This document shows, piece after piece, positions 1-36,748 of a stretch of DNA of 36,748 nt. The DNA is from Brachyspira murdochii. Its GTDB lineage: Bacteria > Spirochaetota > JAAYUW01. Numbering within the stretch: the first letter of the stretch is position 1; each line of letters opens with the position of its first letter. The stretch spans positions 17,394-54,141 of the forward strand of contig DYJT01000002.1 of the NCBI GenBank assembly GCA_020722965.1. Direction: 5' to 3'. Below the pieces are notes generated by a model. The model did not search any database and had not been told where the DNA came from. It saw only the letters and a list, made by a program, of their open reading frames with translations. The translations under genes were made by a program, and so were the position numbers.

Positions 1-34
1 GCTTTTATCCTTAAAAATATTTCTTTAAATTGAG

Positions 35-289
35 AAGTGAATCACTTTCTAAAAAAATTATAGTAAATCATTTATTTTTTGCAAGATTAAATTATAAAAA
101 TTTTTAAAGAATAATAAAAAATGATAAAATTAAATCTTTTCAGGTAGAAAAATGAATTAATAACTGAAATTTAACTTTAGAAATACAAATAAAACATAAA
201 ATTAAAAAAAATTTAAAAATATTTAAAAAAGACTTGACATTTGAAATTTATATTCTATTTAAATTGTTAAATTAAGAGGTGATTCACCT
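35..289. promoter_or_regulatory. Pair of 13-bp palindromic operator candidates
   Basis: Two perfect palindromes of the form ARGTGA-N-TCACYT are visible: AAGTGAATCACTT at 35-47 and AGGTGATTCACCT at 277-289. The second lies just downstream of the predicted promoter at 234-261 and ahead of the KAS III-like gene at 373, where a bound repressor would block initiation. The shared GTGA/TCAC core with a one-base centre suggests a dimeric regulator. No regulator gene is present in the window. Function is inferred from symmetry and position only. Confidence 0.4.
234..261 (+). promoter_or_regulatory. Sigma70-type promoter of the liv-like operon
   Basis: A consensus -35 box TTGACA lies at 234-239 and a -10-like TATTTA at 256-261, with 16 bp spacing. 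Transcription would begin near 268, about 105 bases ahead of the first gene and a few bases before the palindrome at 277-289. The -35 is exact and the -10 is approximate. Confidence 0.5.
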
Positions 290-372
290 ATAAGCAAAAA
301 ATTTTTATGAAATTTTTATAAAATAATAATTTAAAGTTGATATATAAAAATTATTTATTAAAGGAAATAAAT

Positions 373-1395
373 ATGAATTTTCCCAATATCGGATTAGTAT
401 CAACAGGGGTCTATATACCTAAAAATTTCATTACAGCCGCAGAAATTTCAAATCAAACTGGTATTGATGAGCAAGTTATCAAAGAAAAATTTGGTGTCAT
501 AAAGAAACCTATTGCAGATTCCGTTGAAACTACTTCTTATATGGGTTTAAAAGCGGCAGAAATTGCTTTAAAAAAGGCAGAAATTGATGCAAAAGATATC
601 GATTTGATAATCTGGTTTGGTGCACAGCATAAAGATTATCTTTGTTGGTTAGCAGGACTATATGTTGCAGATAATCTTGGTGCAAAAAATGCCTGGAGTT
701 TCGATATGGAAGGGATGTGTGGCTCTTTCATGATGGCTTTAAGCGTTGCAAAATCTATGATGATAACACAAGAAGATTTAAATACTGTTTTACTGGTATC
801 AGGTTATCGTAATAATGATTTGATTAGCTTAAAAGAACCCACAACTAAATTCATGCTTGACATTGGAAGTGGTGGATCGGCAGCTATTCTGAAAAAAAAC
901 CATAATAAAAATCTTGTTCTTGATTCTGCTTTTTTGGGAGATGGCTCCTTCAGCACAGATTGTGTATTCCCCGTATTTGGGTCAAAAAATTGGCCGGTAA
1001 AAGAAGAAGATTTAAAAAACGCACATTTTGTAGTTCAAGATGAAGAAGAATTTAAAAACAAACTTAATGAAAGAACTTTACCAAATTTTTACAAGGTAAT
1101 TGATAAAGCCTTAGAAAAATCAGGAAATTTAAAAAGAAAAGATATAGATTATCTTGCTATCTTACATTTCAAAAGATCAGCACATAATCTTATACTTCAA
1201 GAGCTAGGGTTAAAAGAAAATCAAACCACATATCTTGAAAATTATGGCCATATTGGTCAAAATGATCAGATCTTATCTATGGAACTAGGAATTGAACAAG
1301 GGAAAATAAAGGAAGGATCCAATATCATTTTGGTAGGAGCAGGCCTTGGATTTGTATGGGCAGCATCCGTTATTAGGTGGGGAAGCATTAAATAG
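373..1395 (+). CDS. 3-oxoacyl-ACP synthase III-like condensing enzyme (thiolase fold)
   Basis: This 340-residue protein has the length and fold signature of FabH/KAS III enzymes, which condense an acyl-CoA with a malonyl carrier. The nucleophilic cysteine is Cys116 in EGMCGSFM, with a glycine-rich GSGGSA loop near 165-170. A catalytic-type histidine is at 265 (AILHFKRSAH). Where FabH has its third catalytic residue (Asn in GNTSAAS), this protein reads NYGHIGQND, with His293 at or near the Asn position. The start at 373 is preferred over the in-frame ATG at 337 because AAGGA at 361-365 lies 7 bases ahead of it. It is the first gene of the transporter operon, so a housekeeping fatty-acid role is less likely than processing of an acyl compound linked to the transported substrate. 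The family call is secure; the substrate is unknown. Confidence 0.8.
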   Translation: MNFPNIGLVSTGVYIPKNFITAAEISNQTGIDEQVIKEKFGVIKKPIADSVETTSYMGLKAAEIALKKAEIDAKDIDLIIWFGAQHKDYLCWLAGLYVADNLGAKNAWSFDMEGMCGSFMMALSVAKSMMITQEDLNTVLLVSGYRNNDLISLKEPTTKFMLDIGSGGSAAILKKNHNKNLVLDSAFLGDGSFSTDCVFPVFGSKNWPVKEEDLKNAHFVVQDEEEFKNKLNERTLPNFYKVIDKALEKSGNLKRKDIDYLAILHFKRSAHNLILQELGLKENQTTYLENYGHIGQNDQILSMELGIEQGKIKEGSNIILVGAGLGFVWAASVIRWGSIK

Positions 1396-1483
1396 ATAAT
1401 AGAAAAATATAGATAATAGAATAGATATTATAAGATAATATAAAAATATTGATAATAGAAAAATATAGATAATAGAAAAATAT
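1394..1483 (+). repeat. Short imperfect direct repeats of GATAATAGAAAAATAT
   Basis: The unit GATAATAGAAAAATAT occurs at 1395-1410, 1451-1466 and 1468-1483, with a diverged copy starting at 1412. The tract begins in the stop codon of the KAS III-like gene and occupies most of the gap before the substrate-binding protein gene. It looks like slippage-generated AT-rich sequence; no clear promoter or terminator is visible in it. Confidence 0.7.
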
Positions 1484-1528
1484 TCAAAGTATATAATAAA
1501 CTAATGCAAAGATGGATAAGGAGGATAT

Positions 1529-2719
1529 ATGAAAAAGATCTATCTTGCTCTTCTAATTCTGATTGCCGTATCAGTTGTTTTTGCAGTGGCAAATCCTGGT
1601 GATAAAAATGGAATCACCACAAATGAAATCAAGATTGGCTCATTTCAGGCACTTTCTGGACCAGTTGCAGCGATTGGCGTACCAGTTAAAAAAGGTTTGG
1701 ATGCTTATTTTAACTGGGTAAATAACAATGGTGGTATTTATGGAAGAAAAATAAACCTGATTGTTGCCGATGATGCTTTTAATCCTTCAAATACCGTTGT
1801 AGAAGTAAAAAGATTGGTAGAATCTGACAAGGTTTTTGCTCTTGTTTGTGGTCTTGGTGCACCAGGAAATCTTGCTGTCATGGATTATGTTGAAGCGCAA
1901 AAAGTACCATACATATACCAGGCTGCAGGAGCAGGTATTTTAACAATTCCACCAAAAAGATATATTTTTGGAGTACAACCCAATTATACAACAGAAGGCG
2001 CAATTGCCGCTAAATACCTTGTTGAACAAAAGAAAGCAAAAAGAATTGCCATAGTTTACAGAAATACAGATGACGGGAAAGAAGAATTAAATTCCTTTAA
2101 AAAGACTTTAAGTGCAAAAAATATAAACCTGGCAGCCGAAATTCCCATTGAACCAACAGCTACTGATTTTTCATCAAATATTGTAAAATTAACAGAAGCA
2201 AATGTCGATTCTATTTTGGTAATGCTGTTTGTTCCACAATCTTCAAATTTTGTGAAACAGGCAAAACAATTTGGCTTAACAAAACAAAATTATCTGCTTA
2301 CCTATTCAAATGCCGATCCTACATTTGCAGCAATAGCTGGTGCAGATATGGCTGTAGGTGTAGAAGCTCTTGCCTGGGTTAATGTTGACTTTACAGATCA
2401 AAACGCACATTTTTTGAAAGTTTATCAGGCAACATTCTCAGGTCAGATTCCAAACGCATATGCTGTCGCAGGCATGATTGCGGCTGAAGTTTTTACAGAA
2501 GGGGTCAAAAGAGCTGGAAAAAATCTAACAAGAGAAAAACTTATTAGTGCATTAGAGTCTATGAATAAATGGGTTGGTTTAATTAGCCCAATGATAAGCT
2601 ATGGACCTATCAACATCAAAAAAGATAAGGCAAGATTGGGTGTTCAGACGATGTATATACTTAAATTTAAGGAAGATGGAACTTTAGAGAAGGCTTTTGA
2701 CTGGATTACCATGGATTAA
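1529..2719 (+). CDS. livJ: ABC transporter substrate-binding protein, Liv/HAAT family
   Basis: This 396-residue protein begins with a signal peptide (KK, then a hydrophobic stretch to about residue 19 ending VFA). The mature part has the type I periplasmic-binding fold of LivJ-like proteins: GITTNEIKIGSFQALSGP near 28-45, GLDAYFNWVNNNGGIYGRKI, and a central segment AIAAKYLVEQKKAKRIAIVY. There is no lipobox cysteine, so it should be a soluble secreted protein. An excellent Shine-Dalgarno, AAGGAGG at 1518-1524, fixes the start. It captures the ligand for the permease pair downstream. The ligand need not be a branched-chain amino acid: this family also binds aromatic acids, amides and urea, and the condensing enzyme and hydrolase around it suggest an acyl or ester compound. 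Confidence 0.92.
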   Translation: MKKIYLALLILIAVSVVFAVANPGDKNGITTNEIKIGSFQALSGPVAAIGVPVKKGLDAYFNWVNNNGGIYGRKINLIVADDAFNPSNTVVEVKRLVESDKVFALVCGLGAPGNLAVMDYVEAQKVPYIYQAAGAGILTIPPKRYIFGVQPNYTTEGAIAAKYLVEQKKAKRIAIVYRNTDDGKEELNSFKKTLSAKNINLAAEIPIEPTATDFSSNIVKLTEANVDSILVMLFVPQSSNFVKQAKQFGLTKQNYLLTYSNADPTFAAIAGADMAVGVEALAWVNVDFTDQNAHFLKVYQATFSGQIPNAYAVAGMIAAEVFTEGVKRAGKNLTREKLISALESMNKWVGLISPMISYGPINIKKDKARLGVQTMYILKFKEDGTLEKAFDWITMD

Positions 2720-2728
2720 TAAAATTTT

Positions 2729-2777
2729 AAGCCACTGAAATAATAATCTAATTTTAAAATTTCAGTGGCTTTTTTTT
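2729..2777 (+). terminator. Intrinsic terminator inside the operon (attenuator)
   Basis: A perfect 13-bp inverted repeat, arms 2729-2741 and 2759-2771 (core GCCACTGAAAT / ATTTCAGTGGC), is followed by an uninterrupted T run to 2777. This is a strong rho-independent terminator placed between the binding-protein gene and the ATPase genes, with only 14 bases to the next ATG at 2792. Partial readthrough would keep the binding protein in excess over the membrane complex, as is common for ABC importers. Confidence 0.9.
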
Positions 2778-2791
2778 ACCAGGAGAAAATA

Positions 2792-3553
2792 ATGCTTAAA
2801 TGTAAAGAGATAACTGTTAGATTTGGCGGACTTGTCGCAGTTAACAAGATGAATTTGAATGTGGAAAAAGGTACCATTCATGCTTTAATAGGGCCAAATG
2901 GTGCAGGTAAAACCACTTTGTTCAATGCAATTTCTCGAATAGTTGAAGTAGAATCCGGTCAAATTCATTTTGAGAGTATGGATATTTTAAAAAAAGAACC
3001 TTATGAAATAATCAATTATGGGATTGTCAGAACATTTCAGAATTTAAAACTTTCACCATATCAGACTATTAAAGACAACATTGTAGCTGCTATTGTTCAT
3101 AATTATAAATCTAATTTATTTAATTCCACCTTTAAGTTATATTCAAAATTCTTAAAAAAAGCAGAGGAGATCGCATTTGAATCAGCGGCTATTTTTGGTA
3201 TTCAAAATAGAATGAATTCATTTACTGGTGCATTACCATATGGTATTTTAAAAAAAGTCGAGCTTGCAAGGGCTATTGCTTGTGAACCCAAAATCTTACT
3301 ACTTGATGAACCTGCTGCAGGATTAAATACAGATGAGAAGAATGAGCTTGATCAGATTCTTTTAAAACTAAAATCTATGGGTATAACTATATTACTTGTA
3401 GAACATGACATGAATCTGGTTATGCGAATCTCTGATGTTGTGACAGTTATGGATTTTGGAAAATTGATAGCTTCTGGTAATCCTAACGATATTTCAAAAA
3501 ATCCCGAAGTAATTAAAGTTTATTTAGGAAACTCTTATGATGTTAGAAATTAA
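2792..3553 (+). CDS. livG: Liv-type ABC transporter ATP-binding protein LivG
   Basis: This 253-residue ABC ATPase energises import from the cytoplasmic face. Walker A GPNGAGKTT is near 33-41, the Walker B segment is ILLLDEPAAGLN, and the H-loop is VEHDMNLV. The signature region reads LPYGILKKVELARA, where LivG proteins normally have LPYGQQR; the QQ is replaced by IL, an unusual but not obviously inactivating change. The start at ATG 2792 is chosen because AGGAG at 2781-2785 precedes it, and the upstream in-frame ATG at 2765 lies inside the terminator stem. The 3' end overlaps livF by 17 bases, implying translational coupling. Confidence 0.92.
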   Translation: MLKCKEITVRFGGLVAVNKMNLNVEKGTIHALIGPNGAGKTTLFNAISRIVEVESGQIHFESMDILKKEPYEIINYGIVRTFQNLKLSPYQTIKDNIVAAIVHNYKSNLFNSTFKLYSKFLKKAEEIAFESAAIFGIQNRMNSFTGALPYGILKKVELARAIACEPKILLLDEPAAGLNTDEKNELDQILLKLKSMGITILLVEHDMNLVMRISDVVTVMDFGKLIASGNPNDISKNPEVIKVYLGNSYDVRN

Positions 3554-4232
3554 TAAATTTTCAGTTTCTTATGGTAAGATTGATGCAGTTAAATCTGTCT
3601 CGCTTAGCTTAAAAGAGAAAGAAGTTGTTACAGTAATAGGTGTTAATGGAGCCGGGAAAAGTTCTCTTTTATACGGAATTTCAGGGATTGTTGAATCTAC
3701 TGGATCTATATTCTATAAAGATTTGGATATCTCCAGGTACACCTATGATAAAAGGGTTAAGCAGGGGATGATACTTTGCCCTGAGGGGAGGAGAATCTAC
3801 CCATCTTTAAGTGTAGAGGAGAATTTAAGACTTGGATCTTTTGCTGTTAAATTGGATAAAAGGCAATTACAAAAGGTTTATGACCTTTTCCCAAAACTTT
3901 ATGAGAGAAAAAAACAGATTGCCGGTTATCTTTCTGGCGGAGAACAGCAGATGCTGGCTTTAGGCAGGTCTTTAATGGCAAAACCACAACTTTTGATGCT
4001 TGATGAACCATCATTAGGTTTAGCGCCAATAGTAGTCGACCAGTTATATGATACTCTTAGTGCTCTTAAAGAAATAGGAATCTCAATTTTATTGATCGAA
4101 CAGAATGCATTTAAAGCTTTAGATTTTGCTGATAGAGCCTATATAATGGAAAATGGTAGAATCATTATAGAAGGAGAAGCAAAAAAGTTGCTCTATGAAG
4201 ATTCTGTTAGAAGATCTTATCTAGGTATATAG
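3537..4232 (+). CDS. livF: Liv-type ABC transporter ATP-binding protein LivF
   Basis: This 231-residue ATPase pairs with LivG. Motifs in order are Walker A GVNGAGKSS near 37-45, the LivF hallmark EGRRIYPSLSVEENL, the ABC signature LSGGEQQMLALGRSL, Walker B LLMLDEPSLGLAP and the H-loop region LLIEQN. Two adjacent in-frame ATGs (3537 and 3540) sit 7-10 bases after AGGA at 3526-3529, so the exact start is uncertain by one codon. It overlaps the end of livG and ends 9 bases before livH. Confidence 0.92.
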   Translation: MMLEINKFSVSYGKIDAVKSVSLSLKEKEVVTVIGVNGAGKSSLLYGISGIVESTGSIFYKDLDISRYTYDKRVKQGMILCPEGRRIYPSLSVEENLRLGSFAVKLDKRQLQKVYDLFPKLYERKKQIAGYLSGGEQQMLALGRSLMAKPQLLMLDEPSLGLAPIVVDQLYDTLSALKEIGISILLIEQNAFKALDFADRAYIMENGRIIIEGEAKKLLYEDSVRRSYLGI

Positions 4233-4241
4233 GAGATCAAA

Positions 4242-5186
4242 ATGTTTGTTAGAATTATGCAATCTGTGATTTTTGGTCTTTTCTCTGGTTGTATGTATGG
4301 GATTGTTGGATTAGGTCTGGCAATGATATATAGAACGACTGGAGTAATGAATTTCGCCCATGGAAACTCGGGTATGATAGGTGTATTTGTCGGTTGGACA
4401 GTTCTGGTATTAACACAAAATATATTTCTTGCTATTTTTATTGGTGTTCTTTTCGGCGCATTTCTTGGAATATTCATGGATAAAGTTTTGATGAAAAAGG
4501 TTAAGGGACTATCGCATAGTTCAATGTTAATTATAACACTTGGTGTTCTTTTGATATTCGATGGTATTGCCTTAATAATATGGGGAACACAACCATTACT
4601 ATTTAAAGATATATTTTCAATTCCACCGAAATTAATTTATCTTCCAGCTAGTATAAACCCAAATAATTTTCCATTGATAATCCCTGGAAATGATCTCGCA
4701 AACTTTATAACTATTAGTTTACTGGCGGTAGTTATTATATTATTTTCTAAATTTACAAAACCCGGACTCGCACTTATAGCAAGGGCAGAAGATGAACTTG
4801 GGGCAAAGGTTGTTGGAATTAATGTTAATTTTACCGATAGTCTTGCCTGGGCTTTGGGGATTGCAACAGTTGTTTTTGCGGGTTTTATAAATGCACCGAA
4901 AACCACGGTAAATCCTGGTATGCTTGTTAATCTTCAACTATATGGATTTACAGCCGCTGTTTTTGGAGGTTTTTCAAGTTTCATAGGTTCATTTTTTGGT
5001 GGTCTTATTCTTGGTGTTTTAGAGAAATTAATAATTCTGGGACTAGATGGATTGTTTACTAAATTTGGAATATCTACGGTAAATCCAGTAGATTTACAAC
5101 TTTCTATCATTCTTGTTGTAATTATAATAACCTTAATGATTAAACCAACAGGTTTGTTTGCTTCAAAATTCAAAGGAAAGGTCTAA
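4242..5186 (+). CDS. livH: Liv-type ABC transporter permease LivH
   Basis: This 314-residue inner-membrane permease has about eight hydrophobic segments and the LivH signature MNFAHGNSGMIG near 38-49. The cytoplasmic coupling loop is ARAEDELGAKVVGIN, which contacts the ATPases. A Shine-Dalgarno GGAG lies about 8 bases before the ATG. The stop codon is separated from the next ATG by one base, so it is translationally coupled to the LivM-hydrolase fusion. Confidence 0.92.
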   Translation: MFVRIMQSVIFGLFSGCMYGIVGLGLAMIYRTTGVMNFAHGNSGMIGVFVGWTVLVLTQNIFLAIFIGVLFGAFLGIFMDKVLMKKVKGLSHSSMLIITLGVLLIFDGIALIIWGTQPLLFKDIFSIPPKLIYLPASINPNNFPLIIPGNDLANFITISLLAVVIILFSKFTKPGLALIARAEDELGAKVVGINVNFTDSLAWALGIATVVFAGFINAPKTTVNPGMLVNLQLYGFTAAVFGGFSSFIGSFFGGLILGVLEKLIILGLDGLFTKFGISTVNPVDLQLSIILVVIIITLMIKPTGLFASKFKGKV

Positions 5187-5187
5187 T

Positions 5188-6921
5188 ATGTCAGTATTAA
5201 AAAATAGCTTAATTTATTTAATAGTTGGTATTCTGCTAGGTCTTCTTTTTATCAATCAGGGTTTTGTCCTTGTTATTCTTTCTCAGATAGTAATATTTGC
5301 AATCGCGGCATTAGGGTTAAACATTTTGACCGGTTTTGCGGGGCAGGTATCAATAGGTAATGCCGCTTTTATGTCTATTGGAGCATATACCAGTGCGGTT
5401 CTTTCTATGAAATTTGGTTTGCCAATATCTGTTACAGTTATAATAGCCGGTATATTAGCCTCGATTTTTGGTATTATAATTGGCTTCCCTGCTTTGAGGA
5501 TGAAAGGCTTTTATCTTGCAATAGCAACTATGGCATTCGGCGTCGTGATTGAGCAGATAATATCTGTTGTACCATATTTAGGTGCACATGATGGGATAAG
5601 AAGTATTCCGAAATTGTCTCAAAGCGAATTTTCTTCATTTTTAATAGTTCTTGTCGTTTTTTCCATTGTATTAATTATTATTAAGAATATCGTAGAAGGT
5701 CCAATGGGAATAAAATGGAAAATGATAAGAGATGAGGAGATAATTGCTATTTCATTTGGAACTAATACCTCGAGTTCAAAATTATCTGCATTTATGATAA
5801 GTGCATTTTTTTGCGGAATATCGGGTGCATTATATGCCCATATAGTTGGTTATATTAGAGCCGCAGATTTTGGTTTATCCCGATCACTTGATCTACTTGC
5901 AATGATCATGATTGGCGGTCTTGCTACATTAAATGGGAATATAATAGGGTCAATTATCATTATAGGTTTAAGGTTCTTCTTTAGTAGAGGATTTGGCCCA
6001 TGGCTTTCGGTAATTATTGGATTTCTTTTAATAACTTTTGTATTGTTTTTTCCACGAGGAATTGCATGGGGAATTAGTTTGTGGTATCACAAATATTTTC
6101 AGATACCATTTATTGAGATTAAAAAATTTATAGCCAGGAGAAGAACAATGGATGGTAAATTTATAAAAATAGATAACATAGATATATTTTACATTGAAAA
6201 AGGAGAAGGACAACCAATAATCTATGTACATGGTAATACAGGTTCATCGAGATGGTGGAAAAAAGTCATGGAGATTGATGATTATAAAACTATTGCATTA
6301 GATCTACCTAATTTTGGAAGATCTTCCCATATTGATAAGGCAGAGATAGATATCTATGCCCAATATCTTAAGAAATTTATCGATAAATTATCATTAAATT
6401 CTCCTGTAATTGTTGGTCATAGCCTGGGTGGAGCAGTTGTAATTTCATTTATCAGTAATTATCCAAATATACCAAAGGGGGTTGTACTTGTAGATAGTTC
6501 ATCTGTTACAGGTTTGGTTACCCCACAAGAACATTATCCCGTAATTGAGATGTATAAAACAAGCAGGGATTTAATGTATAAGGCTTTGTCTGCTATTGCG
6601 CCAGAACTTAAAGATAATTCATTTTTGAATGAGCTAACAGATGATGCTATGCTTATGGCACCATTTGCTTATACCGGGCATCCAAAATCTTTAGAAAGAT
6701 TTAATTATAAAGGTAAATTATCCTCTTTCAATAAACCTGTATTAATAATGTGGGGTAAAAAAGATATAATCATAACAAAGGCAATGGTTGAAGAGACAAA
6801 AAAAGAGTTAAATGACAGTACGGTCATTGAATTTGAAAATATTGGACATTCACCAATGGTTGAAAATCCAGAAGTTTTTAAAAATACTCTTTTAAACTTT
6901 TTAAAGTCTAAGAATCTTTAA
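5188..6921 (+). CDS. livM: LivM permease fused in frame to an alpha/beta hydrolase
   Basis: The 577-residue product has two parts. Residues 1 to about 315 form a LivM permease: roughly eight to ten hydrophobic segments, GFAGQVSIGNAAFMSIGAY near 51-69, and the coupling loop MIRDEEIIAISFGTN. Residues 321-577 form a complete alpha/beta hydrolase with oxyanion segment VHGNTGSS, nucleophile elbow GHSLGG (Ser412), acid Asp526 in MWGKKD and His554 in IGHSPMVENP. The basic linker KKFIARRR before residue 321 suggests a cytoplasmic hydrolase by the positive-inside rule. LivM alone is usually about 300-350 residues, so both halves are full length. ATG 5188 is chosen because an SD-like AAAGGAAAGG lies just ahead and livH stops at 5186. 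A second start at 6148 may give free hydrolase. The substrate is unknown. Confidence 0.9.
   Translation: MSVLKNSLIYLIVGILLGLLFINQGFVLVILSQIVIFAIAALGLNILTGFAGQVSIGNAAFMSIGAYTSAVLSMKFGLPISVTVIIAGILASIFGIIIGFPALRMKGFYLAIATMAFGVVIEQIISVVPYLGAHDGIRSIPKLSQSEFSSFLIVLVVFSIVLIIIKNIVEGPMGIKWKMIRDEEIIAISFGTNTSSSKLSAFMISAFFCGISGALYAHIVGYIRAADFGLSRSLDLLAMIMIGGLATLNGNIIGSIIIIGLRFFFSRGFGPWLSVIIGFLLITFVLFFPRGIAWGISLWYHKYFQIPFIEIKKFIARRRTMDGKFIKIDNIDIFYIEKGEGQPIIYVHGNTGSSRWWKKVMEIDDYKTIALDLPNFGRSSHIDKAEIDIYAQYLKKFIDKLSLNSPVIVGHSLGGAVVISFISNYPNIPKGVVLVDSSSVTGLVTPQEHYPVIEMYKTSRDLMYKALSAIAPELKDNSFLNELTDDAMLMAPFAYTGHPKSLERFNYKGKLSSFNKPVLIMWGKKDIIITKAMVEETKKELNDSTVIEFENIGHSPMVENPEVFKNTLLNFLKSKNL
6136..6150 (+). 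promoter_or_regulatory. Internal Shine-Dalgarno and ATG at the LivM-hydrolase junction
   Basis: AGGAG at 6136-6140 lies 7 bases before an in-frame ATG at 6148-6150, the first codon of the hydrolase domain (MDGKFIKI). The spacing is ideal and matches other starts in this operon. It could make a separate 257-residue hydrolase in addition to the fusion. It may also mark where two genes were separate before a stop codon was lost. Confidence 0.6.
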
Positions 6922-6946
6922 AAAATTAATATTTCTATTAATTTTT
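6921..6946 (+). terminator. AU-rich hairpin terminator after the transporter operon
   Basis: AAAAATTAATA at 6921-6931 pairs perfectly with TATTAATTTTT at 6936-6946 around a 4-base loop, the right arm ending in five Ts. The stem lacks GC pairs and would be weak, but it begins in the last base of the stop codon at the operon end. Confidence 0.5.
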
Positions 6947-7051
6947 GATTATACTAAATTTAATTATATTGAAATATCTTCATCTTTTGTTTTGTCCCAT
7001 AATCTTTTTTATTTGAAATCTATTTTCCTAACAAAAAATGGAGGTAAATTT

Positions 7052-7378
7052 ATGTATCTTCTAATCACTTTTATTCCAGAATCAGAGAGTGAAAAGGTGA
7101 TAGATGCAATCTTTAGTTCTGGAGCAGGTAAATTCTCAAAATATGATAGGGCCGGCTTTACTTGTAAGGGAGTGGGAAGATTTCGTCCAAATGAAAATGC
7201 AAATCCATATATTGGCGAAATAGGTAAGGATGAATTTGTAGATGAAATAAGATTTGAAACAATAGTCAAAGATCAAGATATCGATAATGTTTTAAGATCT
7301 CTTAAAAAAGCCCATCCTTATGAACAACCAGCTGTCTATGTGATAAAAATGGATGATAAATCATTTATAATAGATTGA
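7052..7378 (+). CDS. YqfO/NIF3-type PII-like domain protein (COG3323 type)
   Basis: This 108-residue single-domain protein resembles the PII/CutA-like insert of YqfO and NIF3 proteins. Visible family features are LLITFIPESESEKVIDAIFSSGAGK at the start, the glycine-rich CKGVGRFRPNENANPYIG near 35-52, and a C-terminal KKAHPYEQPAVYVI. Family members form compact trimers; their function is poorly defined. The start is ATG 7052, because GGAGG at 7040-7044 precedes it; an in-frame ATG at 6992 has no such site. The gene stands alone, with gaps of about 100 bases on both sides. Confidence 0.8.
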   Translation: MYLLITFIPESESEKVIDAIFSSGAGKFSKYDRAGFTCKGVGRFRPNENANPYIGEIGKDEFVDEIRFETIVKDQDIDNVLRSLKKAHPYEQPAVYVIKMDDKSFIID

Positions 7379-7486
7379 CTTATTATTTTTTGAATTTATA
7401 AATATTAATAGAAAGAAGATACTAATTTTTATTTTTCCTTTTCAAAAATTTTATATCTTAAAAATAAAAACCAATAGAGGTTTCTG

Positions 7487-8170
7487 ATGATTTATGGTTT
7501 ATTCGCTTTTGCGGTAGCACCAGGGGTTTTTTTAGCTATCTATTTTTATATTCTGGATAAATATGAACATGAGCCTATAAGAAAAGTAATAATATCATTT
7601 TTCTTAGGATTTTTAGCGGCTTTTATAGCCATAATTTTAGAACTTTATCTTGGTAAGCTTTTGCTGGCTTATTTCTCAGGTTTTTTAGTTCAGATAATTA
7701 GAGCATTTATTGTTATTGGTCTTGCCGAAGAATTTTCCAAATATCTTATGGTAATACTTGGACCATATAGATCTCCATATTTTAATGAAGTTATGGATGG
7801 GATTGTTTATACTGTAACTGTTTCTCTCGGTTTTGCGACATTGGAAAATATATTTTATGTTATAAAAGGTGGATTTAGTGTTGGGATATTTAGAGCAATC
7901 CTTGCTGTTCCTGCACATGCATTCTTCTCGGCTATAATGGGTTTTTATATTGGGAAGGCTAAATTCGAAAATGATCCTATAAAAAAATCCGGTTATCTGA
8001 TTTTATCAATTTTACTTGCTTCATTTTTCCATGGATTATATGATTATATATTATTCATAAAACTATTTTATGGTTTTGCAATTATCCCACTTTTAATCTT
8101 TTTGTTTTTTATCCTAAAGGGAAAAGTTAAATGGGCTCAAAAAGATAGTAGAATTAAAAATAGATTATAA
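7487..8170 (+). CDS. prsW: PrsW-family intramembrane glutamic protease
   Basis: This 227-residue protein has about seven hydrophobic segments and the PrsW motifs expected within them: EEFSK with Glu81-Glu82 and Lys85, a Glu-Asn pair at 120-121 (FATLENIFY), His144 in VPAHAFFSAIMG, and His182 in SFFHGLYDY. PrsW of Bacillus cleaves the anti-sigma factor RsiW; no anti-sigma or ECF sigma gene is visible here, so the target is unknown. A weak GAGG lies about 7 bases ahead of the ATG. Two small membrane proteins follow within 31 bases and may be co-transcribed. Confidence 0.85.
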   Translation: MIYGLFAFAVAPGVFLAIYFYILDKYEHEPIRKVIISFFLGFLAAFIAIILELYLGKLLLAYFSGFLVQIIRAFIVIGLAEEFSKYLMVILGPYRSPYFNEVMDGIVYTVTVSLGFATLENIFYVIKGGFSVGIFRAILAVPAHAFFSAIMGFYIGKAKFENDPIKKSGYLILSILLASFFHGLYDYILFIKLFYGFAIIPLLIFLFFILKGKVKWAQKDSRIKNRL

Positions 8171-8200
8171 CATATTGACTATAAATTTATGGAGGTGTTT

Positions 8201-8665
8201 ATGAATAGATGGGTATTTGGAATATTATTAATTCTAGTCGGACTTTTTTTAATCTTTAATCATACTTTAAATTTAAGATTAGAATTATGGCCTTTGGCTT
8301 TATTGATCCCTGGTATATTTTTCTTATTTGGAGCGAATATAGAAAATTCAGGTCTTTTTATTCCTGGGACAATTCTTACCTTTTTAGGATTATTCTTCTT
8401 TTTTAATGTAGCTACAAGCTGGGGTTATCACGATTATCTTTGGCCTTTATATGTGTTTGCTGTTAGTCTTGCCTTTTATGTTACCGCTATTTTTGGCAAA
8501 AATCGTGATTTTTATGTTCCAGCAAATATTTTACTTATAATCACCATAGGTTTATTCTTTATCTCATTGAAATTTACCAAATTTTGGCCTGTAATACTTA
8601 TAGTACTTGGTTTATGGATTATATTTGATTCAAAAAATTTCAAAAGATCTGCAAAATCTGAATAA
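8201..8665 (+). CDS. DUF5668/LiaF-like four-helix repeat membrane protein, copy 1
   Basis: This 154-residue protein is almost entirely hydrophobic and carries two internal copies of a pattern: a helix with GILLILVGLFLIF, then LWPLALLIPGIFFL, and near the end FWPVILIVLGLWIIFD. That Gly-rich helix plus WP-helix signature is typical of DUF5668 and the membrane part of LiaF-like proteins. The start at 8201 is fixed by GGAGG at 8191-8195; the in-frame ATG at 8189 overlaps that site. The next gene is a paralogue, and prsW lies just upstream. Confidence 0.7.
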   Translation: MNRWVFGILLILVGLFLIFNHTLNLRLELWPLALLIPGIFFLFGANIENSGLFIPGTILTFLGLFFFFNVATSWGYHDYLWPLYVFAVSLAFYVTAIFGKNRDFYVPANILLIITIGLFFISLKFTKFWPVILIVLGLWIIFDSKNFKRSAKSE

Positions 8666-8674
8666 GGATTTATT

Positions 8675-9121
8675 ATGAGAAAAATTCTTGGCATTTTATT
8701 GATAATATTAGGCACATTATTAATACTTGGTTATATGTATAAATGGAGTTTTGAACTCTGGCCTTTTTCTTTGTTGATTTTAGGGATTTTTCTCTTTTTA
8801 GCCTCTTCCAAAATTAGATATATGCTATACATTCCAGCTACTATTTTGACTTTGAGTTCAATCTTCTTCATTTACAATGTTTTCACCGGCTGGCATAATT
8901 TCGATAAGTTATGGCCAATTTTAATGTTAATTGTTAGTATTTCGTTTTTTATCCCAATAATTATAAGCAAGAAGAATGAATTTTTAAGCCCAGCATTTAT
9001 TATTTTAGGGATTTCTATCTGTCTATTCTTCATTTCCTTTAATGTAGTTAATTTCTGGCCAATTATCTTCATAATTCTTGGTTTATGGTTACTAATTGAT
9101 AAAAGAATATTTGGAAAATAA
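8675..9121 (+). CDS. DUF5668/LiaF-like membrane protein, copy 2
   Basis: This 148-residue protein is a paralogue of the preceding one and lies 9 bases downstream. It shows the same plan: ILGILLIILGTLLIL, LWPFSLLILGIFLFL, a central KLWPILMLIVSISFF, and a C-terminal NFWPIIFIILGLWLLID. AAGGA at 8664-8668, overlapping the previous stop, serves as the Shine-Dalgarno. Tandem duplication is the simplest origin. The function is unknown; LiaF relatives take part in envelope-stress sensing. Confidence 0.7.
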   Translation: MRKILGILLIILGTLLILGYMYKWSFELWPFSLLILGIFLFLASSKIRYMLYIPATILTLSSIFFIYNVFTGWHNFDKLWPILMLIVSISFFIPIIISKKNEFLSPAFIILGISICLFFISFNVVNFWPIIFIILGLWLLIDKRIFGK

Positions 9122-9167
9122 ATTTAAAATAATGGAAAATTTTTGATTTCACTTTTTTAGGATAGAA

Positions 9168-9462
9168 TTAAATCAATTTAACTTTTTGATCTTTTAATAT
9201 GAGTTTTTTTATTAAGTCTTTTAATAATTGAATTTTAAGTTTTTTATCAGCTAACAATATTTTTAAATTATTATTTTCTTCTTTAATAACTTTGAGTCGT
9301 CTTGCATAGTTTTTATTGAGATTGCTATAATTATATTTGCATTTATAGAAAATAGTAGAACCAAGAGAATATTTTCTGCATACTGAAAAAATTGTTTTTG
9401 CTTGAAGATTTGCTTCTGCAAGAATTTGTATTATTTGCTGGGAAAGAATATTTTGATTTCAT
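9168..9462 (-). pseudogene. Remnant of an IS3-family transposase OrfA
   Basis: Reading the minus strand, the sequence encodes an IS3-type OrfA helix-turn-helix and leucine-zipper pattern: SQQIIQILAEANLQAKT, then CRKYSLGSTIFYKCK, then RRLKVIKEENNNLKILLAD, ending KKLKIQLLKDLIKKLIL before a TAA at 9170-9168. The likely ATG at 9462-9460 starts MKSKYS in a different frame, so one extra base near 9443 breaks the gene. The trailing lysine-rich end matches where OrfA normally stops. No orfB follows: the adjacent DUF5668-like gene ends at 9121, leaving no room. This is an old fragment, not an active element. Confidence 0.65.
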
Positions 9463-9884
9463 AGTATTCCACCTAATTTTATAAGTTTATATAAACTTAA
9501 TTGTACAAGTTTAAAGGAAGCATTACAAATATAACTGTTTGTTATTGTAGCAAAATTCAGAGTTTAAGATATGGTTAAGTTTGAAACAATACAAAAAGTA
9601 TTCAAACTCATTTTTAGATAAAAATGTTAAATAGAGTTAGCTTGAATCTCTTCTATACTTGGTGCCCTGATTTAGTTTTACTAAAAATCCAATAACTGCA
9701 AATCCTTTAACGGATAATAAAAGACAAATCATTGATTTTGCCTAATCCACATTGAAGAACTTTTTTATCCTCAAATCATCAAACGAAATAGCATCATAAC
9801 AAGAGATTTAATTTGACTTTCTTTATGCTCCTAAGATTAATCACTTTAAAAAAATTAAAAAATTAAAAAAAATTGAAAAGTTTT
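9463..9884. other. Gene-poor stretch with possible decayed coding
   Basis: No intact gene is visible. On the minus strand a short open stretch, about 9714 to 9637, translates to VKGFAVIGFLVKLNQ and on to a stop, which looks like the tail of a broken gene, but it is too short to name. It may belong to the same mobile-element debris as the IS3 remnant next to it. Confidence 0.3.
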
Positions 9885-9912
9885 TTGACAAAATTATTAT
9901 TTATTATAAACT
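9885..9912 (+). promoter_or_regulatory. Possible promoter ahead of the mbx operon
   Basis: TTGACA at 9885-9890 is an exact -35 box. With 16 bp spacing the -10 would be TAAACT at 9907-9912, a 4 of 6 match. This would leave a leader of about 340 bases before mbxA, which contains the inverted repeat at 9981-10010. A nearer promoter cannot be excluded. Confidence 0.3.
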
Positions 9913-9980
9913 TTGAACAGTAGGAATTCGGGATTAGCGAGAAAACTGAAAATAAAAAATCCAAATAGATGATTGACGAT

Positions 9981-10010
9981 GTTTCGACAATTCGACAAAC
10001 CAGTCGAAAC
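9981..10010. promoter_or_regulatory. Inverted repeat GTTTCGAC-N14-GTCGAAAC
   Basis: GTTTCGAC at 9981-9988 and its exact complement GTCGAAAC at 10003-10010 are separated by 14 bases. An extra partial copy ATTCGAC lies between them and GTTTCG recurs at 10016-10021. The arms are CG-containing in very AT-rich surroundings, and the site lies ahead of the mbx operon, so it may be an operator. It could also be an RNA hairpin. Confidence 0.35.
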
Positions 10011-10257
10011 CGACAGTTTCGTTAAATTCTCGGTAACTATAGGCAAAAAAATCGTTGTCAAATAGTATTAAAAAAGATAAAAAATAAATCAAAAAATATG
10101 AAAAAACAATTTAAAATCAAAAAGAATATAGGTGTCAAAACTTAGCAGATGAAAAGTCTATTTTTACAGTTGAAACTTTTTCATTGTCTTTCTTCTTTAA
10201 GCTATATTTACGCTTTAAAAATTTTCTTTATTATATTAATTTAATGGTAGGAGAAAC

Positions 10258-10752
10258 ATGAGAAAAATCAAAATTATCATGTTGGTTTGGTTTTTACTGT
10301 TCGGACTATGGGTGTTATTAACTTCCCTTGATTTACAGGAGTTGGTTGTTGGTGCAGCATTGAGTTTACTTATCGCTCTTTTTTTTCATCGATTTTTGCA
10401 TTATTTTGATGCATTGAAACTGACACCTAAGGCAATTCTGTTTATTCCATATTTTTTAATCGTTTTTATTATTGAAATGATAAAGTCTAACATCGATGTT
10501 GCTATTCGCGTTATTCATCCTTCTTTACCAATTCATCCGGGAATTGTGGAGATTAAAACCAAGCTTCAATCTGAACTCGGGCGCTTGGTCCTCGCCAATT
10601 CCATTACTTTAACTCCTGGAACCTTGACGGTCGATGTAAAAAACGACACACTTTTCATTCATTGGATAGATTTCAAGAGTAATAATAGTGTTGAAGCTAC
10701 CAAACTCATTGCTTCTCATTTCGAAAAAATTCTAGTGGAGATTTTTAAATGA
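10258..10752 (+). CDS. mbxA: Mbx complex subunit A, MnhE/MrpE-like
   Basis: This 164-residue protein is homologous to subunit E of Mrp Na+/H+ antiporters. It has two or three N-terminal membrane segments, KIIMLVWFLLFGLWVLLT and LTPKAILFIPYFLIVFIIEM, then a small cytoplasmic domain with the family motif LGRLVLANSITLTPGTLTV near 109-127. The Shine-Dalgarno AGGAGA precedes the ATG by about 5 bases. It is the first of thirteen genes in the order known for archaeal mbx (A B C D F G H H' M J K L N). Its last codons overlap the next start by 4 bases (ATGA). Confidence 0.88.
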   Translation: MRKIKIIMLVWFLLFGLWVLLTSLDLQELVVGAALSLLIALFFHRFLHYFDALKLTPKAILFIPYFLIVFIIEMIKSNIDVAIRVIHPSLPIHPGIVEIKTKLQSELGRLVLANSITLTPGTLTVDVKNDTLFIHWIDFKSNNSVEATKLIASHFEKILVEIFK

Positions 10753-11003
10753 TTATTATCAATATTATTTTGGGCATTATAGCCCTATCGGTATTATTGG
10801 CTTTTGTGCGTCTGTTAATCGGACCAACTGCATCCGACCGTGCTTTGGCTTTGGATACACTTGCAACAATTACAGTCGCGATAATTGTGCTTTTTGGACT
10901 TCTTGTGAATAGATCTATCTTTATGGATGTAGCTATAGTTTATACGGTTATTGGTTTTATCGGCGTAGTTATTGTAGCAAAATTCCTGGAAGGAGATGTT
11001 TGA
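10749..11003 (+). CDS. mbxB: Mbx complex subunit B, MnhF/MrpF-like
   Basis: This 84-residue protein has three membrane helices and is of the MrpF family. The motif RLLIGPTASDRALALDT near 22-38 between helices 1 and 2 is diagnostic. Its start overlaps the mbxA stop (ATGA), and its stop overlaps the mbxC ATG by one base. It is part of the ion-translocating Mrp-like module. Confidence 0.88.
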   Translation: MIIINIILGIIALSVLLAFVRLLIGPTASDRALALDTLATITVAIIVLFGLLVNRSIFMDVAIVYTVIGFIGVVIVAKFLEGDV

Positions 11004-11347
11004 TGGGTTTAATCGGAATAATTGGACTGATTTTGATGATCATTGGTGCTCTGTTTTTCTTTTTAAGCAGTTTGGGAATCTTGAGAATGCCAGATGTTTA
11101 TAATCGCCTGCAAGCAGAAACCAAAGCAACAACATTAGGAGCAATGTCTCTTATTCTTGGAGCAGGACTTTATAATATTGATTTTCTTCCAAAAGCTATC
11201 GTTCTTATTGTCTTTATTGCTTTGACTAACCCTATAAGCAGTTCGGTATTGGCTCGGGCCAGTCATCATAGAGGTTATAAACCTCTTCTGGCAGAGGATC
11301 AAGATGCCTATAGAGATTTTCAAAATAAAATAAAGGGGCAGAAATAA
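11003..11347 (+). CDS. mbxC: Mbx complex subunit C, MnhG/MrpG-like
   Basis: This 114-residue protein has three membrane helices and is of the MrpG family. FLSSLGILRMPDVYNRLQA near 22-40 followed by TKATTLGAMSLILGA is the family pattern. ATG 11003 is chosen because AGGAG at 10991-10995 is 7 bases ahead; a TTG three bases earlier is unlikely. The hydrophilic tail HHRGYKPLLAEDQDAYRDF is also usual for MrpG-type subunits. Confidence 0.88.
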   Translation: MGLIGIIGLILMIIGALFFFLSSLGILRMPDVYNRLQAETKATTLGAMSLILGAGLYNIDFLPKAIVLIVFIALTNPISSSVLARASHHRGYKPLLAEDQDAYRDFQNKIKGQK

Positions 11348-11348
11348 G

Positions 11349-11588
11349 ATGTATTTGACAGTTATCTTTTTGATGATTATTTCGATGGTAGCATCTATTG
11401 CAGTGTTGTTTATCAAAGATATTCTGGGGACTATTATTGTGACAGGTATGGTGAGTTTTGTTGCTGCCTTGATCTTTTTGGCATTAGCGGCACCTGATGT
11501 AGCAATTACGGAGGCTTCGATTGGTGCTGCATTAACGATGGTTATCTTTATGGTTGCCTTGAGTCGTACCAAAACGAGTGGAGATTGA
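11349..11588 (+). CDS. mbxD: Mbx complex subunit D, DUF4040/MbhD-like
   Basis: This 79-residue protein has three helices and carries the DUF4040 pattern seen in MbhD and in the C-terminal part of MrpA: IKDILGTIIVTGMVSFVAAL then LAAPDVAITEASIGAAL near 46-62. The glutamate in ITEA belongs to the conserved membrane proton/sodium path of Mrp-type complexes. It starts one base after the previous stop and ends just before the next ATG. Confidence 0.85.
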   Translation: MYLTVIFLMIISMVASIAVLFIKDILGTIIVTGMVSFVAALIFLALAAPDVAITEASIGAALTMVIFMVALSRTKTSGD

Positions 11589-11589
11589 T

Positions 11590-12297
11590 ATGCGAAATGC
11601 GAGTAAATGGATAGGTCTTTTTTTAATAGCTGCCTTTATTTTTTATATAATAAGCACTATCGGGCAGGTGAAAGTTGAAACTTCTCTTATGGATCATCGT
11701 CCTGTTGGAAGTAAGATTATCTTTGGCTTTCAATTTCAAACAGGATCGGCAAATTCAGTTACCTCAGTAGTTGTGTTGTATCGTGGATTTGATACTCTTG
11801 GAGAAGTAACAGTTCTTTTCCTTGCTGCTTTGGGTGTGGCTTTACTTCTTGGTACAGCTAATAAGAAAGATAAAATTATTGAAGATGAAAATTTTGTACT
11901 TAAAACAGCTTCTGGATTATTATTTCCTTTTATTTTTCTCTTGGGGGCTAATATTATTATTCATGGGCATCTGTCTCCCGGTGGTGGTTTTCCTGGTGGT
12001 GTTGTTATTGCCACAGGCTTCTTTGTAGTGCTGCTTACTTCCAAGGTTAAGTATCATGAAATGCTTTTTATTGTTTTTGAAACATTGGCAGGTTTGAGTT
12101 TTATCGGATTGGGTTTGGTGGGTTTGTTTGGACCTCAACAGAGTTTTCTTGCCAACTTTCTAGGAACAGGAATACCTAAAACATTGATCAGCGCTGGAGT
12201 TATTCCTCTGATTTATGCAGTTATTGGAATCAAGGTTGCGGTAGAGCTCTCGGGAGCAGTAAGTCAAGCATTTTTATATCAGGAGGAAGAAGAATAA
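11590..12297 (+). CDS. mbxF: Mbx complex subunit F, fused MbhE- and MnhB-like
   Basis: This 235-residue protein joins two antiporter elements. The N-terminal 90 residues carry VVLYRGFDTLGEVTVLFLAAL (62-82), as in MbhE and the end of MrpA. The C-terminal part is MnhB-like, with GHLSPGGGFPGG at 126-137. A GTG at 11578 is in frame but ATG 11590, 5 bases after GGAGA, is a better start. In Mbh-type hydrogenases these two parts are separate genes; a fused gene fits the absence of an E gene in the mbx order. Confidence 0.85.
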   Translation: MRNASKWIGLFLIAAFIFYIISTIGQVKVETSLMDHRPVGSKIIFGFQFQTGSANSVTSVVVLYRGFDTLGEVTVLFLAALGVALLLGTANKKDKIIEDENFVLKTASGLLFPFIFLLGANIIIHGHLSPGGGFPGGVVIATGFFVVLLTSKVKYHEMLFIVFETLAGLSFIGLGLVGLFGPQQSFLANFLGTGIPKTLISAGVIPLIYAVIGIKVAVELSGAVSQAFLYQEEEE

Positions 12298-12656
12298 TGG
12301 ATGATGTTACATTTAATATTATTTTTTATGGTTCTTTTGTGTTGATTTCGATCGGAATTTTGATTGTTTTTACCCAAAAAAATATCATCAAGATCCTTCT
12401 TGGACTTAATATTACGGATACAGGTGTCAATATTCTGATTGTTTCAACGGGATTCATTAAGAATGGACAAGCTCCTATCCTAAGCGGAAATTTTTCCGAT
12501 CTTCTCAAAATGGTGGACCCGATTCCTCAGGCTTTGGTTTTAACCTCTATTGTTATTGGATTTGGAGTCACAGCGGTGGGGCTTTCTTTGGCTATAAGGC
12601 TTTATCAAAAATACAAGACCCTGGATATAAGTAAAATCAGGGGGTTAAAATGGTAA
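12297..12656 (+). CDS. mbxG: Mbx complex subunit G, MnhC/NuoK-like
   Basis: This 119-residue protein has three helices and is of the MrpC/NuoK family. Characteristic segments are IIKILLGLNITDTGVNILIV near 29-48 and DPIPQALVLTSIVIGFGVTA near 74-93. The stop of mbxF and the ATG share one base, and the 3' end overlaps mbxH by 7 bases. Confidence 0.88.
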   Translation: MDDVTFNIIFYGSFVLISIGILIVFTQKNIIKILLGLNITDTGVNILIVSTGFIKNGQAPILSGNFSDLLKMVDPIPQALVLTSIVIGFGVTAVGLSLAIRLYQKYKTLDISKIRGLKW

Positions 12657-14116
12657 GCCCTATTTTGTTAATTCTTATTCCTTTGGGAACTGCTTTTTTA
12701 ATCTATCTACTTTCCGGGATTTCCCGTATTTTTTCTAGAATTTTAGCCTTGTTGGCTTTATCATTTAATACAATCTTTTCCTTTTTCCTGATTATTTCAC
12801 AATTACCCATAGAAGTAATTGTTGGTGGATTTAAAGCACCGATAGGTATCAATCTATATATTGACCATTATTCGGCATTGATGTTGGTGGTGATAAATCT
12901 GATCGGCTTTTTATCTTTACTATATTCTCTTTCTTATATTGAAAATGATAAAAATTCAGTAAAATATTATATTCTTTTTATTCTTCTAATAGCAGGTGCC
13001 AACGGAATGGCGATGACAAATGATATTTTCAACCTATTTGTGTTTTTTGAGATTATTTGTCTATCTTCTTTTATATTGGTAGCTTATACTCAAGATCGCA
13101 ATGGTCTGGAAGCATCTTTAAAATACCTTGTACAGGGATCTATTAGCTCTCTTTTCATTTTAATTGCAATTGCCCTGATCTATATGTATCTTGGGAGCTT
13201 GAATCTTTCGGACATTGCTGATCGTTTTGTCAATATACCATTTCAGATTCAGTTACTAATTAGTGTTTTTATATTAAGCGGCCTTGGTGTGGAAGCCGCA
13301 ATCTTTCCTTTTAACAGTTGGTTGCCAGATGCGCATGCTTCTGCTCCTTCTCCTGTGAGTGCCTTACTTTCAGGATTTGTTATTGAAGTCGCTCTTTTGA
13401 TTATCATGCGTTTGATTTATTCAGTATTGGATGGCGGTTTGTTCTTCTCGATTTTAGCTGGTGCAGGTGTACTAAGCCTTCTTATAGGGGAGATCGTTGC
13501 CTTCAGGCAAGAGAATATCAAACGAGCATTGGCTTTTTCCAGTATCGGGCAGGTTGGGCTGATCCTTTTTGCACTGAGTCTTGGAACGCAAGAAGGGGTA
13601 AGCGCAGGTTTAATGCAGATGGTCAACCATGCCCTGGCCAAGACAGCCTTATTCTTGAGTGTTGGTTTTATGATTAAACAAACAGGTTCTTACAATTATA
13701 AAGATTATAAAGGAATCGCAAAAAAAATGCCGGTTACGGCTTTGGTGTTTGTGATAGGAGCCCTGTCTTTGATAGGGGTTCCACCACTTTTTGGGTTTTT
13801 CAGTAAAACTCAAATTATTCTGTCTACAATTCAAGGTGGAGGAGTGTTACGATTGACAGAAGTGGCTCTCATTCTTGCGGCAACTGTAATAGAAGCCGCA
13901 TACTTTGTACGCTTGTTTGATGTAATGTTTGAAAAAAATGAGGTTGCAAGTCAAGTGACTTCGATCAAAAATGCCCCCTGGTTAACTCAGTTGGTCTTGC
14001 TTTCTCTTGCCATGGGAATGATGTTACTCTTTTTGGTTTTACCTCTTATGCAGTCCCATAGCTTTCAAGCAGCTGGTGATTTGCTAAAGCGTTTTAGTTT
14101 GTCTTTAATCCGATAA
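12650..14116 (+). CDS. mbxH: Mbx complex subunit H, antiporter-like proton/sodium channel
   Basis: This 488-residue protein has about 14 membrane helices and is of the NuoN/NuoM/MrpD family. Key segments are NDIFNLFVFFEIICLSS with the conserved TM5 glutamate Glu134, and GVEAAIFPFNSWLPDAHASAP, where Glu215 occupies the position usually held by lysine in complex I antiporter subunits. QENIKRALAFSSIGQVG near 285-301 is the usual TM10-11 pattern. It would form one of two ion channels of the complex. It is followed by a second, longer antiporter-like subunit. Confidence 0.88.
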   Translation: MVSPILLILIPLGTAFLIYLLSGISRIFSRILALLALSFNTIFSFFLIISQLPIEVIVGGFKAPIGINLYIDHYSALMLVVINLIGFLSLLYSLSYIENDKNSVKYYILFILLIAGANGMAMTNDIFNLFVFFEIICLSSFILVAYTQDRNGLEASLKYLVQGSISSLFILIAIALIYMYLGSLNLSDIADRFVNIPFQIQLLISVFILSGLGVEAAIFPFNSWLPDAHASAPSPVSALLSGFVIEVALLIIMRLIYSVLDGGLFFSILAGAGVLSLLIGEIVAFRQENIKRALAFSSIGQVGLILFALSLGTQEGVSAGLMQMVNHALAKTALFLSVGFMIKQTGSYNYKDYKGIAKKMPVTALVFVIGALSLIGVPPLFGFFSKTQIILSTIQGGGVLRLTEVALILAATVIEAAYFVRLFDVMFEKNEVASQVTSIKNAPWLTQLVLLSLAMGMMLLFLVLPLMQSHSFQAAGDLLKRFSLSLIR

Positions 14117-14129
14117 GAATGGAGGAAAA

Positions 14130-15977
14130 ATGAATCTCGAAATTTTATTATCATTGCCCTTGGTAGGATTAATAGTGAACCTCATAGTATTAAAGGTGAA
14201 GCTACTAAAAAAACTCTTTGCTTTATTGGTAACAGGGGCTGCCCTCTGGTACGGATTTCATTTAGTACAAGGCGAATCCTTCGTCACATCAGTGATCTTC
14301 ATGGGACAGAACATTGGCTTTTATGTCACCCCACTGGGTTATTACTTTTTATTGTTGATAACAGGTTTGAGTTTTCTCACAGTTATGTTTTCCTTTAAGT
14401 TCATGGATAAAGAGCAAGATGACACTCATTATTATTCCTGGTTGTACCTAAAGATGTTTGGAATGTCTGGTCTTGTTTTAGCAAGAGATCTTTTGAGTTT
14501 TTTCCTTTTATGGGAACTGATGAGTTGGAGCACTTATTTCTTGATGAGACAGGGACCTAATACGAGAAAATCTGCCTATAAATATATGATTTATGCGATT
14601 ACTTCTGGAATGCTTTTATTGTTTAGTTTAATGTTGATCTATGGTAGAATTGGAAGTTTTGATTTCAATGTGATTCACCAGATGGTAGAAATGCTTCATA
14701 TAGGTGAACTTTTACTTCTTACAATTTTACTGCTATTTTCTTTTTCTATTGAGGCTGCTGTTTGGCCTATGCATCAATGGGTTCCGGATTCTTATGCCCA
14801 GGCTTATACCCCGATTACCGTCTTTTTGACGGGAATTTCAACCAGAATGGGGGTTTTTGCCATTATCTTTTTCATTTTTTCGATCTTTGGGATTACCAAC
14901 ATTGATAAAATGGTCTTGATCGGAAGGATTAATTTTCGCTATCTGTTCATGTGGTTTGCTGCACTAACTATAGTGATTCCAACCTTTACGGCTCTTTTGC
15001 AAAATGACGCTAAAAAGCTTATGACATGGCACGGGATCGGTCAGGGTGGTTATATGCTACTTGGGTTGGCAGTTGGGACTCCTTTGGGTGTAGCCGGGGG
15101 TTTATTTCATATTGTCAATCACCTCACCTATATAAGTTTAATATTGTTTAGTTTGGGTGCGGTTGAGTATCGAACCGGGACTACCAACCTAAATAAACTC
15201 GGTGGTCTTATCAAGAAGCAACCAGTGGCTTTTCTTGGTGTTTTAGTTGGAATTATAGGGTTGGCAGGGATTCCGCCAATGAACGGTTTTGTCTCCAAAT
15301 GGATGATTTATCGAGCCTTGATTTTAGGTCATTATCCTTTTTTGGCAACTATGGCATTTATTGGGACCCTGGGAGCCATTCTTTATGTTTACAAGTTTAT
15401 ACACAATATCTTTCTAGGTCAACTTCATAAAGAGTATGAAAATGTTAAAGAAGTGCCCTTTTTAATGCAGATTCCTATCTGGATTCTCATCCTATCTGTT
15501 TGGGGGCTCGGTGTATTCCCCGGTTTGGCACTCCAACTAATTGTACCGATTCAAACCTCTTTGGGATTAGAGCCTTTAGCTTATACCTTAAATGGAGTGG
15601 CTTCGCAAGACGGTAATCTCAATATGTTTGTTGTGAATCTGGTGTTTTTAGCTGGTATTGCTATTGCCTTTCTGATTTTCTTGATGGGAAGTAAGCGAAA
15701 ACATATCTCACAATATAGTAATTATGCTGCAGGGAATTTCATCGATGAAAAAACTAAATACAATTATAACTATCATTTCTATGCCGCTATTGAACATGTC
15801 ATTGCAGATAAGTTAATTAAAGATTTTTCTTACAGACTAGAGCATTTTTTTAAATCATTTATGAAAGATTTTAGTGACTTTACCGCTCGAATTTATTCAG
15901 GTAATCTTTCAACTTATACGATGTATATTTTTAGTGGTTTACTTATCTTGTTGTTTCTATTAATGGGGGTACTATGA
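14130..15977 (+). CDS. Mbx complex subunit H', second antiporter-like subunit
   Basis: This 615-residue protein is homologous to subunit H with an extended C-terminus. Conserved points are Glu129 in LLWELMSWSTYFLMRQG, Glu208 in SIEAAVWPMHQWVPDSYAQA, and NDAKKLMTWHGIGQGGYMLLG near 291-311. After the core, residues 520-615 form a helical arm rich in charged residues (HFYAAIEHVIADKLIKDFSYRLEHF) ending in a membrane helix, comparable to the C-terminal arm of NuoL/EchA-type proteins. Possession of two H-type subunits distinguishes Mbx from Mbh hydrogenases. GGAGG lies about 6 bases before the start; the end overlaps the next gene (ATGA). Confidence 0.87.
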   Translation: MNLEILLSLPLVGLIVNLIVLKVKLLKKLFALLVTGAALWYGFHLVQGESFVTSVIFMGQNIGFYVTPLGYYFLLLITGLSFLTVMFSFKFMDKEQDDTHYYSWLYLKMFGMSGLVLARDLLSFFLLWELMSWSTYFLMRQGPNTRKSAYKYMIYAITSGMLLLFSLMLIYGRIGSFDFNVIHQMVEMLHIGELLLLTILLLFSFSIEAAVWPMHQWVPDSYAQAYTPITVFLTGISTRMGVFAIIFFIFSIFGITNIDKMVLIGRINFRYLFMWFAALTIVIPTFTALLQNDAKKLMTWHGIGQGGYMLLGLAVGTPLGVAGGLFHIVNHLTYISLILFSLGAVEYRTGTTNLNKLGGLIKKQPVAFLGVLVGIIGLAGIPPMNGFVSKWMIYRALILGHYPFLATMAFIGTLGAILYVYKFIHNIFLGQLHKEYENVKEVPFLMQIPIWILILSVWGLGVFPGLALQLIVPIQTSLGLEPLAYTLNGVASQDGNLNMFVVNLVFLAGIAIAFLIFLMGSKRKHISQYSNYAAGNFIDEKTKYNYNYHFYAAIEHVIADKLIKDFSYRLEHFFKSFMKDFSDFTARIYSGNLSTYTMYIFSGLLILLFLLMGVL

Positions 15978-16873
15978 GTTTGAATGTGATTATCTGGTTT
16001 ATTATTTATCCTTTGGTTGCCTTTGCAACAGGTATCTTCCTCGTGGGTTATAGTCGAAAGTTTAACGCAGGCGTACAGCGCCGAATTGGACCTCCGGTGA
16101 TTCAACCATTTTTTGATATTGTCAAACTTATGGGTAAAAAAACCAATACTTCTCATGGATATATGCATGATTTTTCGGTTATTATGTTGGTCGGTGGAAG
16201 TCTATTAACACTTTATTTTATTCCTGTACCTGGATTTCACTATTTTTCGCAATTCGGGGATACCCTGGTTATCCTCTATATTATTCTGATTCCCCCGCTT
16301 GGTATGGCTCTTGGTGCAGGTGAAACGGCTAATCCGAATGCAAGTATTGGTATTGCTCGTGCACTGATGATCATGGCTGGCTATGATGTGGCATTTGCAA
16401 TGTCTTTTGTTGGAATGGCAATGGCTAAGAATACCACTTCGATGTTGGAACTTATCCATATACAGCAGGCTGGTGGCATTGCAACTTGGGGCTTGATTCA
16501 AAATCCTTTTCTAGGTCTTGCGGCTTTGATTTCCCTTCAGGGAATGATGGGGGAAAAGCCATTTGAGACCTTTATTGCACCAGCTGAGATAGCTAGCGGT
16601 CCAATGGTTGAGATGGGCGGTAAATTTCTTGGAATGATGTTTATCCAACACATTTTTGCTGTTTTTATTGAATTGACTATTTATATAAACCTTTTTCTCG
16701 GTGGTGCGCAAAATTGGGTAGAGTTATTATTAAAACTATTTGCGGTTTTTACCATTGTCATCTCTATCAATGTTGTTTTTGGAAGATTTAAGACAGATGA
16801 TGCAGTTAAATTTTTATGGAAATACCCTGTTGGCCTTGCCATTGTGGGTATTCTGTTGGTTTTGTTTTTATAA
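15974..16873 (+). CDS. mbxM: Mbx complex subunit M, NuoH/EchB-like membrane anchor
   Basis: This 299-residue protein has about eight helices and links the peripheral electron-transfer arm to the ion channels. The NuoH-family loop is visible as SRKFNAGVQRRIGPPVIQP near 28-46 followed by FFDIVKLMGKK, and later EKPFETFIAPAEIASGPMVE near 194-213. Its ATG overlaps the stop of H' by 4 bases. The following gene begins within 13 bases. Confidence 0.9.
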   Translation: MSLNVIIWFIIYPLVAFATGIFLVGYSRKFNAGVQRRIGPPVIQPFFDIVKLMGKKTNTSHGYMHDFSVIMLVGGSLLTLYFIPVPGFHYFSQFGDTLVILYIILIPPLGMALGAGETANPNASIGIARALMIMAGYDVAFAMSFVGMAMAKNTTSMLELIHIQQAGGIATWGLIQNPFLGLAALISLQGMMGEKPFETFIAPAEIASGPMVEMGGKFLGMMFIQHIFAVFIELTIYINLFLGGAQNWVELLLKLFAVFTIVISINVVFGRFKTDDAVKFLWKYPVGLAIVGILLVLFL

Positions 16874-16885
16874 GTGGAGGTAAAA

Positions 16886-17458
16886 GTGTCTGAAAAACTT
16901 TCACAAAGAAAAGTTTGGGATATTATTTTGGATAAACTTTCTAAAAGATCCCTATGGATGTTACATTATTGTACAGGATGTGGAGCCATTGAGCTTCCTC
17001 CAACTATGACAGCTCGTTTTGATATGGAGCGTTTTGGAATTCAACCCATGGCGACACCACGACAGGCTGATATTCTCTTGATTACAGGGTATCTTGCGGC
17101 TAAATCTCTCAAACGAATAATACTTACCTACGAACAAATGCCATCTCCAAAATATGTAGTGGGGTTTGGATCTTGTACCATCAATGGTGGAATGTATTGG
17201 AATTCTTATTCTACAGTTAAAAGATTAGATCAATATTTGCCAGTCGATTTATATATCGCAGGTTGTATGCCTCGACCGGAAGCAATTTTGACTGGTTTTC
17301 AAAAGTTGATTGATAAGATTGACAAGGGGCAAGCCAATGCCTGGAAGGATTATTACAAAAACTATGAGACCTATCGCAAGAATCAGGAAAGAGTATTGGG
17401 TAAGTTTGACACTCTTGTCGATATTCGAAAAGACGCAGAATATTTTAAAATCAAATAA
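16886..17458 (+). CDS. mbxJ: Mbx complex subunit J, NuoB/hydrogenase small-subunit-like
   Basis: This 190-residue protein carries one proximal [4Fe-4S] cluster. Its ligands are Cys29 and Cys32 in HYCTGCGAIELPP, Cys97 in GFGSCTINGGMY and Cys127 in AGCMPRPEA. The CxxC form in the first motif is that of Mbh, Ech and Mbx; complex I NuoB has adjacent cysteines. The start is taken as GTG 16886 because GGAGG at 16876-16880 is 5 bases upstream; an in-frame GTG at 16874 overlaps that Shine-Dalgarno. The cluster sits next to the active site of subunit L. Confidence 0.9.
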   Translation: MSEKLSQRKVWDIILDKLSKRSLWMLHYCTGCGAIELPPTMTARFDMERFGIQPMATPRQADILLITGYLAAKSLKRIILTYEQMPSPKYVVGFGSCTINGGMYWNSYSTVKRLDQYLPVDLYIAGCMPRPEAILTGFQKLIDKIDKGQANAWKDYYKNYETYRKNQERVLGKFDTLVDIRKDAEYFKIK

Positions 17459-17467
17459 GAGGCAATT

Positions 17468-17989
17468 ATGATCGAAGAAAAAATCATTGATTTGATAAAG
17501 GAATTTGCCGATTCTTGCCCTATTATCAAAAGGCAAAGACGGATTGAGGTCAAACTCCCAGCAGAAGATCTATACGATTTTTCTGTTCGGATGCAAAAGG
17601 ATTGGGGTTTTGAACACCTTTCCTCCATTAATTGTGTGGATTGGATTGATGAAGGAGAATTTGAGTTAATTTATCAATTTTGGAGCTATACTCATAAGGT
17701 TCTTGTAAGTGCTAAGATTAGAATTAATCGTTCACAGACGCCGCATTTTAAATCATTGTCAAAGATTTGGCAACCTGCCAAGTTTTTTGAGCGTGACATT
17801 CATGAGATGTTTGGCATTGTTTTTGACGGAAATGAGGATCTTTCCAGGTTTATTTTAACCGATTGGGACGGACCACCCCCGATGCGTAAGGATTTTCAAA
17901 CTCGTAAATTTGCGCTGGATTTTTTTGCCTTTAAAGATGACTATGAACCTAAATGGATGGAAGACTTAAAAGCAAGGGGTCAGAAATGA
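17468..17989 (+). CDS. mbxK: Mbx complex subunit K, NuoC-like
   Basis: This 173-residue protein is a NuoC-family (30-kDa) subunit. The middle has HLSSINCVDWIDEGEFELIYQFWSY near 53-77 and the family hallmark FFERDIHEMFGIVFDGNEDL near 118-137. The C-terminal part ends in the usual LTDWDGPPPMRKDF, which contacts subunit L. AGAGG precedes the ATG. The stop codon overlaps the start of subunit L (ATGA). Confidence 0.9.
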   Translation: MIEEKIIDLIKEFADSCPIIKRQRRIEVKLPAEDLYDFSVRMQKDWGFEHLSSINCVDWIDEGEFELIYQFWSYTHKVLVSAKIRINRSQTPHFKSLSKIWQPAKFFERDIHEMFGIVFDGNEDLSRFILTDWDGPPPMRKDFQTRKFALDFFAFKDDYEPKWMEDLKARGQK

Positions 17990-19092
17990 ACGAAAAAAGG
18001 GAATATGAACTTTTTATAGGTCCTAATCACCCAGGTATGCCGGGAAATTATTCGGTTAAACTGGAACTTGAGGGAGATATCATTGTTAAATCCCGAGCGG
18101 AAGGAGGTTTCCTTCACCGCGGTTTTGAAAAACTTATGGAAGAGAGACTTTTTATCCAGAATATTGCCCTTGTTCCCAGAATCTGCGTACCTGATCCTGA
18201 TCCGAATGAAGAAAATTATGCTCGTGCTGTGGAAGAAGTGGGAGGTATTGAAGTACCACTTCGCGCGAAATATATTCGTACTTTGGTACTGGAACTTTCA
18301 AGAATTGCTTCTCACCTCTTTACCATCGGAGGGCATGCATCGGCCATTGGTCTTTATACCATGCCGAATTGGACAGTAGCTGATAGAGACAGGATTCTGG
18401 ATCTATTTGAAGATCTTACGGGTGCGAGGGTATATCATATCTACATCATGCCTGGTGGGGTGCGTCGAGATTTCCCTAAGGGTTTTGAAAAAAAAGTTAT
18501 CGAAGTTATGGATTATATCGAGTCTCGGCTATCCGATTATGACAATTTGATGTTTGAGAATGCTATTTTCCATAATCGATCTAAAGGAGTGGGGGTGCTA
18601 GCACCAGATAAGGCTATTCAATGGGGTGCAACAGGACCGGTATTGAGAGCGACTGGTATTGCAGCAGATGTTCGTAAGGATGATCCCTATGAGGTTTATG
18701 ACAGACTGGAGTTTGAGATTCCAACACATGCTGGTGGGGATGCTTATGCAAGAACGGTTATTCGTCGTTTGGAAATAGAACAAAGTATCTCTATTGTTAG
18801 ACAGATAATTGATACCATTCCCAAAGGCCCTGTTTGGAACAAATTACCCAATCCTCTTAAATGGAAGCTTCCCGTTGGAGATGCTTATGTGAGAACCGAA
18901 TCTTCTAAGGGTGAGTATGCCTATTATTTTGTAAGTAATGGAGGTCAGAAACCTTATAGGGTTCATGTTCGTGGAGCTTCTACCATGCATGGTGTGCATA
19001 TATTAGAGGATTTGTTAGTTGGCAGTCGCTTAGAAGATGGAGCTCAGATTGTTTTTTCATTAGATGCCTGTGCACCTGAAATTGACCGATAG
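17986..19092 (+). CDS. mbxL: Mbx complex subunit L, NuoD/NiFe large-subunit-like, partial cysteine loss
   Basis: This 368-residue protein has the NuoD/hydrogenase large-subunit fold: GPNHPGMPGNYSVKLELEG near 12-30, GGFLHRGFEKLMEERLF near 40-56, and YIRTLVLELSRIASHLFTIGGHA. The nickel-binding CxxC pairs of hydrogenases are half lost. The N-terminal motif reads RICVPD (Cys67 kept, the second Cys is Asp70). The C-terminal motif reads DACAPEIDR (Cys362 kept, the second is Glu365). It cannot bind a NiFe site the standard way. This one-of-two pattern is known for archaeal MbxL/MbsL, which reduces sulfane sulfur. ATG 17986, overlapping the mbxK stop, is chosen over the in-frame ATG at 17953. The natural acceptor here is uncertain. 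Confidence 0.9.
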   Translation: MNEKREYELFIGPNHPGMPGNYSVKLELEGDIIVKSRAEGGFLHRGFEKLMEERLFIQNIALVPRICVPDPDPNEENYARAVEEVGGIEVPLRAKYIRTLVLELSRIASHLFTIGGHASAIGLYTMPNWTVADRDRILDLFEDLTGARVYHIYIMPGGVRRDFPKGFEKKVIEVMDYIESRLSDYDNLMFENAIFHNRSKGVGVLAPDKAIQWGATGPVLRATGIAADVRKDDPYEVYDRLEFEIPTHAGGDAYARTVIRRLEIEQSISIVRQIIDTIPKGPVWNKLPNPLKWKLPVGDAYVRTESSKGEYAYYFVSNGGQKPYRVHVRGASTMHGVHILEDLLVGSRLEDGAQIVFSLDACAPEIDR

Positions 19093-19105
19093 AGGGGATA
19101 AGAAT

Positions 19106-21355
19106 ATGACAGATAAAAAATATATGGGAAGTGTATTAAAACCTTTCAAGGCTCTTCGAAACCTTGGGGAAAAACCGGTAACAGTTCAATTTCCAAAAGA
19201 AACAAAGCCAACGGCGGAGCGATATCGAGGTTTTCATGTGAATGATTGGGATAAGTGTATTGGCTGCGGAACTTGTGCGGAGATTTGTGATAATGATGCC
19301 ATTCGGATGGTTGAAATACCTGATATTAAACCTGAAGTCGGGAAGAGCAATCTTCGTCCCGCCATTGATTATGGGCGTTGTTGTTGGTGTGCTCTTTGCG
19401 TGGATGTTTGTACTACCAATTCTTTAAGCATGACACAAGAATATATTCATGTTGACGATGATTTGAATAGCTTTCTGATTTTACCAGATAAAAATGGGAT
19501 TCACAATAAAGAATTTCCACAGGGTTATGTCGCCGATTATAAGATTAATTTCCTTGAATTGGAAAGAGTTAAACCAGAGGAATTATCTGTAGAAGAAAGA
19601 GCAAGCTCTTTCGTGGAAATGGTGCGTGGTTATTCTAAGGAACAGGCAATAGCCGAGGCTCAGCGTTGTGTTGGCTGCGGACTTTGTACAGAAACCTGTC
19701 CTGCTCACATGAATATTCCTGAGTATATTGATGCTATTTGGCAGGATGATCTTTATGAGAGTGCGAGACAGATCTATAAATCAAACCCTCTGCCTGAGAT
19801 TTGCGGTCGTATTTGTACTCACAAGTGTGAAACTGCTTGTAGTCTTGGCGTTCGTGGTGAGGCTGTTGCCATTCGTTGGCTGAAACGTTATGCAATGGAC
19901 AATATCCCCCTTGCAGATTATTCTAAGGCGATTGATAACAAAGTTGTTAAACCGATTAATAAAAAGGTGGCTATCGTAGGATCAGGACCTGCGGGATTAA
20001 CGGCGGCTTATTATCTTGTTTTAATGGGTGTAACCCCTGTTATTTACGAAAAACTACCAAAACCAGGTGGAATGATGCGATATGGAATCCCTGAGTATCG
20101 ATTGCCTTATGATATGTTAGACAAAGATATTACCTTTATTGAAAAAATGGGTGTAAAGATTCTTTGCAATACTAATGTTGGTAAAGATATCTCTTTGCAA
20201 CAGTTAAAACAGGATTATGATGCTGTTTTAATAGCGACAGGGTTGCCTGTTGGAAGAAGTACCGGGATAAAGGGAAGCGATCACAAGGATGTTTATCAGT
20301 CCATCAATTTGCTCAGGGATATTACTGAGGGAAAGGATGTTCCTGTACATGAAAAAATAGTGGTGATAGGCGGTGGAAATGTAGCAATGGATATTGCCCG
20401 ATCTCTTGGAAGATTGCAAAGACAAAAATTTGGCAAGGTTAATTTAATTGTAACTTGTTTGGAAACTGAAGATATCATGCCGGCGGATAAGATAGAGATC
20501 ATAGAGGCTAGGGAAGAAGGCATTGTCTTTTATCCTGGGCGTGGACCCAGCGAGGTCGTTATTGAAAATGACAAGATAAAAGGTCTTGTCACCAGTAAAT
20601 GTTTGAGAGTATTTGATGAAGAAAAACGTTTTTCGCCTACATTTGACGAAAATGATAAGCTTTTTTTGGAAGGGAGCATGATTGTTGAATCCATCGGACA
20701 GGCACCGGACCTCTCTTACCTCGAAGGAATTAAGGATCAATTGAAGTACGATGGACGTCGTATCAAGGTAAACGAGTTTTATCAGACAAGTTTGGATTGG
20801 CTTTTTATTGCCGGTGATGTAGTGAAAGGCCCCGATGTAATCAATGGAATTGCTACCGGACATCAGGCTGCAATAGGGATAGATATGTATTTGAGCAACA
20901 AACCATTGGAGCAGATTTCTACGGTAGAAGAGCTTTTGGATTTTGCCATTAGGATGGAAGAGAATTCCTACAATTACTATAAAAAGTTTGTTGGTAAGTT
21001 CTCTGAGCCGGTAAATGTGTTCATTCTTTTAATGGTTGATCAGAAAAAAGAGCATCAGGAAAATATCAAGAATATAAAGAACAACAAAAACATTCAGATA
21101 TTCCTACCACAAGATATTAAGAGAAAGCAAAGGGAAGAGGATTTAGTTCGTTATACCGAGCCTGCTCAGATTGCTGAGAATGCTTCTTTAGAAGATTTCT
21201 TGCAAGTAGCTATTAACATTGAAAAACGCGCTTATGAATTTTACCGTGATTTTGAGAAACAAACTAAGAACAAAGAGTTAGAGTTTATGATGGAAGTTTT
21301 GATGGAAGAAGAACTCAAAAACAAAGAAAAACTCGAGACTCTTTATCCTAAATAG
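19106..21355 (+). CDS. mbxN: Fused MbxN diferredoxin, NfnB/GltD-like flavoprotein and ferritin-like tail
   Basis: This 749-residue protein joins three modules. Residues 45-110 hold two [4Fe-4S] sites (Cys51/54/57/61 and Cys92/95/98/102), as in NuoI and MbxN. Residues 170-600 form an NfnB/GltD-like NAD(P)H oxidoreductase: iron-sulfur Cys188/191/194/198 and Cys233/237/241/245, FAD site VAIVGSGPAGLTAA (288-301), NAD(P) site VVIGGGNVAMDIARS (419-433) and terminal FIAGDVVKGPDVINGIATG. Residues 606-749 show two rubrerythrin-like helix pairs, but metal ligands are altered: Lys647 before His650 where Glu is expected, and Asn739 where His is expected. It would carry electrons between subunit J and NAD(P)H. 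ATG 19106, about 10 bases after an AGGGG, is the start. It is the last gene of the mbx operon. Confidence 0.87.
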   Translation: MTDKKYMGSVLKPFKALRNLGEKPVTVQFPKETKPTAERYRGFHVNDWDKCIGCGTCAEICDNDAIRMVEIPDIKPEVGKSNLRPAIDYGRCCWCALCVDVCTTNSLSMTQEYIHVDDDLNSFLILPDKNGIHNKEFPQGYVADYKINFLELERVKPEELSVEERASSFVEMVRGYSKEQAIAEAQRCVGCGLCTETCPAHMNIPEYIDAIWQDDLYESARQIYKSNPLPEICGRICTHKCETACSLGVRGEAVAIRWLKRYAMDNIPLADYSKAIDNKVVKPINKKVAIVGSGPAGLTAAYYLVLMGVTPVIYEKLPKPGGMMRYGIPEYRLPYDMLDKDITFIEKMGVKILCNTNVGKDISLQQLKQDYDAVLIATGLPVGRSTGIKGSDHKDVYQSINLLRDITEGKDVPVHEKIVVIGGGNVAMDIARSLGRLQRQKFGKVNLIVTCLETEDIMPADKIEIIEAREEGIVFYPGRGPSEVVIENDKIKGLVTSKCLRVFDEEKRFSPTFDENDKLFLEGSMIVESIGQAPDLSYLEGIKDQLKYDGRRIKVNEFYQTSLDWLFIAGDVVKGPDVINGIATGHQAAIGIDMYLSNKPLEQISTVEELLDFAIRMEENSYNYYKKFVGKFSEPVNVFILLMVDQKKEHQENIKNIKNNKNIQIFLPQDIKRKQREEDLVRYTEPAQIAENASLEDFLQVAINIEKRAYEFYRDFEKQTKNKELEFMMEVLMEEELKNKEKLETLYPK

Positions 21356-21745
21356 ATTTATAGAAACTAAGTGTAGAAATAAAGTATTGTTTAGGGGTAA
21401 ATTTTACAAGGAATAAAAAAAATAACATTTTAAGCTTCCTATGTTTGGTATTTTTTACATTCCCATTTTATACTGCCTTATTTTGTACTGCCTTATGGTC
21501 AGGGCAGTTTGAACACCCCTTGTTAATCTGAAGGAAAATGCACTTTGGCTAAGTTATCCATGATAAAAAAAGATTTTTCTTTCACCCTTTCTTTTGATCT
21601 TTCAAAATAAATTAAGGAAAATCTAAGTGCACCTTCCATCGGGCAAGATATTTTATTTTAATTTGTATTTTTTCGGCTTGTTCTATATAGAGTTTTATCT
21701 TACTATCCATCTATATTTGAGCTTTGAAATTAACTATCAGATTTA
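21356..21745. other. Non-coding region after the mbx operon with short repeats
   Basis: No supported gene is seen. TACTGCCTTAT occurs at 21471-21481 and 21486-21496, and ACTGCC at 21487-21492 is complementary to GGCAGT at 21503-21508, a possible small hairpin. No T-tailed terminator for the mbx operon is recognisable. Confidence 0.5.
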
Positions 21746-21916
21746 TCAATGTTTAATTACAAATTCATTTTCAATTTTTTTATTTGCTTCATTTACTAAG
21801 CCCATATCTTTTTTCCAATCAAATGATAAAAATCTTGTTTTAATTGAAATAAAAAAAGAAAATTCTCGGGTTATAATTCTTATTAAATGAAAAGCTTTAG
21901 AAAAGATCTTATTCAT
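21746..21916 (-). CDS. Possible small protein, 56 residues, unknown
   Basis: A minus-strand reading frame begins MNKIFSKAFHLIRIITR, continues through FDWKKDMGLVNEANKKIE and stops at 21748-21746. It is basic at the N-terminus and charged at the C-terminus. AAGG lies about 9 bases upstream of the ATG. An 87-codon plus-strand frame covers the same bases but has a composition dominated by Phe, Tyr and Ile and no Shine-Dalgarno. Neither may be real; the minus frame looks more protein-like. It is not recognised. Confidence 0.25.
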   Translation of the reverse strand: MNKIFSKAFHLIRIITREFSFFISIKTRFLSFDWKKDMGLVNEANKKIENEFVIKH

Positions 21917-22227
21917 CAAAATCGACCTTTTTGGTAAAGTTTAAATAATTCAATGTTCTTTATATTTAAAAAACGAGGATTATGTGGATGAGAGGGGAAA
22001 AGAAATAAATATGGTAAAACTAAAATTACAAAAATTATGTATAATTTTCAGGCTATATTCTTTTGTAAGTGTATGTGATGTTATGTAAATCAAATTGAAA
22101 TTAATTTAAGAAATTCTATAATCATGATCTTGAAAACAAATATAATATTGATAATATATTAAAATAATGTATTAAAAAATTATGGCAGAAAATGTTTTAT
22201 CTAAAATTAATCTGTAAGGAGCAGAGA
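21917..22227. other. AT-rich intergenic region
   Basis: Nothing supported is seen except a 25-codon frame starting at about 22012, too short and generic to call. The region presumably contains the promoter for the beta-propeller gene; no convincing -35/-10 pair was found. Confidence 0.4.
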
Positions 22228-23073
22228 ATGAAAAATAAAAAAGTATATCAAGTGATTCTTGTTTTTATTTTCATATTTTTTCTTTTTATAATTTTCACAT
22301 CAAATATTCCAAAAATTTCAAAATACTGGGAAACAGATAAAATTCTTCAGGAACCTGAAAGTATATCTTATGATTCTGATAGAAATTATTTTTATGTTTC
22401 CAATATAAATGGTAGTCCATCGATAATAGATCATAATGGATACATTAGTTTGATAGGTTTAGATGGTAAGATTTTATCTAAAAAATGGATTGATAATTTA
22501 GATGCACCTAAAGGGATTATTTATAAAAATGATAAAATATATTTTACAGATATTAGAAAAGTGGTTATTGCAGATGCCCAAACTGCAGAAATCCTTAATA
22601 TTATTCAAATAAAAGGTTCAGTTTTTTTAAATGATATTGTTATTAGTGATGATAATATCCTTTTTGTTTCTGATACTGCAACAGGAATTGTTTTTAAAAT
22701 ATCACCTAACCTTGATGTTTCCAAATTACCCGGAACTTATTCAAATGTTAATGGTTTATTTCTTAAAAATTCTTTTCTTTATATAGGTGCTGATAAAAGT
22801 TTGATTAAATATGATCTTACTACAGGAAATAAAAATATCATCGCTTCAGATTTGGGTAATATAGATGGGTTATATGTGTATTCGGATTCAGAATTTCTGT
22901 ATTCTTATTCCAAGACTTTAAAATATTTTCTAAATGGAAAAATCTATGTTTTAGCTAATGGTTTACATGATAATGGCTGGTATGCAGATTTTATCATATC
23001 AATTTTAAATGATAGAACTCTTCTTATTTTACCAACCCTGGCAAAATCTGTGATCTGTTATCAAATTTATTAA
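22228..23073 (+). CDS. Membrane-anchored beta-propeller (SMP-30/NHL-like) protein
   Basis: This 281-residue protein has a basic N-terminus and one hydrophobic segment (VILVFIFIFFLFIIFTS, about 9-25), then a secreted domain with repeated propeller-like strands. Examples are EPESISYDSDRNYFYVSNING, APKGIIYKNDKIYFTD, LNDIVISDDNILFVSD and VNGLFLKNSFLYIGAD, spaced by about 45-50 residues. This spacing resembles SMP-30/gluconolactonase-type propellers, but no metal or catalytic signature could be verified. The start is ATG 22228, preceded by AAGGAG at about 22215; an in-frame ATG at 22192 lacks a Shine-Dalgarno. It is a single-gene unit with long AT-rich flanks. The role is unknown. Confidence 0.7.
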   Translation: MKNKKVYQVILVFIFIFFLFIIFTSNIPKISKYWETDKILQEPESISYDSDRNYFYVSNINGSPSIIDHNGYISLIGLDGKILSKKWIDNLDAPKGIIYKNDKIYFTDIRKVVIADAQTAEILNIIQIKGSVFLNDIVISDDNILFVSDTATGIVFKISPNLDVSKLPGTYSNVNGLFLKNSFLYIGADKSLIKYDLTTGNKNIIASDLGNIDGLYVYSDSEFLYSYSKTLKYFLNGKIYVLANGLHDNGWYADFIISILNDRTLLILPTLAKSVICYQIY

Positions 23074-23354
23074 AAAGACAAGAATCAAGTAAAAGAAAGA
23101 ATTAAAGCGCAGAAAAATTTGTATATTATTTTACATAAATATTATTTAGCTAAATAAATAAAATTAAGAATCAAATTGTAATAGCTCAAAAAAGCATAAA
23201 AATTTTTTAAAATTTTGGAAAAATTTTACATTATACTGTTTGTCTATTTTATTCTTAATCAAATAGTTGAAATTTACAAATTATTTTAAGAATTTGAATA
23301 TTATTTAAAAGTTTTTTTCAAGAAGGAAAATTAAAAAAAAATTTAAAATTTTTC
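23074..23354. other. AT-rich intergenic region with a 16-bp palindrome
   Basis: No gene is seen. A perfect palindrome TTATTTAGCTAAATAA lies at 23142-23157. It has no T-tail on either side that would make it a standard terminator, so it may be an operator or chance. Confidence 0.4.
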
Positions 23355-23384
23355 TTGATTTTAAAACAAAGTACTTTATATTAT
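23355..23384 (+). promoter_or_regulatory. Promoter of the membrane protein and HTH regulator pair
   Basis: TTGATT at 23355-23360 and TATATT at 23377-23382 (16 bp spacing), or TATTAT at 23379-23384 (18 bp), form a plausible promoter. It lies about 20 bases before a strong AGGGGG Shine-Dalgarno and the ATG at 23410. Confidence 0.45.
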
Positions 23385-23409
23385 AAAGCTTAAATAAAAA
23401 GGGGGATTT

Positions 23410-24018
23410 ATGGACAAGAAAGAATTGGAAGAAAATGTTTTACTGATTAAGAAGATGATGGAGGAATCGACTCAAAAGACTTTAGAAAATGGTTACTATT
23501 TTATTTCTTTTAGCTTATGGGCGATTTTTGGAACTATAATCCCATATTTAATGGCATATCTTGGATTTGAAAGATTTATAAGTCTTTTTTGGGTTATTTA
23601 TTGGCCATTGATAAGTTTTTTCATAGTTATAATTGGTAACAAAAAAAGAAAAAATCGAAAGATTAAATCAAATAGTATTTTAGGATTACTTACTGGTTTG
23701 GTATGGTTTTCTTTATTAGTTTTAATGTTTATAATTATATCTTCATTTTATCTTGTAACAAATACATTTAATTGTTCATTTCCATTTTCAATTTTATCAT
23801 TTTGTTTAAGTTTTGGATTCTTTTTCAATGGATTTACAGTTAAAAATGGAATTATCCTAAAAGTTATGGCATTATTATGGTTATTAGCAGGATTAAGTCT
23901 TTTACTGATAAAAAACCAAATTATCATTCCATTAATCTTTAGTCTTTATCAAATTTTATTTCAATTGCTTCCAGGTTTTTTCTATTTTAAAAAAATAAAA
24001 AAATCGATTGAGCTTTAA
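23410..24018 (+). CDS. Integral membrane protein of unknown function
   Basis: This 202-residue protein has a charged N-terminal helix (KKELEENVLLIKKMMEES, 3-20) and about five or six hydrophobic segments, the last ending in a lysine-rich tail. Its partner 23 bases downstream is a winged-helix regulator. Small membrane proteins of this plan commonly sit beside such regulators, and the amphipathic N-terminus may contact it. No enzymatic motif is seen. Confidence 0.7.
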   Translation: MDKKELEENVLLIKKMMEESTQKTLENGYYFISFSLWAIFGTIIPYLMAYLGFERFISLFWVIYWPLISFFIVIIGNKKRKNRKIKSNSILGLLTGLVWFSLLVLMFIIISSFYLVTNTFNCSFPFSILSFCLSFGFFFNGFTVKNGIILKVMALLWLLAGLSLLLIKNQIIIPLIFSLYQILFQLLPGFFYFKKIKKSIEL

Positions 24019-24041
24019 AATATAAAAAAGGACATAAAAAC

Positions 24042-24347
24042 ATGTCGAATGAATTTAATTACAAAAATTTGGATCCTATAATCCACTCAAAAATAAGGTT
24101 AGGAATTATTTCATATTTATACAGAATAGAGGAAGCAGAATTCAATGAAATAAAATTACAATTAAACACTACAGATGGAAATTTGTCTGTTCATTTAACT
24201 AAATTAGAGGAAAATAAATATATCGTTTCAAAAAAGTTTTTTAAAGGAAAGATCCCTTGTACAACTTATTAAATTACTGAAAAAGGAAAAGATGCCTTTA
24301 TTAACTATATTAAAGAATTGGAAAATCTTATTAAGGAAATTGAATAG
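24042..24347 (+). pseudogene. Winged-helix (ArsR/HTH_34-like) regulator interrupted by TAA
   Basis: The reading frame encodes a short winged-helix transcription regulator: LDPIIHSKIRLGIISYLYRI (11-30), then TTDGNLSVHLTKLEENKYI as recognition helix and wing. After PCTTY at codon 76 there is an in-frame TAA (24270-24272). The same frame continues with ITEKGKDAFINYIKELENLIKEIE to a TAG at 24345. Relatives read TTY-basic-(L/I)TEEG-R at this point, so the stop replaces a residue that is usually Arg or similar; one substitution would suffice. The truncated 76-residue form keeps the DNA-binding helices but loses the last wing strand and the dimerisation helix. It may be a recent nonsense mutation, a sequencing error or readthrough. 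Confidence 0.75.
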
Positions 24348-24796
24348 TTTATCGTTTTCTTTCTATCAGCGGGCGGATAGAGAGAATTTGATGATAAATT
24401 ACTTTGAAAAAAGAGTCATGTATGAAAATTAGTAAAGAAAAACTTTTATTGTTTCATTTATTGTTTCATTTATTAATATTTAATTGCACCTTAATTGATT
24501 TGGACATTTTAATAAATATTTGATATAAAAAATAATCAACAAAATTTACAAAACATATAAATTTATAAATAATTTTTCCTTGATAATTTTTATTATGATC
24601 TTATTGCAATTTGTTTATAAATTTTAAATTTCAAGATTAAATTTGTGGAAATTTCAATAAAATTCGATAAATTTAAGTTAGGAGAAAATTTAAAATTAAT
24701 GCCCTATAATATAAAATAATTTATAGATAAAGTTATTTTAATAAAGATGTCAAATATATCTTAAAAAATAAGATTGATGATAAAGAGAGGAAACAG
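24348..24796. other. Intergenic region with hairpin and tandem 12-mers
   Basis: A hairpin with arms 24357-24367 (TTCTTTCTATC) and 24376-24386 (GATAGAGAGAA, one G-U pair) around an 8-base GC-rich loop follows the regulator and may end that unit, although no T run follows. TTTATTGTTTCA is repeated in tandem at 24445-24456 and 24457-24468. A 33-codon frame from 24422 is mostly made of that repeat. No clear promoter for lpxB was identified. Confidence 0.5.
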
Positions 24797-25930
24797 ATGG
24801 GGAAAAAGATATTTATTTCAGCAGGTGAAGTTTCCGGTGATTTACAGGGTTCACTTCTTGTAAATCAGATTAAGAAATTAGATCAATCAATTGAATTTTA
24901 TGGTTTTGGGGGTAGATTTTTAGAACAAGAAGGTGTAAAAATATTGCATGATTTTACTCATAGATCTTCTGTTGGTTTTTTAGAATCTATTCCTTATATC
25001 TTTGATCATTTTACAATAATGAATAAGGCTTTAAAATTCCTTAATTCCAAAGAAAATAGACCAGATTTATGCATATTAATAGATAATCAAGGATTTAATG
25101 TCCCATTTGCATTAAAATTAAAAAAACTAGGAATTAAAGTAATCTATTATTTCCCACCTCCGCTTTCCATTTGGGGTAAATCGAGTGGAAAGAAACTAGT
25201 TAAAAAAATAGATTATTTTTTAGTTCCATTCTTTTCAGATTTTAAAGAATATAAAAAACTTACGGAGAATGCATATTTTTACGGGCATCCTTTTTTTGAT
25301 AGACAATATCTCGAAGAAAAACTTTCCGAAAAACCTCCAGAAGAAGCCTTTTTCGATAAATATTATTTTTTACTACCAGGTTCAAGAAATCAAGAAATCA
25401 AGAATCTATTACCTATTTTTATCAAGGTTGCAGATTATCTATATGAAAAGCACAAAATTTATGCTTATCTACCTATTGCTAACAATAAATTCAAAGATAA
25501 AATCGAAAGCCTGATATCTGGTAAAAGATATATTAAAACACTGGATAAATGTTATTATTCTCTGATGAAAGATGCTAAATTTGCATTGATGGCATCTGGA
25601 AGTGCTACACTAGAGGCACTATTACTTGATCTTCCTCATATAATCTGTTATAAAGTCTCTGCTCTTACATTCTTTATAGGTAAAATGCTTGTAAAAACAA
25701 ATCATGTCGGGATGAGTAATATTTTAGCAGGGGAAGAAATAGCACCAGAATTACTTCAAAAGAATTGCAATGCGAATGAGATTATTAAAAGAATAGAACA
25801 ACTTTTTGATCCCGAGTTTAAATCCGCTATCGTAAAAAAGATTGAAAGAGTTTCCTCAGAGCTTTCTGCAATAAATAAATCATCTAGTTTATTAAATTAT
25901 GCTCAAAAGGTAATTGAAATTATAAAATAA
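24797..25930 (+). CDS. lpxB: Lipid-A-disaccharide synthase
   Basis: This 377-residue GT19-type glycosyltransferase joins UDP-diacylglucosamine and lipid X to form the lipid A disaccharide at the inner membrane. Family motifs are IFISAGEVSGDLQGSLLV (4-21), FYGFGGRFLEQEGV, MNKALKFLN, YYFPPPLSIWG, LLPGSRNQEIKNLLPIF and the donor-site region ALMASGSATLEALLLDLPHI, followed by NILAGEEIAPELLQ. Length is normal for LpxB. The Shine-Dalgarno AGAGG precedes ATG 24797. Presence of lpxB implies an outer membrane with lipid A. The next gene starts 5 bases after its stop, so it appears to head the VWA/MoxR operon. Confidence 0.93.
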   Translation: MGKKIFISAGEVSGDLQGSLLVNQIKKLDQSIEFYGFGGRFLEQEGVKILHDFTHRSSVGFLESIPYIFDHFTIMNKALKFLNSKENRPDLCILIDNQGFNVPFALKLKKLGIKVIYYFPPPLSIWGKSSGKKLVKKIDYFLVPFFSDFKEYKKLTENAYFYGHPFFDRQYLEEKLSEKPPEEAFFDKYYFLLPGSRNQEIKNLLPIFIKVADYLYEKHKIYAYLPIANNKFKDKIESLISGKRYIKTLDKCYYSLMKDAKFALMASGSATLEALLLDLPHIICYKVSALTFFIGKMLVKTNHVGMSNILAGEEIAPELLQKNCNANEIIKRIEQLFDPEFKSAIVKKIERVSSELSAINKSSSLLNYAQKVIEIIK

Positions 25931-25935
25931 ATTCG

Positions 25936-28176
25936 ATGAAAAAAAATTTAATTTTTATTTTACCGCTTTTTTTCCTTTTATTTGCAATATTTAATATTCC
26001 ACTTTTTTTCCCATCGATATTTTTAATAGATCACTATTACGCCCCTTTTTTATCTTTTATAGATATAGATTTTTATTATTCAATCTTACAAAAGTATAAA
26101 ATAATAACTTTATTTGATGGTATAAATAATAATACAATAAAAATTTCGAAGATTCACACTAAAGATGAATTTAAAAGTTACATTGAATCTAACTTAAAAA
26201 GCAATAATATAAATTTTATTAGCTTTTTTAATTTTCTTATAAACGATATAAAATGGTATGAAAAACCTTTATTAATAATGCCTTTTTATCCTCAAGAAGA
26301 AGAGATAAAATATTGTAAAATAATAGAGAAAAAAACAGGTATTCCTATAGATTTTATTATTGAAAAAACAAATAGGAATAAGATTGTTTCGATAAATACA
26401 AGATATTTTTTGAATGAAAAAAAGGTAAAAGTAGACATTTTGTTATCCAAAAAAATCAACCAATTTAATGATGTCATTCTATATAAAATTGCTGAAAATA
26501 AAAAAGTCTTGATTCTGGAAAAGAATGTAGATGATCTGATAAAAAATTCAAATATATTCGAATTTGTCTATGAATATTCGGATGAAAATAGTGTAAATTT
26601 CGAAATTCAACTTAAGGCTCAAAATATCGAATCATATTTTTTTAAAATAGCATTGACACAAGATATTGATAGAAAAATACTTTTTATTACAAACGATAAT
26701 GATAAAAATTTCTTAGATACTCTTTATAATCTTGAAAAGATAAATCTTGAAGATCTGAAGAACAAAAACTTAAATGATTATTCATTGATTATATTTGACG
26801 GGATACCGCTTAAAAGGATAGATCCCAACATTTCCAGTAAACTTGTAGATGGTTTTAAAAAAGATAATTTTGGAATTTTCTTTGTTTCAGAATCGCATGA
26901 GATAGGTAAAACAGAAGACAATCCTGAGATTGAACCTATTTTACCAATAGAGCTATCACCAAAATCATTAAAGGAAGATCCAAAAGTTTCAATTTCTTTA
27001 TTTTTAGATGTTTCTTCTTCTATGATGGGGGAAAAACTTTCTCTAGCAAAGATTTCTGCATACCAGATGCTAACCAATTTAAAACCAGATGATATTATAA
27101 GTATATATCTTTTCTGGGATCAATTTACAAAATTATTCAGTTTTACAAAAGTAAAGGATGTTACAGGATTTTTTTCATTTGATAAGATAGAGGCAACAGG
27201 TGGGACAGATATGGCTTTGTGTCTGGAAGAAGGATTAAAAGAATTATCAAGATACCCTTCTGTCAATAGACATGCCATAATTATTTCCGATTTTCAGACA
27301 AAACCAGCTTCCTGGGAAAATATTTTAAGTATAGCTATTGAAAATGATATAACAATTTCTGTCATTCAAATTGGTAGCGATATAAATTCTAATCTTGCTG
27401 AAAAAATTGCAAAAACTACAGGAGGGAATATTTATATCGCCAATTCTTTCGATATGATCCCAACGATTCTTTTTGAAGATAGAAAAAGAATCGCAAGACC
27501 TCCATTTTTAATTCAAAAATATATAATTTCTGATTCCTATGATGATATAGTATCTGAAATTGACGGCATGAATATAACAACAGCAAAAGAAAATGCTAAA
27601 ATAATTCTAAAAAATCAATATAATGACCCTCTTTTTGCATTTGTTAAAAAAGGCTCGAAGGGGGTAGGAGTTTTTTTATCAGACTTAAAAGGAAATTATA
27701 CAAAAAATTTTTTAAAGCAAAATTATGTTAAATTATTGTTTAATAAATATTTTGATAGTCAATTAGCGAATCTACTTACAAAGGTTTCTTTAACAGAAAT
27801 TTCTTCGGGTTTTTCCGTTGTAATTAATTCTGCTGTGCTAATTAATCCTCATGGAATATTGTTTTTCAATGGTGAAAAGGTGTATGAAAAAGATTTAAAT
27901 AGATTAGCCTTAGGTTATTTTGAGTTTTCAATATCTACTATACAAACAGGGCAATATTCATTGCAGATAAAAGATCTTGGAAATACCATGCTAAAAATGC
28001 CTATCAATTTTAATGGTCTTAGTAATGCTGATAATTATAATTCTATTGTTTTTTTAGCAGCATATCCTAAAAGTCTTTTTAAAAAATATTATTCAATAAA
28101 TTTCTGGTTAGTATTGTTTTTTTTAAGTTCAATTTTAACAACTTATTTTTTGAGAATATTTAATAATAAAAGGTAA
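25936..28176 (+). CDS. Membrane VWA-domain protein with amidotransferase-like fold elements
   Basis: This 746-residue protein has an N-terminal hydrophobic segment (5-32), a long extracytoplasmic part, and a C-terminal membrane helix near 724-741. A VWA domain spans about 350-520 with an intact MIDAS: Asp358-V-S-S-Ser362, Thr424-Asp425 and Asp452. Upstream, ILFITNDNDKNFLDTL and YSLIIFDGIPLKR resemble class I amidotransferase-like segments that accompany VWA in some large Bat-like proteins. After the VWA, FAFVKKGSKGVGVFLSDLKG matches the pattern of that group. No clear Shine-Dalgarno is seen; it is probably coupled to lpxB, 5 bases upstream. MoxR and DUF58 proteins encoded downstream are the usual functional partners of VWA proteins. 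The substrate is unknown. Confidence 0.75.
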   Translation: MKKNLIFILPLFFLLFAIFNIPLFFPSIFLIDHYYAPFLSFIDIDFYYSILQKYKIITLFDGINNNTIKISKIHTKDEFKSYIESNLKSNNINFISFFNFLINDIKWYEKPLLIMPFYPQEEEIKYCKIIEKKTGIPIDFIIEKTNRNKIVSINTRYFLNEKKVKVDILLSKKINQFNDVILYKIAENKKVLILEKNVDDLIKNSNIFEFVYEYSDENSVNFEIQLKAQNIESYFFKIALTQDIDRKILFITNDNDKNFLDTLYNLEKINLEDLKNKNLNDYSLIIFDGIPLKRIDPNISSKLVDGFKKDNFGIFFVSESHEIGKTEDNPEIEPILPIELSPKSLKEDPKVSISLFLDVSSSMMGEKLSLAKISAYQMLTNLKPDDIISIYLFWDQFTKLFSFTKVKDVTGFFSFDKIEATGGTDMALCLEEGLKELSRYPSVNRHAIIISDFQTKPASWENILSIAIENDITISVIQIGSDINSNLAEKIAKTTGGNIYIANSFDMIPTILFEDRKRIARPPFLIQKYIISDSYDDIVSEIDGMNITTAKENAKIILKNQYNDPLFAFVKKGSKGVGVFLSDLKGNYTKNFLKQNYVKLLFNKYFDSQLANLLTKVSLTEISSGFSVVINSAVLINPHGILFFNGEKVYEKDLNRLALGYFEFSISTIQTGQYSLQIKDLGNTMLKMPINFNGLSNADNYNSIVFLAAYPKSLFKKYYSINFWLVLFFLSSILTTYFLRIFNNKR

Positions 28177-28185
28177 GATAATATA

Positions 28186-29244
28186 GTGAATAAAAAATAT
28201 TTAAATTTTATTATCCTTTTGTTTATTATATTAAATTTATTTTTATTCGAACATAGTATAAAGGCCGAACCAGTTTTAAATTTCGGCAATTTTAAAAGCT
28301 ATAAATTAAATTCAATAGTAATTTCAAATTTGAATTATCAAAAGAAAGCTTCAATACAGATATTTGCTTATACATATGATAAAAGGAAAATACTTGTTTT
28401 TTATTCAGATATTAGATATTACAGCCCGACAATAAAATGTTATTTTTATTCTAATCCTAATTTTGAAAAAATTAATTTGATTTTAAATCTAGATTCACAA
28501 ACGGTTTACAGCTATGATTTTAAGATTAATCCAAACAAAGATGCTGAAAAAGATCTTTTGAATTTTACATTCTATCAACAGTATAATTATGAGATTATAA
28601 ACTTAAACCAGAATAATGCGATAATTAAAATTCCAAATGAATATAATCAGGCTTTTTATAGTTTATTAGCAAATACTTATATCAAATATTTTGATAAAAA
28701 AAAGCCGGATAGTTTATCAATCTTATTGTTTGTAATGTTTTCTATTTTATATATAACAGCATTACTTATTTTGAATGATAAAAAAAAGAGATTTTTAATT
28801 CTTCTTTTCCTTACATTAATATTTTCATCTTATGCAGTTTTATTTAATAATCAAAATTTGATTTTAAAAACCTATATGACAAATATTTTAGATCCCAAAT
28901 ATCTCGATACAACAAAAGATAAAAAGCAGCAAGATGATCAAAATATAATAGGAATTAATATTAAACTAGACGTAAAAAATGATATAGAATATTTTAATTT
29001 TCTGTCTTTCAAATTGATTAAGCAAGATTATAAGATTATTACAATAAGGCAGCAAACTAATAAAATGGCTTTTTTTAAGATTTTTTATCAGAATGAAAAA
29101 ATTCCTTTGGATCTTATATTCCCTGAAATAGAATATTTTAAATCATTACCCGAATATTTTTGTATTGTTTATCAGAATTATCAGTATTATATTAAACAGA
29201 ATAAAATTCTGTTATTTGGTAAGGTATTAAATGAGCAAGAGTAA
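28186..29244 (+). CDS. Secreted or membrane protein of unknown function
   Basis: This 352-residue protein starts with GTG and has a signal-like N-terminus (NFIILLFIILNLFLFEHSIKA, then AEP). A predicted beta-rich domain fills about 30-170, two membrane helices lie around 178-195 and 203-222, and a soluble C-terminal domain follows. AAGG lies 11 bases before the GTG, a weak site. It overlaps the next gene by 14 bases. Its place between two membrane proteins of a VWA/MoxR operon suggests a periplasmic part of that complex. No family is recognised. Confidence 0.65.
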   Translation: MNKKYLNFIILLFIILNLFLFEHSIKAEPVLNFGNFKSYKLNSIVISNLNYQKKASIQIFAYTYDKRKILVFYSDIRYYSPTIKCYFYSNPNFEKINLILNLDSQTVYSYDFKINPNKDAEKDLLNFTFYQQYNYEIINLNQNNAIIKIPNEYNQAFYSLLANTYIKYFDKKKPDSLSILLFVMFSILYITALLILNDKKKRFLILLFLTLIFSSYAVLFNNQNLILKTYMTNILDPKYLDTTKDKKQQDDQNIIGINIKLDVKNDIEYFNFLSFKLIKQDYKIITIRQQTNKMAFFKIFYQNEKIPLDLIFPEIEYFKSLPEYFCIVYQNYQYYIKQNKILLFGKVLNEQE

Positions 29245-29758
29245 GAATATAATGGTCTTCTTATTTATCGCGACTCTTATTCTGATTTTTTTTATCTTCG
29301 CATTTACAAAATCATATAATCCTTCTGTTTCAAATATTGTAATAATTATATTTGCCTATTTAGCAGGGATGATTTACCTATTTTTTACAGAAAGTAAATT
29401 GGGAAATCTACTGGAGATTTTATTTTTCGATCTAGCATTCATATTCTATACCACTCGAATCGGTGGACTGGCATCTACATCATATTGTTTAAATAAGAGC
29501 ATCAAGATTTTTTACTTTCTTTTGATTTATGCTATAACCTTGAACTTTATTAAACAAAAGGAATTTTTAAACAATGCAGATTATCAAAATACAAAATCAA
29601 ATTCGGTTTTAATACAAAGCATATTCTTTATGATTTCAATACCCATGGCTTTTTTTACAATAGATAAAATAGATTTAAAACTTTATACATTTATCTTTAC
29701 CTTAATATTTTTTAGTTTTTTATTATCTATAAGAAAAATTGCGTTTTTTTTGAAATAA
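29231..29758 (+). CDS. Small integral membrane protein, unknown
   Basis: This 175-residue protein has about six hydrophobic segments (for example IMVFLFIATLILIFFIFAF, IVIIIFAYLAGMIYLFF and LYTFIFTLIFFSFLLSI) and short charged loops. It overlaps the preceding gene by 14 bases and precedes the next by 6, so it is part of the same operon. No motif is recognised. Confidence 0.6.
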   Translation: MSKSKNIMVFLFIATLILIFFIFAFTKSYNPSVSNIVIIIFAYLAGMIYLFFTESKLGNLLEILFFDLAFIFYTTRIGGLASTSYCLNKSIKIFYFLLIYAITLNFIKQKEFLNNADYQNTKSNSVLIQSIFFMISIPMAFFTIDKIDLKLYTFIFTLIFFSFLLSIRKIAFFLK

Positions 29759-29764
29759 GAAAAA

Positions 29765-30997
29765 ATGAAAAAAGAGAAAAAAGAAAATTTAACTTTATTC
29801 AAAGATTTTATTTTTTCAAGATTATATCATAATATCTGGGATGATTTTTTTTATAAGCTTATTCTTTTATCTTTGATATTTTTATCAGTTTATTCAATGA
29901 TAAGATTAAGCGCTTTATTCTTCAACATTAGAAATTATTTTATTTTTGTATTTAATTATTTCTCTATAATCTTATTCATTATATTTTTCCCTTTACTGAT
30001 TTTTCAAAATTATCTAGGAAAATATTTAAGAAAAATTGATATAAAAAATATATTTGAATCTTACATGATAATCAAAAGGGAAAGTAACTCAAATAGTCAG
30101 TATTTTGCCAATATTTTAGAAGATATTGTCCTTAAAACAGATAATAAAAAAATAAAGATAAAAAGAAATTGGAAGATTATTTTTATTTTCCTGATAATAT
30201 TCTTGCTGTTTTTTATATTTGGCTCTATTTTTTCGTTTTATCAGTATGGGAAGGTAATTTATAAGATTATCCCATCTGAATATAAAGAAGTTCTAACGAT
30301 GCAATCAATAGTGGAAAAACTTTTAAATCAATTAGATGAAGAATCTGAGCAATTCAAGATATTAAATAATCTATATAATCAATATACCTCATCCTTTACA
30401 CAAAGTGGGATCAATCAAAAAGAATATCTTGAAAGATTGAATCAAATACTTCAGCAAAGCATAGCCTCTGGATTATCTAATGAAGACAAATATAAATTCG
30501 CAAAAGGTAGTACTTCTGCAAATATTTACGATAAGAATAATTCTTCCAGTAAAGTTCAGAAAGGGAAATTAGATTTATTATCACAAAAATATATTGAACA
30601 AGAACAGGAAAATGAAAAAATAATTATAGAAAAACAAACTAAAATTAACATTCAAAAAAACGAAATTAGGGAAAGTTTCCTTGATTTTTTAAAGACAAGA
30701 TTATTTCATCCAGAAAATCCAAAAAATGAAGGGAAACCAGGTTATCAATCACAGGATATTAAAGATTATACCGTTAATTCACCTGATTATTCGACTTTAT
30801 TGCAAACTATATATTCCAGCTCATCTGAATTTTCATATTCACTGAGTAATCAACTCACACCAACACAGAAGATTGAGATATTCAATTTCATATTAAAGCA
30901 ATTTAATATTAATCCATCTAATGTAAGCTTTGACGAGGAGTTCTTTTATAAACTGATTCTTTTATATTTTGAGATGTTAAATAAAGAAAAAGAATGA
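29765..30997 (+). CDS. Membrane protein with coiled-coil, Ser/Gln-rich soluble domain
   Basis: This 410-residue protein has two N-terminal helices (about 31-50 and 58-78), a third near 136-158, and a soluble C-terminal part. The latter contains heptad-like stretches (EKLLNQLDEESEQFKILNN; SQKYIEQEQENEKIIIEKQ) and low-complexity Ser/Asn segments. Its position before moxR is where Bat-type clusters often encode membrane proteins with coiled coils. It overlaps the next gene by 4 bases. No named domain could be assigned. Confidence 0.6.
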   Translation: MKKEKKENLTLFKDFIFSRLYHNIWDDFFYKLILLSLIFLSVYSMIRLSALFFNIRNYFIFVFNYFSIILFIIFFPLLIFQNYLGKYLRKIDIKNIFESYMIIKRESNSNSQYFANILEDIVLKTDNKKIKIKRNWKIIFIFLIIFLLFFIFGSIFSFYQYGKVIYKIIPSEYKEVLTMQSIVEKLLNQLDEESEQFKILNNLYNQYTSSFTQSGINQKEYLERLNQILQQSIASGLSNEDKYKFAKGSTSANIYDKNNSSSKVQKGKLDLLSQKYIEQEQENEKIIIEKQTKINIQKNEIRESFLDFLKTRLFHPENPKNEGKPGYQSQDIKDYTVNSPDYSTLLQTIYSSSSEFSYSLSNQLTPTQKIEIFNFILKQFNINPSNVSFDEEFFYKLILLYFEMLNKEKE

Positions 30998-31731
30998 AAA
31001 GAATAAAAAAAATACTTTACAATTTTTCGATTTACTTCAGGATAAAAACATTACTCTTTCTTATCTCTGTCTTAATGATATATTTTTTAATAAGATTAAG
31101 CTTTATATATCAGGTTAGACTTTCCAGCATTTACTACATCATCTTTGAAGAATTTACCAAATACTTGATATTCTTTATATACCAGATATTGGTAATATTT
31201 GGAACAAAGATCGACTTCAACAGTTTAGAGTTAAATAGGATTGAAAGATTAATCTATCTATCTAGTGACAAAAATAAAAAGCTAAAATTTAAATATATTA
31301 ATTATAATAATTTACCTGCAATAAGGACATTCATTTTTTATTCACCGCTTTATTTTTCCTTTGTGTTCTTCCCTATTATAATCTCATCGACCTTCCCATT
31401 TTTCGATGTATTACACCAGATATATGAGGTATTGAAATTTAAATCTATAAATGTAATAAGAGCTAATTTAATAATTTTAATCGGGATAAATTTTCTTTCC
31501 AGTTTTAACACAATTATTATCAACTTAAATTCAAATTCCAGAAAAAATTATTTTTCCTTTTTTAGTTTTATTATTGCTAGCATTTATAGATTATTTGTCC
31601 TTTATTTAACAGGAATTTCAATGTTTAGTGCGATATATAATCTGATTTTTATTGGTAATCTTCTTTTGTTTTTGATATTATTTTATCTTTCTTTTCAAAA
31701 AAATATATGGAGTAATATCTATGTTGAATGA
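30994..31731 (+). CDS. Integral membrane protein, about six helices, unknown
   Basis: This 245-residue protein has six likely membrane segments. It begins with a basic N-terminus KRIKKILYNFSIYFRIK and has an internal hydrophilic loop near 68-102. The topology is reminiscent of Yip1-type proteins but no signature could be confirmed. It overlaps the genes on both sides (4 and 11 bases). Confidence 0.6.
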   Translation: MKRIKKILYNFSIYFRIKTLLFLISVLMIYFLIRLSFIYQVRLSSIYYIIFEEFTKYLIFFIYQILVIFGTKIDFNSLELNRIERLIYLSSDKNKKLKFKYINYNNLPAIRTFIFYSPLYFSFVFFPIIISSTFPFFDVLHQIYEVLKFKSINVIRANLIILIGINFLSSFNTIIINLNSNSRKNYFSFFSFIIASIYRLFVLYLTGISMFSAIYNLIFIGNLLLFLILFYLSFQKNIWSNIYVE

Positions 31732-32713
31732 AAAAATTAGGGAATTAAAGGAAATTTACGATAGCTTTTTCAAATTCATGAGTGAAAGACTTGTCGGTAT
31801 GGATTCCACCATAAAAAAGGCATTTATAACGCTTATGGCAAAAGGACATCTACTTATCGAGGGGCCACCTGGACTCGGAAAAACAACTTTTGTAAAACAT
31901 TTTTCAAGGTTTTTCGATTTAAATTTTTCTCGTGTTCAATTCACTCCTGATCTTATGCCATTAGATATCATTGGTTCTAATATAATAGAAGAAGTTGAAG
32001 GTAAAAAATCCTTTAAATTTTATAAAGGTCCCATTTTCGCAAATATTATACTAGGTGACGAGATAAATAGAGCTACACCAAAAACTCAATCTGCCTGTCT
32101 TGAAGCCATGGAAGAAAAAAGAATAACCTTTTTAGGTACAACCTATTCTCTACCCGAACCATTTATGCTTATTGCGACCCAAAACTCAATAGAGCTTGAA
32201 GGTACATATCCCCTTCCAGAAGCTCAGGTAGACAGGTTTTTCATGAAATTATACACAGATTATCCAGAGTTCAAGATACTAAAAGAGATTGTTCAAAAAA
32301 ATGAAGTCTTGCAGACTGAAGGGGAGAATACTACAGTAAAATCATTTCCTTATCAGAAATTGCAGTCACTTTTATTCCTAGAAAATCAGGTAATAATAAT
32401 GGATGAATTAAGACAATTAATATCTCAACTAATTGTTCAAACTCATCCTGAAAAAACAGAATCCGAATTAGTTAAAAATTATGTTCTTTATGGAGCTTCT
32501 CCCAGAGCAGCCATTGCCCTGATTAGAGCCGCCAAGTGGAATGCGTTGATTGGAGGCAGGATGAATATGGCTTTTGAAGATATTATGGATCTTGCCTTTG
32601 ATATTTTGAATCATAGAATAATTTTAAATTTCGAAGGTGAATCAGCAGCAATAGATAAAAAAGGTATTATTGAGGATTTGATCTATAGAGTTAAAAGACA
32701 GTATTCATTATAG
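31721..32713 (+). CDS. MoxR-family AAA+ ATPase
   Basis: This 330-residue cytoplasmic ATPase has Walker A GPPGLGKTT (48-56), Walker B ANIILGDEIN (107-116) with the MoxR hallmark RATPKTQSACLEAMEE, sensor 1 region LIATQNSIELEGTYPLPEAQVDRF, and a C-terminal lid with YGASPRAAIALIRAAK. MoxR proteins act as chaperones that insert metal or remodel VWA-domain partners. The gene directly precedes a DUF58 gene and a BatA-like gene and follows a VWA protein gene, so all probable partners are in this operon. The start overlaps the upstream gene by 11 bases with GGAG in position. Confidence 0.92.
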   Translation: MLNEKIRELKEIYDSFFKFMSERLVGMDSTIKKAFITLMAKGHLLIEGPPGLGKTTFVKHFSRFFDLNFSRVQFTPDLMPLDIIGSNIIEEVEGKKSFKFYKGPIFANIILGDEINRATPKTQSACLEAMEEKRITFLGTTYSLPEPFMLIATQNSIELEGTYPLPEAQVDRFFMKLYTDYPEFKILKEIVQKNEVLQTEGENTTVKSFPYQKLQSLLFLENQVIIMDELRQLISQLIVQTHPEKTESELVKNYVLYGASPRAAIALIRAAKWNALIGGRMNMAFEDIMDLAFDILNHRIILNFEGESAAIDKKGIIEDLIYRVKRQYSL

Positions 32714-32738
32714 AACAAGAGTTATAAAAGGTTAAATA

Positions 32739-33596
32739 ATGATACATCCAGACAATGAAGCAATATATATTGCAAAATCATTTTCCAAAAGGAATGTAAA
32801 ACATAAATATCCTGTTCATATTAAAAGTGATAACCCGGTATATAGAAGGCAGGGGAGTTCTTTTGATTTCAAGAATATCAGGGAATATCAGTTGACAGAT
32901 GACCTTAAAAAAATAGATTGGAAACTCTATGGAAGAACCGAAAGATATTATATTAAAGATTTTTTTGAAGAGCAAATGCTACCTATTTATTTTGCCATTG
33001 ATAATTCTTCCTCTATGAAGTTATTTTATGATAAAGATAATATTAAAAAAATCATATGTTCTATATCATATATTTTATTGAAGTTGAATTTTACACTAAA
33101 TCTTGTTACATTTAATTCACAAATAAAATCAATCTTAAGCATGGTTAAAGGTGAAAAAAATTATTCAAAACTCGCAAATTTTGTTGAATCAATTCAATTC
33201 GATGGAAAAACAGATATAAGTTTTGCAGTAAAAAGCATGTACAAGGAATTTAAACCAAAGATATTATTTATTTATTCTGATTTTTTCGATATAAACAATA
33301 GATTGCTATATAGGTCTTTATTTAAAAAATTATTTTTAATCCATTTTTTTACACCTTTTGAGAAGATATTTAATGATTTTACAGATTATGAAGTATATGA
33401 TTATGAGCAAAGCGATAATTTGGTTATGCCATTTGATTCTTCAACATTAAATGAGTTAAAGGAAAGACAGGAGAAATTTTTAAATCTATTAAATTCAAAA
33501 TCTATAAATAGTTTTTATTTCCAAATTAAACATGATTCTGACAACTTAAATTTTAAAGATCTTTATTGGCATATTATGGAAAAATTATATGAGTGA
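32739..33596 (+). CDS. DUF58 protein with VWA-like fold
   Basis: This 285-residue soluble protein has the DUF58 core at 36-79: RRQGSSFDFKNIREYQ, then DDLKKIDWKLYGRTERYY and KDFFEEQ. A VWA-like segment follows, FAIDNSSSMKLF, with Asp88-x-Ser-x-Ser92 as MIDAS, and GKTDISFAVKSM as the second metal loop. DUF58 proteins normally work with the adjacent MoxR ATPase. AAAGG lies before ATG 32739. The 3' end overlaps the next gene by 8 bases. Confidence 0.9.
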   Translation: MIHPDNEAIYIAKSFSKRNVKHKYPVHIKSDNPVYRRQGSSFDFKNIREYQLTDDLKKIDWKLYGRTERYYIKDFFEEQMLPIYFAIDNSSSMKLFYDKDNIKKIICSISYILLKLNFTLNLVTFNSQIKSILSMVKGEKNYSKLANFVESIQFDGKTDISFAVKSMYKEFKPKILFIYSDFFDINNRLLYRSLFKKLFLIHFFTPFEKIFNDFTDYEVYDYEQSDNLVMPFDSSTLNELKERQEKFLNLLNSKSINSFYFQIKHDSDNLNFKDLYWHIMEKLYE

Positions 33597-35202
33597 CTTT
33601 TTCCTATTTTTATCATTTTTAATTATTCCGATTTTCATCCTTCTTTTTGTAAGAAGATTAAAGAGAAAAAAAGTATATTATTCTTTTACATTTTTAGAAA
33701 GATTTAAAAGCCAATCATTTAAACAAATTCTATTGAAATTATTTCAGTTATTTTATGATATAATTTTTGATTTTTGTATAGCCATAATTATAGCATTGAT
33801 TTTATCCAATATTTTTATAAGTTTTTCATTTAATAATAAAACAGCTTTTATAATCGATGCCTCATATTCAATGATGAAAGTAAATATAAATGGAATTACT
33901 CAATTTGAAAAAGCGGTTAATTACTATTACGCTCATAAGAATGATTATCCATCTTTTGATATTTATGCTGGAATATTTGATTATAAGGCAGGAAAATCAA
34001 AATTAATAAATTTGAAAAAGATGAAAAATATTATAAGCCCTAAGCTTTTTTCTTCAGAATTTTTAAAAAATTTTCAAATTTTTGAATTTGATGTTAACGA
34101 AATATTCAATAAGAAATTTTCAAAATATAAAAAAATAATATTTATTACAGATCTTTTCCCCTATAATTTAAGTAAAAGATTGAAAAATAACTACGAAGTT
34201 GTTGAACTTGGTGTTATAGATAAAGATTTCTTTTACCCTGTTGCAATAATTTCCGACCCAACTTCGGATAAAAAATATTGTTATTTTATTAAATCTCAAG
34301 GCAATTTTGTCCCGAAGGTCGAACTTTTTGATAATAACAAATTATTTATTGATGCACATGATAAGGTAAAGATAGAACTAATTAGCGAAAATTCTTTGAT
34401 TATTGAAACAAAAGAAAAAACTCTTTTAAAAGTTACTTTATTTAACCAATCATATTACATTAATCTTGCTAAAATACCATATTCTTTCAAGTCAAAAGGT
34501 AATTACTCAGACCTTATAAAAAATGTTTTGTCAAACAATAATGTTGATTCGCAGATTTTAAAATTTAAAGAAAGAGGTTTTAATATAAATAAAAATATGA
34601 TCCCCTCTATCTTCATCTATCAAGAAGATAAAATCGATAAATCGATAAAAAAAAGTTTAAAAAAAGAACTGACTAAAGGTAAACTTATCAATGTAAATTT
34701 TAACGATCAAGATTATGATGTAATAGTAGATCCAGAACTTACAGGTGGATTTTTGATTGCGACAAACAAAAGCAATATCATAAACTCTATTGATAAACTT
34801 AGAAGATTATATGATTTATCAAACAAAGACTTAAGACTAATTTTCCCGGCTTTTATCTCCAAGGATTTTATATATAAACCTCAGATAATAATCTATTTTT
34901 TAATACTTTCTGAAATTATACAACAAAATTACCAAGATAAGAGGTTAGATTATATTTTTAATTTATCTGATTATAAATTGAATAAGGCAGAACTTTTAGA
35001 GATGAATAATACCTGTATTTTATATAAAAAAAAGGATAAATTAATCTATAAAAATATAAGTATAGATGAAATATATCCATATAAAAAAGATGTTGAAATA
35101 GTAAATTTTAAAAAGAACAATAATCTAATACTTTATTTTATTTTGCTGGTGTTACTTTTTACATCAAAAATTATCCTTTTTTTATTACTAAAAAGTAAGT
35201 AA
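33589..35202 (+). CDS. BatA-like membrane protein with degenerate VWA domain
   Basis: This 537-residue protein has an N-terminal BatA-type helix with basic end (FFLFLSFLIIPIFILLFVRR, 4-23), a second helix at 60-80, and a VWA-like domain starting FIIDASYSMM (Asp90-x-Ser-x-Ser94). The rest of the MIDAS is poorly conserved: no clear Thr-Asp pair, and FITDLFPYN may supply the late Asp. A long extracytoplasmic region follows, then a C-terminal helix (NLILYFILLVLLFTSKIILF) and a short basic tail. It is the last gene of the lpxB operon and overlaps the DUF58 gene. It probably docks the MoxR/DUF58 proteins at the membrane. Confidence 0.75.
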   Translation: MSDFFLFLSFLIIPIFILLFVRRLKRKKVYYSFTFLERFKSQSFKQILLKLFQLFYDIIFDFCIAIIIALILSNIFISFSFNNKTAFIIDASYSMMKVNINGITQFEKAVNYYYAHKNDYPSFDIYAGIFDYKAGKSKLINLKKMKNIISPKLFSSEFLKNFQIFEFDVNEIFNKKFSKYKKIIFITDLFPYNLSKRLKNNYEVVELGVIDKDFFYPVAIISDPTSDKKYCYFIKSQGNFVPKVELFDNNKLFIDAHDKVKIELISENSLIIETKEKTLLKVTLFNQSYYINLAKIPYSFKSKGNYSDLIKNVLSNNNVDSQILKFKERGFNINKNMIPSIFIYQEDKIDKSIKKSLKKELTKGKLINVNFNDQDYDVIVDPELTGGFLIATNKSNIINSIDKLRRLYDLSNKDLRLIFPAFISKDFIYKPQIIIYFLILSEIIQQNYQDKRLDYIFNLSDYKLNKAELLEMNNTCILYKKKDKLIYKNISIDEIYPYKKDVEIVNFKKNNNLILYFILLVLLFTSKIILFLLLKSK

Positions 35203-35214
35203 AGGGATCAATCT

Positions 35215-35508
35215 ATTTATCTTTTTTAGATAGATGTTATTATAAAGAATCAAATATTTTTGTAATACTGGGCTTAGGCATTTATCTTGTTTTAATAGAG
35301 GTGACTGCATGCGATAACGAATAAGCCAAGTGTCCGTGTTTCGTATTTATCTATCTTTGATAGAGGTGATTACAACAAATCAAAAATCTGTTACACTAAA
35401 TTTTAATTATTTATATTTCTTAAATAGAGGTAATTATAAAAAACCCATAATACTTAGTAAATACTGGGATTTAGGTATTTATCTTTCTTAACAGATAAAA
35501 ATATATTA
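35215..35508. repeat. Degenerate array of 32-bp repeats, 64-68 bp period, CRISPR-like
   Basis: Four units of 32 bp align without gaps: 35215-35246, 35280-35311, 35345-35376 and 35409-35440, each starting ATTTAT and carrying ATAGAGGTGATTA or a close variant in the second half. A half-conserved fifth unit begins at 35477 and runs into the end of the MFS gene. Intervals are 65, 65, 64 and 68 bp, with gaps of 32-36 bp, as in CRISPR. The third unit contains a small hairpin CTATC-TTT-GATAG. Against an active array: units differ from each other by many bases, parts of the gaps also resemble each other (ATACTGGG..TTAGG precedes the second and fifth units), and no cas gene is present. Confidence 0.65.
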
Positions 35509-36697
35509 TAATCGATAAGATCTGCATTGAAATTACCGTAACTAAAATTGACAGATAATTTATTTTAAATAATAAACCAAAAATCATACTTGAAATAAAT
35601 ATTGCAAGCCCATAGAAAGTATTGAAAATCCCATAACCAGTTCCTCTTTTTTTTAGGTGAGTCAAATCAGCTATTGAAGATTTCATTATGGTTTCGTGAA
35701 ATCCCATGACAATACCCCAAACAACAATACTTATAATTGCCATGTAGAAATTTTTAAAATAAGCAAATATTGGAATTAAAATTGTGAATAATGGAATAAC
35801 TATTAAAACTTTTAATCCAGCATTAGAATTCTTATATTTAATTTTAAATAAATCGTAGGATTTCCCGGCGATTAATGCTGCAATAGCATCTACTCCCATT
35901 CCTATTGCATAAAAGAAAGGTATTTGTACATCGTTTAAAATATTTTTCTCCTTGAAATAATAACCTAAAAGAGCGAATGAAATAAAACCAACTGTAGTCG
36001 TGATTGTGAATGCACAGTAAAGCCAGAATGTCTTTGATAGTTTTTCACTTTGATTTTCATCTGTAATCTCGAGTCTTTCGGGATGAGGAACTTTTATCCT
36101 GGCAAAAACAAGAGATATCATTAAGATTAAAAATGGAATAAACATAAATAAAAATGCATTTTTATATCCAATTAATTCACCTTTATCTTTGTTTGTTAGG
36201 AGTAGAATGAAGCTAAAGAGTAAGGGACCTATTATTGCACCGATTTGATCAAGAACTTCATGTATTGCGAATCCCAATCCAGTTCCAATATGCTTTGTGG
36301 CAGATGAGAGTATTGTGTCTTTTGCCGGTGATCTAATTGCTTTACCAACTCGTTCGAACACTATGAAAACACTTACTATCTGCCAGACATAAGATAAAGC
36401 AATTAAAGGAACCGAAATTAAAAGAAAATATCCAAGGATTGTAAATAACCAATAATTTTTTGATTTATCCGAAAGATAACCAGAAATAATCCTGATAAAA
36501 TATCCAAAGAATTCAGCAAGACCGGTTATTAAACCAACAAGAGCTATATCCATCCCGATAAGTTTGGTGAAAGGACCATATACACTTCTAGCACCTTCAT
36601 ATATAATATCACCTAGTAAACTTATCAAACCAAAAAGAAATATAAGTAAAATTGCTTTTTTTCTAGACTCCAAAGAATTGTTATTAGAAAAATCCAT
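35471..36697 (-). CDS. Major facilitator superfamily transporter
   Basis: This 408-residue inner-membrane transporter has about 12 hydrophobic segments and an MFS-type loop 2-3 (GYLSDKSKNYW, near 73-83) and RVGKAIRSPAKDTILS near 116-131. A central hydrophilic loop (RIKVPHPERLEITDENQSEKLSK) separates the two six-helix halves. The Shine-Dalgarno GAGGAG, read at 36708-36703, lies 5 bases before the ATG at 36697. The gene converges on the VWA operon. Substrate is not predictable; the start LLGDIIYEGARSVYGPF is seen in a bacterial MFS subgroup of unknown substrate. Confidence 0.85.
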   Translation of the reverse strand: MDFSNNNSLESRKKAILLIFLFGLISLLGDIIYEGARSVYGPFTKLIGMDIALVGLITGLAEFFGYFIRIISGYLSDKSKNYWLFTILGYFLLISVPLIALSYVWQIVSVFIVFERVGKAIRSPAKDTILSSATKHIGTGLGFAIHEVLDQIGAIIGPLLFSFILLLTNKDKGELIGYKNAFLFMFIPFLILMISLVFARIKVPHPERLEITDENQSEKLSKTFWLYCAFTITTTVGFISFALLGYYFKEKNILNDVQIPFFYAIGMGVDAIAALIAGKSYDLFKIKYKNSNAGLKVLIVIPLFTILIPIFAYFKNFYMAIISIVVWGIVMGFHETIMKSSIADLTHLKKRGTGYGIFNTFYGLAIFISSMIFGLLFKINYLSILVTVISMQILSIIIYFYLLRKINT

Positions 36698-36702
36698 ATT
36701 AA

Positions 36703-36708
36703 CTCCTC
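36703..36708 (-). promoter_or_regulatory. Shine-Dalgarno of the MFS gene
   Basis: GAGGAG on the minus strand, 5 bases ahead of the ATG at 36697-36695, fixes the start. The remaining 40 bases to the window edge are AT-rich with nothing else recognisable. Confidence 0.7.
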
Positions 36709-36748
36709 AAATTGTAATTCATCTATTTATTAATTCTTATTATTATTT

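Follow-up and report, generated by a model that had tools for sequence, protein, structure and literature searches.

The fused gene and its surroundings

The window, that is, the whole stretch of 36,748 nucleotides that was analysed, belonged to a Spirochaetota MAG whose nearest relatives in the public records were Exilispira sp. and Spirochaetales bacterium AS27. It contained an operon in the order KAS III-like gene, binding protein, LivG, LivF, LivH, and LivM::hydrolase, the last gene being the fusion (Table 1). An open reading frame check of the window showed that the fusion gene was a single frame of 577 amino acids plus a stop codon, with no internal stop. As both Pfam domains were complete in this frame, the description in an earlier note on this DNA of a full LivM and a full hydrolase in one uninterrupted frame was correct. 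The product of the first operon gene was a member of the PRK06840 KAS III-like family by its score against NF005308. Judged by eye from motifs, the Asn of FabH was apparently replaced by His (YGH) in this protein, and both the His and the Asn were apparently replaced in another KAS III-like protein (L099:15003-16007). Upstream of the window and divergent from the operon were a tandem-TetR regulator, a second KAS III-like gene, a CoA-transferase, and an SCP-x-like thiolase, giving the cluster layout thiolase, CoA-transferase, KAS III-like, tandem TetR, and then KAS3-SBP-LivG-LivF-LivH-LivM::hydrolase. The upstream regulator (L099:16004-17182) had 392 amino acids with two tandem TetR_N domains, and a similar regulator lay beside the cluster elsewhere. 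Downstream of the fusion, positions 7052-7378 encoded a small protein, conserved in the same-genus genome G001, whose P-II-like match was weak (22.4 bits, below the cut-off of 25).

Table 1. Features of the fusion gene and its operon (positions in the window)
Feature	Position	Strand	Basis
livM::abh fusion gene	5188..6921	+	Open frame, two Pfam domains above cut-off, conserved elsewhere
LivM permease domain, ~10 membrane helices	5188..6060	+	PF02653 at residues 28-284; AlphaFold helices 2-287
Basic helical linker, residues 292-320, predicted cytoplasmic	6061..6147	+	Predicted helix 292-318; five Lys/Arg within the ten residues 311-320
AGGAG, Shine-Dalgarno-like (SD), intragenic	6136..6140	+	AGGAG/GGAGG at the same place in G001, G002, and G168
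ATG, Met321, candidate internal start	6148..6150	+	Aligns with start Met of standalone hydrolases
Alpha/beta hydrolase domain, 257 aa	6148..6921	+	Triad Ser412, Asp526, His554; pLDDT 97.2; Foldseek
LivH permease, operon of the fusion gene	4242..5186	+	PF02653
LivF ATPase	3537..4232	+	PF00005
LivG ATPase, start codon uncertain	2765..3553	+	PF00005 and PF12399
LIV-type substrate-binding protein	1529..2719	+	PF13458, 244.7 bits
KAS III-like protein, PRK06840 family, operon gene 1, start uncertain	337..1395	+	NF005308, 447.8 bits against a cut-off of 315

The N-terminal part of the fused protein matched BPD_transp_2 (PF02653) with 107.9 bits against a cut-off of 26.8, covering positions 3-267 of the 269 in the profile. 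This near-full-length match, together with an operon encoding LivH, two ATPases (LivG and LivF), and a periplasmic binding protein of the Peripla_BP_6 type, identified a LivM-type permease like those of LIV/HAAT systems. It differed from these by the C-terminal hydrolase and by scores below the curated cut-offs of LivM models (PRK11301, 139.8 bits against 366); because these scores were far under the cut-offs, no substrate was assigned to the importer. No solved structure matching the LivM part was found by sequence search. AlphaFold prediction of the full fusion gave a mean pLDDT of 92.9 and a pTM of 0.67, with both domains intact in the order of about 10 membrane helices, the helix of residues 292-318, and the complete hydrolase. 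The linker was the least confident region (pLDDT about 69-80), and at a pTM of 0.67 the domain arrangement was not fixed by the model.

In the C-terminal part, complete Abhydrolase_1 and Abhydrolase_6 matches extended across residues 343-564 with 83.6 and 64.1 bits, respectively, against cut-offs of about 26. The earlier note had rightly named the catalytic residues: the nucleophile Ser412 (codon 6421-6423, in GHSLGG), Asp526 (6763-6765), and His554 (6847-6849) were invariant, together with an HGN motif, in an alignment of 27 fused and unfused homologues. When the hydrolase was modeled alone, the serine lay between strand 87-91 and helix 93-104. The best Foldseek matches in the PDB were PhaZ of B. 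thuringiensis, aryl esterases, a feruloyl esterase, and C-C hydrolases, with E values of 1e-18 to 1e-22 and identities of about 19-25%. The fold, nucleophile elbow, Ser-Asp-His triad, and PDB matches placed the domain in the serine-type alpha/beta hydrolase superfamily. It shared fold, elbow, and triad with PhaZ, aryl esterases, meta-cleavage C-C hydrolases, and PcaD, but showed only about 20-25% identity with them, was joined to a permease, and was about 40 residues shorter than PhaZ. The hydrolase part reached none of the NCBIfam cut-offs; it scored 128.1 bits with the intracellular PHA depolymerase model NF050089 (equivalog cut-off 300) and 60 bits with the 3-oxoadipate enol-lactonase PcaD model TIGR02427 (cut-off 255.85). 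This part is thus a serine hydrolase with no specificity assigned, and the neighbouring genes suggest that its substrate is most likely an ester or a lactone.

The linker contained a motif, W-H-K/R-x-LQ-x-P-Y/F, that also occurred in distant fusions. According to the positive-inside rule, such a basic linker would be predicted on the cytoplasmic side. In the same phylum, three loci (L124, L125, and L126) had the LivG ATPase fused after LivM. Since this ATPase is necessarily cytoplasmic, the C-terminus of LivM must be cytoplasmic too. From these LivM-LivG fusions and the basic linker, we infer that the hydrolase of the fusion faces the cytoplasm. Both kinds of fusion would thus carry a cytoplasmic partner on the LivM C-terminus, although that partner is a transporter ATPase in LivM-LivG and a catabolic enzyme in the window. 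A further candidate for a LivM-LivG fusion, G008, was rejected, since its 664-aa frame was merely a stop-free stretch upstream of LivM.

Distribution and history of the fusion

A search for the same architecture in other genomes found the livM::hydrolase fusion in seven other Spirochaetota genomes from four families, with 36-76% identity, and an eighth copy that was truncated where its contig ended. Two of these genomes were of the same genus (G001, 76%; G002, 67%), and a search of 393 Spirochaetota genomes added G168 (58%), G332 (52%, a contig of GWB1_60_80), and G334 (40%), as well as the partial copy in G344, whose contig ended inside LivM. A search of one order added G425 (37%) and G420 (36%). 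Both Pfam domains were detected in the other fused proteins tested. The earlier note had offered a recent loss of the livM stop codon as an alternative, and had named a stop before 6148 in all close relatives as a sign of a local mutation or error. As both same-genus genomes were fused, the fusion was not a local mutation or error, and the occurrence in four families at 36-76% identity refuted a recent loss. That a recent local stop loss or an assembly error made the fusion is almost certainly wrong: independent assemblies of several species bear it, and no point in favour of such an origin was found. Among the three closest species, dS ranged from about 1.3 to saturated, and dN/dS was 0.07-0.19 in both domains wherever dS was finite. 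The presence of the fusion in distant genomes and dN/dS values far below 1 indicated that the fusion is old and under purifying selection. The sequence comparison thus confirmed a stable, selected, and conserved importer-hydrolase fusion with an intact catalytic triad. Outside Spirochaetota, one pattern-seeded scan, a weak search, found no fusion, and none of the 1764 records of a plasmid collection that matched the query covered 80% of it.

In phylogenetic analysis, the fused LivM domains formed one clade (support 96/96) in which no unfused member was found. The fused hydrolases, on the other hand, did not form one clade (3 changes): the near fusions nested among unfused relatives, and those of G334, G425, and G420 grouped apart. 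In constraint tests on the hydrolase tree, a clade of all fused forms was mildly rejected (p-AU 0.035), and a clade of the near fusions alone gave a p-AU of 0.125. Both fused groups shared the linker motif, and G334 and G420 each had a second, unfused hydrolase that was nearer to that of the window than their fused one. The hydrolase tree favoured more than one event, and the two trees together suggest either a single fusion in which the hydrolase was later replaced or two separate fusions to one lineage of LivM.

Genes of this set also flanked the hydrolase, fused or unfused, in many other genomes, and in relatives an acetoacetyl-CoA-reductase-like SDR was among the neighbours. A PRK06840 KAS III accompanied the hydrolase orthologue in 17 of the 19 hydrolase genomes, compared with 22 of 393 overall (hypergeometric p 2e-23, kinship ignored). 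Many other lineages had conserved pathway genes but paired them with another LIV importer, ordered LivH-LivM-LivG-LivF, with one or two separate hydrolase genes at the end of the operon (L040, L042, and L049). The binding protein and permeases of this alternative importer were only about 20-31% like those of the window. Because the pathway genes were constant and the importers dissimilar, the hydrolase appears to travel with the pathway and the importer to be exchanged, the hydrolase ending either operon. Side by side, these three loci and positions 1529-6921 of the window present two dissimilar LIV importers, with different gene orders, on one pathway gene set.

Ten unfused orthologues (L029, L047, L048, and L084-L090) had an in-frame lipoprotein-like signal ahead of the hydrolase. 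This signal, encoded in the interval of 88-163 bases that separates the hydrolase start from the gene before it, was hydrophobic, ended in Gly/Ala/Ser-Cys, and had a shuffle p of at most 0.001 in each case; several of its candidate starts overlapped the previous stop codon, often that of a preceding hydrolase gene. By a strict rule, 8 of the 10 had an SD-preceded start at the hydrolase proper. For most of them, the peptide alone gives an SD with a probability of about 0.6-0.7, so the SD itself is not evidence there. A candidate for a further fusion, G322, was discarded, as its 563-aa frame had no LivM and encoded an unfused hydrolase that carried a lipoprotein-like signal.

A candidate internal start at the junction

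The earlier note had correctly placed AGGAG 7 bases ahead of the in-frame ATG of Met321. This residue aligned with the start Met of the unfused orthologues and therefore marks the ancestral hydrolase start. AGGAG or GGAGG was found 6-7 bases before this Met in the four closest fusions (G000, G001, G002, and G168), and a convincing start was absent from the junction in G332, G334, G425, and G420, so that the site and start were conserved in four of eight fusions. Base rates for the genome of the window were taken from 180 kb, in which 3 of 789 internal ATGs had such an SD site, the one at 6148 included. Of the internal ATGs in G000, G001, G002, and G168, 1.3, 0, 0.6, and 2.1%, respectively, equalled this site in anti-SD pairing, which was stronger here than at the median first ATG. 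With the linker protein held fixed, codon usage gave SD probabilities of 0.16, 0.14, 0.17, and 0.09, the product of which is about 3e-4 if they are independent; this product ignores ancestry, is inflated by shared descent, and comes from only four genomes.

In the window, AGGAG coincided with two Arg codons (AGG AGA) in the basic linker, and with a probability of 0.16 it is weak evidence in one genome alone. It may even be, although we consider this somewhat doubtful, that AGGAG-ATG is a by-product of these Arg codons and the ancestral start Met, and that free hydrolase is not made. Such an origin would agree with the site probabilities given the protein, 0.09-0.17 per genome, and with the lack of the site in half of the fusions, but it would not readily explain the presence of the site in all four near-group genomes tested with the Met despite saturated synonymous sites, or the case of GC-rich G168, in which the linker codons CGG AGG form a perfect GGAGG where AGG is little used for Arg (325 occurrences, compared with 1069 of CGC). 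From the sequences, dual products, a tethered and a free enzyme, are likely in the near group, where 6148 would serve as a start, and absent elsewhere; the internal start may also be a relic of the unfused gene. The proposal of the earlier note that one gene may give both forms is hence plausible for the four closest fusions, which kept the site, and not for the four distant ones. As these have no internal start, the fused form alone suffices there.

Proposed role of the fusion

The sequences establish the fusion, its conservation, its intact catalytic residues, and its conserved catabolic neighbourhood. We consider it probable that this selected fusion holds a serine hydrolase at the C-terminal, cytoplasmic end of LivM for import and cutting of a cargo, with free enzyme in addition in some genomes. 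The LIV importer would bring in a short acyl ester, a lactone, or a hydroxyacid oligomer, which the tethered hydrolase would cut where it leaves the channel on the inner side; the uncut molecule could leak back out, but its acid product would be trapped. Degradation of the acid would follow by CoA transfer and thiolysis, carried out by the CoA-transferase, KAS III-like protein, and thiolase of the cluster. For Exilispira-type genomes and for G168, the second ribosome site and start would probably yield a free enzyme of 257 amino acids in excess of one copy per transporter; G332 and the G334/G425/G420 clade, in which the second start is absent, would make the tethered form only.

A genuine and conserved fusion could instead have no functional effect: the livM stop would have been lost long ago between two genes that were already co-expressed in one operon, and the enzyme would act on a pathway intermediate, with nothing gained at the membrane. 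The hydrolase does end unfused LIV operons in the phylum as well, and the fused hydrolases, not being one clade, may have been joined or parted more than once. We nevertheless regard neutrality as unlikely, since the fused LivM domains are one old clade without a known unfused member, the linker motif is conserved, and four fusions without a separate start have retained the joined form over long times. A more specific proposal, that the hydrolase acts on oligo-3-hydroxybutyrate and the transporter imports 3-hydroxybutyrate oligomers, seems quite improbable. The top fold match was PhaZ of B. thuringiensis (TM 0.86-0.88 on the query), the depolymerase model gave its 128 bits, and the CoA-transferase, the thiolase, and the SDR of the relatives would fit; however, that score is far below 300, the identity is 22-23%, and many other esterases and C-C hydrolases matched almost equally well.

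Compared with its unfused relatives, the hydrolase may be membrane-bound on the inside in the fusions and on the outside in the ten lipoprotein-type orthologues, with a free form in both. A tentative extension of the import-and-cut reading, for which we would claim a little less than an even chance, is that one gene gives membrane-bound and free hydrolase, that tethering arose by two unrelated means, LivM fusion inside and a lipoprotein signal outside, and that importer and enzyme form an uptake-and-cut unit. The pathway does not require a LivM-tethered hydrolase, since that of some relatives is free or apparently exported.

Both parts of the protein belong to known families, and, as far as word searches show, the joining of a LIV permease to a catabolic hydrolase is apparently undescribed; such searches of the literature found no LivM-hydrolase fusion, and to our knowledge ABC importers with joined enzymes have seldom been described. 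ABC exporters of the PCAT family, with their fused peptidase, likewise combine a transporter and a cargo-acting enzyme in one chain, but they are exporters with an N-terminal C39 peptidase and folds unrelated to those of the fusion. A related alpha/beta hydrolase is attached to another unrelated metabolic protein in the acetoin dehydrogenase E2 with a C-terminal hydrolase (PRK14875; 89 bits, cut-off 307), although the partner there is a soluble acyltransferase and not a permease. The fusion offers a direct test of coupling between ABC import and cargo hydrolysis and a lead to the substrate of the uncharacterised KAS III/thiolase/CoA-transferase cluster, and it provides a natural case for studying how internal starts could control the proportions of tethered and free enzyme.
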